Shown: positions 1-64,000 of the stretch, piece by piece | Layout of the letters: every line of letters begins with the position of its first letter | How positions within the stretch are numbered: position 1 is the first letter of the stretch | From: Gammaproteobacteria bacterium | Lineage (GTDB): Bacteria > Pseudomonadota > Gammaproteobacteria > Enterobacterales > Permianibacteraceae | DNA length: 64,000 nucleotides | Assembly (NCBI GenBank): GCA_016182845.1 | Contig: JACPFT010000016.1 | Coordinates: 62,001-126,000 of the forward strand | Direction of reading: 5' to 3' | Notes under the pieces: model-generated | What the model was told of the DNA's origin: nothing | Databases searched by the model: none | Seen by the model: only the letters and a program-made list of their open reading frames with translations | Program-made: the position numbers and the translations under genes

Positions 1-858
1 GTTGGCCTGCTCGAAGTTCGGCCCTTCCAGGAAATAGCCGCCGCCCTCGGGCGCGAAGAACAGCACGATGCTGAACACGATCAGGAAGCCGACCACGCCC
101 ATGATGTCCTTGACGGAGTAGTAGGGGTGGAAGGGAATGCCGTCCAGGGGCTTGCCATGGGCATCCAGCTTGTCCTTGATCTCGATGCCGTCCGGGTTGT
201 TGGAGCCGACATGGTGCAGGGCCACGATGTGCAGGAACACCACGCCGACAATGGCCAGCGGCAGGGCGATGACGTGCAGGGCGAAGAAGCGGTTCAGGGT
301 CGCACCGGAGACCACGAAGTCGCCGCGGATCCACACGCCCAGGTCTTCACCGATGACCGGAATGGAGGAGAACAGGTTGATGATCACCTGGGCGCCCCAG
401 AAGGACATCTGGCCCCAGGGCAGCAGATAGCCCATGAAGGCTTCGGCCATCAGCAGCAGGAAGATGACCATGCCGATGATCCACAGCAGCTCGCGCGGCT
501 GCTTGAAGGAGCCGTACATCAGGCCGCGGAACATGTGCAGATAGACCACCACGAAGAACGCGGAGGCACCGGTGGAGTGCAGGTAGCGGATCAGCCAGCC
601 CCATTCCACGTCGCGCATGATGTATTCCACCGAGGCGAAGGCGCCTTCGGCGGAGGGGTTGAAGTTCATGGTCAGCCAGATGCCGGTCAGGATCTGATTG
701 ACCAGAACCAGCATGGCCAGGGAGCCGAAGAAATACCAGAAATTGAAGTTCTTCGGGGCCTGGTACTGGGCCAGGTGGGCATTCCAGGTCTCGATCAGCG
801 GAAAGCGCGAATCGAACCAGCCCAGGAGGCCCTTGGCCTCACTCTGCTTGAAAGCCAT
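1..858 (-). CDS. petB: Cytochrome b of the bc1 complex (3' end cut by window edge)
   Basis: Quinol-oxidising membrane subunit of ubiquinol:cytochrome c reductase, carrying the two b haems in the inner membrane. The visible 286 codons begin [10 protein letters not shown] and include the first helices with the haem-ligand region (RYLHSTGASAFF), the MGYLLPWGQMSFWGA stretch typical of cytochrome b, and a later helix with paired histidines. The PEW-type quinol-site motif appears as APEGGGYFLEG. The C-terminus lies beyond position 1. The start codon overlaps the petA stop (TAATG), so the two are translationally coupled. petC (cytochrome c1) would be expected just outside the window. The identification is secure. 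Confidence 0.96.
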   Translation of the reverse strand, partial: MAFKQSEAKGLLGWFDSRFPLIETWNAHLAQYQAPKNFNFWYFFGSLAMLVLVNQILTGIWLTMNFNPSAEGAFASVEYIMRDVEWGWLIRYLHSTGASAFFVVVYLHMFRGLMYGSFKQPRELLWIIGMVIFLLLMAEAFMGYLLPWGQMSFWGAQVIINLFSSIPVIGEDLGVWIRGDFVVSGATLNRFFALHVIALPLAIVGVVFLHIVALHHVGSNNPDGIEIKDKLDAHGKPLDGIPFHPYYSVKDIMGVVGFLIVFSIVLFFAPEGGGYFLEGPNFEQAN

Positions 859-1448
859 TATGCCGCCTCCTGATCAACGCCGATCATGAGCTGGGTGTCG
901 CTCAGGAACTTATGGGGCGGCACGCGCAGGTTCTGCTGGGCAGGCACGCCCGAGAACACGCGGCCGGCCAGATCGAAGCGGGAACCGTGGCAGGGGCAGA
1001 AGAAGCCGCCTTCCACGCCTTCCACCACGGCATTCAGCTCTTTCTGATACAGCGGGGAACAGCCCAGGTGGGTGCAGATGCCGATCAGGATGGCGTATTC
1101 CGGCTTGATGGAACGGTAGGCATTCTTGGCATAAGCCGGCTGCTGCTCTTCTTCGGCGGACTCCGGGTCCTTCAGCTTGTCACCGATGCCATCCAGGTTC
1201 TTCAGCACATTGTCGGGGCGGCGCACGATCCAGATGGGCTGGCCGCGCCATTCCACCACCAGGCGCTCGCCGACCTGCAGCTTGCTGATATCGGCCTGCA
1301 CCGGAGCACCCGCGGCTTGCGCCTTGGCACTGGGTTTCCAGGAAGCCAGGAAAGGATATGCGACAAACGCGCCCCCGATCGCACCGACCACGCCGGTCGC
1401 AGCGGTCAGGAAACGGCGACGCCCGGTATCAACCGCGTCGTTACTCAT
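858..1448 (-). CDS. petA: Rieske [2Fe-2S] subunit of the bc1 complex
   Basis: Iron-sulphur subunit that passes an electron from quinol to cytochrome c1. The protein has 196 aa. It opens with a twin-arginine-type motif (GRRRFLTAA, residues 9-17) and one membrane anchor. The cluster boxes are CTHLGC (125-130) and CPCHGS (151-156); Cys125, His127, Cys151 and His154 would be the ligands and Cys130/Cys153 the disulphide. The start is preceded by GGGAG seven bases upstream. It is the first gene of the petA-petB operon. The length is normal for the bacterial family. Confidence 0.97.
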
Positions 1449-1863
1449 GGAAATCTCCCCATCGGAGTGGTTAGCTCGAAGAACCTGCCTAGGGCAGCTT
1501 GATCGTTATTATTTTGTCCTCACCCGAGCCCCGGCGTGTGCGGGAATGGATCGAGGGATCAAAGCTGGCTGATGATAAAGAAAAGCGGGCAAGCACGCAA
1601 CGCGCCAGGGCGCTTTGACGCAGGGCAAGGCAGGAAAAGCGCGCCGACAACGAATCCTTGCGCTGTGGCAAGAATGCATGCGTTTTCAAGATGGAGCAGC
1701 AGGGTTGCGGCGGCAAGCCTAGGAATACGCATGGGATTTTTTCTGGCAAGGAAATGCTCAGCCATGCCAGACCTGGCCACCGGGGGTTTCGCCGACGCCG
1801 GCACTCCCTATTTCACCCGGCGGCGCGGCGCCAAGGGTCCCGCCTTTGCCGAAAAACACGCAT
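1449..1863. other. Non-coding stretch upstream of petA
   Basis: About 415 bases between petA and the tRNA-Gln terminator. Short open frames exist on both strands, but none has a ribosome-binding site, a recognisable domain or gene-like composition. It presumably holds the pet operon promoter. An AT-rich patch near 1506-1520 is the best place for a -10 element, but I see no convincing -35. A small hairpin (CTGCC-CTA-GGCAG, near 1485-1497) lies in the likely petA leader. Confidence 0.5.
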
Positions 1864-1888
1864 AAAAAAACCCGGCCTTTCGGCCGGG
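1864..1888 (-). terminator. Rho-independent terminator of tRNA-Gln
   Basis: On the minus strand a 7-bp GC stem (CCCGGCC/GGCCGGG with a TTTC-type loop, 1871-1888) is followed at once by seven T residues (1870-1864). It begins nine bases after the tRNA 3' CCA. This is a textbook intrinsic terminator. Confidence 0.9.
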
Positions 1889-1896
1889 TCTCTTTA

Positions 1897-1970
1897 TGGC
1901 TGGGGGACTAGGATTCGAACCTAGATAAACGGAGTCAGAGTCCGTTGTCCTGCCGTTAGACGATCCCCCA
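1897..1970 (-). tRNA. glnT: tRNA-Gln (anticodon CTG)
   Basis: A 74-nt cloverleaf. The acceptor arm TGGGGGA pairs with TCCCCCA, followed by the G discriminator and an encoded CCA end. The T arm is CTAGGTTCGAATCCTAG. The anticodon stem ACGGA/TCCGT encloses the 7-base loop CTCTGAC, giving anticodon CUG, which reads CAG. It lies downstream of rpsI with its own promoter and terminator. The gene symbol is only indicative. Confidence 0.93.
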
Positions 1971-1997
1971 ATAAACCATTGCGTTCTAAGTGCGCGT

Positions 1998-2026
1998 ATT
2001 TTAATAGCCAAATTACTATTTGGCAA
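1998..2026 (-). promoter_or_regulatory. Sigma-70-type promoter for tRNA-Gln, overlapping the rpsI terminator hairpin
   Basis: On the minus strand TTGCCA (2026-2021) and TAAAAT (2003-1998) are separated by exactly 17 bases. Transcription would start about 20 bases before the tRNA. The spacer and -35 coincide with a palindrome, GCCAAAT-AGTA-ATTTGGC (2024-2007), that lies just after rpsI and is followed by a T/A-rich run, so the same bases can terminate the rplM-rpsI transcript. Confidence 0.7.
2007..2024 (-). terminator. Likely terminator hairpin after rpsI
   Basis: A perfect 7-bp stem (GCCAAAT/ATTTGGC, loop AGTA) starts about 10 bases after the rpsI stop on the minus strand and is followed by TATTAAAAT. 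The stem is AT-rich for a terminator. It doubles as part of the tRNA-Gln promoter. Confidence 0.55.
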
Positions 2027-2033
2027 GCACTTA

Positions 2034-2426
2034 TTAACGCTTGGAGTACTGCGGACGCTTACGAGCCTTGTGCAGACCAACCTTCTTACGCTCGACCTGA
2101 CGGGCGTCACGAGTGACGTAGCCAGCCTTACGCAGGGCGGGACGCAGGTTCTCGTCGTACTCCATCAGGGCACGGGTGATGCCGTGACGGATGGCGCCGG
2201 CCTGACCGGTGTTGCCGCCGCCTTCGACCGTCACGTAGACGTCGAACTTGTCGGTCATTTCCACCAGTTCGAGCGGCTGACGCACGACCATGCGGGAGGT
2301 TTCGCGGCCGAAGTAAACTTCCAGCTCGCGGCCATTGACGGTGATCTTACCGGAACCCGGGCGCAGGAAAACGCGAGCGGCGGATTCTTTACGGCGACCA
2401 GTACCGTAGAATTGAGTATCGGCCAT
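2034..2426 (-). CDS. rpsI: 30S ribosomal protein S9
   Basis: Small-subunit protein whose C-terminal tail reaches the P-site tRNA. The product has 130 aa, the usual length. The N-terminal [13 protein letters not shown] and the C-terminal [11 protein letters not shown] are diagnostic, and the terminal Lys-Arg is intact. It lies nine bases downstream of rplM and is co-transcribed with it. Confidence 0.98.
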
Positions 2427-2435
2427 GATCGTTCC

Positions 2436-2864
2436 TTAGATGTCCAGGACTTTCGGCTGCTGGGCAGCGTGATGATGTTCGGCGCCAGCGTAAACCTTCA
2501 GTTTACGGAACATGGCGCGGCCCAACGGATTCTTGGGCAGCATGCCCTTCACAGCGATCTCCAAAGCACGCTCGGGAGCACGCTGGATCAGCTTTTCGAA
2601 GCTGATTTCCTTGATGCCGCCCGGGAACTCCGAGTGGCTGTAGTACATCTTGTCAGACGCTTTCTTGCCGGTGACGGCAACCTTGTCGGCGTTGATGACG
2701 ATGATGTAGTCGCCGGTGTCCACGTGCGGGGTGAACTCGGCTTTGTGCTTACCGCGTAGACGACGAGCGATTTCGCTCGCGAGGCGGCCTAGGGTCTTGC
2801 CATTGGCATCGACCAGGTACCAGTCGCGTTTGACCGCTTCCGGCTTGGCGCTAAAAGTTTTCAT
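2436..2864 (-). CDS. rplM: 50S ribosomal protein L13
   Basis: Early-assembly large-subunit protein. The 142 aa match the usual length, starting MKTFSAKPE and containing [22 protein letters not shown] and the [10 protein letters not shown] motif region near the C-terminus. A GGAG ribosome-binding site lies seven bases before the ATG. It is the first gene of the rplM-rpsI pair. L13 is known in E. coli to repress its own mRNA, which is relevant to the hairpin-rich leader upstream. Confidence 0.98.
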
Positions 2865-2880
2865 TACAGGGCTCCAGGCG

Positions 2881-2942
2881 GCTCTTCCTGTGAAAGAGCG
2901 TAAACTCTTTATTCAAGAGCATTAGGCTCTTTCTTTGAGAGC
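2881..2942 (-). promoter_or_regulatory. Structured rplM mRNA leader: three tandem hairpins with shared arms
   Basis: Read on the minus strand, the leader holds GCTCT-7-AGAGC (2942-2926), CTCTT-5-AAGAG closed by a G-T pair (2920-2904) and GCTCTT-7-AAGAGC (2899-2881). The last ends only five bases before the GGAG ribosome-binding site. The arms are nearly identical, so hairpins can exchange partners. This suits an autoregulatory binding site, by L13 on family precedent, but that function is inference. Confidence 0.6.
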
Positions 2943-2947
2943 GCGAA

Positions 2948-2976
2948 ATTCTATACGCAAAAGTCGCCGATGACAA
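2948..2976 (-). promoter_or_regulatory. Sigma-70-type promoter of rplM-rpsI
   Basis: On the minus strand TTGTCA (2976-2971) and TAGAAT (2953-2948) are separated by 17 bases. Transcription would begin near 2941, at the first base of the hairpin leader, giving a 5' UTR of about 77 bases. Confidence 0.75.
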
Positions 2977-3110
2977 TAGCCAGTATTGCCGGCGACGTGT
3001 GTAACCCTTTAAAAACTTCCGCCTAAGAGCTTGGGGGGATGGGAAAGGCGAAAAATCGTGCTAAACGCTTTATCTCAGGGCACTTTTATTATAAAAACTT
3101 TGCAGGGCAT

Positions 3111-3144
3111 TGCCTAGACCCTAGGTCGAGAGACTTTCTAGGCA
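3111..3144 (+). promoter_or_regulatory. Leader palindromes upstream of the HU-like gene
   Basis: TGCCTAGA (3111-3118) pairs perfectly with TCTAGGCA (3137-3144). The same 5' arm can instead form a smaller hairpin, CCTAG-ACC-CTAGG (3113-3125). The AT-rich TTTTATTATAAAA block at 3084-3096 is the likely -10 region, which would place these hairpins at the start of the transcript. A role is inferred, not shown. Confidence 0.35.
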
Positions 3145-3202
3145 CCAGATTCCGCTCGTTTCTTGTCTTCTACCCATCATCACACAATAACGAGGCACCA
3201 CG

Positions 3203-3667
3203 ATGGCTGCGAAAAAACCCACCAGCAAAGACACCAAGGCCCCGGCCAAGAAGGCCGCCGCTCCGGCCGCCAAGAAGGCCCCCGCCGCCAAGCCGGCTGC
3301 AAAGAAGGCCGCTGCCCCTGTCGAAAAGAAGGCCCCGGCCAAGAAGGCCGCCGGTCCCATCGCCGAAGCCTTCAACAAGACCCAGCTGATGAATGAGCTC
3401 GCCGAGAAGACCGGCCTGTCCAAGAAGCAGGTTTCCGGCCTGATGGACGAGCTGGCCGAGATCATGGCCCGCCACGTCACCAAGAAGGGCGCCGGCGCCT
3501 TCACCATGCCTGGCCTGTTCAAGGTATCGGTGGTGCGCAAGCCCGCCACCAAGGCCCGCAAGGGCATCAATCCCTTCACGAAGGAAGAGACCGTGTTCAA
3601 GGCCAAGCCGGCTTCGAATGTCGTGAAGATCCGTCCGCTGAAGAAGCTGAAGGACATGGCGGAGTAA
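3203..3667 (+). CDS. HU-family DNA-binding protein with H1-like lysine/alanine tail
   Basis: Nucleoid-associated protein of 154 aa. Residues 1 to about 52 are a low-complexity tail of repeated PAKKAA/APAAKK units, as in histone-H1-like bacterial proteins. The remainder is an HU/IHF-like fold beginning FNKTQLMNELAEKTGLSKKQ, with a beta-arm region around FTMPGLFKVSVVRKPATKARKG. Classical HU is about 90 aa, so the tail is an extension. It is monocistronic, with a strong terminator just downstream. DNA compaction is inferred from the family. Confidence 0.88.
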   Translation: MAAKKPTSKDTKAPAKKAAAPAAKKAPAAKPAAKKAAAPVEKKAPAKKAAGPIAEAFNKTQLMNELAEKTGLSKKQVSGLMDELAEIMARHVTKKGAGAFTMPGLFKVSVVRKPATKARKGINPFTKEETVFKAKPASNVVKIRPLKKLKDMAE

Positions 3668-3686
3668 GCGCGCCGCTTTCCGCAAG

Positions 3687-3716
3687 CAAGGGGCTTGAAG
3701 GCCCCTTGTTCGTTTT
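3687..3716 (+). terminator. Rho-independent terminator of the HU-like gene
   Basis: An 8-bp stem, CAAGGGGC/GCCCCTTG with loop TTGAAG (3687-3708), is followed by TTCGTTTT. It lies between the convergent HU-like gene and zapE. Confidence 0.85.
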
Positions 3717-3777
3717 GGAGCGCCAATAACCGGAGGAGAAGTGACCCGGATTCCGGCGCGGAGCGCCTTCATCCAGG

Positions 3778-4872
3778 CTACGGGAGGTGCTCCCGGGCAA
3801 GGTAGTCGTGGGACTGCATCTCCTGGAGGCGGCTGAGCGTGCGCTGGTAGACGAAGGTCAACTGCTCCCCGGCGTAGATCCGCTCCATGGGCACGGCCGC
3901 CGAGAGGATCAGCTTGACGTGGCGCTCGTAGAACTCGTCCACCAGACTCACGAAGCGCCTAGCCTGGTCGTCGGTAGCGGTGGTGAGCTGGGGCAGATTG
4001 GCGATGAGCACGGTGTGGAACAGGCGCGAGATCTCGATATAGTCCGCCTGGCCGCGCGGACCGTCGCAGAGCGCGGCGAACTCGAACCAGGCCACGCCCT
4101 CGGCGCATTTCACCGTGGCGATGTCGCGGTTCTCAATCTTCAGCACCTGCCCAATATGGCCCGGCTCCCCGGCTAGGCTCTCGAAGCTGCGGTTCAGGCT
4201 GGCATCGGCGCTCTCATCCAAAGGGCAGTGATAGAGCTCGGCCTGCTCCAGGCTGCGCAAGCGGTAATCCACCCCGCCGTCGACGTTGACGATCTGGCAG
4301 TGCCGCTTGATCAGGGCGATGGCCGGCAGGAAGCGGTCTCGCTGCAGGCCGTTCCGATACAACTCGTCGGGGGGGATGTTGGAGGTGGCCACCAGGGTCA
4401 CACCCTCAGCGAACAGGCGCTCGAACAGGCCGCCCAGGAGCATGGCATCGGTGATGTCCGAGACATAGAACTCGTCGAAGCAAATGACCCGGCAGCCCTG
4501 GGCGAACTCGGCGGCGATGGCCTGCAGCGGGTTTTCCCTGCCCTTGAGGCGTTTCAGTTCCTGGTGGACCCAGTGCATGAAGCGGTGGAAGTGCAGGCGC
4601 TTCTTCTCGGCGAACGGCAGGCAGGCGAAGAAGGTGTCCATCAGATAGGTCTTGCCGCGCCCTACCCCGCCCCAGAAATACAAGCCGCGCACCGGCTCGG
4701 GCGCGCGCCACAGGCCCTTGAGCCGGGCCGCCCAGCCCTGTCCGGCATCCAGGCGCTGGCAGAGGCTCCGGTGCAGGGCCTCCAGATGCTCGACCGCCAT
4801 GGCCTGGGCCGGATCGGCACGAAAACCGTTCCTTTGCAGGTCTGCCTGGTAGCGCGTCAGCGGCGTGCTCAT
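3778..4872 (-). CDS. zapE: Cell division ATPase ZapE (AFG1 family)
   Basis: AAA-type P-loop ATPase that acts at the FtsZ ring under stress conditions in E. coli. The protein has 364 aa. The Walker A motif is GGVGRGKT (68-75) and the Walker B region is VICFDEF (about residues 128-134), followed by VSDITDAMLLGGLF. The C-terminal part includes VSLVDEFYERHVKL, typical of the family. In E. coli zapE neighbours rplM-rpsI and zapG-degQ-degS, the same neighbourhood as here. Confidence 0.95.
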   Translation of the reverse strand: MSTPLTRYQADLQRNGFRADPAQAMAVEHLEALHRSLCQRLDAGQGWAARLKGLWRAPEPVRGLYFWGGVGRGKTYLMDTFFACLPFAEKKRLHFHRFMHWVHQELKRLKGRENPLQAIAAEFAQGCRVICFDEFYVSDITDAMLLGGLFERLFAEGVTLVATSNIPPDELYRNGLQRDRFLPAIALIKRHCQIVNVDGGVDYRLRSLEQAELYHCPLDESADASLNRSFESLAGEPGHIGQVLKIENRDIATVKCAEGVAWFEFAALCDGPRGQADYIEISRLFHTVLIANLPQLTTATDDQARRFVSLVDEFYERHVKLILSAAVPMERIYAGEQLTFVYQRTLSRLQEMQSHDYLAREHLP

Positions 4873-4878
4873 CGGAGG

Positions 4879-4926
4879 CCCCTCTCCCGGCGCTGCGCGC
4901 CACCCTCCCCCGCGCAGGGGGGAGGG
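4879..4926. repeat. CCCCTCTCCC-type palindromic repeat (degenerate copy)
   Basis: CCCCTCTCCC (4879-4888) is followed by a CCCTCCCCC/GGGGGGAGGG stem (4903-4926), between the hydrolase and zapE. It resembles the cleaner copies at 21338-21362 and 46227-46251. Confidence 0.45.
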
Positions 4927-4954
4927 CCAAGAAGCTGGCGGCGCTGCGCGATGC

Positions 4955-5629
4955 TCATCGACCCACCCGCGCCGGCACGGCCGCCGCGTAGTGCGAGGCG
5001 ATGGTCTCGCGCAGGGCGATCAGCTTGCCGTGGAAGAAGTGCCCGGTGTCCGGGTAGCGCACCAGCTTGGCCGGCGGCGTCATGTCATCCAACCAGGCGA
5101 ACACCGCCGCCGGGGAGACCACCTCGTCGGCCTCGGGCATGATCACGAGCCAGGGACAGGCCGGCCGTTGAAAATCGCTGAAATCGAAGCGGTGCACCGG
5201 CGGCGCCACCGACAGGATCTGGCGCACCGGCCGGCGCGCGGCGGCCAGGAGGCTGGTGTAGGCGCCGAAGGAGAAGCCGGCCAGCCACTGCTCGTAGCCG
5301 GGGAACTGGGCTTCGGCCCAGGCCAGGGCGGCGAGGATGTCCTCGGTCTCGCCACGGCCCTCGTCCCAGGCGCCCTCGCTCAAGCCGGTGCCGCGAAAAT
5401 TGAAGCGCAGGCTGGGCAGGCCCAGGCCGGTGAAGGCCTTGGCCACGCTGTGGATGACCTTGTTGGTCATGGTGCCGCCGTGCTGGGGATGGGGATGGCA
5501 GCAGACCACCAGGGCCGGGCGCTCCTCGCTCCGCTCGGGACGCATGAGCACCGCCTCCAGCCGACCGGCCGGTCCCGGCAGTTCGCAGCGGGTTTCGCCC
5601 GGGGCAAAGGTCTCGGCAGGCAGGCTCAC
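4955..5629 (-). CDS. Alpha/beta hydrolase (COG2945-like)
   Basis: Cytoplasmic serine hydrolase-like protein of 224 aa, substrate unknown. It shows CCHPHPQHGGTMTNKV near the N-terminus, an RFNFRGTGLSEG strand-loop, the nucleophile elbow GFSFGA, an acidic residue in PEADEVVSP and the late histidine in YPDTGHFFHG, which together complete a Ser-Asp-His triad. I chose GTG at 5629 because GGAG lies six bases upstream and homologues begin near this point. Upstream ATG codons would add 13 or 19 residues. It lies between zapE and zapG and may share the zapE transcript. Confidence 0.82.
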   Translation of the reverse strand: MSLPAETFAPGETRCELPGPAGRLEAVLMRPERSEERPALVVCCHPHPQHGGTMTNKVIHSVAKAFTGLGLPSLRFNFRGTGLSEGAWDEGRGETEDILAALAWAEAQFPGYEQWLAGFSFGAYTSLLAAARRPVRQILSVAPPVHRFDFSDFQRPACPWLVIMPEADEVVSPAAVFAWLDDMTPPAKLVRYPDTGHFFHGKLIALRETIASHYAAAVPARVGR

Positions 5630-5723
5630 GGCGGACTCCACGACTAAGGAATAAGAAAAGGCGCGCATTTTCGCACGGACTCGCACCGAGAACCAAGCCG
5701 CTGCCTCGTTGGGTGGAATAGCC

Positions 5724-5759
5724 TATAATCGCCGGCTTCCGGCACGCCCCCCCCCCCCC
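5724..5759 (+). promoter_or_regulatory. TATAAT box followed by a 13-base poly-C tract
   Basis: A perfect TATAAT (5724-5729) has only a poor -35 match 17 bases upstream. Eighteen bases further on is an uninterrupted run of 13 C residues (5747-5759). Both lie between the divergent hydrolase and zapG. They could drive zapG with a leader of about 170 bases. Homopolymers this long are slippage-prone. Confidence 0.4.
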
Positions 5760-5904
5760 ATGCGCCGGAGGGAGAACATTCAGGCCTTGCTCAGTTCGCC
5801 GGGCCTAGCCTGGGAAGGCTCGCGGTTTCGCCGGGCAGCTGGGTTTTACCGAGAAACTGGGTTTTAATTATAGATAGCGCGACGCGCGAATCTGGGAGTC
5901 CGTC

Positions 5905-6378
5905 ATGAGCATTCTTACCGGCCTGTTGTTGGCCGCCCTGGCCTGCGTGGTGGGCTTTTTCATCGGCCGCCAGTCGGCGCCGGGTAAGCAGGAAGCCGGC
6001 GAGCTGAAGAACCAGCTGGCCGCCGCCGACAAGGCGCTCCATGACTACCGCCACGACGTCAACCAGCATTTCCAGCAGACGGCCCATCTGATCGGCCGGC
6101 TCACCGAGAACCACCGCCAGCTCTACCAGCACCTGGCCATCGGCGCCCATGAACTGACCCAGGACGGCCAGGCCGCGCGCCTGTACCGCCCGGAGCAACT
6201 GGGCCTGCAGAGCCGGGAGGAGCCCCAGGCCACCGCCCCCATGCCCGCCGAGGCGGCCATGGACAGCGAACTCCACGAGACCTATGCGCAGCCCAGCGCC
6301 GCCACCGCCCCGCGCGACTACGTGCCCCAGTCCCATGGCATCATGGGCAGCGCCACGCCGCAGCCGGAACGGGCCTGA
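5905..6378 (+). CDS. zapG: Inner-membrane cell division / envelope protein ZapG (YhcB, DUF1043)
   Basis: Single-pass inner-membrane protein linked in E. coli to division and envelope growth. The protein has 157 aa. An N-terminal membrane helix (about residues 3-20, ending FFIGR) is followed by a coiled-coil region (about 30-65) with HDYRHDVNQHFQQTAHLIGRLTENHRQLYQHL, the family signature. The C-terminal third is disordered and rich in Ala, Pro and Gln. GGGAG lies upstream of the ATG. It is followed by a terminator and then degQ. Confidence 0.92.
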   Translation: MSILTGLLLAALACVVGFFIGRQSAPGKQEAGELKNQLAAADKALHDYRHDVNQHFQQTAHLIGRLTENHRQLYQHLAIGAHELTQDGQAARLYRPEQLGLQSREEPQATAPMPAEAAMDSELHETYAQPSAATAPRDYVPQSHGIMGSATPQPERA

Positions 6379-6396
6379 GCACGCTTTCCCTGATGA

Positions 6397-6423
6397 CCCC
6401 GGCCACGGCCGGGGTTTTGTTTT
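6397..6423 (+). terminator. Terminator between zapG and degQ
   Basis: CCCCGGC-CACG-GCCGGGG (6397-6414) is followed by TTTTGTTTT. It ends only about 17 bases before the degQ start, so degQ either needs a promoter overlapping this region or depends on read-through. Confidence 0.8.
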
Positions 6424-6439
6424 CGGAGCACGACACGCC

Positions 6440-7786
6440 ATGCGCAATGCCGCCCTCGCCCTCCTCGCCTTCTGCCTCACACTGCCGCCGGTATCCCAAG
6501 CCAGCCTGCCGCCGACCGTGGCCGGCCAGGCCCTGCCCAGCCTCGCCCCCATGCTGGAGCAGGCCACGCCGGCCGTGGTCAATATCGCCACCAAGAGCAC
6601 GATCGATGCCGAGGCGCATCCCCTGATGCGCGATCCCTTCTTCCGCTATTTTTTCGGCACCCAACCGCGCAAGCGCCCGAACAACAGCCTGGGCTCGGGG
6701 GTGATCGTGGACGCGCAGAAGGGCTATGTGCTCACCAATCACCATGTGGTCAAGGACGCGGACGTGATCACTGTCGGCCTCAAGGACGGTCGGCAGGTGG
6801 AGGCCAAGCTGGTGGGCACCGACCCCGATACCGACGTGGCGGTGTTGCGGATCAAGCCTGAGCGGCTGTCCGCCCTGCCGCTGGCCGACTCCAGCCAGCT
6901 GCGGGTCGGCGATTTCGTGGTGGCCATCGGCAATCCCTTCGCCCTGGGCCATAGCGTCACCTCGGGCATCGTCAGCGCCCTGGGCCGCTCGGGCCTGGGG
7001 ATCGAGCAGTACGAGGACTTCATTCAGACCGATGCCGCCATCAACCCGGGCAACTCCGGCGGCGCCCTGGTCAATCTGCGCGGCGAACTGGTGGGCATCA
7101 ACACCGCGATCCTGGCGCCCGGCGGCGGCAATGTGGGCATAGGCTTCGCCATCCCCATCAACCAGGCGCGCGGCCTCATGGCCCAGCTCATCGAGCACGG
7201 CGAAGTGCGCCGAGGCCTCTTGGCCATCGACGGCGACAGCCTGAACCCGGAGCTGGCCCAGGCCCTGGGCGTCAGCGTCCAGCAAGGCCTCATCGTCAGC
7301 GACGTGGCCGAGGGCTCCACCGCCGAGGCGGCGGGCCTCAAGCCCTATGACGTGATCACCGCCATCGATGGCCGTCCGGTACGCGGCAAGCAGGATCTGT
7401 TCAATTTCCTGGGCCTGCAGAATGCCGGTGCCACGGTATCCTTGCGCATCCAGCGCGGCGAGGACCAGCGGGAGCTGGCCGTGCGCCTGGAAAGCGAGCG
7501 CAGCTTCGAGGTGGAGGGCGCGGACGTGCATCCCCTGTTCGAGGGCGCGCGCCTCGGCAACCCGCGCCCGGGACGCCAGGACGGTCCCGGCGTGCATGTG
7601 CGCGGCGTGGCGGGCAGCAGCGTCGCCGCCCGCCTTGGCCTGAAGCCCGGCGACGTGATCCTGGCCATCAACCGCTACCGGACCCGCGACCTCGACGAAC
7701 TGCGCGAACTGGCGGGAAACAGCCAGCGCGTGCTGGCCATCAATATCTTGCGCGGCGGCAACAACCTGCTGCTGACTGTGCGCTGA
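6440..7786 (+). CDS. degQ: Periplasmic serine endoprotease DegQ (HtrA family)
   Basis: Soluble periplasmic protease/chaperone for misfolded envelope proteins. The product has 448 aa with a Sec signal peptide (residues 1 to about 21, cleaved near SQA-SLP). The trypsin-like domain carries the triad His102 (TNHHVV), Asp132 (DTDVAVL) and Ser206 (GNSGGAL). Two PDZ domains follow (roughly 245-340 and 355-448). ATG 6440 gives a proper signal peptide, whereas the open frame upstream does not. It is paired with degS, as in E. coli. Confidence 0.94.
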   Translation: MRNAALALLAFCLTLPPVSQASLPPTVAGQALPSLAPMLEQATPAVVNIATKSTIDAEAHPLMRDPFFRYFFGTQPRKRPNNSLGSGVIVDAQKGYVLTNHHVVKDADVITVGLKDGRQVEAKLVGTDPDTDVAVLRIKPERLSALPLADSSQLRVGDFVVAIGNPFALGHSVTSGIVSALGRSGLGIEQYEDFIQTDAAINPGNSGGALVNLRGELVGINTAILAPGGGNVGIGFAIPINQARGLMAQLIEHGEVRRGLLAIDGDSLNPELAQALGVSVQQGLIVSDVAEGSTAEAAGLKPYDVITAIDGRPVRGKQDLFNFLGLQNAGATVSLRIQRGEDQRELAVRLESERSFEVEGADVHPLFEGARLGNPRPGRQDGPGVHVRGVAGSSVAARLGLKPGDVILAINRYRTRDLDELRELAGNSQRVLAINILRGGNNLLLTVR

Positions 7787-7808
7787 ATCGCCAAGGGAAT
7801 ATCAAGAA

Positions 7809-8888
<1,080 letters not shown>

Positions 8889-8900
8889 GCGGAAACGAGA

Positions 8901-8923
8901 ACGGGGCCCTAGGGCCCCGTTTT
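8901..8923. terminator. Bidirectional terminator between degS and murA
   Basis: A perfect 20-base palindrome with a GGGGCCC core (8901-8920) is followed by TTTT on the plus strand. It sits between the convergent ends of degS and murA and could serve both. Confidence 0.75.
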
Positions 8924-8941
8924 GCCATGCGGCGTCGCGGC

Positions 8942-10467
<1,526 letters not shown>

Positions 10468-10576
10468 GGCAGTCTAGCCCCATGGCAGGAGTCGGAGCAC
10501 CGGAGCGGTGCCCAAAGGCGGGAATTTTATCAGGCCATGCCGAAAAAGTCCCTCCTTGGGCTTTTCCGGCCCTGCA

Positions 10577-10897
10577 TCAGGAGGCGGCGTTCTCGGCGAA
10601 AGGCAGGATGTCGTCCACGCCGCTGACCCGCGCCATGTCGCGCAGCTGGCCCGGCACCTGGCTCAGGACCAGACGCTTTCCAGCGTGGAGGAACGCGCCG
10701 TGCAGGTTGAGCAGGCAGGCGAGGCCCGCGCTATTGGCCTGTTCCAGTTCCGACAGATCCAGGTCCAGGCTGTCGCCCTGGGCCAGCAGGCGTTCCCGCT
10801 CCTGCCACAGCAGGGGGGCCGAGTCGAAGTCGAGGCGGCCGCGCAGGAGGAAACCGCCCGTGCGGGCTTCGAGCTGAAATCCGTTCGCGCCGCTCAT
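10577..10897 (-). CDS. mlaB: STAS-domain subunit of the Mla ABC transporter
   Basis: Cytoplasmic subunit that binds the MlaF ATPase in the phospholipid transporter MlaFEDB. The 106 aa form a STAS fold with the motif DLSELEQANSAGLACLLNL, where the Ser of ANSAGL is the conserved STAS serine. The start overlaps the mlaC stop (ATGA). Confidence 0.88.
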   Translation of the reverse strand: MSGANGFQLEARTGGFLLRGRLDFDSAPLLWQERERLLAQGDSLDLDLSELEQANSAGLACLLNLHGAFLHAGKRLVLSQVPGQLRDMARVSGVDDILPFAENAAS

Positions 10898-11505
10898 CGG
10901 GTCAGGGGCTGGTTGTTCTTGCTGGTCAGCGTGGCGATGACGGCATCCAGGCCGTCCTTGCCGACCTGGGCGCCGTACTGCTTCTGGTTGTTGATCACCA
11001 GGCTCACGCCCTCGGCCTTGAAGTCGATGACCTTCCAGCTGCCGTCGGCCTGCTTCTGCAGGCGGTAGTCGACAGGAATGGTCTGACCGCTGCTCTTGAC
11101 GATCTGGGTCTTCACCACGGCGAAGTCCGGCTCCTTGGAGGCGATTTCCGGCAGGATCTCCAGCTTCTCGCCGTTGTAATTGGCGAACACGCGGCTGTAG
11201 AAGCGCACCATGTAGCTGCGGAACTGCTCGGTGAACTTGGCCTGCTGCTCCGGGCTCGCGCCCTTCCAGTGCTTGCCCAGGACCTTGCGGGAGATGGTCG
11301 GCACGTCCATGGTGGGCAAGACCACGTCGTTGACGATACCCACGACGATGTTCGGGTCCTGCTTCATGGCGTCCTTCTGGGCATCCAGACGGCTGACCAG
11401 GGCCTGGGACGTGGCGTCGATGAGCTCGTGGGGAGTCTGGGCGGCCAGCACGGCGCTGGCGCCCGCCAGAGCCAGGGTGGCGACGACGGCTTTGAACCAA
11501 TTCAT
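10894..11505 (-). CDS. mlaC: Periplasmic phospholipid-binding protein MlaC
   Basis: Shuttles phospholipids across the periplasm between the outer-membrane MlaA complex and the inner-membrane MlaFEDB complex. The 203 aa include a signal peptide (cleaved near VLA-AQTP). Family hallmarks are LGKHWKGASPEQQAKF, the FRSYMVRFYSRVFANY helix and the late QIVKSSGQTIPVDYRL. I chose ATG 11505 because GGAG lies six bases upstream. Confidence 0.92.
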   Translation of the reverse strand: MNWFKAVVATLALAGASAVLAAQTPHELIDATSQALVSRLDAQKDAMKQDPNIVVGIVNDVVLPTMDVPTISRKVLGKHWKGASPEQQAKFTEQFRSYMVRFYSRVFANYNGEKLEILPEIASKEPDFAVVKTQIVKSSGQTIPVDYRLQKQADGSWKVIDFKAEGVSLVINNQKQYGAQVGKDGLDAVIATLTSKNNQPLTR

Positions 11506-11540
11506 AGCTAACTCCATTCGATCTGCCGGCTACACCGGCC

Positions 11541-12008
11541 TCACTGCGATTTTTTGCTGTCGTTGTTGAACAGGAACTTACCGACCAGCTCTTCCAGGAC
11601 GATGGCCGACTGGGTGTCTTGCAGGCGATCGCCGTCCTTGAGGATCTTCTCGTCGCCGCCGGGGGTCAGGGAAATGAACTGCTCGCCGAGCAGGCCGGCG
11701 GTCTGAATCGACGCGGAAGTCTCTGAAGGGAAAGCCGAAAATTGGCTGTTGATGGCCAGCGTGACCTGGGGCTGCATGGTGTCGTCCAGGCCGATCTCCC
11801 GCACGCGTCCCACCAGCACGCCGCCGACCTTCACCGGCGAGCGTACCTTGAGGCCGCCGACGTTGTCGAAGCTGGCCACCAGGGTATAGCTGTCGTTGCT
11901 ATTGGACAGGGTGGTGATATTGCTGACCTGAAAGGCCAGGACGACCAGGGCGGCGAGCCCAGCCAGCATGAACAGACCCACGCCGAATTCGATGGTCCGA
12001 GTTTCCAT
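11541..12008 (-). CDS. mlaD: MCE-domain protein MlaD
   Basis: Inner-membrane-anchored substrate-binding subunit forming a hexameric ring in the Mla transporter. The 155 aa comprise one N-terminal membrane helix (about residues 8-27) and one MCE domain with NVGGLKVRSPVKVGGVLVGRV. The C-terminal AGLLGEQFISLTPGG is typical. Its start overlaps the mlaE stop by one base (TGATG). Confidence 0.94.
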   Translation of the reverse strand: METRTIEFGVGLFMLAGLAALVVLAFQVSNITTLSNSNDSYTLVASFDNVGGLKVRSPVKVGGVLVGRVREIGLDDTMQPQVTLAINSQFSAFPSETSASIQTAGLLGEQFISLTPGGDEKILKDGDRLQDTQSAIVLEELVGKFLFNNDSKKSQ

Positions 12009-12796
12009 CAGCTGATTTCTCCAAACATCAGGGTGGTCAAGACGAAGTCCAGGCTGAGCACAGCCAGGGAGGAATGCACGACGGTCAGGGTCGTGGCGCG
12101 GGAAATGCCTTCCGAGGTGGGCTGGGCGTCATAGCCGCGGAACACGGCGATCCAGGTCACCACGATGCCGAACACGACGCTCTTGATGACGCCGTTCAAG
12201 ACGTCCTCGCGCCAGTCCACGGCACTCTGCATGGACGACCAGAACTGCCCGGAGTCCGAGCCCAGCCACTCGACGCCCACCAGATAGCCGCCCAGGACGC
12301 CCACGGCGCTGAAAATGGCGGCCAGCAGGGGCATGGTGATGACCCCGGCCAGGAAACGGGGCGCGACGACGCGGCGCAGCGGGTCGACGGCGATCATCTC
12401 CATGGCGGAAAGCTGTTCGGTGGCCTTCATCAGGCCGATCTCGGCGGTCAGGGCCGAACCGGCGCGGCTCGCGAACAGGAGCGCGGCGATGACCGGCCCC
12501 ATCTCGCGCACCAGGGACAGGGACACCATGGGACCGAGGCTGGCCTCGGCGCCGTACTTGATCAGGATGGTATAGCCCTGCAGGCCCAGCACCATGCCGA
12601 TGAACAGGCCCGAGACGATGATGATCAGCAGGGACAGATAGCCGACGCCGTAGATCTGCTTGATCAGCAGGGGCAGGCCCTTGCGCAGATCGGGCTTGGC
12701 GAACAGGGCGCCGAACAACACGCCGCCGGCGCGCCCCAGGCTGGCCAGGTTGTCCACGCCGCGCACGCCCAGGCGGCAGATGCGTCGCGAGATCAT
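12008..12796 (-). CDS. mlaE: Mla transporter permease MlaE
   Basis: Integral permease of the Mla phospholipid ABC transporter, 262 aa with several membrane helices. The conserved stretches [29 protein letters not shown] and [22 protein letters not shown] are diagnostic of the MlaE/YrbE family. It overlaps mlaF by four bases. Confidence 0.95.
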
Positions 12797-13605
12797 GCCC
12801 GATCTCCCAACAGGTCCCGGGTATAGTCCTGGGCCGGGTAGTGGAAGGGCACGGGGCCGTCGGGTTCGCCGCGCATGAACTGCACGACGCGCGGCGAGTG
12901 TTCGCGCTTGACCTGCTCCGGCGTGCCTTCGCCGATAACCTGGCCATTGGCGATGAGATAGATGTAGTCGGCGATGCTCATCACTTCCTGGATGTCGTGG
13001 CTGACGATGACCGAGGTCAGCTTGAGGGCGTCGTTGAGCAGGCGGATCAGCTGCACGATCACACCCTGGGAGATGGGATCCAGGCCGACGAAGGGCTCGT
13101 CGTACATGATCATGTCCGGATCCAGGGCGATGGCGCGAGCCAGGGCGACGCGCCGGGCCATGCCGCCGGACAACTCGCTGGGCACCAGGTCCCGGGCGCC
13201 GCGCAGGCCCACGGCCTCCAGCTTCATGAGCACGAGGCTGCGCAGCAGGGCCTCGGGCAGGCGGGTGTGCTCGCGCAGGGGGAAGGCCACGTTCTCGAAC
13301 ACGGACAGATCGGTGAACAGGGCGCCGCTCTGGAACATCATGCCCATGCGCCGGCGCACGGCGTAGAGCTCGTCCTTGCTCATGGTAGGGATGTTCTTGC
13401 CGTTGAACAGCACTTGCCCGGATTGGGGCTTGATCTGGCCGCCCAGGAGGCGCAGGACCGTGGTCTTGCCACAGCCGGACGGGCCCATGATGGCCGTGAC
13501 CTGCCCGCGGCGGATGTTGATGTTCATGCCGTCGCAGATCACGCGGCCGGAGATGCTGTAACGCAAGTCGCGGATTTCGACGAGATTTTCGCTTTCCGCC
13601 AGCAT
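12793..13605 (-). CDS. mlaF: Mla transporter ATPase MlaF
   Basis: ATP-binding subunit of the MlaFEDB phospholipid transporter, 270 aa. Walker A is GPSGCGKT (41-48), the signature is [18 protein letters not shown], and Walker B is [13 protein letters not shown]. The first ATG giving homologous sequence is 13605 ([10 protein letters not shown]), with AGGA 11 bases upstream. It is the first gene of mlaFEDCB-ibaG-murA and is divergent from kdsD. Confidence 0.94.
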
Positions 13606-13830
13606 GGGGGAGGATTTCCTATTCTTGCTTCTTGGGATACCGGCCGGAGCATGGGCGCCGCGCCGTCCCGGGCGCGCGTCCACAACCGAGGCGGTATTTT
13701 ACAGGGTTCGGCGGGAAAAAACCGTGGCTTGCATTCTTGTTACAATTCGACGCAGTTCGGAGACTTCGAGTTGCTGGAAAAAAGTGTGCCAAAATTTGCT
13801 TAAACACTAGCTGAACCGCAGCCCACTGGT

Positions 13831-13859
13831 TTACCCCGTAATCGGGCCGGACCTATACT
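13831..13859 (+). promoter_or_regulatory. Candidate promoter for kdsD
   Basis: TTACCC (13831-13836) and TATACT (13854-13859) are spaced by 17 bases, 45 bases before the kdsD ATG. The -10 is good and the -35 weak. The 298-base divergent gap to mlaF shows no open frame of note. Confidence 0.45.
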
Positions 13860-13903
13860 AGCGCTTTGCGACCAGCGTCTCGACGACGCCCACGGAAACC
13901 ACC

Positions 13904-14878
13904 ATGCCCGAGTTCACCACCGATTTCTGCGCCAGCGGCCGCCGCGTCCTGGCCATTGAGGCCCGCGCCGTCGCCGAGCTTGAGGACCGTATCGACGAAC
14001 GCTTCGCGGCGGCCTGCCGACTGATGCTGGACTGCCGGGGCCGGGTCGTGGTCATCGGCATGGGCAAGTCCGGGCATATCGGCGGCAAGCTGGCCGCCAC
14101 CCTCGCCTCCACGGGCACGCCGGCCTTCTTCGTTCATCCCGGCGAGGCCGGCCATGGCGACTTAGGCATGATCACCGCGCAGGACGTGGTCCTGGCTCTC
14201 TCGAATTCCGGCGAAACGGCGGAGATCCTGACCCTGTTGCCGGTGATCAAGCGCCTGGGCGTGCCGCTCATCAGCCTGACCGGCCGCCCCCATTCCACCC
14301 TGGCCCAGGCCGCCGAGGTCAGTCTGGACGCCACGGTGGGCGAAGAAGCCTGCCCCCTGGGCCTGGCGCCCACCGCCAGCACGACGGCGGCTCTCGCCTT
14401 CGGCGATGCCCTGGCCGTGGCCTTGCTGGAGGCACGCGGCTTCACCGCCGAGGATTTCGCCTTCTCCCACCCGGCCGGCGCCCTGGGCAAACGCCTGCTC
14501 CTGCGCGTCGCCGACCTGATGCACAAGGACGAGGCCCTGCCCCGGGTTACGCTGGATACCGGCATCGTGGATGCGCTGAGGGAAATCACCGGCAAGCGCT
14601 TAGGCATGACAACGGTGCTCGACGCCGAAGGCCGCCTGGCCGGCCTGTTCACCGATGGCGATCTGCGCCGAGCCCTGGAGGCGCGGCTGGACGTGCACGG
14701 CCTGAGCATGGCCGAGGTCATGACCCGCCATCCCAAGACCATAGGCGCCGAGGAGCTGGCCGCCGAGGCCCTCCGCCAGATGGAGGAATACAAGATCACC
14801 TGCCTGGTGGTCGCCGACGGCGAGCGCCGGCCGGTGGGCATCGTGCACCTGCACGACATCCTCAAGGAGGGCGTGTGA
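13904..14878 (+). CDS. kdsD: D-arabinose 5-phosphate isomerase KdsD
   Basis: Converts ribulose 5-phosphate to arabinose 5-phosphate for Kdo, the inner-core sugar of LPS. The 324 aa comprise an N-terminal SIS domain (GMGKSGHIGGKLAATLASTG, ALSNSGETAEIL, PTASTTAALAFGDALA) and two C-terminal CBS domains (roughly 205-324). The stop overlaps the kdsC start (TGATG). It heads a long plus-strand operon for LPS synthesis and export. Confidence 0.95.
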   Translation: MPEFTTDFCASGRRVLAIEARAVAELEDRIDERFAAACRLMLDCRGRVVVIGMGKSGHIGGKLAATLASTGTPAFFVHPGEAGHGDLGMITAQDVVLALSNSGETAEILTLLPVIKRLGVPLISLTGRPHSTLAQAAEVSLDATVGEEACPLGLAPTASTTAALAFGDALAVALLEARGFTAEDFAFSHPAGALGKRLLLRVADLMHKDEALPRVTLDTGIVDALREITGKRLGMTTVLDAEGRLAGLFTDGDLRRALEARLDVHGLSMAEVMTRHPKTIGAEELAAEALRQMEEYKITCLVVADGERRPVGIVHLHDILKEGV

Positions 14879-15444
14879 TGAGCGGAGCCCAGGAATTTCC
14901 CCCGCTGTTCGAGGCAAGCCCGGAGCTCCTGGCCCGCGCCGGGCAGATTAAGCTGCTAGTCTCCGACGTGGACGGCGTGCTCACCGACGGGCATATCTAC
15001 ATGGCCGGCAACGGCGAGGCCTTCAAGGCCTTCAATATCATGGACGGCTTCGGCATCAAGGCCCTGGCCGAGGCGGGCATCGCCTTCGCGGTGATCACCG
15101 GCCGCCAGTCCGAGATCGTCGCCAAGCGCATGCAGGAACTGGGCGTGCGCTGGGTGTTCCAGGGCCAGGGCGACAAGCTCTCCGCCTTTGCCACCCTGAA
15201 GACTCAGCTGCGGGTCGGCGACGAACAGATCGCCCACGTGGGCGATGACCTGCCCGATCTGCCCCTGATCCGGCGCGTGGGCCTGGGCGTCGCTGTGGCC
15301 AATGCCTATCCCGAGCTGAAGGCCCATGCCCATTACGTGACCCGGCGGGCCGGGGGCCAGGGCGCGGTCCGCGAGGTTTGCGATCTCCTGCTGGCCGGCC
15401 ACGGCCAGCTCGATACCCTGTTGAACCGCTACCGCCATGCTTGA
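14878..15444 (+). CDS. kdsC: 3-deoxy-D-manno-octulosonate 8-phosphate phosphatase KdsC
   Basis: HAD-superfamily phosphatase releasing Kdo from Kdo 8-phosphate. The 188 aa include the nucleophile motif DVDGVLTDG (Asp30, Asp32), ITGRQSEIV and the metal-binding GDDLPDLPL. ATG 14878 has AAGGAGG eight bases upstream, within the end of kdsD. Confidence 0.95.
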   Translation: MSGAQEFPPLFEASPELLARAGQIKLLVSDVDGVLTDGHIYMAGNGEAFKAFNIMDGFGIKALAEAGIAFAVITGRQSEIVAKRMQELGVRWVFQGQGDKLSAFATLKTQLRVGDEQIAHVGDDLPDLPLIRRVGLGVAVANAYPELKAHAHYVTRRAGGQGAVREVCDLLLAGHGQLDTLLNRYRHA

Positions 15445-16030
15445 GCGCCAGCGCTTTCCCCTCCTGCTGGTGGCCCTGGCCATCGGTGCCTTGCTGGTCC
15501 AGAGCCTGCTGGACGAGCTCAACGCACCCGAGTTCGTCAAGCCGAAATCCGGCGCCGACCGCCCGGATTACACCATGACCGGCCTGCACACGCGCCGCTT
15601 CGATGCCCAGGGCCGGGTGGTCCGCGATCTGCATGCCGAGCGCCTGGACCACTACGCCGACGCGCGCGGTAGCCTGATGCGAGAACCCCGCCTGGAGACG
15701 CGCACCGCCCTGGGCAAGCCCTGGCGCATCGCCGCCGAGGAAGGCCAGGCGCCGCCGGAACAGGATCGGATCCTGTTGCGCCGGAATGTGCTGATCAGCC
15801 GCGAGGCCAGCCTCAATAACCAGGGCCTGGAGCTGCGCACCGATACCCTGCGCGTCACTCCCGAACAGAATTACGCCGAGACCGAGGCGCCCGCCGAGCT
15901 GCGCAGCCGGGGCATGGTCACCACCGGCACCGGCCTCAAGGCCTGGCTGGACAAGGAACAACTTCAATTGCAGAGCGATGTCCGAGGACAGTATGAACCC
16001 ACTTCCCGCCGCACCACGCCCCGCCGCTAG
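15437..16030 (+). CDS. lptC: LPS export protein LptC
   Basis: Bitopic inner-membrane protein that takes LPS from LptBFG and hands it to LptA. The 197 aa have an N-terminal membrane helix (about residues 7-26) followed by a periplasmic beta-jellyroll, with YTMTGLHTRRFDAQGRV typical of the family. It overlaps kdsC by eight bases and lptA by 38 bases. Confidence 0.9.
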   Translation: MLERQRFPLLLVALAIGALLVQSLLDELNAPEFVKPKSGADRPDYTMTGLHTRRFDAQGRVVRDLHAERLDHYADARGSLMREPRLETRTALGKPWRIAAEEGQAPPEQDRILLRRNVLISREASLNNQGLELRTDTLRVTPEQNYAETEAPAELRSRGMVTTGTGLKAWLDKEQLQLQSDVRGQYEPTSRRTTPRR

Positions 16031-16532
16031 GCTGGCCCTAGCGGCCGCCTTGCTGCTCGTCGGCGCCGTCCAGGCCAAGACCGGCGACAGCGAACAAGCC
16101 ATCAACGTCACGGCACAGCGCTCCGAGATCGACAACAAGACCGGAACGGTCATCTACTCCGGCGCGGTCACCATCACCCAGGGCAGCCTGAACCTGAAAG
16201 CGGCGCGCGTGACCTTGTACCGCAATGCCGAGAACGAGCTGGACCGCCTGGTGGCCGAGGGCGAACCGGCGGTCTACCACCAACTCACCGATCAGGGCGA
16301 ACCGGTGGAAGGTCGGGCCAAGCGCATCGAGTACCACACCGCCACCGAGGTGGTCGTGTTCCTGAGCGAGGTCAAACTGACCCAGGCGGGCGGCAACACC
16401 ACCGAGGCCGAGCGCGTCGAATACCACAGCGCCAAGAACACCGCCCAGGCCACGGCCGCCGAGGGCGGCGTGGTGACCACGGTGATCCAGCCGCGCAAGA
16501 AGAAGCCGGAAGAGGCCAAGCCCCAGCCATGA
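15993..16532 (+). CDS. lptA: LPS transport periplasmic protein LptA
   Basis: Periplasmic bridge protein that polymerises to carry LPS to the outer membrane. The 179 aa have a signal peptide (cleaved near VQA-KTGD) and an OstA-like domain with [19 protein letters not shown] prefer ATG 15993, with GAGG five bases upstream, over an in-frame ATG at 15978. The C-terminus is Lys/Glu/Pro-rich. It overlaps lptB by four bases. Confidence 0.92.
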
Positions 16533-17254
16533 ACACCCTGAGCGTGCAAGGCCTGGCCAAGAGCTACAAGGGCCGGCAGGTCGTGAAGAGCGTCGCCCTG
16601 AACGTCAAGCAGGGCGAGATCGTCGGCCTCCTGGGCCCCAATGGCGCCGGCAAGACCACGACCTTCTATATGGTGGTCGGCCTCGTGACCGCCGATGCCG
16701 GCACTATCCACTTGAACGGGCAGGATATTTCCGCGCTGCCCATGCATGAACGCGCCCGTTCAGGGATCGGCTACCTGCCCCAGGAGGCCAGTGTGTTCCG
16801 TAAGCTCTCCGTGGCCGACAATATCCTGGCCATCCTGGAGACCCGGAGCGATCTGGATCGCGGCGGGCGTGAGCAGGAGCTGGAGCTCTTGCTGGAAGAA
16901 TTCCATATCACCCATATCCGCGACTCCTTAGGCCAAGCCCTGTCCGGCGGCGAGCGCCGGCGCGTGGAGATCGCCCGGGCCCTGGCCTCCAAGCCCAAGT
17001 TCATCCTCCTGGACGAACCCTTCGCCGGCGTCGACCCCATCTCGGTGGTGGACATCAAGCGCATCATCGAGCATTTGAAGGCGCGCGGCCTGGGCGTACT
17101 GATCACCGATCACAATGTGCGCGAAACCCTGGACGTCTGCGAGCATGCCTATATCGTCGGCGCCGGCGAGCTGATCGCCGCCGGCACGCCGGAGGAAGTT
17201 CTGAACAACGCCAGGGTCCGCGAAGTTTATCTGGGCGAACAGTTCCGGCTGTGA
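16529..17254 (+). CDS. lptB: LPS export ATPase LptB
   Basis: ATPase that powers LPS extraction by LptFG. The 241 aa carry Walker A GPNGAGKT (36-43), signature [16 protein letters not shown] and Walker [33 protein letters not shown] is highly conserved in LptB. It completes kdsD-kdsC-lptC-lptA-lptB ahead of rpoN. Confidence 0.97.
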
Positions 17255-17448
17255 ATGCCGCCGGAACCGGACGGCAAGACGGAGCAGCTTGAGCTAGACT
17301 CAAAGCTAGGGAGCCGATCAGGGCCCCGGGAAACGCGCCGCGCAGGCACGAATGTTTCCCGCCCCGCGCCTTGTTGATCCGATAGTGACCCCCATTTCCT
17401 TTACCAAGGCGGGTCTCCTTAGGAAGCCGTACATAACAAGTCGAACGC

Positions 17449-18978
17449 ATGAAACCATCTTTACAGCTACGTCTAGGCCAACAACTCACCATGACGCCGC
17501 AATTGCAGCAGGCGATACGCCTCCTGCAATTGTCCAGCCTCGATCTCAGCGCCGAAATCCAGGAAGCCCTGGACTCCAACCCCATGCTGGAAATGGACGA
17601 AGACAGCGGCGTGCCCGGCGCCGACGAGGGACAGCTTGCCGAACCCAGCTTCGAAGCCGCCTATGACGGCGAAAGCTTCGATTCCGCGAGCGACGACTAT
17701 GGGACCGATACCTACACCGCCGAGCCCCACGACTCCGCCATGGAAACCGGCGAAGCCCTGAACCAGAGCTCCGTGCCCGAGGATTTGCCGGTCGACACCC
17801 AGTGGGAGGACGACTGGAGCCTATCCTCGGCCATGAGCGGCTCCCGCGGCGAGGACGAGGACCGGGACTTCGAGGTCCAGGGCCGCACCACCGAGTCCCT
17901 GCAGGATCATCTGCTCTGGCAGCTGCGCCTTTCGCCCATGAGCGACACCGACCGGGTCGTCGCCACGGCCATCATCGATGCCATCGACGAGAACGGCTAT
18001 CTCACCGCCCCCTTGAACGACATCCAGGAAGCCCTGCGCGACGACGGCGCCGTGGAAATGGACGAGATCGAGGCGGTCCTGCATCGTATCCAGACCTTCG
18101 ATCCGCCCGGCGTGGCGGCGCGCAACCTGAAGGAATGCCTGCAGATCCAGCTCAAACAGTTCGATGCCGCGACGCCCTGGCTGAAGGAGGCGCGCAAGCT
18201 GGTCGGCGATCACCTGGAGCTCCTGGGCGCCAAGGATTTCAAGACCATACAGCGGCGCATGAAGCTCAGCGAGGACGAGCTCCGCGAGACCATGCGCCTG
18301 ATCCAATCCCTGAATCCGCACCCGGGCGGCATGATCGCCGCCCATCAGGCCGAATACATCGTGCCCGATGTCTTCGTCTTCAAGCAGAAGAACCGCTGGG
18401 TCGTGGATCTGAACCCGGACTGCTCGCCGCGCCTCAAGGTCAATGCCGATTATGCGGCCCTGATCCGGCGCGCCGACTCCTCGGCCGACAACACCTTTCT
18501 GCGCAACCACCTGCAGGAAGCCAAGTGGTTCATCAAGAGCCTGCAGTCGCGCAACGAGACCCTGCTAAAAGTTACCAAGTGCATAGTTGAACATCAGCAA
18601 GCTTTCCTGGAATATGGTGAAGAGGCCATGAAACCTTTGGTGTTGCACGACATCGCCGAAGCCGTGGGTATGCACGAGTCGACGATCTCCCGTGTGACGA
18701 CGCAAAAGTACATGCACACACCGCGAGGTATCTTCGAGCTGAAATACTTTTTTTCCAGCCATGTCAGCACGGCAAGCGGCGGGGAGTGCTCGTCCACCGC
18801 CATCCGGGCCCTGATCAAGAAATTGATCGGCGCTGAGAATCCCAAGAAACCTCTCAGCGATGCCAAACTGACCGATCTCCTGGCTGACAACGGTATCAAC
18901 GTGGCGCGCCGTACCATCGCCAAGTACCGCGAGGCCATGGCGATCCCTCCGTCAAACGAACGCAAGAGTCTTCTCTAG
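17449..18978 (+). CDS. rpoN: RNA polymerase sigma-54 factor
   Basis: Alternative sigma factor recognising -24/-12 promoters and dependent on AAA activators. The 509 aa include the Gln-rich region I ([20 protein letters not shown], from residue 7), an acidic region II (about 45-135), the core-binding region and the C-terminal RpoN box [10 protein letters not shown]. It lies 194 bases after lptB. The gap shows an AGCTTGAG/CTCAAAGCT inverted repeat near 17287 and no convincing promoter. Confidence 0.97.
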
Positions 18979-19001
18979 CGTTATCGAATAAGGAAGCGAC
19001 T

Positions 19002-19289
19002 ATGCAGATCAATCTGACGGGCCATCAACTCGACATCACTCCCGCGCTTCGTGACTATGTTTCGGAGAAATTCCAGAAGCTGACGCGTCACTTCGACCAC
19101 ATCAACAATGTCCATGTCGTCATGAGCGTCGAAAAGCTCGTGCAGCGCATTGAAGCCAAACTCAATGTCAACGGCGGCGAAATCTTCGCCGACGCCGAGC
19201 ACGACGACATGTATGCCGCCATCGACGGCCTGCTCGACAAACTCGACCGCCAGATTATCCGCCACAAGGAAAAGCTGATTCGGCATTGA
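19002..19289 (+). CDS. hpf: Ribosome hibernation promoting factor (short form)
   Basis: Binds idle 30S subunits and promotes 100S dimer formation in stationary phase. The 95 aa form the single-domain short form, with QINLTGHQLDITPALRDYVSEKFQKL and AEHDDMYAAIDGLLDKLDRQI. AAGGAAG lies upstream of the ATG. It sits between rpoN and ptsN as in many Proteobacteria. Confidence 0.95.
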   Translation: MQINLTGHQLDITPALRDYVSEKFQKLTRHFDHINNVHVVMSVEKLVQRIEAKLNVNGGEIFADAEHDDMYAAIDGLLDKLDRQIIRHKEKLIRH

Positions 19290-19303
19290 GTCCGGCAGCC
19301 CCC

Positions 19304-19795
19304 ATGTCGTTAAAAGACCTGATCAGCCTGGAGCGCACCCACGTGGGTGCGCCAGGCTTGAGCAAGAAGCGCACCCTGGAACTGGCCGCCCGCCTGGCGG
19401 CCGAGTCCGCGCCGGCCATTCCCGGCCAGTCGCCCCCGAAATCCGCCGATTTGTTCGACGCCCTCCTGGCCCGGGAACGCCTGGGCAGCACGGCCCTGGG
19501 ACAAGGCATCGCCCTGCCCCACGGCCGCATCGCCGCCGGCGCGACTGCCATGGGCGTCTTGATCCGCCTCGCCGATCCCCTGCCCTTCGACGCCCCGGAC
19601 GGCCAGCCCGTGGACCTGGTCTTCGCCCTGTTCGTGCCGGAGGATCAATGCCAGCCGCATTTGGACACCCTGGCCGAGCTGGCCCGGCTGTTTTCCGAAC
19701 CGGAGCTTTTGCAGCGGCTGCGCGCCGCGAACGACAATTTCAGCTTGCACGAGCGCATGCTAGACTGGCTGAACAGTACTCACCCCCAGCCTTAA
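19304..19795 (+). CDS. ptsN: Nitrogen-regulatory PTS EIIA (EIIA-Ntr)
   Basis: Regulatory phosphocarrier of the PTS-Ntr system, which modulates potassium transport and nitrogen/carbon signalling. The 163 aa place the phosphorylated residue at His73 in GIALPHGRI, the E. coli number, which supports ATG 19304. A TTG at 19286 overlapping the hpf stop would add six residues. rapZ follows after 25 bases, with no room for hprK. Confidence 0.93.
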   Translation: MSLKDLISLERTHVGAPGLSKKRTLELAARLAAESAPAIPGQSPPKSADLFDALLARERLGSTALGQGIALPHGRIAAGATAMGVLIRLADPLPFDAPDGQPVDLVFALFVPEDQCQPHLDTLAELARLFSEPELLQRLRAANDNFSLHERMLDWLNSTHPQP

Positions 19796-19820
19796 GCCTT
19801 TGTAATACGCGGATATCAGC

Positions 19821-20666
19821 GTGAAAATGATGATCCTGTCGGGCCGCTCCGGCTCCGGCAAAACCGTCGCCCTGCGCGCCCTCGAAGACCTGGGCTTCAA
19901 TTGCATCGACAACCTGCCGGTGAGCCTCTTGCCGGTCCTGGCCCAGAAGATCCGCTCCGAGCATGGCACGGTGGTCGTGTCCATCGACGCCCGGGCCATG
20001 GCCGAGGAGCTGTCCCGCTTCGATGATTTCATCGATGCGATCGAGGGCTCGGGCCTGCCCTGCGAGATCCTGTACTTCGACGCCGCCGACGACACCCTGC
20101 TCAAGCGCTTCTCGGAAACCCGCCGCCGCCATCCTCTGACCCAGGAGGGCGTGTCCCTGCTGGAGGCCATCCGCAAGGAGCGGGAGCTCCTGGAACCCAT
20201 CGCCGCCAAGGCCGATCTGCTGATCGACACCAGCCTCCTGGGTCCCTACAAGCTGCGCGACCTGATCCGCGATCGGATCATCAACCGGCCCACGGCGCAC
20301 ATGGCCCTGGCCTTCCAGTCCTTCGGCTACAAGAACGGCGTGCCGGGCGATGCGGATTTCGTCTTCGACGCCCGCTGCCTGCCCAATCCCTATTGGGACC
20401 CGGCCCTGCGCCCGCTGACCGGGCGCGACCAGCCGATCATCGATTTCCTGCAGGGCGATGCCCTGGTCCTGGAATTCTTCTGGCAGGTGAAGGTCTTCCT
20501 GCACACCTGGATCCCGCGCTTCGAGCAGGACAACCGCGCCTACATGACCGTGGCCATAGGCTGCACCGGCGGCCAGCACCGCTCGGTCTATCTGGCCGAG
20601 CAGCTGACCGCCCATTTCGCCAAGGAGCGCGACAACGTGCAAGTCCGCCATCGGGAGCTGTCATGA
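19821..20666 (+). CDS. rapZ: RNase adapter protein RapZ
   Basis: GTPase-like adapter that in E. coli guides RNase E to GlmZ and senses glucosamine 6-phosphate. The 281 aa have Walker A GRSGSGKT (8-15). The C-terminal domain contains the conserved VFDARCLPNPYWDPALRPLTG and VAIGCTGGQHRSVYLAEQL. The start is GTG. Its stop overlaps the next start (ATGA). Confidence 0.95.
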   Translation: MKMMILSGRSGSGKTVALRALEDLGFNCIDNLPVSLLPVLAQKIRSEHGTVVVSIDARAMAEELSRFDDFIDAIEGSGLPCEILYFDAADDTLLKRFSETRRRHPLTQEGVSLLEAIRKERELLEPIAAKADLLIDTSLLGPYKLRDLIRDRIINRPTAHMALAFQSFGYKNGVPGDADFVFDARCLPNPYWDPALRPLTGRDQPIIDFLQGDALVLEFFWQVKVFLHTWIPRFEQDNRAYMTVAIGCTGGQHRSVYLAEQLTAHFAKERDNVQVRHRELS

Positions 20667-21082
20667 ACGTCGGCGTCCTGCTGCTCACCCAGGAAAACAT
20701 CGGCGGCGCCCTGTTGCGCGCCGCGCAATGCCAGTACGAGCCCCTGCCCCTGGAGGTCTCGGTCCTGGCGGTCAATGCCGAGGCCGGCGTCGAGGTCTTC
20801 GCGCGCACCGTCGCCCAGCGCATCGAGCAGCTGGATACCGGCGGCGGCGTCCTGGTGCTCACCGACGCGGCCGGCACCGCCCCCCATGCCCTGGCCCAGG
20901 CCCAGATGTCGCCGCGATTGCGCATCGTCTCCGGCCTCAACCTGCCCATGCTCCTGGGCCTGTTCAAATACCCCCAACGCAGCCTGGACGAGCTGGCCAA
21001 CGTGGCCCAGCAGGCCGGCCGCCAGGGCATCGCCGATGCGTCGAGAGCCGGTCATGGTCAGCCGCCGCTGCAAGATCACTAA
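20663..21082 (+). CDS. Mannose-type PTS EIIA component lacking the phosphorylation histidine
   Basis: EIIA-Man/PtsA-like domain of 139 aa. Active members carry the phosphorylated histidine at position 10 (GTHGW in E. coli ManX). Here the same position, in VLLLTQENIGG, is Gln10 (codon CAG). The remaining fold is well kept: GGVLVLTDAAGTAP retains the conserved aspartate, and SGLNLPMLLGLFKYP matches the family. The start is coupled to rapZ (ATGA), and the last 29 bases overlap HPr. The protein is either a non-phosphorylatable regulator or in decay. Confidence 0.88.
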   Translation: MNVGVLLLTQENIGGALLRAAQCQYEPLPLEVSVLAVNAEAGVEVFARTVAQRIEQLDTGGGVLVLTDAAGTAPHALAQAQMSPRLRIVSGLNLPMLLGLFKYPQRSLDELANVAQQAGRQGIADASRAGHGQPPLQDH

Positions 21083-21323
21083 TAAGCTGGGCCTGCACGC
21101 GCGGGCCTGCGTCAAGCTGCAGAACACCGCCCGCCAGTTCGAGTCCCCGGTCATCCTGAAGAAGGACGAGCAAGCCGCCGCCGCAGCCAGCGTGCTGCAA
21201 CTGATGATGCTGGCGGCGGGCCAGGGCACGGAGCTCGTCATCGAGGCCGAGGGCGAGGATGCGGAGGATGCGCTGAACGCCGTCGAGGAGCTGATCGCCA
21301 ATCGCTTCGAAGAGGGGGAGTAA
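21054..21323 (+). CDS. ptsO: HPr-family phosphocarrier (NPr/PtsO-like)
   Basis: Phosphocarrier between Enzyme I and EIIA proteins. The 89 aa have His15 in NKLGLHARAC, which is intact, and Ser46 in the AASVLQLMMLAAG stretch, at the HPr kinase site. Neither hprK nor ptsI is in this cluster, so its phosphodonor must be encoded elsewhere. It overlaps the EIIA gene by 29 bases and ends the operon. The symbol is by position and family. Confidence 0.9.
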   Translation: MVSRRCKITNKLGLHARACVKLQNTARQFESPVILKKDEQAAAAASVLQLMMLAAGQGTELVIEAEGEDAEDALNAVEELIANRFEEGE

Positions 21324-21337
21324 CCCCCTCTCCCCTC

Positions 21338-21362
21338 CCCCTCTCCCGCGAGGGGAGAGGGG
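21338..21362. repeat. CCCCTCTCCC-type palindromic repeat
   Basis: CCCCTCTCCC (21338-21347) pairs with GGGAGAGGGG (21353-21362). There is no T-run, so a terminator role is doubtful. It lies between HPr and mgtE, and a near-identical copy sits between gatC and gatA. Confidence 0.6.
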
Positions 21363-21491
21363 AAGACGAGGCGCTTCCCTCAGGAAAATTCAAACGCTTC
21401 CAACTTGTGATTTTTGCCGGCCACGGCCACAATTCCCGCCCATTCCCCTCCGGCCCGGCCTGAAACCGCTAGGCCCAGCCCTGGAGCCTGC

Positions 21492-22850
21492 ATGGCCGAA
21501 GCCCTGGACCTCGAACAGAGCACGCTGATCGTCGAGCGCCTGAACCAGGCCCTGTCCAATGGCCTGTTCGTGCAGGCGCGCCGCCAGCTGAACGAGCTGG
21601 AGCCGGCCGATATCGCCTATGCCCTGGAGGCCTCGCCGCCCCGTGCCCGAAAGCTCGTCTGGAAGCTCCTGGACGAGGAGCGCGAGGGCGAGGTCCTGCA
21701 ATACCTGGGCGAGGAACTGCGCGAAAGCTTTCTGCGCCAGATGGCGCCCCGGGAACTGGCCGCCGCCACCGCCGATCTCGACACCGACGATCTGGCCGAC
21801 ATCCTCAACTCCCTGCCGGACGAGGTGTTCCGGGAAGTCCTGCTGTCCATGGACGCCCGGGACCGCCTGCGCGTCGAGGCCGTGCTCTCCTATCCGGAGG
21901 ACTGCGCCGGCGGCATCATGAACACCGACACGGTGACCGTGAAGCCGGATGTGACCGTGGAGGTGGTGCTGCGTTATTTGCGCATGAAGGGCGAGCTGCC
22001 CGAGGGCACCGATGCCTTGTTCGTGGTGGACGAGGAGGACCGCCTGCTGGGCAGCGTGCCGCTCACCATCCTGGTCACCAGCCAGCCGGAGCAGAGTATC
22101 GCCAGCATCATGGACAGCGACACCGAGGTCCTCCTGGCCGAGGAGAGCGACACCGAGGTGGCCAAGCTCTTCGAGCGCCGCGACCTCATCTCCGCGCCGG
22201 TGGTGGACCGCGGCAACCGCCTGATCGGCCGCATCACCATCGACGACGTGGTGGACGTGATCCGCGACGAGGCCGATGCCTCCATGAAGTCCATGGCCGG
22301 CCTCACCGAGGACGAGGAAACCTTCGCGCCGGTCCTGCCCTCGGCGCGCCGGCGCGTGGTCTGGCTGAGCATCAACCTGTGCTCGGCCCTGCTCGCCGCC
22401 CTGGTCAACAACGCCTTCGAAGGCACGCTGGAGAGCCTGGCGACGGTGGCCGTGCTGCTCACCATCGTGCCCTCCATGGGCGGCGCCGCCGGTAACCAGG
22501 CGGTAACCCTGACCATACGCGGCCTGGCCCTGGGCCATATCGGCGACTCCAATTACCGCTGGCTCATCGGCAAGGAAGTGGCCATCGGCGCCCTGAACGG
22601 CCTGGTCCTGGCCCTGGCCATCGCCTCGGTGGTGGGCCTGTGGAAGCACAACTGGCCCCTGGCCGGCGTCATCGGCGCGGCCCTGTTCTGCACGCTCTTG
22701 ATCGCCAATCTGGCCGGCGTCGCCATTCCGCTCGCCATGCGCCGCGCCGGGCTGGATCCGGCCATCGCCGGCAACCTGCTCCTGACCTCGGTCACCGACA
22801 TCATCGGCCTCTTGAGTTTCCTGGGCCTCACCACGGTGATCCTGCTGTGA
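21492..22850 (+). CDS. mgtE: Magnesium transporter MgtE
   Basis: Homodimeric Mg2+ channel of the inner membrane, 452 aa. Domains in order: a cytoplasmic N domain (about 1-130), two CBS domains (about 135-255, with DDVVDVIRDEADASM at the plug region) and five C-terminal helices with SMGGAAGNQAVTL, the conserved pore segment. The start has GGAG five bases upstream. Its stop overlaps the creB start (GTGA). Confidence 0.95.
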   Translation: MAEALDLEQSTLIVERLNQALSNGLFVQARRQLNELEPADIAYALEASPPRARKLVWKLLDEEREGEVLQYLGEELRESFLRQMAPRELAAATADLDTDDLADILNSLPDEVFREVLLSMDARDRLRVEAVLSYPEDCAGGIMNTDTVTVKPDVTVEVVLRYLRMKGELPEGTDALFVVDEEDRLLGSVPLTILVTSQPEQSIASIMDSDTEVLLAEESDTEVAKLFERRDLISAPVVDRGNRLIGRITIDDVVDVIRDEADASMKSMAGLTEDEETFAPVLPSARRRVVWLSINLCSALLAALVNNAFEGTLESLATVAVLLTIVPSMGGAAGNQAVTLTIRGLALGHIGDSNYRWLIGKEVAIGALNGLVLALAIASVVGLWKHNWPLAGVIGAALFCTLLIANLAGVAIPLAMRRAGLDPAIAGNLLLTSVTDIIGLLSFLGLTTVILL

Positions 22851-23527
22851 GCCCGGTCCGCATCCTCATCGTCGAGGACGAGCCGGCCATCGCCGAAACC
22901 CTGGTCTATGCCCTCAAGGACGAGGGCTTCCAGACCGAGGTCCTGCACCTGGGCAGCGCGACCCTGGCCGTCATGCGCGAGCGCCCGGCCGATCTCGTGG
23001 TGCTCGATGTCGGCCTGCCGGACATCAGCGGTTTCGAGGTCTGCAAGGCCCTGCGCCGCTTCAGCGACGTGCCCATCCTGTTCCTCACCGCGCGCAACAG
23101 CGAGGTGGACCGCATCGTAGGCCTGGAGATCGGTGGCGACGATTATGTCAGCAAGCCCTTCAGTCCCCGCGAGGTGGCGGCGCGCGTCAAGGTCATCTTG
23201 AAACGCGTGAAGCCCCGTCAGGCCGACCAGGCCGACGCGGGCGAGTTCCAGCACGAGCACGCCGCCCGGCGCATCCGCTACCGGGGCGCGGCCCTGGAAC
23301 TGACGCTCAGCGAATACCGGCTTCTGGCCTGTCTCCTGGAACACCCGGGCCGCATCTACACCCGCGCCGAGCTCCTGGATCGCCTGGAGCTGCCCGCCGA
23401 GATCTACGACCGCAGCATCGACGGCCATATCAAGACCCTGCGCGCCAAGCTCAAACTGGTGGACGCCGCCGCCGAGCCGGTTCAGACCCATCGCGGCCTG
23501 GGCTACAGTCTCAAGGCCGCCTGGTGA
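22847..23527 (+). CDS. creB: Response regulator CreB (OmpR family)
   Basis: DNA-binding response regulator partnered with CreC. The 226 aa have a receiver with Asp54 (VVLDVGLPD) and Lys in YVSKPF, followed by a winged helix with ELTLSEYRLLACLLEHPGR and DRSIDGHIKTLRAKL. GTG start overlapping mgtE. The CreB assignment rests on domain type plus the creB-creC-creD order. Confidence 0.9.
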   Translation: MSPVRILIVEDEPAIAETLVYALKDEGFQTEVLHLGSATLAVMRERPADLVVLDVGLPDISGFEVCKALRRFSDVPILFLTARNSEVDRIVGLEIGGDDYVSKPFSPREVAARVKVILKRVKPRQADQADAGEFQHEHAARRIRYRGAALELTLSEYRLLACLLEHPGRIYTRAELLDRLELPAEIYDRSIDGHIKTLRAKLKLVDAAAEPVQTHRGLGYSLKAAW

Positions 23528-24951
23528 ACCTCGGCGTTCGCATCTTCCTGATTTACTTCCTGTTCGTGGGCCTGACCGGCTATTTCGTCCTGTCCACGGT
23601 CATGGAGGAAATCAAGCCGGGCGTGCGCCAGTCCACCGAGGAGACCCTAGTGGACACGGCCAATCTCCTGGCGGAGTTCTTGCGCGAGGACATGGCGGCG
23701 GGCCGCTTAAACCGGGAGCGCTTCCAGGGGATCATCGCCGCCTACGGCCAGCGCCACCCCCAGGCCACGATCTGGGGCATAGCCAAGACCCGGGTCGATC
23801 ACCGCATCTACGTCACCGATGCGAAGGGGCTAGTCCTGCTCGACTCCACGGGCCGCGACCTGGGCAAGGACTATTCGCGCTGGAACGACGTCTACCGCAC
23901 CCTGCGCGGCCAATACGGGGCACGCACGACGCGGGAAGACCCGGCCGACGAGTTCTCCACGGTCATGTACGTGGCGGCTCCCATCCAGGATGCCAGGCGC
24001 ATCCTCGGCGTGGTCACCGTGGCCAAGCCCAACCGCGCCCTGCAGCCCTTTATCGAGCGCTCGGAGGCACGCTTAAGCCGCATCGGCCTGGCCCTGATCG
24101 CCCTCAGCCTGGCCCTGGGCCTGGTGTTCGCCTATGCCCTGAGCCGTTCCCTGCGCCGCTTGAGCGACTACGCCACGGCCGTGGCCCAAGGCGAGCGCGC
24201 CGAGCTAGTCCTGCCGGCCGGCCGGGACGAGGTGGCGCGCCTGGCCCGCGCCATCGAGACCATGCGTAACCGTCTGGAGGGCAAGGCCTATGTGGAACAC
24301 TATGTCCACGGCTTGACCCATGAGATGAAGAGCCCGCTGGCCGCCATACGCGGCGCGGCCGAACTCATCGACGAGCGCATGCCTGTCGAGGATCGGGAAC
24401 GTTTCCTCGCCAATATTCGGGGCGAGACGGCACGGCTGCAGCAGCTCATCGAGCGCCTCCTGGAACTGGCCCGGCTGGAACACCGCCGCCGCCTGGAAGA
24501 AAAAGCGCCCGTAGCGCTTTCCCCGCTGATCGAAGACTGGCGCGAGGCGCGACTGGCGGCCCTGCACACGGCGGGCGTGCGGCTGGACAATGCGCTTCCA
24601 GCGGACCTGGAAATTCCCGGCGAGGCCTTTTTACTACGCCAGGCCCTGGCCAATCTACTGGACAATGCCCTGGACTTCACACCGCCCGGCGGGACGATCC
24701 GCATCCATGCCGGGGAGGAAGACGGACGATGGCATGTCGCAGTCGACAACCCCGGCGAGCCCATACCCGATTACGCCCTGCCCCGGCTCTTCGAGCGCTT
24801 CTATTCCCTGCCCCGCCCGGCCACGGGCCGCAAGAGCACGGGCCTGGGGCTCGCCTTCGTGCGCGAGGTGGCCTCCCTGCACGGCGGCGAGGTCCGCGTA
24901 GTCAATACCGAGGGCGGCGTGCGCGCCGAACTGGTGCTGCCCGCCCACTGA
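23524..24951 (+). CDS. creC: Sensor histidine kinase CreC
   Basis: Inner-membrane sensor kinase of 475 aa. A first helix (about 5-27), a periplasmic sensor region (about 28-185), a second helix (about 185-208) and a HAMP-like linker lead to the H box HGLTHEMKSPLAAIRGAAEL, N box NLLDNALDFTPPGG and G box STGLGLAFVREV. The GTG start overlaps the creB stop (GTGA). In E. coli CreBC responds to carbon source and growth phase. Confidence 0.91.
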   Translation: MNLGVRIFLIYFLFVGLTGYFVLSTVMEEIKPGVRQSTEETLVDTANLLAEFLREDMAAGRLNRERFQGIIAAYGQRHPQATIWGIAKTRVDHRIYVTDAKGLVLLDSTGRDLGKDYSRWNDVYRTLRGQYGARTTREDPADEFSTVMYVAAPIQDARRILGVVTVAKPNRALQPFIERSEARLSRIGLALIALSLALGLVFAYALSRSLRRLSDYATAVAQGERAELVLPAGRDEVARLARAIETMRNRLEGKAYVEHYVHGLTHEMKSPLAAIRGAAELIDERMPVEDRERFLANIRGETARLQQLIERLLELARLEHRRRLEEKAPVALSPLIEDWREARLAALHTAGVRLDNALPADLEIPGEAFLLRQALANLLDNALDFTPPGGTIRIHAGEEDGRWHVAVDNPGEPIPDYALPRLFERFYSLPRPATGRKSTGLGLAFVREVASLHGGEVRVVNTEGGVRAELVLPAH

Positions 24952-24958
24952 ATCCCCA

Positions 24959-24984
24959 CATAAGGCCCATCATCGCCCCATAAG
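24959..24984 (+). promoter_or_regulatory. Direct CATAAG repeats upstream of creD
   Basis: Two CATAAG hexamers (24959-24964 and 24979-24984), each preceded by C/A-rich bases, are 20 bases apart, about two helical turns, in the 92-base gap between creC and creD. No TTCAC-N6-TTCAC cre-tag of the E. coli type is visible. These could be the local CreB operator, as inference only. Confidence 0.3.
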
Positions 24985-25043
24985 ACGCCCACACGCGCCG
25001 TGCATCCTTGGCTCCATCCCCACCGCGTCCAAGGAGCGTCGCC

Positions 25044-26396
25044 ATGCAAAAAACCCTGCTCGTCAAATTCGGCTTCATCGCCCTATTGAGCTTCCTGTTG
25101 TTGATCCCCTTGAGCCTGATCCAGGGCATGGTCAGCGAGCGCGCCGCCAACCGCGAGGCCGTGCGCCAGGATATCGCCCGCAGTTCCAGCTATGCCCAGC
25201 GGATCACCGGGCCCATCCTCGTCCAGCCCTATGTGCGCCGCGTCGAGGAAACCCGTTTCGCCGCCGACGGCATCACCCAGGTGAAGACGGAAAAGGACGT
25301 GCGCGGCCAGCTGTATTTCCTGCCCGAGGACTTGCAGTTGAAGGGCCAATTGGCCAGTGAAGTGCGCTGGCGCGGGATTTATCCGGCGCGCCTGTTCCAC
25401 GCCAAGAACCAGCTGCAGGCCAAGTTTCACATCCCCAGCCATTTCGGCATCGCCGAGGATTTCGAGCGCTACCGCTTCGAGCCGGCCTTCGTCAGCCTGG
25501 GCATTGCCGATATTCGCGGCATCGAGGCCGTCCCCGGCCTGAAGCTCGACGGCAAGGCCCTGGAACTGCGGCCCGGCAGCCGCGTGCGCTTCATCGAGAG
25601 CGGCATCCATAGCCCCATCGGCCTCTTGGCGCCGGACCGGGACAGCCACATGGCCCTGGATCTGAGCCTGGCCCTGCAGGGCACGGAAGGCTTTTCCCTG
25701 GTTCCGGTCGGCAAGAACAGCGATTTCCGCCTGAGCTCCGACTGGCCACACCCGAGCTTCCAGGGCGAATTCCTGCCGGTGGATCGCAAGGTCGATGCCC
25801 AGGGATTCGAGGCCCATTGGCAGACCTCGTTCTTCGCCACCAATCTCGAGGAAAAGCTGAAGGCCTGCGCCCGCGACGGCGAGCAATGCCCGGCCTTCCA
25901 CGGCACGCAAATGGGCGTCGACCTGGTGGACCCGGTGGACCAGTACCTGCAAACCGAACGCTCGGTGAAATACGGCCTGCTCTTCGTGGTCCTGAGCTTC
26001 GCCGGCTTCTTCTTGTTCGAAATCCTCAAGCCCGTGGCCGTGCATCCGGTGCAATACGGCCTGGTCGGCCTGGCCCTGGCCCTGTTCTTCCTGCTGCTCC
26101 TGTCCCTGTCGGAACACCTGGCCTTTTGGCAGGCCTATGGCATCGCCGCCGGCGCCTGCATCGCCCTCATCAGCTTCTACGTCAGCCATGTCCTGGGTGG
26201 CCGTGCGCGCGGCCTGGCCTGCGGCCTGGGCTTGAGCCTGCTCTACGGCATGCTCTTTTGCCTGCTGCGCTCGGAAGATCATGCCCTCCTGCTCGGCTCG
26301 GCCCTGCTCTTCGCCGTCCTGGCGGGCGTCATGATCCTGACCCGCCGCCTGAACTGGTACCGGCTGGGTGGCCAGACGCCGGCATTGTGCGACTGA
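25044..26396 (+). CDS. creD: Inner membrane protein CreD
   Basis: CreBC-controlled membrane protein of unknown biochemical role, linked in E. coli to colicin E2 tolerance and envelope integrity. The 450 aa comprise one N-terminal helix (about 8-28), a large periplasmic domain, then about five C-terminal helices (from about residue 320). TGPILVQPY, FHIPSHFGIAEDFERYRF and VDPVDQYLQTERSVKYGLLF are family-like. AAGGAG lies seven bases before ATG 25044. Confidence 0.9.
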   Translation: MQKTLLVKFGFIALLSFLLLIPLSLIQGMVSERAANREAVRQDIARSSSYAQRITGPILVQPYVRRVEETRFAADGITQVKTEKDVRGQLYFLPEDLQLKGQLASEVRWRGIYPARLFHAKNQLQAKFHIPSHFGIAEDFERYRFEPAFVSLGIADIRGIEAVPGLKLDGKALELRPGSRVRFIESGIHSPIGLLAPDRDSHMALDLSLALQGTEGFSLVPVGKNSDFRLSSDWPHPSFQGEFLPVDRKVDAQGFEAHWQTSFFATNLEEKLKACARDGEQCPAFHGTQMGVDLVDPVDQYLQTERSVKYGLLFVVLSFAGFFLFEILKPVAVHPVQYGLVGLALALFFLLLLSLSEHLAFWQAYGIAAGACIALISFYVSHVLGGRARGLACGLGLSLLYGMLFCLLRSEDHALLLGSALLFAVLAGVMILTRRLNWYRLGGQTPALCD

Positions 26397-26404
26397 ACCC
26401 GACC

Positions 26405-26428
26405 GGGGACCGGCGCCTACCGGTCCCC
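26405..26428 (+). terminator. Hairpin after creD (possible terminator)
   Basis: A perfect 9-bp stem, GGGGACCGG/CCGGTCCCC with loop CGCCTA, begins nine bases after the creD stop. There is no T-run after it, so intrinsic termination is uncertain. Confidence 0.4.
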
Positions 26429-26517
26429 AGGCCCTTGTCTATACTGAGCCGTGAGCCGCAGTTCGCTGAGCCCAGCGAGGCCTAAGTCTGAGACAACAAC
26501 AGACCCAAGGAGCCGCC

Positions 26518-27759
26518 ATGACCCTGCGCAAGACCCTGATTGCCCTGCTGCTGTGCACGCCCCTGGCGGCGCCAGCGGAAAACCTCTTCGTCGTCGCCGG
26601 CCAGTCCGGCAACGACAGCTTCAACACCCATTTCAACGATGCCGAGGAGGCCACGGAATTCTTCGCCGACTCCAGCCTCACCGACTTCCTGCCCAGCTAC
26701 GACGACGGCACAGGCGCCGGCGGCATCACCACCGCTTCCGCCGCCAGCTTCCTGCTGGATTTCCGCGGCCTGCCCATGAATCTGTCCTTCGACTCCGCCT
26801 CGCCCACCCTGAACCTCAATATCGGCAGCCTGGGCATACACCAGCATTTCGAGGGCGCCACGCGTCGGGAGAGCGTGGATCTCTTCGTGGAATGGATGAA
26901 GGAAAACCAGGACGGCAATCTGGACCGCATCATGGCCGCCCTGGCCGAGGTCTCGCCCGTGGATCCCATCGCCGGCAACCCGGCCTCGTTGATGAACCAG
27001 ATGATCGACGATGTAGCGGCAGACTCCATGTTCGTCGATTCCAGCGAGATGAACAGTTTCACCGACCAGGGCAAGGACTCGGAAAACCGCATCGGCCTGG
27101 GGCTGGACTATGCCCGCTACGACACCGACCGGGGCAACCAGGATCAATACCGCCTGCCCCTGTCCTACACCGTGCGCTTCGACGGCAACCCGGATCGCCA
27201 GCTCATGCTGAAACTGCCGGTGACCTATACCACCGTGGACGGAGCGCGCAGCTATGCACTGCCCTTCAGCGCCATCCTGCGCTGGCCGGTCAACCCCAAC
27301 TGGACCCTGACCCCGGCCGTGACCTATGGCATCACCGGTTCGGAAGAGCTGGGTTCGGGCGGCAAGGTCTACAGTTATTTCCTGACCAGTTCCTACGTGA
27401 TCCGCCTGGACAGCATGGATCTGACCATAGGCAATATGGCCGGGCGTAGCGAAACCCTGGAAACCGATATCGGCGATTATTCCTTCGAGCCGGAGCTGAA
27501 AAACACCGTGCTGCGCAACGGCGTCCTATTGTCCATGCCCACGGATTGGCTGGGCGGCGGCAACCGCCTGGAATTCTTCCTGGTCAATACCACCATGAGC
27601 GGCTCGGATCTCTACCTGGATAAATACAACGTGGTGGGGGCGAGTTTCGGCCCGAGGCGTAGCCAGATCGGCAAGGCCAATGAATACAATTTCGGCTTTA
27701 AATACCTGTTTTCCAGCGATATCAAGGCCTATACGCTGAATGTGAAGTATTGGTTTTAG
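26518..27759 (+). CDS. Exported protein, probable outer-membrane beta-barrel, function unknown
   Basis: I do not recognise the family. The 413 aa begin with a clear Sec signal peptide (cleaved near APA-ENLF). Residues about 20-165 are acidic and Asp/Ser/Asn-rich. From about 190 to the end there are alternating amphipathic strands (YRLPLSYTVRF, LMLKLPVTYTTV, WTLTPAVTYGI, YSYFLTSSYVIRL), and the chain ends in an aromatic (KYWF), the usual outer-membrane barrel signature. AAGGAG lies upstream. It is monocistronic, after the creD hairpin and before a REP pair. Confidence 0.75.
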   Translation: MTLRKTLIALLLCTPLAAPAENLFVVAGQSGNDSFNTHFNDAEEATEFFADSSLTDFLPSYDDGTGAGGITTASAASFLLDFRGLPMNLSFDSASPTLNLNIGSLGIHQHFEGATRRESVDLFVEWMKENQDGNLDRIMAALAEVSPVDPIAGNPASLMNQMIDDVAADSMFVDSSEMNSFTDQGKDSENRIGLGLDYARYDTDRGNQDQYRLPLSYTVRFDGNPDRQLMLKLPVTYTTVDGARSYALPFSAILRWPVNPNWTLTPAVTYGITGSEELGSGGKVYSYFLTSSYVIRLDSMDLTIGNMAGRSETLETDIGDYSFEPELKNTVLRNGVLLSMPTDWLGGGNRLEFFLVNTTMSGSDLYLDKYNVVGASFGPRRSQIGKANEYNFGFKYLFSSDIKAYTLNVKYWF

Positions 27760-27770
27760 TGCGTAGCCTG

Positions 27771-27851
27771 GTAGGTCGGGTTAGCGCAGCGTAACCCGAC
27801 ATGGTCCCGGATCTGTCGTCGGGTTACGCCCTCCGGGCTAACCCGACCTAC
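27771..27851. repeat. REP-type pair (GTAG-footed inverted hairpins), copy 1
   Basis: Two hairpins in inverted orientation, each with arms GTCGGGTTA/TAACCCGAC and each preceded at its outer foot by GTAG (read inward from both ends). This is the layout of REP elements mobilised by REP-associated tyrosine transposases (RAYT). A second, near-identical copy is at 42427-42516. It lies between the convergent outer-membrane protein gene and pmbA. Confidence 0.8.
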
Positions 27852-27875
27852 AGTTTGGTTGCTTGAAAAGCCGCC

Positions 27876-29234
27876 CTATTCCCCCGCCACCGTCATGCTG
27901 GGCAGCAGCATGGAGCCCGTCGCCACGGTCAGGCGCGGATCCCGGTCCGTGCCGATGGCGGCGATGTTGAGGAACATGTCCTTGAGATTACCGGCGATGG
28001 TGATTTCTTCCACCGGATATTGGATCTCGCCGTTCTCCACCCAGAAGCCGGCGGCGCCCCGGGAATAATCGCCGGTGACGATATTGACGCCCTGGCCCAT
28101 GACCTCGGTGACCAGGAGTCCCGAGCCCATGTCGCGCAGTAGCTCCGCCTGGCTCAGCCCGGAATCGGAGACGCGCAGATTGTGCACGCCGCCGGCATTG
28201 CCCGTGGTCTTGAGGCCTAGCTTGCGCGCCGAATAGGCGGACAAGACATAGCTCTCCAGGATGCCCTCGTGCACCAGATCGTGCTCGCGGGTCGCCACGC
28301 CCTCGCTGTCGAAGGCGGCACTGGCCAGGCCGCGTTTGATAAAAGGCATTTCCCGCAAGCTCAACCAGTCCGGGAAGACCGGCTGGCCCAGGGCGTCGAG
28401 CAGGAAGGAGGATTTGCGGTAGAGATTGCCGCCGCGGATGGCGTTGACGAAATGCCCCAGGATCCCGGCGGCGATATCCGGGGAAAACAGCACCGGGTAG
28501 CTGCCGGTCTTGAGCTTGCGCGGATTCAGGCGGCGCAGGGTGCGCTCGGCGGCCTTGCGGCCCACGGCATCCGGCGACTCCAGCTTGTCACCCTCCCGCG
28601 ACACCGTGTACCAGTAGTCCCGCTGCATGCCCTTTCCGTCCTCGCCGATCAAGACGCAGGACAGGGAATGGCGGCTGGAGGCATAGCCCTCCACGAAGCC
28701 GTGGCTGTTGCCGTAGACGCGCACGCCCCGGTGAGAGGACCAGCCGGCGCCCTCCGAGTTGGTGATGCGCGCATCGACGGAGCGCGCCGCGGACTCGCAG
28801 GCCAGGGCCCGCTCCAGGGCCTGTTCGGCGGTCAGGCCATAGGGGTGATCCAGCTCCAGATCCGGCAAGTCCGTCGCCATCAGCTCGGCATCGGCCAGGC
28901 CCGCGTAGGGATCCTCCGCCGTGTATTTCGCGATATCGCAGGCGGCACGCACCGCCGCGCGTATGGCATCGGGCGAGGTGTCGGAGGTGGAGGAGGAGCC
29001 CTTGCGCGTGCCCACGTAGACGGTGATGCCGAAACCGCCGTCGCGGTTGAATTCCACGGTCTCCACCTCGCCCAGGCGCACCTGGGCCGAGAGGCCGATT
29101 TCCTTGGAGACGCCCACCTCGGCGCTGGTGGCACCGAACTCCTTGGCCTCGGCGAGGATCTCGCGCACCAGGGATTTCAGGGCATTCAGCTCGGCGTGGA
29201 CATCCAGGGCATCGACGGGCAGGGATTCGGACAT
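27876..29234 (-). CDS. pmbA: TldE/PmbA subunit of the TldDE protease
   Basis: Partner of TldD in the heterodimeric TldDE metalloprotease (microcin maturation, CcdA degradation in E. coli). The 452 aa contain the family regions EFNRDGGFGITVYVGTRKGSSSTSD and NIVTGDYSRGAAGFWVENGEI, and lack the HExxxH zinc motif, as expected for the TldE half. I chose the ATG at 29234 (MSESLPVD). Confidence 0.95.
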   Translation of the reverse strand: MSESLPVDALDVHAELNALKSLVREILAEAKEFGATSAEVGVSKEIGLSAQVRLGEVETVEFNRDGGFGITVYVGTRKGSSSTSDTSPDAIRAAVRAACDIAKYTAEDPYAGLADAELMATDLPDLELDHPYGLTAEQALERALACESAARSVDARITNSEGAGWSSHRGVRVYGNSHGFVEGYASSRHSLSCVLIGEDGKGMQRDYWYTVSREGDKLESPDAVGRKAAERTLRRLNPRKLKTGSYPVLFSPDIAAGILGHFVNAIRGGNLYRKSSFLLDALGQPVFPDWLSLREMPFIKRGLASAAFDSEGVATREHDLVHEGILESYVLSAYSARKLGLKTTGNAGGVHNLRVSDSGLSQAELLRDMGSGLLVTEVMGQGVNIVTGDYSRGAAGFWVENGEIQYPVEEITIAGNLKDMFLNIAAIGTDRDPRLTVATGSMLLPSMTVAGE

Positions 29235-29340
29235 GATGGAAAAATCCGGTGAGAAGCAATGCCTTAGCATATCACGGCGGCGAGCCTAACCCCCGCACCG
29301 CCAACTGCTATGCTTTTAGGCTTTGGCCGTCATTCCATCC

Positions 29341-31464
29341 ATGAGCCCCATGAAGCCCTACGCCCGTGCAGCCCTCCTGTTCGTCCTGCCTTGCCTGCCG
29401 CTCGCCGCCGAGGAGCAGAGCGCCTTCGCCGAGCTGGACGAGCCGGGGGCCGAGATACCGGTGGTGCTCTCCGCCAGCCGCCTGAAGCAGCCGCAATCGG
29501 AGGCCCCCGCCTCGGTGACCGTCCTGGATCGGGAACTGCTGGAAGCCTCGGGCGTGCGCCGGCTGGTGGACGCGCTCAGGCTGGTGCCGGGCATGCAGGT
29601 GGGCTACGAGGAAGGCCATCAGCAAACGGTGAGCTACCATGGCATGGCCGACGAGAATTCCCGGCGCATGCAGGTCCTGGTCGACGGCCGCTCCATCTAC
29701 CAGCCCTTCCTGGCGCGCATCCTGTGGAACGATCTGCCCCTGGCCCTGGAGGATGTGGAACGCATCGAGGTCATTCGCGGCCCCAACAGCGCCCTCTACG
29801 GCGCCAATTCCTTCCTGGCCGTGGTCAATATCATCACCCGCCACCCGGCCGACCGGGTGGGCACGCGGCTCTCGGCCACCCAGGGCGGACGCGGCGTTCA
29901 AGACGACCTGCTCAGCCATGCCGCCGCCGGCGAGCGCCTGGACTGGCGCCTGAGCCTGGGCGCCCAGGCCGACAACGGCTTCGACCACCGGGCGGACGGG
30001 AGCACGCACCACGACGACAGCGAGGCCTATTTCGCCAACCTGAACCTAAGCTACGCCCTGTCCGACGCCGACCGGCTGCATCTGGCCGCCGGTCACAAGA
30101 CCGGAACCCACCAGATCAGCGGCTATGACGCGGCCGAGCTCTCGCCCTACCACGACAAGGACGTGGACAACGGCTTCCTGCAACTGCGCTGGCAGCACGA
30201 GGTCGGCGCCAGCCACGAATGGTATATCCAGGCCTCGGCCAGCCGCAGCGACACGGGCGAGGACTGGCGGACCTGCCAGCCCGGCCTGTTCTTCAGCGAC
30301 GAGTTGGCGACGCTGTACGACGCCGATGCGGCCTATACCGATCGCCTGCTGGCCGCCTTGAGCCGGGGCCGGCGCCCGCCCGAACCGCCGGCCGCCCTCG
30401 CCGCCCTGGCGGCGGCCACCCTGGCGCGTGCCCAGGTTCTGGGAGCGGTCCAGGCCTGCGGGGAGGTCAACCAGGACCTCGTGGAAAGCCGCGTCGACCT
30501 GGAGTTCCAGGACAGCCTGAGCCTGGGCCAGGGCTTGCGCCTGGTGAGCGGCGCCAACCTGCGCCGGGAAGCCGCCGACTCGGAAACCTATTTGGGCGGC
30601 CGGGTCGGCAACGACATCGCCCGGCTGTTCGGCAACCTGGAATGGCGCTTCGCCGAGGACTGGCTCGCCAACGCGGGCGCCACCTGGGAGCGGGACGAGC
30701 TGGTGGGCACCAGCCTCTCGCCGCGCCTGGGCCTGAATTGGCATTGGAGCGAGGCGCACAGCTTCCGCGCCGTCATCGCCCGAGCCACGCGCACGCCCGA
30801 TCTCTTCGAGGCCGAGGTGGACTGGCGTTATCGCGCCCGGGACTTGCAGCCTCCCGTCAATCCGGGCCGGACCGACGGGCGCTTCTTCGTCCGAACCACG
30901 GCCTTCGGCGATCTGTCCGAGGAGCGCATCCTGTCCCGGGAGCTGGGCTATTTCTACCGCCGCCCGGAGAGCGGCGTGGAAATCGATCTCAAGCTCTTCG
31001 ACGACAGGCTGAGCGATCTGCTGGAAGGCAACAACAATTTCGGCGACTTCCTGATCCGCAACGACGGCCGGGCGCGCCTGCGCGGCGGCGAGCTGCAAGT
31101 CTCCTGGCGGCCCGGCGAGGCCTGGCGCGCCTGGCTGACCTATGCCTACCTGGACATGGACGAGCTGAGCCTGGCGCGCAACCGGGTCACCGCGCCGGTG
31201 CACCAGGCCGGCGCCCTGCTGCACTACCGCTTCGCCGAGGGCTGGAGCCTGTCCGGCCACTACTACTGGCTGGACGAGTTCCTGCGCGCCCGCCACGAGG
31301 GCCTGGATCTGCGCCTGGCCCATGAACTGGATCTGGGCGGCGGCAAGGCGCTAAGCCTGGAGGCCGTGGCCACCGGCCGGCTGGACCGGGAGTATTTCTA
31401 TGACAGGGACAATAACTACGACCGGGACTGGACCGGTTTCCTGCGCCTGGCCCTGCATTTCTGA
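29341..31464 (+). CDS. TonB-dependent outer-membrane receptor
   Basis: Energised outer-membrane transporter, ligand unknown. The protein has about 707 aa with a signal peptide (ending PLAA-EEQ). The plug domain (about 30-160) includes VVLSASRLKQ, VLVDGRSIYQP and VERIEVIRGPNSALYGANSFLAVVNIIT; a 22-strand-type barrel follows, ending ALHF. An Ala-rich, probably helical insertion bounded by Cys312 and Cys373 interrupts the barrel. No ribosome-binding site clearly decides between ATG 29341 and 29350. It separates pmbA from darP, which are neighbours in E. coli. Confidence 0.88.
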   Translation: MSPMKPYARAALLFVLPCLPLAAEEQSAFAELDEPGAEIPVVLSASRLKQPQSEAPASVTVLDRELLEASGVRRLVDALRLVPGMQVGYEEGHQQTVSYHGMADENSRRMQVLVDGRSIYQPFLARILWNDLPLALEDVERIEVIRGPNSALYGANSFLAVVNIITRHPADRVGTRLSATQGGRGVQDDLLSHAAAGERLDWRLSLGAQADNGFDHRADGSTHHDDSEAYFANLNLSYALSDADRLHLAAGHKTGTHQISGYDAAELSPYHDKDVDNGFLQLRWQHEVGASHEWYIQASASRSDTGEDWRTCQPGLFFSDELATLYDADAAYTDRLLAALSRGRRPPEPPAALAALAAATLARAQVLGAVQACGEVNQDLVESRVDLEFQDSLSLGQGLRLVSGANLRREAADSETYLGGRVGNDIARLFGNLEWRFAEDWLANAGATWERDELVGTSLSPRLGLNWHWSEAHSFRAVIARATRTPDLFEAEVDWRYRARDLQPPVNPGRTDGRFFVRTTAFGDLSEERILSRELGYFYRRPESGVEIDLKLFDDRLSDLLEGNNNFGDFLIRNDGRARLRGGELQVSWRPGEAWRAWLTYAYLDMDELSLARNRVTAPVHQAGALLHYRFAEGWSLSGHYYWLDEFLRARHEGLDLRLAHELDLGGGKALSLEAVATGRLDREYFYDRDNNYDRDWTGFLRLALHF

Positions 31465-31492
31465 TGCCGGCTGGGGAGCACGGAGCCGGCCA

Positions 31493-31501
31493 TGCTAAAA
31501 T
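31493..31501 (+). promoter_or_regulatory. Extended -10 element upstream of darP
   Basis: TGC followed by TAAAAT fits an extended -10 promoter. The start point would be about 30 bases before the darP ATG. There is no good -35 match. Confidence 0.4.
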
Positions 31502-31538
31502 GTTCGTCTTTGTTGCTTTTTCTGGACCACTAGCCGCC

Positions 31539-32069
31539 ATGCGTGACGATTTTGCCGATCTGCCCGACCAGGACGAAGACGACTTCGGTCCCTCCAAATC
31601 CCAACGCAAGCGCGATGCCACCGCCGCCCAGAAGCTGGGCGAGGTCCTGGTGAGCCTGCCGGACAGCCAGTTCAAGCGCATGCCCCTGGAAGGCGATCTG
31701 AAGGACGCCCTGCTCCTGGCCCGGCGCATCAAGGACCACGAAGGCCGGCGCCGCCAGCTCCAGTACATCGGCAAGCTGATGCGTTCCACCGACACCTCGC
31801 CCATCCAGGAAGCCCTGGACAAGCTCATGGGCCAGTCGGCGAAGGAAACCGGCCTGCTGCATCTGTGCGAGCGCTGGCGCGAACGCCTGCTGGCCGAGGA
31901 CTCGGCCATGACCGAGCTCCTGGCCAGCTATCCCCAAGCCGATGTCCAGCAGCTGCGTCAGCTGGTGCGCCTGGCCCACAAGGAAGCCGAGCAAGGCCAA
32001 CCGCCCAAGTCCAGCCGCCTGCTGTTCAAGCTGCTGCGAGACGTGGTGGGCTCGGCCGGCGCCGAATAG
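31539..32069 (+). CDS. darP: Ribosome-associated protein DarP (YjgA, DUF615)
   Basis: Assists late assembly of the 50S subunit. The 176 aa are highly charged and helical, with KSQRKRDATAAQKLGEVLVSL, a conserved KRMPLEGDLKDALLLARRI and RRRQLQYIGKLMR. ATG 31539 gives the canonical MRDDF start; the longer open frame upstream would add a hydrophobic stretch not in the family. Confidence 0.93.
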   Translation: MRDDFADLPDQDEDDFGPSKSQRKRDATAAQKLGEVLVSLPDSQFKRMPLEGDLKDALLLARRIKDHEGRRRQLQYIGKLMRSTDTSPIQEALDKLMGQSAKETGLLHLCERWRERLLAEDSAMTELLASYPQADVQQLRQLVRLAHKEAEQGQPPKSSRLLFKLLRDVVGSAGAE

Positions 32070-32089
32070 GCCCGGCCTTACGCCCCCGC

Positions 32090-33163
32090 CTAATCCGCCA
32101 CCACCACCCGGTTCCGCCCCTGGCTCTTGGCCTGGTACAAGGCCCCGTCGGCGCGGCGCAGCAGGGCCGGTACATCGGCGTCTGCCTCCGACAGTTCGGC
32201 CAGACCCATGCTGACCGTGTAGCGCAACTCGCCCCGCGCCGAAGGCAAGACCGCCTCCTCCACCGCGCGACGCAGGCGCTCCAAGGCCTCCAGGGCCTGG
32301 GCCTGGTCGGCGTGGACCAGGAGCACGCCGAACTCCTCGCCCCCCAACCGTCCGAAATAATCCTGCTCGCGCAGGACATTGCGCCCGCATTCGGCGAAGT
32401 GCACCAGGACCCAATCGCCCACCGCATGCCCGTGGCGGTCGTTGATGGCCTTGAAGTGATCCAGGTCCAGCATGGCGAAACTGAGCGGCTGGCCATAGCG
32501 CCGGCTGCGGGAGAACTCCGCCTCCATCAGGCTCAGGAACTGGCGCCGGTTGTAGAGCTGGGTCAGGCCATCGCGCGTGGCCTGGTGCTCCAGACGCCGC
32601 TCCAGGACGTATTCCTGGCGGCTCAGGCGTTGCAGGAACCAACCGAAGACCAGTTGCAGGCCGAACATGGAAACCAGGAAGACATTAGCATTGAGCATGA
32701 GCTTGGCGGGCACGCCGGCATAGGCCATGACCAGGTTGGGCAGGACCAGGCAGGCCAGGCAGCTCAGGACGTAGATGCGCCACAGCGGCGCGAAGGCGGT
32801 CATGGCCATGCCGGTCAAGAGCAGGCCGGGCAGGCCGTAAAGAAAACCCAGCTCCAGCCAGGACAGGAGGATGGACACCGCCATGACACCCAGCCACTGA
32901 GTCAGGGGCATGAGCAGGAACAGCCAGGCGCGCAGGCGCCGCACATAGCTCAGGGCCAGGAGGCCGCCGGCCACGGCGCCGAAGCCCAGGCGCAGGTAAA
33001 AAGCCTGGATGGGCACGCCCGGATCGACGAAGCGGTCCCAGAAGCCGAACAGCGGCGTGCCCAGGGCCGCCACCGCCAGGAAGACCCGCAAGAGCGGCAG
33101 GGAGCGCTCCAGGCGCAAGGCCTCGAAACCCTCCAGCTCCTCCGCTTTCCAGCCCTCGACCAT
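32090..33163 (-). CDS. Membrane-bound diguanylate cyclase (GGDEF)
   Basis: Makes cyclic-di-GMP. The 357 aa have about five to six membrane helices (residues 30-180) with no recognised sensor domain, a short linker, then a GGDEF domain (about 195-355) with DGLTQLYNRRQF, DLDHFKAINDRHGH and the active-site loop RLGGEEFGVLL. An RxxD inhibitory site (REQD) lies five residues before GGEEF, so product feedback is likely. ATG 33163 has GGGAGG just upstream. It sits between the convergent darP and tldD. Confidence 0.9.
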   Translation of the reverse strand: MVEGWKAEELEGFEALRLERSLPLLRVFLAVAALGTPLFGFWDRFVDPGVPIQAFYLRLGFGAVAGGLLALSYVRRLRAWLFLLMPLTQWLGVMAVSILLSWLELGFLYGLPGLLLTGMAMTAFAPLWRIYVLSCLACLVLPNLVMAYAGVPAKLMLNANVFLVSMFGLQLVFGWFLQRLSRQEYVLERRLEHQATRDGLTQLYNRRQFLSLMEAEFSRSRRYGQPLSFAMLDLDHFKAINDRHGHAVGDWVLVHFAECGRNVLREQDYFGRLGGEEFGVLLVHADQAQALEALERLRRAVEEAVLPSARGELRYTVSMGLAELSEADADVPALLRRADGALYQAKSQGRNRVVVAD

Positions 33164-33227
33164 GGCGCCTCCCGCTTGGCTCGCCCGTTTAAGCATAGGC
33201 GATGCCAGGAAGAGGGGTGCGAGCGCG

Positions 33228-34667
33228 CTAGGCTGTCCCGCCCACGGTGATCTCGTCGATCAACAGGGTCGGCTGGCCCACGCCCACGGGCACGGACTGG
33301 CCGTCCTTGCCGCAGACGCCCACGCCCTCGTCGAGCTTGAGATCGTTGCCGAGCATGGAAATGCGCGTCATGACTTCCGGGCCGTTGCCGATCAGGGTCG
33401 CGCCCTTGACCGGCGCGGTGATCCGGCCGTCCTCGATGAGATAGGCCTCGGAGGTGGAAAACACGAACTTGCCGCTGGTGATGTCCACCTGGCCGCCGCC
33501 GAAGTTCGGGGCGTAGATCCCGCGCTTCACCGAGCGGATGATCTCTTCCGGATCGTGAGACCCGGCCAGCATATAGGTGTTGGTCATACGCGGCATGGGC
33601 AGATGGGCATAGGACTCGCGTCGGCCGTTGCCGGTGGAGCGCCCGCCCATGAGCCGGGCGTTGCGCTTGTCCTGCATATAGCCGCGCAAGACGCCGTTTT
33701 CGATGAGCACGGTGTTCTCGGTGGGCGTGCCCTCGTCGTCGATGCTCAGGGAGCCGCGCCGTCCGGCCAAGGTGCCGTCGTCCACCACCGACACCAGGGG
33801 CGAGGCCACGCGCTGGCCGATGCGCCCGGAGAAAGCGGAGGTGCCCTTGCGGTTGAAATCCCCCTCCAGGCCGTGGCCCACGGCCTCGTGCAGCAGCACG
33901 CCCGGCCAGCCGGGACCCAGGACCACGGGCATGTTGCCGGCCGGCGCAGCGACGGCCTCCAGGTTCACCAGGGCCTGGCGTACCGCCTCGCGGGCATAGG
34001 CGAGACCCCGGCCGCTGTCCAGGAACATGCGGTAATCGCCGCGCCCGCCACCGCCCGAGGCGCCGCGCTCGCGGCGGCCGTTGTGCTCGGCGATCACCGA
34101 GACATTGAGACGCACCAGGGGCCGAATGTCCGCAGCGAAGGTGCCGTCGGTCGCCGCCACCATGACCACCTCGTAGACCCCGGAGATGGACACCATGACC
34201 TGGCTCACGCGCGGGTCGATGCGCCGTGCCTCGGCATCGACCTGGTGCAAGAGGGCGATCTTGTCCGCTTCGGACAGGGAGCCCAGGGGATCGGTAGCCG
34301 GGTACAGGGAGGTCACGGCACGCGGACTGCCCAGGGCCAGGCTGCCCGACTCGCCGTGACGGGCGATGGAACGGGCCGCGCCCGCCGCCTGCTCCAGGGC
34401 CGGCAGGACCAGGTCCTCGGAATAGGCGAACCCGGTCTTCTCCCCGCTCATGGCGCGCACACCCACGCCGCGCGCCACGTTGAAGCTGCCTTCCTTGACG
34501 ATGCCGTCCTCCAGGGCCCAGGACTCGTGGCGGCTGGACTGGAAATAGAGATCGGCGCTGTCGATGGCCCCGCCCATCAACCCGCCCAGGAGGCGGGACA
34601 GATCGGATTCTGCGAGGCCGACGGGGCTGAGAAACAAATCCCGGGCGGTGGTCAAGGCGTTGTGCAT
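33228..34667 (-). CDS. tldD: Metalloprotease TldD
   Basis: Catalytic half of the TldDE protease, 479 aa (E. coli 481). The zinc motif HEAVGH lies at residues 260-265 in [18 protein letters not shown]. The partner pmbA is at 27876-29234, unlinked in transcription. The start is the [12 protein letters not shown] methionine at 34667; the frame stays open far upstream, through the repeat element, but that extension resembles no protein I recognise. Confidence 0.96.
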
Positions 34668-34711
34668 GGAAGACTCTGTGCGTTCAGGTAGGTAGACAGT
34701 GTAACCGGCCC

Positions 34712-34896
34712 TTAGGAGGCGGGCGGAAATAAGTTGGACAAGATGGCGCCCGGATTTGGGTCGGATTGGGTTGTGGCGATTGAGCAAAACCGCAGGCGTA
34801 GCAGGGCTACGTCGAGGATTTTGCGATTGAGACACGGCCCAAGGCGGCCTGAAGCCGGGATGCAAGATGGACAAGTTATTTCCGCCCGCCTCCTTA
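34712..34896. mobile_element. MITE-like element with 22-bp inverted ends and TTA duplication
   Basis: The ends GGAGGCGGGCGGAAATAAGTTG (34715-34736) and 34872-34893 are inverted copies with one mismatch. TTA flanks both sides (34712-34714 and 34894-34896). The 179-bp interior has no coding capacity. It contains two direct copies of GCGATTGAG (34777-34785, 34823-34831) around a GTAGC-AGG-GCTAC hairpin, so the single strand would fold into a long hairpin. No transposase is nearby. I cannot assign a parent family. Confidence 0.7.
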
Positions 34897-35159
34897 GCCA
34901 TGAGCGCCAAGAACCCGTGTGATTTCCCCCCCACCCCTGGGCCGAGACGCCCGGCCGCCGGCTCGGCTCCCCGCGACAAGCCGACACGAACGCCGTTAAT
35001 GAATATCCCCCTGTCATCAAGTTTTACAATGCCGTCGCCGCCTAATTGCGCTAACGCATCATTTTCAATGAGATACAAACTTGGAATTGCATTTGCATCG
35101 CAAGTTTCAGCCAACAGGCTGCACAACTCGAACACGTCCCTACGGACAAGGAGCTTTCC
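34897..35159. other. AT-richer intergenic region upstream of the PEP-CTERM gene
   Basis: No supported gene. From about 34995 to 35130 composition is clearly more AT-rich than the surroundings. AACTTG (35089-35094) and CAAGTT (35100-35112 region) form a small inverted repeat around GCATTTGCAT. A promoter for the downstream gene is probable here but I cannot fix its boxes. AAGGAG precedes the next ATG by six bases. Confidence 0.4.
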
Positions 35160-35669
35160 ATGAACAAGTGGTTATCTTCCCTGTTGAAGTTTGTCTTTAT
35201 GGCCAGCCTCGCCGGCTCCGCCCAGGCCCTGGTGATCGACCCCTCCACCGGCGCCGCAGGCTCTGGATTTTGGGACGAAGGCCCGGGTGACTACATTGCC
35301 TATGATTTCTTCGGCGGCCCCGACACCACCCTGTTCATCACCCTGTCCGGCGCCTCCACCCTGGATATCATCGTCGACGACTGTTGCATCGCCGGCGACA
35401 TGTTCGGCGTGGAAATCGACGGCGTGCTGTTCAGCTGGACCAGCGAGGGCTTCATCGCCGGCCTTTACCATGCCGTCCTCGACGACCTGATGCTCTCGGC
35501 GGGCAGCCACACCATCCGCCTGCTGGTCACCGCCGATTGCTGCGGCTCCGGCGGCATGTCCTGGTTCGTCTCGGAAGCCACCGCGGTCCCGGCCCCGGCC
35601 GGCCTGGCCATCCTGAGCGCAGGGCTCTTCGGCCTGGGCGGTCTGCGCCGCCGCCTGCGCCAGCAATAA
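35160..35669 (+). CDS. PEP-CTERM-type secreted protein (VPAPA variant)
   Basis: Exported protein of 169 aa with an N-terminal signal peptide (cleaved near AQA-LVID), a beta-rich Gly/Asp/Cys body with two CC pairs ([15 protein letters not shown]), and a C-terminal sorting tail: VPAPAG, a hydrophobic helix and a basic end (RRRLRQQ). That tail is the layout of PEP-CTERM substrates cut by exosortase, here with PAP instead of PEP. The function of the body is unknown. It lies on the opposite strand inside the otherwise conserved yhdP-tldD neighbourhood. Confidence 0.82.
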
Positions 35670-35694
35670 GCCTGATGCCCCTAGACAAAACCCC

Positions 35695-35724
35695 AAAACC
35701 CCGCACGAGCGGGGTTTTGCTTTT
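35695..35724 (+). terminator. Terminator of the PEP-CTERM gene
   Basis: AAAACCCCGC-ACGA-GCGGGGTTTT (35695-35718) followed by GCTTTT. The symmetric A and T runs mean it may also stop the convergent nit transcript. Confidence 0.88.
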
Positions 35725-35740
35725 CTGGGCGGGGCCAGGC

Positions 35741-36550
35741 TTACAACCGCCTATGCTCCAAACAAGGGATTGCCTCGCGCCGCCGCCGAATCTCCTCGCT
35801 GTCGATCTCGGCGAAAAGCACGCCCGTGCTCTCAGGTTTCTCCGCGAGGATCTCCCCCCAAGGGCCGACAGCCAGGGAATGACCGTAAGTCAGGCGGCCG
35901 CCGTCGTGTTCGCCGGTCTGCGCCGGAGCGAGGACATAGCAGAGGTTTTCGATGGCGCGGGCGCGCAGCAGGCTGTGCCAATGGGCCTGGCCGGTGGGCT
36001 GGGTGAAGGCGGAGGGGATGCTAAAAACCTCGGCGCCCTGGGCGACGAGGGCGCGGTAGAGTTCGGGGAAGCGCAGGTCGTAGCAGACCGACAGGCCGAT
36101 GCGGCCGACGGGGGTATCGACGCAGACCGGCTCGGTGCCGGGCACGACCGTTGCCGATTCCCGGTAGACCTCGGCGCCGGCGCGCAGGCTCACGTCGAAG
36201 AGATGGATCTTGCGGTAGCGGGCCACTTCCCGGCCCGCCGCGTCGTAGACCGGGCAGGCGTTGTACACCCGATCGGGCTCCGGGCTTTGCTCGGGGATGG
36301 TGCCGGCCACCAGCCAGAGTCCCAGGCGCGCGGCCTCGCCGGCCAGGAAGTCCTGGATCGGCCCGCTGCCCGCCGCTTCGGCCAGGGCCAGTTTGTCCCG
36401 ATCGCTGCGGCCCATGACGGCGGCATTCTCCGGCAGAAGGACGAGTTCGGCGCCGCCGGCCTTGGCCTCGGCGAGGGCGGCGCGCAGGAATTCACGGTTG
36501 GCCGGCCAGTCGGCGCGGCCGCTCATCTGCACCAGGGCGATTCGGCTCAT
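35741..36550 (-). CDS. Nitrilase-superfamily amidase (Nit1-like, probable deaminated-glutathione amidase)
   Basis: Carbon-nitrogen hydrolase of 269 aa. The catalytic Glu-Lys-Cys triad is seen in [16 protein letters not shown] and [13 protein letters not shown]. The residues around the triad resemble Nit1/YbeM-type proteins, which repair deaminated glutathione; that assignment is inference. The start overlaps the yhdP stop (ATGA), so the two are translationally coupled. Confidence 0.88.
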
Positions 36551-39500
36551 GGTTTGGACTCCGGCTCGGGCTTGGACACGGGCTTGGTCTCCGGCTTCGC
36601 GGCCGGCGGGGGCGCCTCCACCGGGATCTTGCCCTTGGTCTTGGCCACTTCGGTGATGACTGGCTTGTCCCAGGTCCCGGTGACCTTGTAGTCGATCCGC
36701 GTGAACACATCCAGGGCCGGCTGCAGCACGGTGTTCAAGGCCAGGGCCACCAGGGCCATGGTGGGTTCCACGGCCCAGCCGGCGAGTAGGGGCAGGCTAG
36801 AGGACAGCCTGGGGCTGACGCGGATGTCCTGGTCGAAGGTCTGGCGCCCCAGGTCGGTCTTGCCCTTGATTTCGACGCCGGCGGCCAGACCGTCCATGAA
36901 GGTGCGCTCGGTGGTGGCCACGCCGTCCTCGATACGGAAGCCGCCGGTGATGCTGTTGTAATAGAAGCCCTTGCCGAAGACGTCGGAGAAATCCAGGGAC
37001 AGGCGACGGCGCAGGCTCTGCAGGGAGAACAGGCTGAACAGACGCGCGCCCTGGTCGCTGACCTCGGCGAGATGGCCTTGGCCCAGGCGGCCGTTGAGGA
37101 AGCCGTCCAGGTTCCTGAGGGCGAACTGGGCCGGATCGCCGGGCCAGGCCAGCTCGAAGTCGGCCTGCACCGGGCTTTCCCGAGCCGAGAAAGCCAGTTG
37201 CCAGTCGCTGGCGAAGCGGCCGATGTCCGGCGAGCTCATGCGTCCGCGCAGCTCGGTACGCTCCGCCGAACCGCCCAGCCAGCGGCCGGAGAGGCTCACT
37301 TCGGTGGAGGCATTGCGCAGGGTGAAAGCCTTGATGGCCAGGCCGTGCACTTCCGGCTCGTCGGCCAAGGGCTCGGTGATGAGCCGCAGGGCGCCGAGCC
37401 TACGCGCGCCGTAACGGCAGTCGGCGCAGTTGACCACCAGGCGCGGCAGTTCTTCGGGCTGGAAGGGCAGGTCCAGGGCCTCCTCCGCGGCGGCGGCGGC
37501 CGCATCCATCTCGGCCTGGCCGGCAGGCGGGTTCCCAGCGGTGGACGGCTCGTCCGCCGGCAACCAGGCCCGCTCCAGGTCCAGGATCAGGGCCTGGCGC
37601 TGGAAGTCTTCGGGCAGGAGCATGCGCCCTGCCAGCTCCTTGGCCTCGATGGCGATCTCCAGGCCCTCGCTGGACGGGGTGATTTCCACTTCCGCCTGGC
37701 TCAGGGGCATGCCATAGAGCGCCAGCTTGCCCACCTCCAGGGCCAGGCCCCGGAACAGCGGCGGTTCGGGCGGCGTTTCGGTGGCGGCCTCCGACGCTTC
37801 GGTCTCGGTCGACACTAGCGAACGGGCGAATTCCACCCAGGGTCCGGCCTGCGCTTGGTCCCAGGCGCCGGTAACGAACAGGCCCGGCCGATCCGGCAGG
37901 GTCGGGGTCCCGGTCCCTGCGCTGAGGGTGGCGCGATCGAAGGCGAACCGGCCCTGCTCGTCCACCCGCCAGCGCAGGGCGGCCCCCAGGGCATTGCCCA
38001 GGCGGCCGCGCAGCACCGTGTCGGCCTCCAGATCCGCCTCCAGGCTGAGCATCTCGCCGCCGCCGTCCAGGCCCACCGGCGCCGGGAAGTCGGCCTTCAG
38101 GCCCTTGAGATCCGAGGCCAGGCTCAGGCGGTGGGAGCTGGTGCCGTTGTCTTGGGGCGTGATGGCCATGATGGCCAGGTACTCGCTCTGGCCGGACAGG
38201 CGCTCCGCCAGGGGCATGCCCAGTTCCTGCAGGGCCTTGGCGCTCATCAGCCCGCGCGCCGTGGCGGTGAGCTGAATACGGTCATGGTCCCGGCCCTTGT
38301 CCCGGCCCTGGGCCAGATCCAGGCGCAGGGGTTCGCCCAGCAGCTTGCCCGCGACGCCCGCCGCCGAGACCGCGCGCTCGGAATAGCGCAGCTCGCCCTT
38401 GAGCTCGGTGAGCAGCCGGCCCACGGGCTGGATGTCCAGGGCCGTGCCCCGGAAATGCAGCTTCCCGTCGAGCTTGAGCTTCTCCGGCGTGTCGAGGGGG
38501 ATGGCCAGGGTGAGCTCGGTGGCGGCGGGGCCGGCCAGGCGCAGTGCCGTGATGTCCTTGCCCAGGAGGCCCGGCAGGGGGCTCTTGGCCACCACGTCGG
38601 AGAAGGCAGCGCCCTCGCCCTCGGCGGCGGCGACGATGCTCAGCAAGGGGTTGTCGGCGGAGAGCTGGAGGATTTCGGCACGAGCCTCGCGGGTCTTGAC
38701 GCCCAGGAGGCTGCCGGCATCGGCGCGGATGCGCATGCTGTCGCCTTCGAAGAACAGATCGGCGCCCGTGCCCTCGAGGACCGGCCAGTCCGGCTGGAAG
38801 CGGAAGGGCAGGCCTTCCGCGCGGGCGGCGATGGAGAACTGGCCCTCGGCATTGTCGAAGGGGAAGTGCTCCAGGGGGCCGTGCAGGGCGATATGGGTAT
38901 AGGGCAGGCTGCCGCCGACGCCGATGGAACCGTCCAGGTAGGCGACCAGGTCGGTGGTCATGATGCCCACCGGCAGGTAGCGGCCGGCGTGATCGCTGGC
39001 GGCATCATGCATCTCGCCGTAGAGCGAGATTTCCGGCGCGGCCTCGCCGGTCTTGTTCAGCTCCAGCGCGGCGATAAAGCCGGCATCGTCGGTGGCCAGG
39101 GCCGCGCCGGGGATGCGCAAGCGCCAGCCTTGCGCGCCCGTCTCCCAGGACAAGCCTGCGCGGAAGCGGGTGAACTGGAAGGGCTCGCGGAACAGGCCCT
39201 TGAGCTCGGCGCCGGCCAGGGAATCCAGCGCCGCCCAGCCGCCGTCCTGGCTGGCGCTCACGCTGGCCTTGAGGCCAGTCAGGCCCGGAATGCCCTCATG
39301 GGGAAGCAGGCTTAGGTCCGCCAGTTCCGCGGCGGCCTGCCAGCGCAGTGCCTCGCCCCGGCCCTGCCAGCGCGCCAGGAGCCGAGGCACCTGGCCTTGC
39401 GGCGCCAGGCCCAGCAGGGCTTCCCGCCACTCGGGCTTCAACCCCGGCAGGCGCAGCCCCAGGGCGGCGGCCTTGCCGATGTCCAGGCCGTCCAGGCCCA

Positions 39501-40533
39501 GGGCCTTGGCCCCGGAATCCTCGACCCTTAGGCGCAAGGCCAGGGGCTCCCAGTCCTGGGTCGGCAGGCGCAGGGACAGGGCCGGCAGCGCCAGCGTCCA
39601 GCCCTGGCCGTCCCGCTCGTAGCCCAGCTGGGCGCCCACTGCCGCGATGTGGAGTGTCTCGGCGCCCGCCGCCACGCCCTGCGGGCCTTCCTTCTGCAAT
39701 TCGATGTCGCGGGCCTGCAGCCGCGCCCGGGCATGACCCCAGCGTCCATCCCTACGCTCGGCCCAGAGCTCGCCCTCCACTCCGGCCCGGCTCAGGGCAT
39801 AGCCCTCCAGGCGCGGCAGGGGCAAGCGCGGCAGCCAATGGCCCCGGCTCTCCAGGTAGGCGCGCAACGGCGTCGCCGGCTCGCGGGGATCGCCGGCGGC
39901 CTCCAGCTCCAGGCGCACGGAATCGCCGGCCGCGCCCTCCAGGCTGGCCAGGCCGCTCAGGGCATAGCCCCCGCCGCCCCGGCGCAGGGACAGCTCGGAG
40001 AGCGTGATGGGCAGATCGGCCTCGCCGGCCCGGCGCAGGACCACGCGCCCGGCGCTCAGGCTCAGCTCGCGCTGGGCGAGGAGCATGTCCAGGATCGCAT
40101 CCAGGGGCGTGTCCTCGCCGCCGCCCGGCAGGCCCAGCACCCGCCAGCGGCCGTTGGCCTCACGCTGCAGGACGGCGTCCAGGCCACGGGCATGGAGGCG
40201 CCGGGCCACCGGCTTGCGGGACAGGGAGGAACGCCAGACATCCATGGCCAGATCCAGCTCGGCCAAGCGGAGGGCGGCGCTGGCCGGGGCGGGCGCGGCC
40301 TGGCCCAGGCTGATGCCGCGCAGGCGCAGTTCCGGGCCCGCCAGAGCCCAGCCGGCCTGCAGCTCGGCGATGCGCACCGGCACGCCCAGGCGCAGGCTGG
40401 CCTCGGCCTCCAGCTCGGCACGGAAACGCGGCAGCTCGGGCAGGAGGATGCGCCCCAGGCTGACCACGACGGCGACGAGCACCAGGACCAGGGCCAGGAG
40501 CAGCCAGAGCTTGTTGAGCACGATACGTAGCAT
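36547..40533 (-). CDS. yhdP: AsmA-like phospholipid transport protein YhdP
   Basis: Very large inner-membrane-anchored periplasmic protein (1328 aa) thought, with TamB and YdbH, to bridge phospholipids to the outer membrane. One N-terminal helix (about 8-28) is followed by a long repetitive beta-groove region (DUF3971 type) and a C-terminal AsmA-like domain (about 1130-1290) with SLQSLRRRLSLDFSDVFGKGFYYNSITGGFRI. The tail is Pro/Lys/Glu-rich. ATG 40533 gives MLRIVLNKLW; an upstream ATG (40584) is unlikely. It lies downstream of rng as in E. coli. Confidence 0.93.
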   Translation of the reverse strand: MLRIVLNKLWLLLALVLVLVAVVVSLGRILLPELPRFRAELEAEASLRLGVPVRIAELQAGWALAGPELRLRGISLGQAAPAPASAALRLAELDLAMDVWRSSLSRKPVARRLHARGLDAVLQREANGRWRVLGLPGGGEDTPLDAILDMLLAQRELSLSAGRVVLRRAGEADLPITLSELSLRRGGGGYALSGLASLEGAAGDSVRLELEAAGDPREPATPLRAYLESRGHWLPRLPLPRLEGYALSRAGVEGELWAERRDGRWGHARARLQARDIELQKEGPQGVAAGAETLHIAAVGAQLGYERDGQGWTLALPALSLRLPTQDWEPLALRLRVEDSGAKALGLDGLDIGKAAALGLRLPGLKPEWREALLGLAPQGQVPRLLARWQGRGEALRWQAAAELADLSLLPHEGIPGLTGLKASVSASQDGGWAALDSLAGAELKGLFREPFQFTRFRAGLSWETGAQGWRLRIPGAALATDDAGFIAALELNKTGEAAPEISLYGEMHDAASDHAGRYLPVGIMTTDLVAYLDGSIGVGGSLPYTHIALHGPLEHFPFDNAEGQFSIAARAEGLPFRFQPDWPVLEGTGADLFFEGDSMRIRADAGSLLGVKTREARAEILQLSADNPLLSIVAAAEGEGAAFSDVVAKSPLPGLLGKDITALRLAGPAATELTLAIPLDTPEKLKLDGKLHFRGTALDIQPVGRLLTELKGELRYSERAVSAAGVAGKLLGEPLRLDLAQGRDKGRDHDRIQLTATARGLMSAKALQELGMPLAERLSGQSEYLAIMAITPQDNGTSSHRLSLASDLKGLKADFPAPVGLDGGGEMLSLEADLEADTVLRGRLGNALGAALRWRVDEQGRFAFDRATLSAGTGTPTLPDRPGLFVTGAWDQAQAGPWVEFARSLVSTETEASEAATETPPEPPLFRGLALEVGKLALYGMPLSQAEVEITPSSEGLEIAIEAKELAGRMLLPEDFQRQALILDLERAWLPADEPSTAGNPPAGQAEMDAAAAAAEEALDLPFQPEELPRLVVNCADCRYGARRLGALRLITEPLADEPEVHGLAIKAFTLRNASTEVSLSGRWLGGSAERTELRGRMSSPDIGRFASDWQLAFSARESPVQADFELAWPGDPAQFALRNLDGFLNGRLGQGHLAEVSDQGARLFSLFSLQSLRRRLSLDFSDVFGKGFYYNSITGGFRIEDGVATTERTFMDGLAAGVEIKGKTDLGRQTFDQDIRVSPRLSSSLPLLAGWAVEPTMALVALALNTVLQPALDVFTRIDYKVTGTWDKPVITEVAKTKGKIPVEAPPPAAKPETKPVSKPEPESKP

Positions 40534-40626
40534 GGTCAGCCTATTCGGCGCCGGATCGCGAGCGCCCGGCAGGGCTTGGACCACGGGGAGCGGGGGAGAG
40601 TGCCCAACACGAGATTCTCCCCCTCC

Positions 40627-40733
40627 CCGTTCGTGCTAAGTAGGCTTGCTAAGCAAGCCGTATCGAAGCACGGGGGAAGGTCTCGGAGGCCCTTCGATAC
40701 GGGACGCCATGCGTCCCTACTCAGGGCGAACGG
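40627..40733. repeat. GTTCG-family palindromic repeat, copy A
   Basis: Starts CCGTTCGTGCTAAGTAG and ends CAGGGCGAACGG, with internal CGTATCGAAG/CTTCGATACG and two small stem-loops (GCTTGCTAAGCAAGC; GGGACGCCATGCGTCCC). It lies in the 220-base gap between rng and yhdP. Confidence 0.7.
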
Positions 40734-40753
40734 TCTTTGGGAGGCATGCCAAA

Positions 40754-42235
40754 TCACATCAGCACCACGTCGAACTGCTCCTGGCTGTAGAGCGATTCGA
40801 CCTGGAACTTGACCGGCTTGCCGATGAAAACCTCCAGCTCGGCGACCGAGGCCGATTCCTCGTCCAGGAGGCGGTCCACCACGTCCTGGGAAGCCAGGAC
40901 CAGGAAGGTCTGCACATTCGGGTAGGCGCGGTTGGCGCGCAGGATCTCGCGGAAGATCTCGTAGCACACGGTCTCCGCCGTCTTCACCGTACCGCGCCCC
41001 GCGCAGGCGGGACAGGGTTCGCAGAGCACGTGCTCCAGGGACTCGCGGGTACGCTTGCGGGTCATCTCGACGAGGCCCAGGGGCGAGATCTCGCAGATCT
41101 GGGTCTTGGCATGATCCCGCTCCAGGGTCTTCTCCAGGGTGCGCAGGACCTGGCGCTTGTGCTCCTCGTCGGTCATGTCGATGAAGTCGATGATGATGAT
41201 GCCGCCCAGGTTGCGCAGGCGCAGCTGGCGGCCGATGGCGCCGGCGGCCTCCAAATTGGTCTTGAAGATGGTCTCTTCCAGGTTGCGGTGGCCGACGAAG
41301 GCGCCGGTATTGACGTCGATGGTGGTCATGGCCTCGGTCTGATCCAGGATCAGATAGCCGCCGCTCTTGAGCAGCACCTTGCGCGCCAAGGCCTTCTGGA
41401 TCTCGTCCTCGACGCCGTAGAGATCGAAGATGGGCCGCTCGCCGGTGTAGTGCTCGATGCGCTCGGCGACGCCGGGCACGAACTCGCGGGCGAAAGCCTG
41501 CATGCGTCCCCAGGTCTCCCGGGAGTCGACGCGGATCTTCTCCACCACGGTCTCCACCATGTCGCGCAGGGTGCGGAAGGGCAGGGACAGATCCTCGTGG
41601 ATCACCGAACAGGTCGGCGTGACGCGGATGCGCTCGCGGACGGCGATCCACAGCTTGCGCAGGAAGTCGGCGTCGGCCCTGAGCTCGGTCTCCCCTACCC
41701 CTTCGGCATTGGTGCGCACGATGAAGCCGCCCTCGGCGATGTTCTCGAAGCTGGAGACGATGGCCTTGAGGCGCTCCCGCTCGCCGGCCTCCTCGATACG
41801 CTGGGAGATGCCGATGTGGTGGGAATCGGGCATGAACACCAGGTAGCGGGAGGGAATGGTGATATGGGTGGTCAGGCGCGCGCCCTTGGTGCCCAGGGGA
41901 TCCTTGATGACCTGGACCAGGACGTCCTGGCCCTCGCGCAGGAGGGCGGTGATGTCCTCGCTGGCGGCATGGTGGTTGGCGGCGAAGGCGTCATTGGGCT
42001 CGTCGACCAGGGGCACGATGTCCGAGGCGTGCAGAAAGGCCGCTCGCTCCAGGCCGATATTGATGAAGGCGGCCTGCATGCCCGGCAGCACGCGGCTGAC
42101 CTTGCCCTTGTAGATATTGCCCACCAGGCCGCGCCGGCTGGCGCGCTCCACATGGACTTCCTGCAGGACGCCGTTCTCGACGACCGCCACACGCGTCTCG
42201 CGGGGCGTGACATTGACCAGGATTTCTTCGCTCAT
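40754..42235 (-). CDS. rng: Ribonuclease G
   Basis: RNase E/G-family endonuclease (16S rRNA 5' maturation, mRNA turnover), 493 aa. N-terminal S1-like domain (about 38-120, NIYKGKVSRVLPGMQAAFINIG), RNase H-like and DNase I-like parts, catalytic IIIIDFIDM with MTTIDVNTG, and the zinc-link CEPCPACAGRGTV. The start is the MSEEILVN methionine at 42235. It lacks the long C-terminal scaffold of RNase E. Confidence 0.95.
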   Translation of the reverse strand: MSEEILVNVTPRETRVAVVENGVLQEVHVERASRRGLVGNIYKGKVSRVLPGMQAAFINIGLERAAFLHASDIVPLVDEPNDAFAANHHAASEDITALLREGQDVLVQVIKDPLGTKGARLTTHITIPSRYLVFMPDSHHIGISQRIEEAGERERLKAIVSSFENIAEGGFIVRTNAEGVGETELRADADFLRKLWIAVRERIRVTPTCSVIHEDLSLPFRTLRDMVETVVEKIRVDSRETWGRMQAFAREFVPGVAERIEHYTGERPIFDLYGVEDEIQKALARKVLLKSGGYLILDQTEAMTTIDVNTGAFVGHRNLEETIFKTNLEAAGAIGRQLRLRNLGGIIIIDFIDMTDEEHKRQVLRTLEKTLERDHAKTQICEISPLGLVEMTRKRTRESLEHVLCEPCPACAGRGTVKTAETVCYEIFREILRANRAYPNVQTFLVLASQDVVDRLLDEESASVAELEVFIGKPVKFQVESLYSQEQFDVVLM

Positions 42236-42273
42236 CGTCTTATTGTTTTCCTGGCATGAAGAACTAAGAGGGA

Positions 42274-42412
42274 TTAACCGCCAAGGCGCCAAGAACGCCA
42301 AGGGGAATCGGGAGTGAAAACCGTACATCGTTCCGATGCACCACGATGCTCATGCCCGCCGTATTCAATCTCGCTTAGCTTTTCCTTGGCGTCTTGGCGC
42401 CTTGGCGGTTAA
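42274..42412. repeat. Long inverted repeat (TTAACCGCCAAGGCGCCAAG ends)
   Basis: About 31-34 bases at 42274-42307 (TTAACCGCCAAGGCGCCAAG onward) recur inverted at 42382-42412 with only small indels. The core of about 75 bases is non-coding. The unit is MITE-sized with no transposase. It directly precedes the second REP pair, between rng and maf. Confidence 0.65.
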
Positions 42413-42426
42413 AAATTCTTCAGCGC

Positions 42427-42516
42427 GTAGGTCGGGTCAGCGCAGCGTAACCCGACAGCATTGTTCGACCTCCGAACATCGTCGGGTTACGCGCCAAGGG
42501 CGCTAACCCGACCTAC
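42427..42516. repeat. REP-type pair (GTAG-footed inverted hairpins), copy 2
   Basis: Same architecture as 27771-27851: GTAG feet at both outer ends, hairpin arms GTCGGGT(T/C)A and TAACCCGAC, separated by about 24 bases. The copies differ mainly in loop and spacer. Confidence 0.8.
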
Positions 42517-42522
42517 ATCGAC

Positions 42523-43104
42523 TTACAACCCCACCCCGCAGCGCCGCAGCAGCTCGCCGGTTTCGGTCAGCGGCAGGCCCACGACGCCAGAATAGCTGCC
42601 GTGGATGGCTTCGACAAACAGGGCGCCCAGGCCCTGGATACCGTAGGCGCCGGCCTTGTCGGCCGGTTCGCCGCTGGCCCAATATTCCCGGGCCGCGTCT
42701 GCGGCTAAGGGCAGGAAGGCCACGCGCGTCACCGACAGCGCCGATTCGCAGCGCTCGCCGCGCACCACCGCCACGGCGGTCATCACCTCGTGCTCGCGTC
42801 CGGCCAGGGCCAGGAGCATGGCCACGGCCTCGGCCTCGTCGGCGGGCTTGCCCAGGATCCGGCCATCCAGGACCACCGAGGTGTCGGCGCCCAGGACCGG
42901 CCTATCCTGGGCCGAGACCGCCCAGCCGGCCCTGGCCTTGGCCTCGGCCAGGCGCAGCACATAAGCCTCGGGAGCCTCGTCGGGCAGGGGCGTCTCGTCG
43001 ATGTCGGCACGGATCACCGCGTGTTCGACGCCGATCTGCGCCAGAAGTTCGCGCCGGCGCGGGGAGCCGGAGGCCAGGTAAATGGAAGGAAAGCGGAACA
43101 TCAT
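42523..43104 (-). CDS. maf: Maf-family nucleotide pyrophosphatase
   Basis: Hydrolyses non-canonical or methylated nucleoside triphosphates and is linked to septum inhibition. The 193 aa include the N-terminal [30 protein letters not shown] and the C-terminal [30 protein letters not shown], which are hallmarks. The start ATG 43104 overlaps the mreD stop (ATGA). Confidence 0.94.
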
Positions 43105-43589
43105 TGCACCCGGTAATACCCCTGCACGACGCGCAGGGCATGGTAAATGGCCGGCCAGACGCAGGCCGAGGTCAGGGCCGGCAGCCAATAGGTCCAGGGC
43201 CGGGGCGTGACCTGCACGATATTGCGCAACCAGAGCAGCAGCAGCAGGGACAGGCCGGTGAGCATGAGCACGGAGACGGCCTGCTGCCAGCGCGGGAACA
43301 GCTTCAGGCGGTTGTGCAGCAGGGTCACGATATAGGCCAGTGCCGCCATGACCAGGGCATGCAGGCCCAGCAGCGTGCCGGTCAGGGCGTCCATGAACAG
43401 GCCGGCCAGCCAGGCCTTGCCCACGCCGATACGGTGGGGCATGACCATGACCCAGTAGATCAGGGTAAGGCTCAGCCATTCCGGGCGCAGATCCTCCAAG
43501 GCCATCGGCAGCGGCAGGATGTCCAGCATCATGGCCAGGACCACCGACAGGAAGACCACCAGCCCCCCCTGCTTGCCTTGCGGACTCAT
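43101..43589 (-). CDS. mreD: Rod shape-determining protein MreD
   Basis: Polytopic inner-membrane protein of the elongasome, 162 aa with five or six helices, with [14 protein letters not shown] and a [17 protein letters not shown] segment typical of MreD. It overlaps mreC by four bases and maf by four bases. Confidence 0.92.
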
Positions 43590-44536
43590 GGGCGGGTCTC
43601 CGGGGAACGGGCCGCTTCCGACTGGGCGGCATCGGGCTTGGCGACCGGCTTGGCCGTATCGGACTTGACCGCCTCGGGTTGCGGGGCGGCGGCCGGCGCC
43701 GGCAGGCTGGGGATCTCGAAGCGCGGCCAGACCAGGAGCACCTGGCTGGCCCGATCCAGCTTGGCGCTGGGGGTCACGAAGATCTTCAGGAAAGTCTCGC
43801 CAGGATCCTGGACCACCTCGCGCACCGTGCCCACCGGATAGCCTTCCGGGAAGCGCTGGCCCAGGCTGGAGCTGACCAGGACGTCGCCGGCCTTGATGTC
43901 GGCCGTGGAGGGCACGTGCTCCAGGACCAGCCAGCCCAGGTTGCCGGAACCGGCGGCGATGGCGCGCACCCCGGAGCGCACGGCGCGCACCGGTAGGGCG
44001 TGGGAGGCGTCGGAAATGAGCAGCACGCGACTGGTGAGGGGATTGGCCTCGACGATCTGGCCCATGACGCCGTCGGCGTCCAGGACCGGCTGGCCCAGGT
44101 ACACGCCATCGCGCGTGCCCTTGCTGATTAAGAGCTGATGGCTGAAGGGATCCCGATCCAGGTCGACGATCTCGGCCACCAGGCGCCGCTCGCCGCCCTT
44201 GCGCGCCGCGCCCAGGAGACCGCGCAGGCGCTCGTTCTCCGCCTCCAGGGCCACCAGGGTCTGCACCTGGGCCTTCAGGATGGTGTTCTCGTCGGACAGC
44301 TTCTGAACCTGGGACTCCAGGCTCTCGCGGGTCTCCAGGCTATCGGAGGCGGCGCCCAGCCAGCGGCCGGGCAGGTTGACCAGGAATTGCAGGGGCGCGA
44401 CGACCGTGGCCAGGCCGGCGCGCACGGCCTCCAGGTGCTGGTAACGGTGGTCCAGCACCATGAGGGCCAGGGAGGCCATGAGCGCCAGACCGAGCCGGAC
44501 ATTGAGGGAGGGGCCGCGTGCGAAGATGGGTTTCAT
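43586..44536 (-). CDS. mreC: Rod shape-determining protein MreC
   Basis: Periplasmic elongasome scaffold linking MreB to the PBP2/RodA synthases. The 316 aa have one N-terminal helix (about 12-28), a coiled coil (about 65-100, [23 protein letters not shown]) and two beta-barrel subdomains with [21 protein letters not shown]. The C-terminal 40 residues are Pro/Ala/Lys-rich and probably disordered. Confidence 0.94.
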
Positions 44537-44594
44537 GGCCGCATTTCACCCGGACGCAGGCACGGCGCATGCACATTCAAAGGCACAGAAAACT

Positions 44595-44694
44595 CCGTTC
44601 GTGCTGAGTAGCCGCGCACGCGGCGTATCGAAGCATGAGCGGAGTTGCCGGCCCTTCGATACGCCTCCTAACGGAGGCTACTCAGGGCGAACGG
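44595..44694. repeat. GTTCG-family palindromic repeat, copy B
   Basis: CCGTTCGTGCTGAGTAG to CTACTCAGGGCGAACGG, with internal CGTATCGAAG/CTTCGATACG and stem-loops GCCGCGCACGCGGC and CCTCCTAACGGAGG. It sits in the gap between mreB and mreC, so the two genes are separated by a transcribed structured spacer. Confidence 0.7.
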
Positions 44695-44716
44695 ACCCTT
44701 CCGCTACCCGGCTAGC

Positions 44717-45835
<1,119 letters not shown>

Positions 45836-45916
45836 CTATGGCGGGATTGGGCATAGCCGCCGCCTGTGATAAGTTAGGCGTTTTACCTTGCACCGCGACA
45901 ATTGACGGAGTACGCC

Positions 45917-46204
45917 ATGTCCTTAGGCTCTGAGGAAGTGAAGAAGATCGCCCATCTGGCGCGCATCGCCATCGATGACGCCAATATCCCGGCCTATGCC
46001 ACCAACCTCAACAATATCCTGGCCCTGGTCGAGCAGATGAATGCCGTCGACACCAGCAGCGTCGAGCCCATGGCCCACCCGCTCAATGTCAGCCAACGCC
46101 TGCGCGAGGACCGGGTCACCGAGCCGAACCAACGCGAGCTGTTCCAGGGCCTGGCGCCCAAGACCGAGGCCGGCCTGTACCTGGTGCCCAAGGTCATCGA
46201 ATAA
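45917..46204 (+). CDS. gatC: Asp/Glu-tRNA amidotransferase subunit C
   Basis: Small stabilising subunit of GatCAB, which converts Glu-tRNA(Gln) and/or Asp-tRNA(Asn) to the amidated forms. The 95 aa include [28 protein letters not shown] and [18 protein letters not shown] 45917 has GGAG six bases upstream. The divergent gap to mreB is 153 bases. Confidence 0.95.
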
Positions 46205-46210
46205 GGCTTA

Positions 46211-46251
46211 CCCCCTCTCCCCTAGCCCCTCTCCCGCGAGGGGAGAGGGGG
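46211..46251. repeat. CCCCTCTCCC-type palindromic repeat
   Basis: CCCCTCTCCC (46227-46236) pairs with GGGGAGAGGGG (46240-46250), preceded by another CCCCCTCTCCCC (46211-46222). It lies between gatC and gatA inside the operon and has no T-run. Confidence 0.6.
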
Positions 46252-46278
46252 TAGAAAGAACACGGATAAGGATTGAAC

Positions 46279-47727
46279 ATGATCGAAAAAACCATCGCCG
46301 AGCTGTCCGCCGGCCTTGCCGCCGGGGAATTCTCCAGCCGCGAACTGACCGATGCCTATCTGCAGCGCATCGCGACCCTGGACTCCAAGCTCAACAGCTT
46401 CGTCACCGTCACCGCCGACGCCGCCCGCGCCCAGGCCGATGCCGCCGATGCCGCGCGTCGCGCCGGCAACACGAGCCGCCTCCTGGGCGTGCCCTTCGCC
46501 CACAAGGACATCTTCTGCACCGCCGGCGTGCGCACCTCCTGCGGCTCGAAGATGCTGGACAGCTTCGTGGCCCCCTATGACGCGACGGTCGTGCGCAAGC
46601 TGAAAGAGGCCGGCCTGGTCACCCTGGGCAAGACCAATATGGACGAGTTCGCCATGGGCTCCTCCAACGAGACCAGCTACTACGGCCCGGTGCGTAATCC
46701 CTGGAACCTGGACACCGTGCCCGGCGGCTCCTCGGGCGGCTCGGCCGCCGCCGTGGCCGCGCGCCTGACCCCCGGCGCTACCGGCACCGACACCGGCGGC
46801 TCCATTCGCCAGCCGGCCGCCCTGGTGGGCATCACCGGTCTCAAGCCCACCTATGGCCGCGTGTCGCGCTACGGCATGATCGCCTTCGCCTCCTCCCTGG
46901 ATCAGGGCGGTCCCATGGCCCAGACCGCCGAGGACTGCGCCCTGCTGCTCGGCGCCATGGCCGGCTTCGACGAGCGCGACTCCACCAGCCTGGACGAGCC
47001 GGTGCCAGACTACACCGCCGAGCTCAACCAGCCCTTGAAGGGTCTGCGCATCGGCCTGCCCAAGGAGTATTTCGGCGAGGGTCTGGACGCCGGCACCGCC
47101 GCCTGCGTCGAGGCCGCCATCGCCGAGTACAAGAAGCTGGGCGCCGAGGTCAAAGAGATCTCCCTGCCCAACTCCGGCCTGTCGGTGCCGGTGTACTACA
47201 TCATCGCGCCGGCCGAGGCCTCCTCCAACCTGTCGCGCTACGACGGCGTGCGCTTCGGCCATCGCTGCGAGAATCCCAAGGATCTGCTGGATCTGTACAG
47301 CCGCTCGCGCGGCGAGGGTTTCGGCGCGGAAGTGAAGCGGCGCATCCTGATCGGCACCTACGCCCTGTCGGCAGGCTATTACGATGCCTACTACCTCAAG
47401 GCCCAGAAGATCCGCCGGCTGATCGCCGAGGACTTCAAGCGCGCCTTCGAGGAGGTCGACGTCATCCTCGGCCCGACCTCGCCCTCCCCGGCCTTCCGCA
47501 TAGGGGAAAAGAGCGACGATCCGGTGTCCATGTATCTGAACGACATCTACACCATCGCCATCAACCTGGCTGGCCTGCCGGCCATGAGCCTGCCCTGCGG
47601 CTTCGTGAACGGTCTGCCCGTCGGCCTGCAGCTCATCGGCAACTACTTCGCCGAAGGCCGGCTGCTCAATGCGGCCCACCAGTACCAGCAGGTCACGGAC
47701 TGGCACAGCCGCGCGCCGGCACTGTAA
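46279..47727 (+). CDS. gatA: Asp/Glu-tRNA amidotransferase subunit A
   Basis: Glutaminase subunit of GatCAB that supplies ammonia. The 482 aa have the amidase-signature triad Lys ([10 protein letters not shown]), cis-Ser ([14 protein letters not shown]) and catalytic Ser ([12 protein letters not shown]). It lies 74 bases after gatC, with a palindromic repeat between them. Confidence 0.97.
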
Positions 47728-47745
47728 GCCTGACGACGACTCACC

Positions 47746-47824
47746 CCGTTCGTGCTGAGCCTGTCGAAGCACGAGCGGAACGCAGCATGAAAGCTTCGCC
47801 CTTCGACAAGCTCAGGGCGAACGG
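47746..47824. repeat. GTTCG-family palindromic repeat, copy C
   Basis: CCGTTCGTGCTGAGCCTGTC to AAGCTCAGGGCGAACGG, with a central CGAAGC/GCTTCG. It fills the gatA-gatB gap and is read in frame before gatB, encoding the repeat-derived peptide [10 protein letters not shown] if a longer gatB start were used. Confidence 0.75.
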
Positions 47825-47870
47825 GCCGGCGGCGAAACGTCTTGCCCCCGCCCATGTTGAGGATAAAACG

Positions 47871-49319
47871 ATGGACTTGATGAAAGACTGGGAACTGGTG
47901 ATCGGCCTGGAAGTGCATATCCAGCTCGCCACCAACTCGAAGATTTTCTCCGGCGCGGCCACCGCTTTCGGCGCCGAGCCCAACACCCAGGCCTGCGCGG
48001 TCGACCTGGGCATGCCCGGCGTCCTGCCGGTCCTGAACAAGGAAGCCGTGCGCATGGCCGTGCAGTTCGGCCTGGCGGTGGACGCCGAGGTGAACCGCAA
48101 GAGCGTCTTCGCCCGCAAGAACTACTTCTACCCCGACCTCCCCAAGGGCTACCAGATCAGCCAGTTCGAGCTGCCCATCGTCGGCCGCGGCCACGTGGAC
48201 ATCGTGCAGAAGGACGGCACGATCAAGCGCGTGGGCGTGACCCGCGCCCATCTGGAAGAGGACGCCGGCAAGAGCCTGCACGAAGACTTCCATGGCATGA
48301 GCGGCATCGATCTGAACCGGGCCTCGACGCCCCTGTTGGAAATCGTCTCCGAGCCGGACCTGCGCAGCGCCGAGGAGGCCGTGGCCTACCTGAAGACCAT
48401 CCATGGCCTCGTCCGTTATCTCGAGATCTGCGATGGCAACATGGCCGAGGGCTCCATGCGCTGCGACGCCAACGTCTCCGTGCGCCGCCGTGGCGAGGAG
48501 AAATTCGGCACCCGCTGCGAGATCAAGAACGTCAATTCCTTCCGCTTCGTGGAAAAGGCCATCAACTACGAGGCCGAGCGCCAGATCCGCGAGATCCTGG
48601 CCGGCAACAGCATCCGACAGGAAACGCGCCTGTACGACTCGACCAAGAACGAGACCCGTTCCATGCGCTCCAAGGAAGAGGCCAATGACTACCGCTACTT
48701 CCCGGATCCGGACCTGCTGCCCCTGGTCATCGACGACGAGTACATCGCCGGCGTGAAGGCCGGGTTGCCGGAGCTGCCTGCCGCCAAGCGCGAGCGCTTC
48801 ATCGGCCAGTACGGCTTGTCCAACTACGACGCCACCGTGCTCACCGGCTCCAAGGAACTGGCCGCCGCCTACGAGACCCTGGTGGGCTTGGTGGGCAAGG
48901 AACCGAAGATCTGCGCCAACTGGCTGTCCCAGGAACTGGCCGGCTATCTGAACAAGGAAAACCTGGAAATCACCGAGTCCAAGGTGTCCATGGAGCAGTT
49001 GGCCGCCCTGGTGGGCCGCATCCTGGACGGCACCATCTCCGGACGCGGCGGCAAGGAAGTCCTGGAGGCTCTGTGGGCCGGCGAAGCCGAGGTGGATGGC
49101 ATCATCGAGGCCAAGGGCCTGAAGCAGATGTCAGACACCGGCGCCCTGGAAGCCATCATCGACCAGGTCTTGGCCGGCGCCACGGCCCAGGTCGAGCAGT
49201 ACCGGGGCGGCAAGACCGGCCTGTTCGGCTTCTTCGTCGGCCAGGTCATGAAGTTGTCCAAGGGCCAGGCCAACCCCGGCCAGGTCAACGACATCCTCAA
49301 GAAGAAGCTGGAAGGCTGA
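47871..49319 (+). CDS. gatB: Asp/Glu-tRNA amidotransferase subunit B
   Basis: tRNA-binding kinase subunit of GatCAB. The 482 aa include [22 protein letters not shown] at the N-terminus, [18 protein letters not shown] and a C-terminal helical/YqeY-like domain. ATG 47871 has GAGG eight bases upstream; the open frame upstream is repeat-derived and was rejected. Confidence 0.97.
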
Positions 49320-49332
49320 TCGCCCCCATCGA

Positions 49333-49364
49333 ACAAAGAGCCCTACGGGGCTCTTTGTCTTTAT
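49333..49364 (+). terminator. Terminator of gatCAB
   Basis: An 11-bp perfect stem, ACAAAGAGCCC/GGGCTCTTTGT with loop TACG (49333-49358), followed by CTTTAT. It starts 14 bases after the gatB stop. Confidence 0.88.
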
Positions 49365-49460
49365 ACCAACCATGGCACATTGCCTTCGCTGCGGGCGTGC
49401 ACTAGCTTCTTAACAAACGGGCCGGATATCCGATTCCTTTCGTCGGAGAGGTACACCGCC

Positions 49461-51692
49461 TTGACGCGCAGCGCGCTCCGCTTTCTCCTCGCCCTGCTGA
49501 TCTACGTGGTCGGCGTGGCGGGGCTCGCCTATGGCGTCTATGCCCTGGGCAAGCAGCAGTATCTGCGCGAAGTGGATCAGCGCCTGCTCACCGCCGCGAG
49601 CCGCATCACCCATTTGCTGCCGGCCAATTTCCACGACCGGGCCCGCGACGCCAAGGCCATCAGCGTCGAGGAAGACACCCGCAACATGGCCCTACTCAGC
49701 AGCCATGCCAATACCGGCGGCTTCGCTTACCTGTATTTCTACGTCGTGGATCAGGGCATGGTGTATTTCACCGCCTCCAGCGCCACGGCCGAGGATTACC
49801 TGAACAACGAGGCCTCGACCTACTGGACCGCCTATCCGGAGGGACCGCCGGAATTCCTTGAAGCCTACCGGGCCAATGCGCCGGTGCATGTCACCAATAC
49901 CGATCGCTGGGGCAGCTTCCGCTCGGTGCTGGTGCCCTTGCGCTCGCCCTCGGGGCAGCCCTTCGTGGCCGGTGCCGACATCAATATCTCGGACATCGAC
50001 GCCGGCCTGCTGCGTCAGGCCTTGGGCGTCGCGGCCCTGGGCCTGCTCATGCTGGGTCTGGCCGTGCCCATGATGCTGGCCTTCCGGCGCAGCCAGCTCG
50101 ATGCCAACAAGGAGTTGCAGGAACTCAATGCCCGCTTGCAGGGCGATATCGAGCATGCCGTGCACATCGAGGGCGAGCTGCGCCATGCCCGGGACGAGGC
50201 CCAGTCGGCCAATGCCTGCAAGAGCCAGTTCCTGGCCCATATGAGCCATGACATCCGCACGCCCCTGCACGGCGTGCTGGGCCTGCTGGATCTGCTGCGC
50301 CAGACGCCGCTCAATGCCCAGCAGAACGGCTATGTGGACACGGCGCGCGATACCGGCCTGAGCCTGGCCAACACCATAGACCGGCTGCTGGACTTCACCG
50401 CCGCCGATGGCGGCAAGATCAGCCCGCGCCTGGAAGCCGTGCACATCCGTCGCTTCTGCGACGAGCTGGCGCGGGGCTTCATGTCCCTGATCGGCCCGCG
50501 CCGCCTGGAGCTCTTGATCTACGCCACCCACTCGGTCCCGGAATACCTGGTGCTGGACCCGGTCCTGCTCAGGCAGATCCTGGTGAATCTGCTGGGAAAC
50601 GCGGTCAAGTTCACCGAACGCGGGCATATCGAGGCGGTTCTGGTCTGGCACCAGGACCAGCTCTCCGGGCGCATCAGCGACACGGGTACGGGTATCCCCC
50701 CGAACTGCCGGCAGCATATCTTCGAACCCTTCCAGCAGGCGGATAACTCCTTGAGCCGGGAGAACAGCGGCACGGGCCTGGGGCTGCCCCTAGCCAAGAT
50801 GCTCTGCCTGGCCCTGGGCGGCGATCTCTGGCTGGAGCACAGCGACCCGCGCGGCTCGCGCTTCGCATTCCGCGTTCTGGCGGCGCGCGGCGATGGCCTG
50901 TCGGAGCTGCAACGCGTCCAGCAGGGCCGCCCCCTGGTCCTGCTCTCCAGCTTCAGCCCCCTGGCCCTATGGCTGCGCGAGACCGTCGAGGCCTGGGGCC
51001 TGAACCTGGTTTCCGGCAGCCAGCTTGCCGAGATCCCCGAGGCCCTGCTGAGCGAAGCCCATGTCGTCCTGGATGCCGCCTTGGGCGAGCCGTTGCTTGG
51101 GCCGATTCTGGAGCGACTGCCCGACCCGGCCCGCGTCGCTTGGCTGGACTGGGCCGACTCCCCCCAGGCGCCGCCGGCCGGCATACGCCAGGTCCTGCAC
51201 AAACCCCTGTCCCGCCAAGCCCTCGCCGACTGGCTGACCCCGGCGGAACAGCGTGCCCCCATGCCACCGCCGGAACAGAAGACCCAGCTGGATGGCCAGG
51301 TCCTGGTGGTGGAGGACAACGAGGTGAACCGCTTGATCGCGGTGCGCGTGCTCAACAAGGCTGGGTTACAGACTGCCGTGGCGGAAAATGGCCAGGAGGC
51401 GCTGGAGCGCTGCCGCGAGCAGCACTTCGATCTGATCCTCATGGATATTCAGATGGCCGGGATGGATGGCCTGGAGGCGACGCGCCGCCTGCACCAGGAA
51501 TGGGGCGCCGATACGCCGCCCATCGTCGGCCTATCGGCCCATGCCTATGCCGAGCACATCGCCGAGGCCCAGGCCGCCGGCATGTGCGACTACCTGAGCA
51601 AGCCCTTCCGTCACGAGGAGCTGCTCAACCGCGTGCGCCACTGGCTGGAGAAGAGCCACAAGACCCCGCCCGAACGGGCCGAGGCGGGTTGA
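49461..51692 (+). CDS. Hybrid sensor histidine kinase with receiver domain
   Basis: Inner-membrane phosphorelay kinase, about 743 aa from a TTG start (GGAGAGG nine bases upstream; no better ATG). Helix 1 (about 5-27), a periplasmic sensor (about 28-190), helix 2 (about 193-213), a coiled linker, then a HisKA domain with His263 (HMSHDIRTPLHG), an ATPase domain (NLLGNAVKFTERG, DTGTGIPPN, GTGLGLPLAKML), a degenerate receiver-like stretch (about 490-600) and a true receiver with Asp662 (LILMDIQM) and Lys in YLSKPF. There is no HPt domain and no adjacent regulator. Confidence 0.85.
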   Translation: MTRSALRFLLALLIYVVGVAGLAYGVYALGKQQYLREVDQRLLTAASRITHLLPANFHDRARDAKAISVEEDTRNMALLSSHANTGGFAYLYFYVVDQGMVYFTASSATAEDYLNNEASTYWTAYPEGPPEFLEAYRANAPVHVTNTDRWGSFRSVLVPLRSPSGQPFVAGADINISDIDAGLLRQALGVAALGLLMLGLAVPMMLAFRRSQLDANKELQELNARLQGDIEHAVHIEGELRHARDEAQSANACKSQFLAHMSHDIRTPLHGVLGLLDLLRQTPLNAQQNGYVDTARDTGLSLANTIDRLLDFTAADGGKISPRLEAVHIRRFCDELARGFMSLIGPRRLELLIYATHSVPEYLVLDPVLLRQILVNLLGNAVKFTERGHIEAVLVWHQDQLSGRISDTGTGIPPNCRQHIFEPFQQADNSLSRENSGTGLGLPLAKMLCLALGGDLWLEHSDPRGSRFAFRVLAARGDGLSELQRVQQGRPLVLLSSFSPLALWLRETVEAWGLNLVSGSQLAEIPEALLSEAHVVLDAALGEPLLGPILERLPDPARVAWLDWADSPQAPPAGIRQVLHKPLSRQALADWLTPAEQRAPMPPPEQKTQLDGQVLVVEDNEVNRLIAVRVLNKAGLQTAVAENGQEALERCREQHFDLILMDIQMAGMDGLEATRRLHQEWGADTPPIVGLSAHAYAEHIAEAQAAGMCDYLSKPFRHEELLNRVRHWLEKSHKTPPERAEAG

Positions 51693-51733
51693 AGCCTACC
51701 CTAGATGACGTCCCGTAGGGAATCCGGGAGGTC

Positions 51734-52144
51734 TCAGCCCCCGCTCGTGCGCCGGGGTGTCAGCTTGTCGCAGTAATCCGGATCGCCGTTCCAGCGCAGG
51801 CGAACGACCCGCCCGTCCTGGTCCAGCTCGGCGCTACGGGTGCAGACTCCGCCACCGCCGCCGCCCAGGCCGAACAGGGTGCCTACGGACACGCCCACAT
51901 GGCCGCCGCCGCCGCCGACGCCCACTCCCATGGTGGGGCCGCCGCCGCGTTCGCGGCGCTGGCTGCTCCAGCTGAAGAACTGGCGCCCCGCCGCCTCGTA
52001 CTCCCGATCCGGCGGCCCCCAGGCATCCATCAGAGTCTCGATGTGCACGCCCTCCCAGGCCTGCATGCGGGCATCCACATGGGCCGGCTGCACGCTGGCG
52101 CAGGCTGTGAGACCGAGAGAAACCACGCCAAGCAGCACACGCAT
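51734..52144 (-). CDS. Small glycine-rich lipoprotein, function unknown
   Basis: 136 aa with a lipoprotein signal peptide (lipobox LTAC, Cys at about residue 15). After it comes a conserved-looking WGPPDREYEAAGRQFFSW segment, a very Gly/Val-rich stretch (about 72-105) and a short region with two Cys. The WGxPD arrangement recalls small outer-membrane lipoproteins of the SmpA/BamE type, but I would not assign it. GGAGG lies just before the ATG. Confidence 0.68.
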   Translation of the reverse strand: MRVLLGVVSLGLTACASVQPAHVDARMQAWEGVHIETLMDAWGPPDREYEAAGRQFFSWSSQRRERGGGPTMGVGVGGGGGHVGVSVGTLFGLGGGGGGVCTRSAELDQDGRVVRLRWNGDPDYCDKLTPRRTSGG

Positions 52145-52289
52145 CTCGCCTCCCCGGCCGCGCGCCGCGCGCGGCTCTCCATGCCTTTGGTGTATGACTT
52201 TCCCGAGGGAAACGCAAGCCCCGGCGTTTGCAGAATCCAGGGGGCCTCCGTTAAGCTGTGCCGCCTGATTTCCCGCCGCGCACGAACCC

Positions 52290-52541
52290 ATGCCCAAGAA
52301 AAACACCCCGGATTTCGAGAGCCAGCTCGCCGAGCTGGAAGCCCTGGTCGAACAGATGGAGCAGGGCGACCTGCCTCTGGACGACTCCCTCAAGGCCTTC
52401 GAGCGCGGTATCGGCCTGGCGCGGTCCTGCCAGAAGGCCCTGGCCGAGGCCGAGCAGAAAGTACAGATCCTGCTCAGCAAGAACGGCGAGGAGTCCCTGG
52501 CGGACTTCCGCAATGACCAGGCAGAGGACGAAGACGCCTGA
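52290..52541 (+). CDS. xseB: Exodeoxyribonuclease VII small subunit
   Basis: Small subunit of ExoVII (single-strand DNA degradation), 83 aa, with [32 protein letters not shown], the family signature. Its stop overlaps the ispA start by one base (TGATG). Confidence 0.95.
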
Positions 52542-53425
52542 TGCGCGAACGCCTCCAGCCCTGGCAGGCGCGCATCGAGTCCTGCCTGGCCCGCTACCTC
52601 GCCGAGCTCGCCGACGGCCCCGAGCGCCTGCGCGCCGCCATGGCCTATAGCCTGCTGGACGGCGGCAAGCGCGTCCGCCCCGTCCTGGTCTATGCCGCAG
52701 GCGAGGCCCTGGGCGGCGGCGCCCTGCCCGCCGATCTGGACGCCTGCGCGGCGGCCATCGAGTGCATCCACGTCTATTCCCTGATCCACGACGACCTGCC
52801 GGCCATGGACGACGACGCCCTGCGCCGGGGCAAGCCCACCAACCACATCGCCTTCGACGAGGCCACGGCCATCCTGGCCGGCGACGCCTTGCAGGCACTG
52901 GCCTTCGAGATCCTGGCCAGCCACCGCTTCGCGCCCGGCGTGCCGGTCGCCGAACTGCTGCGCAGCCTGGCCCGCGCCAGCGGTGCGGCGGGCATGTGCG
53001 GCGGCCAGGCCATCGATCTCGATGCAACGGGAAGGAGCCTGGACCTGGACGCCCTGGAGCGGATGCACCGCCTGAAGACCGGCGCCCTGATCGCGGCGGC
53101 GGTGCGCCTGGGCGCTTTGTGTGTGCCCGGGGTCTCTGAAGAAACGCTTACCGCCTTGGACACCTATGCGCGCGCCATCGGCCTGGCCTTCCAGGTCCAG
53201 GACGACATCCTGGACATCGAGTCGGATACCGAGACCCTGGGCAAGCCCCAGGGCTCGGACCAGGACCAGGGCAAGGTCACCTACCCCGCGCTATTGGGCC
53301 TGGCCGGCGCCAAGGCCAAGGCCGAGGAGCTGGTCCGGGCGGCCGAGCTGGCCGTTTCCGCCCTGCCCGGCCAGGCCCCCTTCCTGAAGGAGTTCGCCCA
53401 CTACATCATCCGGCGCCGCGCCTGA
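52541..53425 (+). CDS. ispA: Farnesyl diphosphate synthase (geranyltranstransferase)
   Basis: Condenses IPP with DMAPP/GPP to FPP, the precursor of undecaprenyl phosphate and quinone side chains. The 294 aa include LLDGGKRVRPVL, the first Asp-rich motif HDDLPAMDDD, and the second, FQVQDDILDIESD. It is coupled to xseB; dxs, its usual next neighbour, is separated from it here by a TonB receptor gene. Confidence 0.96.
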   Translation: MRERLQPWQARIESCLARYLAELADGPERLRAAMAYSLLDGGKRVRPVLVYAAGEALGGGALPADLDACAAAIECIHVYSLIHDDLPAMDDDALRRGKPTNHIAFDEATAILAGDALQALAFEILASHRFAPGVPVAELLRSLARASGAAGMCGGQAIDLDATGRSLDLDALERMHRLKTGALIAAAVRLGALCVPGVSEETLTALDTYARAIGLAFQVQDDILDIESDTETLGKPQGSDQDQGKVTYPALLGLAGAKAKAEELVRAAELAVSALPGQAPFLKEFAHYIIRRRA

Positions 53426-53454
53426 GCGGCGCTTCGGGGCTCGCATAGTCCCGC

Positions 53455-53478
53455 CCCCTGGCTTATGCTCCCCAGGGG
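53455..53478. promoter_or_regulatory. Inverted repeat upstream of the second TonB receptor
   Basis: CCCCTGG (53455-53461) and CCAGGGG (53472-53478) are perfect inverted arms around 10 bases, in the 78-base gap before the receptor and followed by an A/T-rich stretch. It could be an operator or a weak ispA terminator; no T-run follows. Confidence 0.3.
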
Positions 53479-53503
53479 AAAAATAATTACAAGAACAATT
53501 CCT

Positions 53504-55528
53504 ATGTCAGCCTTTGCCCCTACGACCGCCCTGGCCCTGCTGCTGGCCGCCGGCCCCGTCCTGGCCCAGAGCGAGGATGTCTTCGAGCTGAGCCTTGAGG
53601 AACTGAGCCAGGTCCAGGTCAGCGTCGCCTCTCGCAACCAGGAGTCCACCGCCGCCGCGCCAGGCTCGGTGACCGTGTTCACCCGCGAGGACATCCAGCG
53701 CCTGGGCGCACGCCGCCTGGGCGATCTGCTCAACCTGGTGCCGGGGGTGCAGGCCCTGTTCGAGGCCCAAGAAGGGCGCACGAATTTGCTGCAAGGCCGG
53801 GGCGTGCCCGAGGCCTATGGCCAGTCCTTCCTCCTGCTCCTGGACGGCAAGCGCCTGAACGAGCATTACACCGGCGGCTTCACCCTGGCCAACCGCTTCA
53901 TCGAGCTGGGCAACGTGGAGCGGGTCGAGGTGGCGCGCGGCCCGGGTTCGGCACTCTACGGTTCCAATGCCTTCTCGGGCGTCATCAATATCGTCACCAG
54001 CCAGGACCGGCGCGAGCTGGAGCTCGATCTAGGCTCTCATCGCGGCCGGCGTGCCGCCGCCCAGTACGGCGCGCAGGGCGAGGACTGGCAGCTGGCCGGC
54101 TTCGTGGCCGCCTATGAGGATGCCGGCGAGTCCTATTCGGGGGTCTTCGATCGCTTCGGACGGCAGGACCGCACCCGCGACCCCCGCCGGCTGTTCGATG
54201 CCTATGTCAGCGGCAGTTACGGCGGTGCCTTCCTCACCCTGCGCCAGTCCCGGCACCGCCTGGAGGATTACTACGAATTCGGGCGCCTGGCCGATGGTCT
54301 CAACGAGGACATGAACGAGAGCCTGTTGGCCCAGGCCGGCTACCGCTGGGAGTCCGCCGGCGCCTGGTCCGGCGAACTGGCCCTGAGCGAGATGCGCGTA
54401 TCCTGGGAACCCCTGGGGCGCCTGGCCCTGCAGGGACCGGAACTGCCCGCCGACCTCATCAACGGCGCCCACCTGGAATACCGTAGCCAGGAACTGACCG
54501 CCGACGCCCGCCATGCCTTCTCCGCCGACCACCGGCTCAACCTGGGCCTGAACCTGGAGCGGGCCGCCACGCCCGAGGCCGCCTCGGTCAGCAACTACGA
54601 CCCCATCAGCGGCGAGTCCCTGGGCGCCGTGCGCGAGTTGCACGGGGACCGCTACCGCTTCGTGGGCGATCAGAAGCGGCGCATTCTCGGTGTCTATCTG
54701 CAGGACCAGTACCAGTGGAACGAAAACTGGAGCACCACCCTGGGCCTGCGCCACGACCATTTCAACGACATCGGCGCCGCCACCAGCCCGCGCCTGGCGC
54801 TGATCTACACGCCCGGCGAGGCGGATACATTCAAGCTCATGCACGGCCGCGCCTACCGCGCTCCGGGCCTGGGCGACCTCTACGACCAGGAGGCCGGCCA
54901 GACCCTGGGCAATCCCGAGCTGGAGGCCATCACCGTCCGGACCACCGAGCTGGCCTGGCTGCACCAGGCCTCGGCCTGGCAGGCCGGCATCACCCTGTTC
55001 GACAACCATGCCGAGAACCTGCTCTCGGGCGTGCCCCAACCCGATGGCCGCACCCTGGTGGATAACGTGGGCAGCAACGACAACCGCGGCTACGAGCTGG
55101 AACTGGCCGTGGAGCCGGGCGCCAACTGGCTCATCAAGCTAAACTACACGCGCATCGCGCAGAACCGCACCCGAGGCGTTCCGGATGCTTCGGCCATCAT
55201 CGCCGAGGACTTCGGCGCGCCCGCCTTCGGATCCTGGATCCTCAACTACGCCGCCGGCGACTGGAACTTCAATCTCAACGGCTACTGGCGCCGGGCGCTC
55301 CCGGCCATCGCCGACGAGGGCGATTACCACCCCGCCAATGCCGTCATCAACTGGCGCGCCACGCCGGCCTTGGGCCTGCAGCTGGCGGCCTACAACCTGG
55401 GCGACGAGGCCGGCGCCATACCGGCCCGCAGCAGCGGCCTCGGCCGGCGGCCCGATGGCCGCATCGAACGCGCCGTGCCGCTGCGCGGCCGCGAGCTGTG
55501 GCTGAGCCTCAGCTATGCACTGGACTGA
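53504..55528 (+). CDS. TonB-dependent outer-membrane receptor
   Basis: 674 aa. Signal peptide (cleaved near VLA-QSED), then FELSLEELSQVQVSVASRNQ, a pre-plug segment common in iron-complex receptors, a plug (about 40-165) with LLLLDGKRLNEHY and VERVEVARGPGSALYGSNAFSGVINIVTS, and a barrel with a late RAYRAPGLGDLY. It ends SLSYALD instead of a terminal aromatic. The ligand is unknown. ATG 53504 is preferred over one at 53465. It is inserted between ispA and dxs. Confidence 0.88.
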   Translation: MSAFAPTTALALLLAAGPVLAQSEDVFELSLEELSQVQVSVASRNQESTAAAPGSVTVFTREDIQRLGARRLGDLLNLVPGVQALFEAQEGRTNLLQGRGVPEAYGQSFLLLLDGKRLNEHYTGGFTLANRFIELGNVERVEVARGPGSALYGSNAFSGVINIVTSQDRRELELDLGSHRGRRAAAQYGAQGEDWQLAGFVAAYEDAGESYSGVFDRFGRQDRTRDPRRLFDAYVSGSYGGAFLTLRQSRHRLEDYYEFGRLADGLNEDMNESLLAQAGYRWESAGAWSGELALSEMRVSWEPLGRLALQGPELPADLINGAHLEYRSQELTADARHAFSADHRLNLGLNLERAATPEAASVSNYDPISGESLGAVRELHGDRYRFVGDQKRRILGVYLQDQYQWNENWSTTLGLRHDHFNDIGAATSPRLALIYTPGEADTFKLMHGRAYRAPGLGDLYDQEAGQTLGNPELEAITVRTTELAWLHQASAWQAGITLFDNHAENLLSGVPQPDGRTLVDNVGSNDNRGYELELAVEPGANWLIKLNYTRIAQNRTRGVPDASAIIAEDFGAPAFGSWILNYAAGDWNFNLNGYWRRALPAIADEGDYHPANAVINWRATPALGLQLAAYNLGDEAGAIPARSSGLGRRPDGRIERAVPLRGRELWLSLSYALD

Positions 55529-55611
55529 GCTCCGGGCATTCGGCCCTACAAGCCGCCGCCCAACTGCCGTACAATAGCGAGTTCTCGAACGAGTCCGCGC
55601 CTTGGCCGGGG

Positions 55612-55659
55612 CCGTCTGAAGCCAGATCCGTCTGAAGCCAAAACCGTCTGCAGAAGTAA
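55612..55659. repeat. Three tandem 16-bp repeats in the dxs leader
   Basis: CCGTCTGAAGCCAGAT, CCGTCTGAAGCCAAAA and CCGTCTGCAGAAGTAA follow one another exactly at 55612, 55628 and 55644. The last ends five bases before the dxs ATG, where a ribosome-binding site should be. Confidence 0.65.
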
Positions 55660-55664
55660 CACCG

Positions 55665-57551
55665 ATGAGCCCGACGCCAAACGCCTTTCCGCTCCTGTCC
55701 CAGATCGACTCGCCGGCCGACTTGCGCCGCCTGTCGGAGGACCAGTTACAGGCCCTGGCCATCGAGCTGCGCGAATTCGTGGTACACACCATCAGCCAGT
55801 GCGGCGGCCATTTCGCCGCCAACCTGGGCGTGGTCGAGCTGACCATCGCCCTGCACTACGTGCTTAATACCCCGGAAGACCGCCTGGTCTGGGACGTGGG
55901 CCACCAGGCCTATCCCCACAAGGTCCTCACCGGCCGCCGGGATCGCCTGAGCACCGTCCGCCAGAAGGACGGCCTGCATCCCTTCCCCTGGCGCGGCGAA
56001 AGCGAGTACGACACCTTCGCCGTGGGCCATTCCTCGACCTCCATCTCCGCCGCGCTGGGCATGGCCATCGCCGCCCGCAAGGCCGGCTCGGACCGCAAGG
56101 TCGTGGCCGTGATCGGCGACGGCGCCATGACCGCCGGCATGGCCTTCGAGGCCATGAACCATGCCGCCGATGTGGATGCCAAGCTCCTGGTCATCTTGAA
56201 CGACAACGAGATGTCCATCTCCGAGAACGTCGGCGGCCTGAACCGTTACCTGACCAAGATCCTGGCCAGCCGGACCTATGCGCACTTGCGCGAAGGCTCC
56301 AAGAAAGTGCTGTCCAAGATGCCGCTCGCCTGGGAATTCGCCCGCCGCGTCGAAGAGCATGCCAAGGGCATGGTCGCCCCGGGCACGCTCTTCGAGGAGC
56401 TGGGCTTCAACTACATCGGTCCCATCAATGGCCACGACCTGCCCACCCTGATCCACACCCTGGACAATATGAAGGACCTGACCGGTCCCCAGTTCCTGCA
56501 CGTGGTCACCAAGAAGGGCAAGGGCTATAGCCCGGCCGAGAAGGATCCCATCGGCTACCACGCCACCGGCAAGTTCGATCCCAAGCTGGACTACATGCCC
56601 AAAGCGGGCGGCAAGCCCTCCTATGCCAACATCTTCGGCGAATGGCTCTGCGACATGGCGGCCGCCGACCCCAAGCTCATGGCCATCACCCCGGCCATGC
56701 GCGAGGGTTCGGGCATGGTGCGCTTCGCCCGGGAATTCCCCGGCCAGTATGTGGACGTGGGCATCGCCGAGCAGCATGCCGTGACCCTGGCGGCCGGCAT
56801 GGCCTGCGACGGCTTGAAGCCGGTCGTGGCCATCTACTCGACCTTTTTGCAGCGCGCCTACGACCAGCTGATCCACGACGTGGCCCTGCAAAACCTGCCG
56901 GTCCTGTTCGCCATCGACCGCGCGGGCCTGGTGGGCGGCGACGGCGCCACCCACAACGGCGCCTTCGACCTGTCCTTCCTGCGCTGCATCCCGAATATGC
57001 TGATCATGGCGCCGTCCGACGAGAACGAGTGCCGGCAAATGCTCTACACCGGCTTCCAACACGGCGGCCCGGCGGCGGTGCGCTATCCGCGCGGCGCCGG
57101 CATGGGCGTCCAGCCCGAGAAGGCCATGACCGCCCTGCCCATCGGCAAGGCGCGGGTCCTGCGCGAAGGCCGCGACATCGCCATCCTGTCCTTCGGCGGC
57201 ATGCTGCCCGACGCCCTGGCGGCCGGCGACAGCCTCGGCGCGACAGTGGTGGACATGCGCTTCGTGAAGCCCCTGGACGAGGCCCTGCTGCGCGAGCTGG
57301 CCAAGAGCCACCGCGTCTTCATCACCGTGGAAGAGAATGCCGTCCAGGGCGGCGCCGGCTCCGCCGTCAACGAGTTCGTGCTGGCCGAGTCCTTGAGCGT
57401 GGAGATCAGCAACCTGGGCCTGCCGGATCGCTTTATCCACCACGGCGAGGCGAATCTGGTGAAGCCGGAGTTCGGCCTGGACGCCAAGGGCATCGTCGCC
57501 GCCGCCGAACGCCACCGTGCCCCCGCCGCCGGTCTGAAAGCGGCGGGTTGA
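55665..57551 (+). CDS. dxs: 1-deoxy-D-xylulose-5-phosphate synthase
   Basis: Thiamine-diphosphate enzyme making DXP from pyruvate and glyceraldehyde 3-phosphate, the entry to the MEP isoprenoid pathway and precursor of thiamine and pyridoxal. The 628 aa include [16 protein letters not shown], the ThDP motif [17 protein letters not shown] ... NDNEMSIS, and [15 protein letters not shown] (catalytic Glu region). A TACAAT box (55570-55575) in the 136-base leader may be its own -10; the -35 is weak. Confidence 0.97.
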
Positions 57552-57555
57552 ACGG

Positions 57556-58194
57556 CTAAAGCTTGGGCTCAAGCTCCAAGAGCTGGCCAGTGTCCTTAAG
57601 GTAAAGCCGCCCCAGGAAGGACATGCCCAGGAGCACGTCATCGCCGGGACCCGGGCCGGCCACCACGGCGGCCTCTACCTGGCGCAGCTCGATGCCCCCC
57701 AGTTTCACCCGTTCCAGGACCACGCGCCAAGCGCGTGCCGTCCCCGAGGCGGTGCCCACGGCCATGGGCCGGCCCTCGACACGGTAATCCAGCCCTAAGC
57801 GCCTTGCCGTGGCCTCGTTCATGGCCACCGAGGTCGCGCCGGTATCCACCAGGAAATTGACGGTCTGCCCGTTGATGGAGCCGACGCTCTGGTACATGCC
57901 ATCGATGCCGCGCGCGATCTGCACCTTCTGGCGGCTGGGCGCGCTGAACTGGCCGTGCACATCCTGGCCCAGGCGGAACTCCTGTTCCCGACCGTCGATC
58001 CAGAGCAGGACGCTCGTGGCATCGGCACGCAGCAGACGCACGCCCTCCGGACTCTCCTGCCCCAGTCTCAGCTTGCGCGTATGCCCGTCGATCTTGACCA
58101 CGGCCATGTCCTTGAACAGGCCGAGGACGGCGATGCGCTCCACGGCCAGGGCCGGTGCCGCCAGAAGCGCCGAAATCAGCCAGACCACCCTCAT
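57556..58194 (-). CDS. Periplasmic retropepsin-like aspartic protease
   Basis: 212 aa with a signal peptide (cleaved near ALA-VERI). The C-terminal domain is a single retroviral-type aspartic protease lobe (clan AA) with the active-site motif FLVDTGATSVAMN, Asp117, so it must dimerise to act. The N-terminal domain has an SH3-like repeat (KLRLGQ ... EFRLGQ). The substrate is unknown. The start overlaps the pgpA stop (ATGA). Confidence 0.85.
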   Translation of the reverse strand: MRVVWLISALLAAPALAVERIAVLGLFKDMAVVKIDGHTRKLRLGQESPEGVRLLRADATSVLLWIDGREQEFRLGQDVHGQFSAPSRQKVQIARGIDGMYQSVGSINGQTVNFLVDTGATSVAMNEATARRLGLDYRVEGRPMAVGTASGTARAWRVVLERVKLGGIELRQVEAAVVAGPGPGDDVLLGMSFLGRLYLKDTGQLLELEPKL

Positions 58195-58679
58195 AGCCTT
58201 GCCACCAGATAGACCCCGGCCTGCAAGACCCCGGCCGCCATCAGGCCGGCCAGGACATCGTCCAGCATGATGCCGAAGCCGCCGTGCACCCGCCGATCGC
58301 ACCAAGCAATCGGCCAGGGCTTGACGATGTCGAAGAAGCGGAACAGGGCGAAGCCGGCCAGCATCCAACCGGCGCCGGCCGGAGCGCCCAGCATGGCGAT
58401 CCAGTAGCCGACGATCTCGTCCCAGACGATGCCGCCGTGATCGTGCACGCCCAGGCGCTTGGCCGATTCGCCGCAGAGCCAGATCCCTAAGGCGAAGCCG
58501 ACTTGGATAACGGCCAGCTGCCAGGCCAGGGACAATGGCTCCAGGGCGGCGTAAGAGGCGACGCCAACCAGGGTGCCCAGGGTGCCCGGCGCCTTGGGCG
58601 ACAGGCCGGCGCCGAAGCCCAGGGCGAAGAAATGCACCGGATCGCGCAGTAGACGGGGTGACAGGGGCTGACCTTTCAT
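58191..58679 (-). CDS. pgpA: Phosphatidylglycerophosphatase A
   Basis: Dephosphorylates phosphatidylglycerophosphate to phosphatidylglycerol in the inner membrane. The 162 aa include FGAGLSPKAPGTLGTLVG, HDHGGIVWDEIVGYW and FRFFDIVKPWPI, which are diagnostic. ATG 58679 lies five bases after the thiL stop. Confidence 0.95.
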   Translation of the reverse strand: MKGQPLSPRLLRDPVHFFALGFGAGLSPKAPGTLGTLVGVASYAALEPLSLAWQLAVIQVGFALGIWLCGESAKRLGVHDHGGIVWDEIVGYWIAMLGAPAGAGWMLAGFALFRFFDIVKPWPIAWCDRRVHGGFGIMLDDVLAGLMAAGVLQAGVYLVARL

Positions 58680-58683
58680 ACGC

Positions 58684-59640
58684 TCAGAAATGTTGATAGC
58701 CGGCCGAGGCCAGGGAGTAGTCCGCACCGGCCAGGCGCAATTCCAGGCCCGGCTCGGCGCGGATCCGGCCGATGCAGGTTAAGGGCAGATCCAGCCGGTC
58801 CGCAAGCGCGGCCAGGGCCGGAGCGGTCTCGGGCGGCGCGGTGAATAGGAGCTCGTAATCGTCGCCGGCGCTCAGGGCCAACTCGCGGGCCCGTGCTTCG
58901 CCGGCCTCGGCCAGCAGTTCGGCCGACAGGGGTAGCCGTTCGACATCGAGCACCGCGCCCAGGCCGCTGGCGGCGAGCACATGCCCCAGGTCCTGGCAGA
59001 GGCCGTCGGAGACATCGATGGCGGCATGGGCCAGACCCCGCAGGGCCAGTCCCAAGTCCACACGCGGCGTGGGTCGGTTGAGCCGGGCCAGCAGCTTGTC
59101 GGCGCCCGGCCCCTGCGCGGCGGCCTGGCCCAAGGCCAGGGCCAGGCCCTGCCCCGCCTCGCCGGGATAACCGCTGATATAGACCAGATCGCCGGCCCGA
59201 GCGGCGGAGCGGCGTAGGGCCTGGTCCGCCGGTACGAAGCCATGGGCCTGGAGGCTGAGCGTCAGGGGACCGTGGGTGGTATCGCCGCCCACCAAGGCGA
59301 CGCCAAAGGTATCCAGGGCTTCATGCAGCCCCCGGGCGAAGTCTTCCAGCCATTCGGCATCGAAGGCCGGCAGGGTCAGGCCCAGGGTCATCCAGGCCGG
59401 CTCGGCGCCCATGGCCGCCAGATCGGAGAGATTGACCGCCACCGCCTTGGCGGCGATGTCGGCGGGTGGGGTATCGCGGGGGAAGTGCACGCCGGCCACC
59501 AGGCTGTCCAGGCTGACGGCGAGCTGCATGCCCGCCGGAACCTCCAGCAGGGCACAATCGTCGCCCACGCCCAGGGCCACATCGGCCCGTTGCGTGGGGC
59601 GGGTGAAATAGCGGGCTATGAGCTCGAATTCGCCGGGCAT
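58684..59640 (-). CDS. thiL: Thiamine-monophosphate kinase
   Basis: Makes thiamine diphosphate, the cofactor for Dxs encoded nearby. The 318 aa include GEFELIARYF, VGDDCALL, SLDSLVAGVHFP, VGGDTTHGPLTLSL and DVSDGLCQDLGH. The start at 59640 (MPGEFELI) has no evident ribosome-binding site; an upstream extension would be repeat-derived sequence. Confidence 0.95.
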   Translation of the reverse strand: MPGEFELIARYFTRPTQRADVALGVGDDCALLEVPAGMQLAVSLDSLVAGVHFPRDTPPADIAAKAVAVNLSDLAAMGAEPAWMTLGLTLPAFDAEWLEDFARGLHEALDTFGVALVGGDTTHGPLTLSLQAHGFVPADQALRRSAARAGDLVYISGYPGEAGQGLALALGQAAAQGPGADKLLARLNRPTPRVDLGLALRGLAHAAIDVSDGLCQDLGHVLAASGLGAVLDVERLPLSAELLAEAGEARARELALSAGDDYELLFTAPPETAPALAALADRLDLPLTCIGRIRAEPGLELRLAGADYSLASAGYQHF

Positions 59641-59662
59641 GATAAAAGGACTCGGACAAACA

Positions 59663-59792
59663 CCGTTCATGCTTCGACAAGGCTCTCCTGAGCTTGTCGA
59701 AGGGCTCAGCACGAACGGAGGGTGGTGCCGAAGCCTTGGGATTCCGTTCGCCCTAAGCCTCCTGAGCCTGTCGAAGGGCGAAGGGCGAACGG
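59663..59792. repeat. GTTCG-family palindromic repeats, copy D (two units)
   Basis: Unit 1 (59663-59718) runs CCGTTCATGCTTCGACAAGG to CTCAGCACGAACGG; unit 2 (59744-59792) runs CCGTTCGCCCTAAGCCTCC to AAGGGCGAACGG with CTGAGCCTGTCGAAGG inside. Both lie between nusB and thiL. Confidence 0.75.
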
Positions 59793-59807
59793 AGCGGCTC
59801 GGAAGCC

Positions 59808-60239
59808 TCAGCGGCGCGCTGCCTCGACCGGACGCGCCACGCGCGCCACCTTGTCCAGCACGCCGTTGACGTACTTGAAACCTTCCTCGGCGCCGAAGGT
59901 CTTGGCCAGTTCCAGGGCCTCGTTGATGACGACCTTGTAGGGCACGTCCGGACGCTTGAGCAACTCATAGGCGGCCAGGCGCAGCAGGGCGCGTTCGATG
60001 GGATCGACCTCGTCGATGGAACGCTTTTCCAGCACCGGCTTGAGCAGACCGTCGATCTCTTCCAGGTGCTGGGGCACGCCGTGCATCAGTTCGTGAAAAT
60101 ACTCGGTATCGACCTTGGCCAGATCATTGTCTTCGGCGAATTGGATCTCGATGTCGACGATGCGCGTGCCGGCGATCTGCCAGGAATACAGGCCTTGCAG
60201 GGCGAAACGGCGGGCCTTGCGGCGGGCGGAAGGGGTCAT
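59808..60239 (-). CDS. nusB: Transcription antitermination factor NusB
   Basis: Binds boxA RNA with NusE in rRNA antitermination. The 143 aa are all-helical, with RRKARRFALQGLYSWQ and the C-terminal FGAEEGFKYVNGVLDKVAR. It follows ribH by 130 bases. Confidence 0.95.
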   Translation of the reverse strand: MTPSARRKARRFALQGLYSWQIAGTRIVDIEIQFAEDNDLAKVDTEYFHELMHGVPQHLEEIDGLLKPVLEKRSIDEVDPIERALLRLAAYELLKRPDVPYKVVINEALELAKTFGAEEGFKYVNGVLDKVARVARPVEAARR

Positions 60240-60369
60240 GGGATACCTCGTGGTGAAAGAGCCTCACACGGGCGGCGGGGCCGGACCGTGCGTGGATGGA
60301 ACTTGTTTTTATCCGGCCTCGGGCATCCTGCCCTCGCCCGGAATCGCAGTGGCTGTGCCGCTTAGCGGC

Positions 60370-60846
60370 TCAAACCCCGCGCAGCAGGCTGACCATTTCC
60401 AGGGCCGACAAGGCCGCTTCGCCGCCCTTGTTGCCGGCCTTGGTGCCGGAGCGCTCGATGGCCTGCTCGATGGAGTCCACGGTAAGGACGCCGAAAGCCA
60501 TGGGCACGTCGTGGCTGAGGGACACCTGGGCCAGGCCCTTGGTGCACTCGCCGGCCACGTAGTCGAAATGGGGCGTGCCGCCGCGGATCACCGCGCCCAG
60601 GGCGATGATGGCGTCGTGGGACTTCTTGGCCGCCACGCGCTGGGCGAGGATGGGTAGCTCGAAGGCGCCGGGGGCACGGTAGACGGTGATCTGCTCCTCG
60701 GCCACGCCGTGGCGCTTGAGGATGTCCAGGGCGCCGGCCAGGAGGCTCTCCACCACGAAACTGTTGAAACGGGCGACGAGGATGGCGAAGCGCGCGTCCT
60801 TGGCCTGGAAATCACCTTCGATAATCGTGGGCATAATCTCGCTCAT
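60370..60846 (-). CDS. ribH: 6,7-dimethyl-8-ribityllumazine synthase
   Basis: Penultimate riboflavin step, condensing the pyrimidine and butanone phosphate precursors. The 158 aa include [39 protein letters not shown] and [19 protein letters not shown] 60846 (MSEIMPTI) is the chosen start. It is followed by a short GCCGC-TAA-GCGGC hairpin. Confidence 0.96.
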
Positions 60847-60865
60847 GCGGGCTGTAGAGGTGGGC

Positions 60866-60891
60866 GTGCGAAAAGCGGCGGATTTTCGCAC
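60866..60891. promoter_or_regulatory. Hairpin between ribBA and ribH
   Basis: A perfect 9-bp inverted repeat, GTGCGAAAA/TTTTCGCAC, around eight bases in the 79-base gap. It could act as an RNA processing or attenuation signal; function unproven. Confidence 0.4.
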
Positions 60892-60925
60892 AGTTTAGTC
60901 CAGCTTCCCAGAAGTTCCGCCGAAC

Positions 60926-62038
60926 TTACTCGCCAACGTACTCGACCACTTCCAGCTTGAAGCCGGAGAGGGCGTGGTAACGCTTGGGCGAAGACAAGAG
61001 GCGCAGCTTGTTGGCGCCGAGATCGGAAAGGATCTGCGAGCCCAGGCCGATGGTGCGCGAGGCGCCGGCCTCGGTCTTGCGGGCCGCGTTCTGCCCGGCA
61101 TCCTCGGCGGCGAAGCCGCGCAGGCGCTCCAGGGTCTCGGCCGGGCTCTGGGGCTGGTTGAGCACGACGAGGACCCCGGCCTCCTCGCGGGCGATGCGCT
61201 CTAGGGCCCGCTCCAGTGTCCAGCTCAGAGCCGGGCCGCGTGCGCCCTGCAGGCTGTCGCGCAAGGGATCGGCCACGTGCACGCGAGTCAGGACCGGCTG
61301 CTCGGCGCGGATCTCGCCCTTCACCAGGGCATGGTGGATCTGCCCGTCGATGCGGTCGCGGAAGCTCACCAGGCGGAACTCGCCGAAACGGGTCGGCCAG
61401 GCGCACTCGCTCACCCGTTCCACGGTCTTCTCGTTCAAGGAGCGGTATTCGATGAGATCGGCGATGGTGCCGATCTTCAGACCGTGCTCGGCGGCGAAGA
61501 TCTCCAGGTCCGGGCGGCGCGCCATGGTGCCGTCCTCGTTCAGGATCTCCACGATCACCGCCGCCGGGGTCAGGCCGGCCAAGCGGCCCAGATCGCAGCC
61601 GGCTTCGGTGTGGCCGGCACGAACCAGGACGCCGCCCGGCTGGGCCATGATGGGGAAGATATGGCCGGGCTGGACGATGTCGGCGGGCTGGGCGTTCGGC
61701 GCCACGGCGGCCTGGACAGTCACCGCGCGGTCGGCGGCGGAGATGCCCGTGGTCACGCCGGTCGCCGCCTCGATGGATAGGGTGAAGGCGGTGCCGAACT
61801 GGGCGCCGTTGGCCTTGGTCATCAGGGGCAGGTTGAGCTGCTCGCAGCGCTCGCGGGTCAGGGTCAGGCAGATCAGGCCGCGCCCGTACTTGGCCATGAA
61901 ATTGATGGCCTCGGGGCTCACGTGATCGGCGGCCAGGATCAGATCGCCCTCGTTCTCCCGGTCCTCGTCATCCATGAGGATGACCATCTTCCCGGCGCGG
62001 ATGTCTTCGATGATTTCGGCGGTGGTATTGAGCGGCAT
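60926..62038 (-). CDS. ribB: DHBP synthase fused to a degenerate GTP cyclohydrolase II domain (RibBX type)
   Basis: 370 aa. The N-terminal half (1 to about 200) is an intact 3,4-dihydroxy-2-butanone 4-phosphate synthase ([30 protein letters not shown]). The C-terminal half aligns in layout with GTP cyclohydrolase II, but the zinc site is gone: where active RibA has three Cys, here the sequence is [20 protein letters not shown]. It is therefore probably only a RibB enzyme, and a separate ribA is expected elsewhere. Confidence 0.93.
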
Positions 62039-62053
62039 GGCAAACTCTGAAAA

Positions 62054-62138
62054 CCCGTTCGTCCTGAGCCTGTCGAAGGATGAACGGGTTTTTCCTTCGG
62101 TGAAGACATTCGCCCTTCGACAGGCTCAGGGCGAACGG
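62054..62138. repeat. GTTCG-family palindromic repeat, copy E
   Basis: AACCCGTTCGTCCTGAGCCT to GAAGGATGAACGGGTT forms a strong hairpin (62053-62091) flanked by A and T runs, followed by the inverted unit CCCTTCGACAGGCTCAGGGC ending GAACGG (62138). It lies between ribE and ribBA and could act as a terminator. Confidence 0.75.
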
Positions 62139-62154
62139 AAATCGTGAGCGGGAA

Positions 62155-62808
62155 TTATCGCATAAACCCGTGCTCGGCCAGGAAGGCCTCGCTGATGCCT
62201 CCCGCCGTCGCGGCCCTGTCGCCCAGTAGCAGGCGCTCCAGGTAGCGGGCGATAAGGTCCACTTCCAGGTTGACCCGGCTGCCGGCCTGGTAGCTTCCCA
62301 TGACGGTATGGGACAGGGTATGGGGCACGATGTTGAGCTCGAAGCGGGCGCCGTCCACCTTGTTCACCGTCAGGCTGACGCCGTCCACGGTGATCGAGCC
62401 CTTGTGGGCGATGTAGCGGGCCAGCTCCGCCGGGGCCTCGATGACGAAGCGCGTGGAGCGGGCGTCGTCCCAGCGCTCGCGCACGGTGCCGCGCCCGTCC
62501 ACATGGCCGCTGACCAGATGCCCGCCCAGGCGCGTCGTGGGCGTCAGGGCCTTTTCCAGGTTGACCTTCTGGCCGGGCTTGTACTCGGCGAAGCCGGTCA
62601 GGGCGAGGGTCTCGCCGGAGACATCGGCACTGAAACTGGTCTTGTCGAAGGCGGTGGCGGTCAGGCAGACGCCGTTGACGGCGATGGAGTCCCCCAGTTG
62701 CACATCGGTCATGTCGAGGTCCCCGACGGCGATGCTCACGCGCAGATCGCCCTGCTGGGGGCTCAGGCTGCGGATCTCGCCGACGGCGGTGATGATGCCG
62801 GTAAACAT
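62155..62808 (-). CDS. ribE: Riboflavin synthase (alpha chain)
   Basis: Dismutates two lumazines to riboflavin. The 217 aa form two lumazine-binding repeats: MFTGIITAVGEI ... VNGVCLTAT and HLVSGHVDGRGTV ... ITVDGVSLTVN. Its start overlaps the ribD stop by one base. It is also called ribC in some genomes. Confidence 0.96.
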   Translation of the reverse strand: MFTGIITAVGEIRSLSPQQGDLRVSIAVGDLDMTDVQLGDSIAVNGVCLTATAFDKTSFSADVSGETLALTGFAEYKPGQKVNLEKALTPTTRLGGHLVSGHVDGRGTVRERWDDARSTRFVIEAPAELARYIAHKGSITVDGVSLTVNKVDGARFELNIVPHTLSHTVMGSYQAGSRVNLEVDLIARYLERLLLGDRAATAGGISEAFLAEHGFMR

Positions 62809-63926
62809 TAGCGTGGCTCCGGTTTATAGCAGAGGCGTATATCGGTGCCGACCTGGCGGATATCAAGGAGGTCGAGCGCGATGGCATCGGCCATGCGCGC
62901 GAGACCGGGCAGCTGCATTAACCCCCGCGCCCCGTCGCCCATCAGCTTGGGCGCCAGGTAGACGACCAGCTCGTCCACCAGGCCGGCCTGCAAGAAGGCC
63001 CCGGCCAGGCCCGCGCCGGCTTCCACCAGGACCTCGTTGGCGCCGCGCCGGGCCAGTTCGGCCAGCAGGGCCGCCAGATCGACGCGCCCGGCATTGCCCG
63101 GCAGGCTCAGGACCTCCGTACCGTCGCGGGACAGGGCATCGATGTGCCGCGCCTCGTGGCCGGCGACCGTCGCGATGAGGCTGAGACCCGGTTCGGCCAG
63201 CAGCTTCGCCGTGAGCGGCGTCTTCAGGCCGGAGTCCACCACCACGCGCAGGGGCTGGCGGCCGATGGCGCAACCCAGCTCCTCGGCCCGTACGGTCAAG
63301 GCCGGATCGTCGGCCAGCACCGTGCCCGAGCCCGTGACGATGGCCGAGGAACGGGCGCGCAGGCGCTGCACGTCGCGGCGCGCCGCCGGACCGGTGATCC
63401 ATTTCGATTCGCCCGAGGCCATGGCCGTGCGCCCGTCCAGGCTCATGGCGAGCTTGATGCGCAGGAAGGGCAGGCCGCTGCGCATGCGCTTGAGGAAACC
63501 GGGATTGAGCGCCTCGGCCTGGGCCTGCATCAGGCCGGCCTCGGCCTCGAGCCCGGCGCTCCTGAGGATGTCCAGTCCCTTGCCGGAAACCTGCGGATTG
63601 GGATCGACCAGGGCGCAGACCACGCGAGCCACGCCCGCCGCCACCAGGGCCTCGGCGCAGGGGCCGGTGCGCCCGTGATGGGCGCAGGGTTCCAGGGTCA
63701 CATAGGCGGTCGCGCTCCGGGCGGCCTCGCCGGCGGCGCGCAGGGCATGGACCTCGGCATGGGGCTCGCCGGCACGCTCATGCCAACCCTCGCCCACGAC
63801 GGCCCCGTCCTTGACCAGGACGCAGCCGACGCGGGGATTGGGGTCGGTGGTGTACAGGCCGCGTTCGGCCAGGCGCAGTGCCCGTGCCATGTGGCGGTGA
63901 TCGTCGGCGGTGAAGGATACGCTCAT
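62808..63926 (-). CDS. ribD: Bifunctional riboflavin deaminase/reductase RibD
   Basis: Deaminates and then reduces the pyrimidine intermediate of riboflavin synthesis. The 372 aa have an N-terminal deaminase with the zinc motif PHAEVHAL and PCAHHGRTGPC, and a C-terminal reductase from about 150 (FLRIKLAMSLDGRTAMASGESKWITG). It is the first visible gene of ribD-ribE-ribBA-ribH-nusB-thiL-pgpA. Confidence 0.96.
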   Translation of the reverse strand: MSVSFTADDHRHMARALRLAERGLYTTDPNPRVGCVLVKDGAVVGEGWHERAGEPHAEVHALRAAGEAARSATAYVTLEPCAHHGRTGPCAEALVAAGVARVVCALVDPNPQVSGKGLDILRSAGLEAEAGLMQAQAEALNPGFLKRMRSGLPFLRIKLAMSLDGRTAMASGESKWITGPAARRDVQRLRARSSAIVTGSGTVLADDPALTVRAEELGCAIGRQPLRVVVDSGLKTPLTAKLLAEPGLSLIATVAGHEARHIDALSRDGTEVLSLPGNAGRVDLAALLAELARRGANEVLVEAGAGLAGAFLQAGLVDELVVYLAPKLMGDGARGLMQLPGLARMADAIALDLLDIRQVGTDIRLCYKPEPR

Positions 63927-63942
63927 GGAGTGACCTAAGAAT

Positions 63943-63981
63943 CCTTCGATACGCGCCTTCGGCGCTACTCAGGACGAACGG
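63943..63981. repeat. GTTCG-family palindromic repeat, copy F
   Basis: CCTTCGATACG, a GCGCCTTCGGCGC stem-loop, and CTACTCAGGACGAACGG, immediately upstream of ribD. It matches the right half of copies A and B. Confidence 0.65.
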
Positions 63982-64000
63982 AACGATAAACATTCATCCC

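What the first reader, a model, noticed from the sequence alone, without database searches (positions are those of the whole stretch)
34712..34896. Non-autonomous mobile element (MITE) with 22-bp ends and TTA duplication
A 179-bp non-coding unit has inverted ends matching at 21 of 22 bases and identical TTA on both flanks. Internal direct repeats (GCGATTGAG) surround a small hairpin. It lies between tldD and the PEP-CTERM gene, in a neighbourhood otherwise conserved with E. coli.
Basis: seen in the sequence. Interest (0 to 1): 0.55.

Follow-up and report, generated by a model that had tools for sequence, protein, structure and literature searches.

The report
Mobile hairpin with a conserved core
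A 179-base non-coding element between two genes is a mobile element whose ends match those of the ISAzo13 transposon family, and its folded middle part is shared by bacterial mobile elements with quite different ends, which suggests that the middle itself has a job.

Summary
Window 34715-34893 (179 bp) has inverted ends (21 of 22 bases) inside a TTA duplication; a 97% copy, also in TTA, lies elsewhere in the genome. The MITE reading is right and can be sharpened: eight ISAzo13-family transposons (PF07592) show an end reading GG-N10-AAATAA, the window's exact spacing. The genome has no such transposase. Relatives occur in Gammaproteobacteria, Desulfobacterota, Geobacter, Myxococcota and others; 45 of 49 copies with TTA or TAA on both sides have identical flanks. 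The usual MITE pattern is inverted: outer zones vary (column identity 0.49-0.65 in 26 rows with both ends), the inner 124 nt is conserved (0.76-0.95). The core has strong covariation (95.5% of cells paired), looks non-coding, folds better as + strand RNA (34 of 34) and is absent from 35 ISAzo13 loci. In Gammaproteobacteria the same core sits in palindromes with unrelated ends. Best reading: an ISAzo13-mobilised MITE carrying an end-independent structured core, probably acting as RNA. That function is inferred; transcription and activity are untested.

The parts
34712..34714 (.). left copy of the TTA target duplication
   Evidence: sequence; TWA duplication supported on relatives, 45 of 49
34715..34736 (+). 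left terminal inverted repeat, GG-N10-AAATAAGTTG
   Evidence: 21 of 22 match to the right end; same grammar and spacing as ISAzo13-family ends
34743..34866 (+). conserved structured core (covariance model R1, 137.2 bits; the window is one of the 34 sequences in the model)
34776..34784 (+). conserved internal-loop strand GCGATTGAG, left
   Evidence: repeat D2; near-invariant columns in A1
34795..34813 (+). apical hairpin GGCGTAGC-AGG-GCTACGTC, followed by the conserved GAGGA
   Evidence: motif shared with family B of the same genome
34823..34831 (+). conserved internal-loop strand GCGATTGAG, right
   Evidence: repeat D2
34872..34893 (-). right terminal inverted repeat
34894..34896 (.). right copy of the TTA target duplication

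Best explanation
The element is a non-autonomous transposable element (MITE) that an ISAzo13-family DDE transposase moved in trans: the enzyme recognises the GG-N10-AAATAA ends and duplicates a TWA trinucleotide. Shown: anatomy, copies, duplications, matching ends, and no such transposase in this genome, so here it is probably immobile now. The interior is not a leftover of the transposon but a conserved 124-nt structured module that is also found between quite different ends. Inferred: the module works as RNA of the + strand when host transcripts run through it, forming a long hairpin with conserved internal loops that a host factor (RNase III or another RNA-binding protein) reads, so that insertions are tolerated or change the level of neighbouring messages.
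For: Copies and TTA flanks; duplication test 45 of 49, p 8e-10. ISAzo13: GG-N10-AAATAA at an end of 8 elements from 8 genomes (L211, L212, L213, L217, L218, L220, L222, L223; 7 of these 8 after TWA), and identical 3-bp flanks in 7 of 9 copies with both ends located, three of the seven from one genome: read. Helper absent. Core more conserved than ends. Covariation: 20 of 37 pairs with double changes, 95.5% of cells paired, 0 of 500 shuffles reach any measure, slid structures 34-46%. Not coding: in the most open frame the first codon position varies most, the third does not. Strand: + folds better in 34 of 34, mean -22.0 kcal/mol against -7.9 in dinucleotide shuffles. Core absent from 35 ISAzo13 loci. 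Other ends; sequence-only profile finds 38 of 48 gamma loci at E 0.01 or better and 0 of 1380 palindromic decoys at E 10.
Against: No transcript or protein partner was seen. Gene orientation around 99 cores shows only a slight bias (upstream gene + 53, - 33; downstream + 41, - 46; crude gene calls). No promoter-like site at 34500-35800. The + strand preference also appears, weaker, with DNA energies (34 of 34, mean -8.2), so single-stranded DNA is not excluded. Three genomes hold both an ISAzo13 gene and these elements (G593, G297, G308); where an end could be read beside the gene (G593, G297) it is similar to the MITE ends, not identical. RNAalifold found no common fold on the free MAFFT alignment of 35 divergent gamma cores (-0.9 kcal/mol). 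Ten of 48 gamma loci fail the sequence-only test at E 0.01.
Confidence: 0.62

Rival explanations
1. Ordinary ISAzo13-derived MITE; the core is conserved only because elements spread recently and sideways, and is palindromic by origin.
For: Several copies within genomes (G593: all 9 candidates scored were hits) and many copies near contig ends (30 of 124 core occurrences near an edge of the stretch) fit recent bursts.
Against: Compensatory changes far above both controls; the ends diverged more than the core; the core is shared by elements with other ends and absent from 35 ISAzo13 loci.
Confidence: 0.2
2. The core acts as a DNA hairpin: extruded single-stranded DNA is recognised by a host recombinase, a HUH enzyme or a nucleoid protein, as proposed for other bacterial palindromes (recalled).
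For: The whole element is one palindrome; G.T pairs outnumber A.C (124 to 22 cells); with DNA energies the + strand still folds better.
Against: The strand preference is about 2.4 to 2.7 times larger with RNA energies. In the column-shuffle null G.T also exceeds A.C (142 to 57), so the raw ratio alone is no proof.
Confidence: 0.15
3. Not a mobile element but a host regulatory hairpin or terminator.
For: Hairpin close to a gene start; two solo ends (C14, C10) and one short palindrome (C19) sit exactly on TAA stop codons; one weak terminator-like site on the - strand lies in the left arm (34751-34736; three sites found in the region against 1.2 expected).
Against: Second copy, TTA flanks, ISAzo13-type ends and duplications in relatives. 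Stop-codon overlap fits TAA being a target (12 of 59 elements against 4.0 expected).
Confidence: 0.03

Closest known systems
ISAzo13-family insertion sequences (PF07592, DDE_Tnp_ISAZ013)
   Same: End grammar TWA then GG-N10-AAATAA, 3-bp TWA duplication
   Different: About 1.29-1.35 kb with a transposase; no trace of the core in 35 loci
Correia elements (CREE/NEMIS) of Neisseria
   Same: Short palindromic mobile element with a conserved directional core; CREE hairpins in mRNA are bound or cleaved by RNase III (PMC2649163, passages read)
   Different: A likeness to family B of this genome is recalled, not tested; no Neisseria sequence was compared
Chunjie MITE of Geobacter uraniireducens
   Same: Geobacter, 178-235 bp, conserved ends and direct repeats (review PMC10969869, one section and passages read)
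   Different: Sequence not compared; original paper not held. It may prove to be a member
QMITE2 of Coxiella burnetii
   Same: 150-190 bp palindrome, about -113 kcal/mol, stem shared with distant bacteria (PMC5896051, passages and one section read)
   Different: 7-11 nt direct repeats instead of TWA; sequence not compared

Membership tests
MITE (non-autonomous DNA transposon) | short, no transposase gene, terminal inverted repeats | tested here: met
   179 bp; its two ORFs (102 and 62 aa) match no Pfam or NCBIfam family at E 0.1
MITE (non-autonomous DNA transposon) | target duplication | tested here: met
   TTA/TTA in both full copies; in relatives 45 of 49 with TWA on both sides, 46 of all 61
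MITE (non-autonomous DNA transposon) | several copies | tested here: met
   2 full copies, one 46-bp palindrome and solo ends in this genome
MITE (non-autonomous DNA transposon) | exact empty site | tested here: inconclusive
   tldD-nitrilase adjacent without insert in 3 of 6 relatives, spacer not alignable
ISAzo13-mobilised | same ends and duplication as ISAzo13 elements | tested here: met
   (8 elements; ends could not be placed for many of the 35 loci)
ISAzo13-mobilised | helper transposase in the same genome | tested here: not met
   no PF07592 match in G000 at E 0.01
ISAzo13-mobilised | transposition in trans | not testable with these tools
   needs an assay
internal-deletion derivative of ISAzo13 (type I MITE) | interior derived from the transposon | tested here: not met
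   R1 finds nothing at E 1 in 35 ISAzo13 loci
Rfam RNA family | match above gathering score | tested here: not met
   window: only a tRNA, at E 1 only microRNA models far below threshold; 14 core-bearing loci: tRNAs and one abiF match, none on a core
Correia/NEMIS | sequence homology to the Neisseria repeat | not tested
   no Neisseria sequence was fetched
Chunjie | sequence homology to the Geobacter MITE | not tested
   sequence not available here

The most novel reading that the evidence does not exclude
The core is a mobile structured module in its own right, exchanged between MITEs that depend on unrelated transposases (TWA-duplicating ISAzo13 ends and several other, mostly TA-flanked end types, with two different ends even within one genome), and kept because its + strand RNA has a host-facing function that helps any element carrying it to persist.
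Probability: 0.4. Interest if true: 0.78.

Novelty: new variant of a known kind. Interest (0 to 1): 0.6.

Why it matters
MITEs are normally defined by ends that match a transposase, with an interior of little consequence. Here a 124-nt interior is conserved across several phyla while the ends change, with compensatory base changes and a strand preference beyond base composition. If confirmed, it would be a widespread structured non-coding family carried by mobile elements, with no Rfam 15 match above threshold on the core in the 15 sources scanned, and would give a direct handle on why bacterial MITEs keep conserved hairpins.

Tried and rejected
IS5-type helper: the 52-aa frame at C14:197449 beside a solo end gave only a sub-threshold DUF4096 match (E 0.026, 15.2 bits against a cut-off of 34.3); related frames turned out to lie in another palindromic repeat family (C) with different ends. 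Rejected.

Protein coding: minus frame 2 of the core is open in 29 of 34 and plus frame 0 in 21 of 34. In minus frame 2 codon position 1 is the most variable and position 3 is not; plus frame 0 was not tested that way. The window's two ORFs match no Pfam or NCBIfam family at E 0.1. Rejected.

Gene-orientation bias: weak, crude gene calls; not used as support. Raw G.T over A.C count: also high in the shuffle null; replaced by the strand energy test with shuffles.

Plasmids and phages: only short matches (best E 4e-3, 38 bases of core on a Martelella plasmid). Viral contigs: 0 and 1 stretch; the one, L205, reads as a full element. E. coli genomes were not searched.

A narrow core pattern with up to 1 mismatch found only G000 among 295 genomes of the order.

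Autonomous partner of a TA-flanked type: searched by its ends in G374, 15 matches, none recognised as a transposon-length pair; not examined further.

Papers: core strings in six spellings, one paper with one 12-mer, judged chance (listing only). ISAzo13 with MITE: one paper, passages read, no such element described there. Chunjie paper not held. Other searches: listings only except the papers named above and PMC4853749 (passages read; its MITEs were not compared by sequence). So absence from print is claimed only for these searches of open-licence PubMed Central text.

Full report
What is there. The 18-base end occurs only at these two places in the window with up to 3 mismatches; 0 of 100 shuffles gave two matches. 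The whole stretch folds as one hairpin, z -13.1. It lies in the divergent spacer between tldD and a short PEP-CTERM-like gene. In 3 of 6 relatives looked at (G001, G002, G003; loci L308, L307, L310) the nitrilase gene, recognised by reading or by its LRFPEL motif, adjoins tldD without either insert; the other three (L309, L311, L312) have other sequence upstream. So no exact empty site can be aligned.

Copies in the genome. The genome (G000, 3.82 Mb, 26 contigs) holds one more full copy, C22:172478-172662, 97% identical and also between TTA and TTA. A 46-base palindrome with the same kind of ends lies between TAA and TAA at C19:250036-250087, directly at the stop codon of a gene. Solo ends lie on the TAA stop codons of a gene that reads like Hsp70 (C14:270577) and one that reads like ruvA (C10:329348); these names come from reading the frames, without a family search. 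Other partial matches (C6, C14:197600, C19:130728) have 2-3 mismatches; the reversed control pattern also gave 2 matches against 11, so the weakest may be chance. None of 98 other relatives matched at E 0.001 (99 genomes searched with G000), and the exact pattern TWAGGAGGCNGGCGGAAATAA has no match in genome contigs, where the window's own genome may be left out.

Relatives and duplications. A script counted 124 occurrences, 30 of them near an edge of the stretch and, by its loose rule, 32 away from the edge without both ends. A second script placed ends for 74 elements, the two of this genome included; 57 of 74 are 179 or 180 bases between duplications, and 52 have equal 3-bp flanks against 23.8 when partners are swapped, but that script favoured equal flanks. 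A third script without that preference, and without the window genome, kept 61: 46 have identical flanks; 49 have TTA or TAA on both sides, 45 of them identical and 4 not (p 8e-10 against one half). Copies from one genome are not independent, but the ends clearly mark insertions.

The helper. ISAzo13-family transposase genes (PF07592) were found in 15 of 369 Gammaproteobacteria at E 1e-20 and in 2 of 16 chosen genomes, G000 among the 16; 35 loci were kept. Ends could be placed for only part of them. Eight elements from eight genomes show GG-N10-AAATAA, the spacing of the window element, seven of them after TWA and one (L213) after TTT at the end shown. Of nine copies with both ends located, seven have identical 3-bp flanks (L211, L217, L218, L220, L223, L228, L233, three of them from G557); L213 and L226 do not (read). 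The G555 copies read AAATTAACTTG instead. G000 has no PF07592 match, so the helper is gone or came from outside. G593, G297 and G308 hold both the transposase and these elements; ends read beside the gene in G593 and G297 are similar to, not identical with, those of the MITEs.

The core. On 34 non-redundant sequences (A1) column identity is 0.47-0.55 in the outer zones, 0.77-0.79 in the arms and 0.90-0.94 in the internal loops outside the search pattern. Eight of the 34 rows lack one or both ends; without them the outer zones read 0.49-0.65, the arms 0.76-0.78 and the loops 0.90-0.93. Conservation inside the pattern (0.95) is partly by construction. RNAalifold gives 37 pairs; 95.5% of 1258 cells pair, 20 pairs have changes on both sides, no measure was reached by any of 500 shuffles, and slid structures pair 34-46%. 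The structure came from the same alignment, but 17 of the 20 doubly changed pairs are in helix 1, outside the pattern. The + strand folds better than the - strand in 34 of 34, mean -22.0 kcal/mol against -7.9 (sd 4.0) in dinucleotide shuffles; 30 of 34 beat all ten of their shuffles. The gamma set shows the same (-15.7 against -6.0; 42 of 48), with the caution that those sequences were found by the model. Codon-position variability in the most open frame speaks against coding. Rfam shows no match above threshold on the core in the window or in 14 further loci.

One core, many ends. A covariance model of the core (R1) finds 28 of 369 Gammaproteobacteria at E 1e-5 and 8 of 398 genomes in a draw from the phylum; G000 is in both counts. 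Around these hits I looked for the outermost inverted repeat in 27 loci and 28 more. The core sits in palindromes mostly 165-200 bases long with several kinds of ends. ISAzo13-type: L242, L245, L247, L248, L249, L253, L273, L280, L281, L286, probably L244, L258 and L313. TAC-type: L246, L250, L251, L254, L255, L257, L259, L262, L275, L279, L287, L290; 10 of these 12 have TA before TAC on both sides, which may be a TA duplication or part of a longer end. TATAGTG: L256. TATGCC: L243. CTAGCC-type: L260, L261, L278, L282. ATCCTAAAAACC-type: L265, L268, L288. Others: L263, L266, L271, L272, L276, L314, L317, L319, some of them probably inner repeats. No inverted repeat was found in L252, L264 and L267 (3 of 27) and in 10 of 28. 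One genome, G374, has two different TAC-type ends with the same core (L255, L275).

Because a paired model could favour any palindrome, I repeated the search with a sequence-only profile: 38 of 48 gamma loci pass E 0.01, among them L243 4e-16, L250 3e-10, L254 1e-9, L255 3e-9, L246 9e-7, L256 3e-5; 0 of 1380 palindromic decoys reached E 10. Ten do not pass: L258, L260, L261, L263, L266, L278, L282, L283, L288, L290. So homology beyond the ISAzo13 group is firm for the TAC, TATAGTG and TATGCC types, weak for the ATCC type, and open for the CTAGCC type.

A second family in the same genome. Eighteen places in G000 carry the hairpin motif inside another palindromic family (B) with TAGTGG ends. R1 listed all 17 that were tested, 16 at E 0.024 or better. 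But the best B score (30.7 bits) is no higher than that of the window element's own opposite strand (32.6 bits), so palindromy alone may carry it; the sequence-only profile sees just the hairpin in 15 of 17 (E 0.014-0.061). The relation of B rests on the apex.

How it most likely works. Movement: ISAzo13 transposase in trans, TWA target, shown by anatomy and statistics, not by assay. Landing on a TAA stop codon restores the stop; 12 of 59 elements end an 80+ aa frame in the flanking trinucleotide against 4.0 expected, but the background counts all TAA, so this need not be a target preference. Core: the strand preference and compensatory changes favour a role as transcribed RNA. The nearest tested precedent is the Correia element, whose hairpin in mRNA is bound or cleaved by RNase III (PMC2649163, passages read). 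For this element that step is an analogy.

Verdict. The added result is that the interior, not the ends, is the conserved part, and that it is found with several unrelated ends. I rate mobility by an ISAzo13 transposase at about 0.9, a selected function of the core at about 0.65, action as RNA at about 0.5 and RNase III in particular at about 0.25; the combined statement is given 0.62. Chunjie, CREE and QMITE2 could turn out to be relatives, which would lower the novelty.

Noticed in passing
G000, e.g. L049-L059, L062-L067: A second palindromic repeat family (B, TAGTGG ends, 18 places by hairpin motif) shares the hairpin motif of the window element.
   Followed up: partly
L078, L079, L080, L081 (G000): A third palindromic family (C), ends CAGGGCCGGAGCATACTT or close to it, with core GGGCGAACGGT...ACCGTTCGTGCTGAG; R1 matched none of these four.
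   Followed up: no
L124:2282, L146:7370, L161:6482, L171:5867, L183:476: In one gammaproteobacterial MAG (Modern_marine.mb.35), elements with similar arms have the apical hairpin replaced by a GCGGCAGAGCCGCTCCCAC hairpin.
   Followed up: no
L106, L142, L148 (Geobacter group): Cores with one or both ends missing lie just upstream of what reads like a ribosome-binding site and start codon, in the sense direction.
   Followed up: partly
window 35694-35719: Strong terminator-like hairpin, found on both strands, between the PEP-CTERM-like gene and the nitrilase gene.
   Followed up: no
L205:855-1041 (IMGVR_UViG_3300035696_003035): An element of the same family with TAA on both sides lies on a contig classed as viral.
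   Followed up: no
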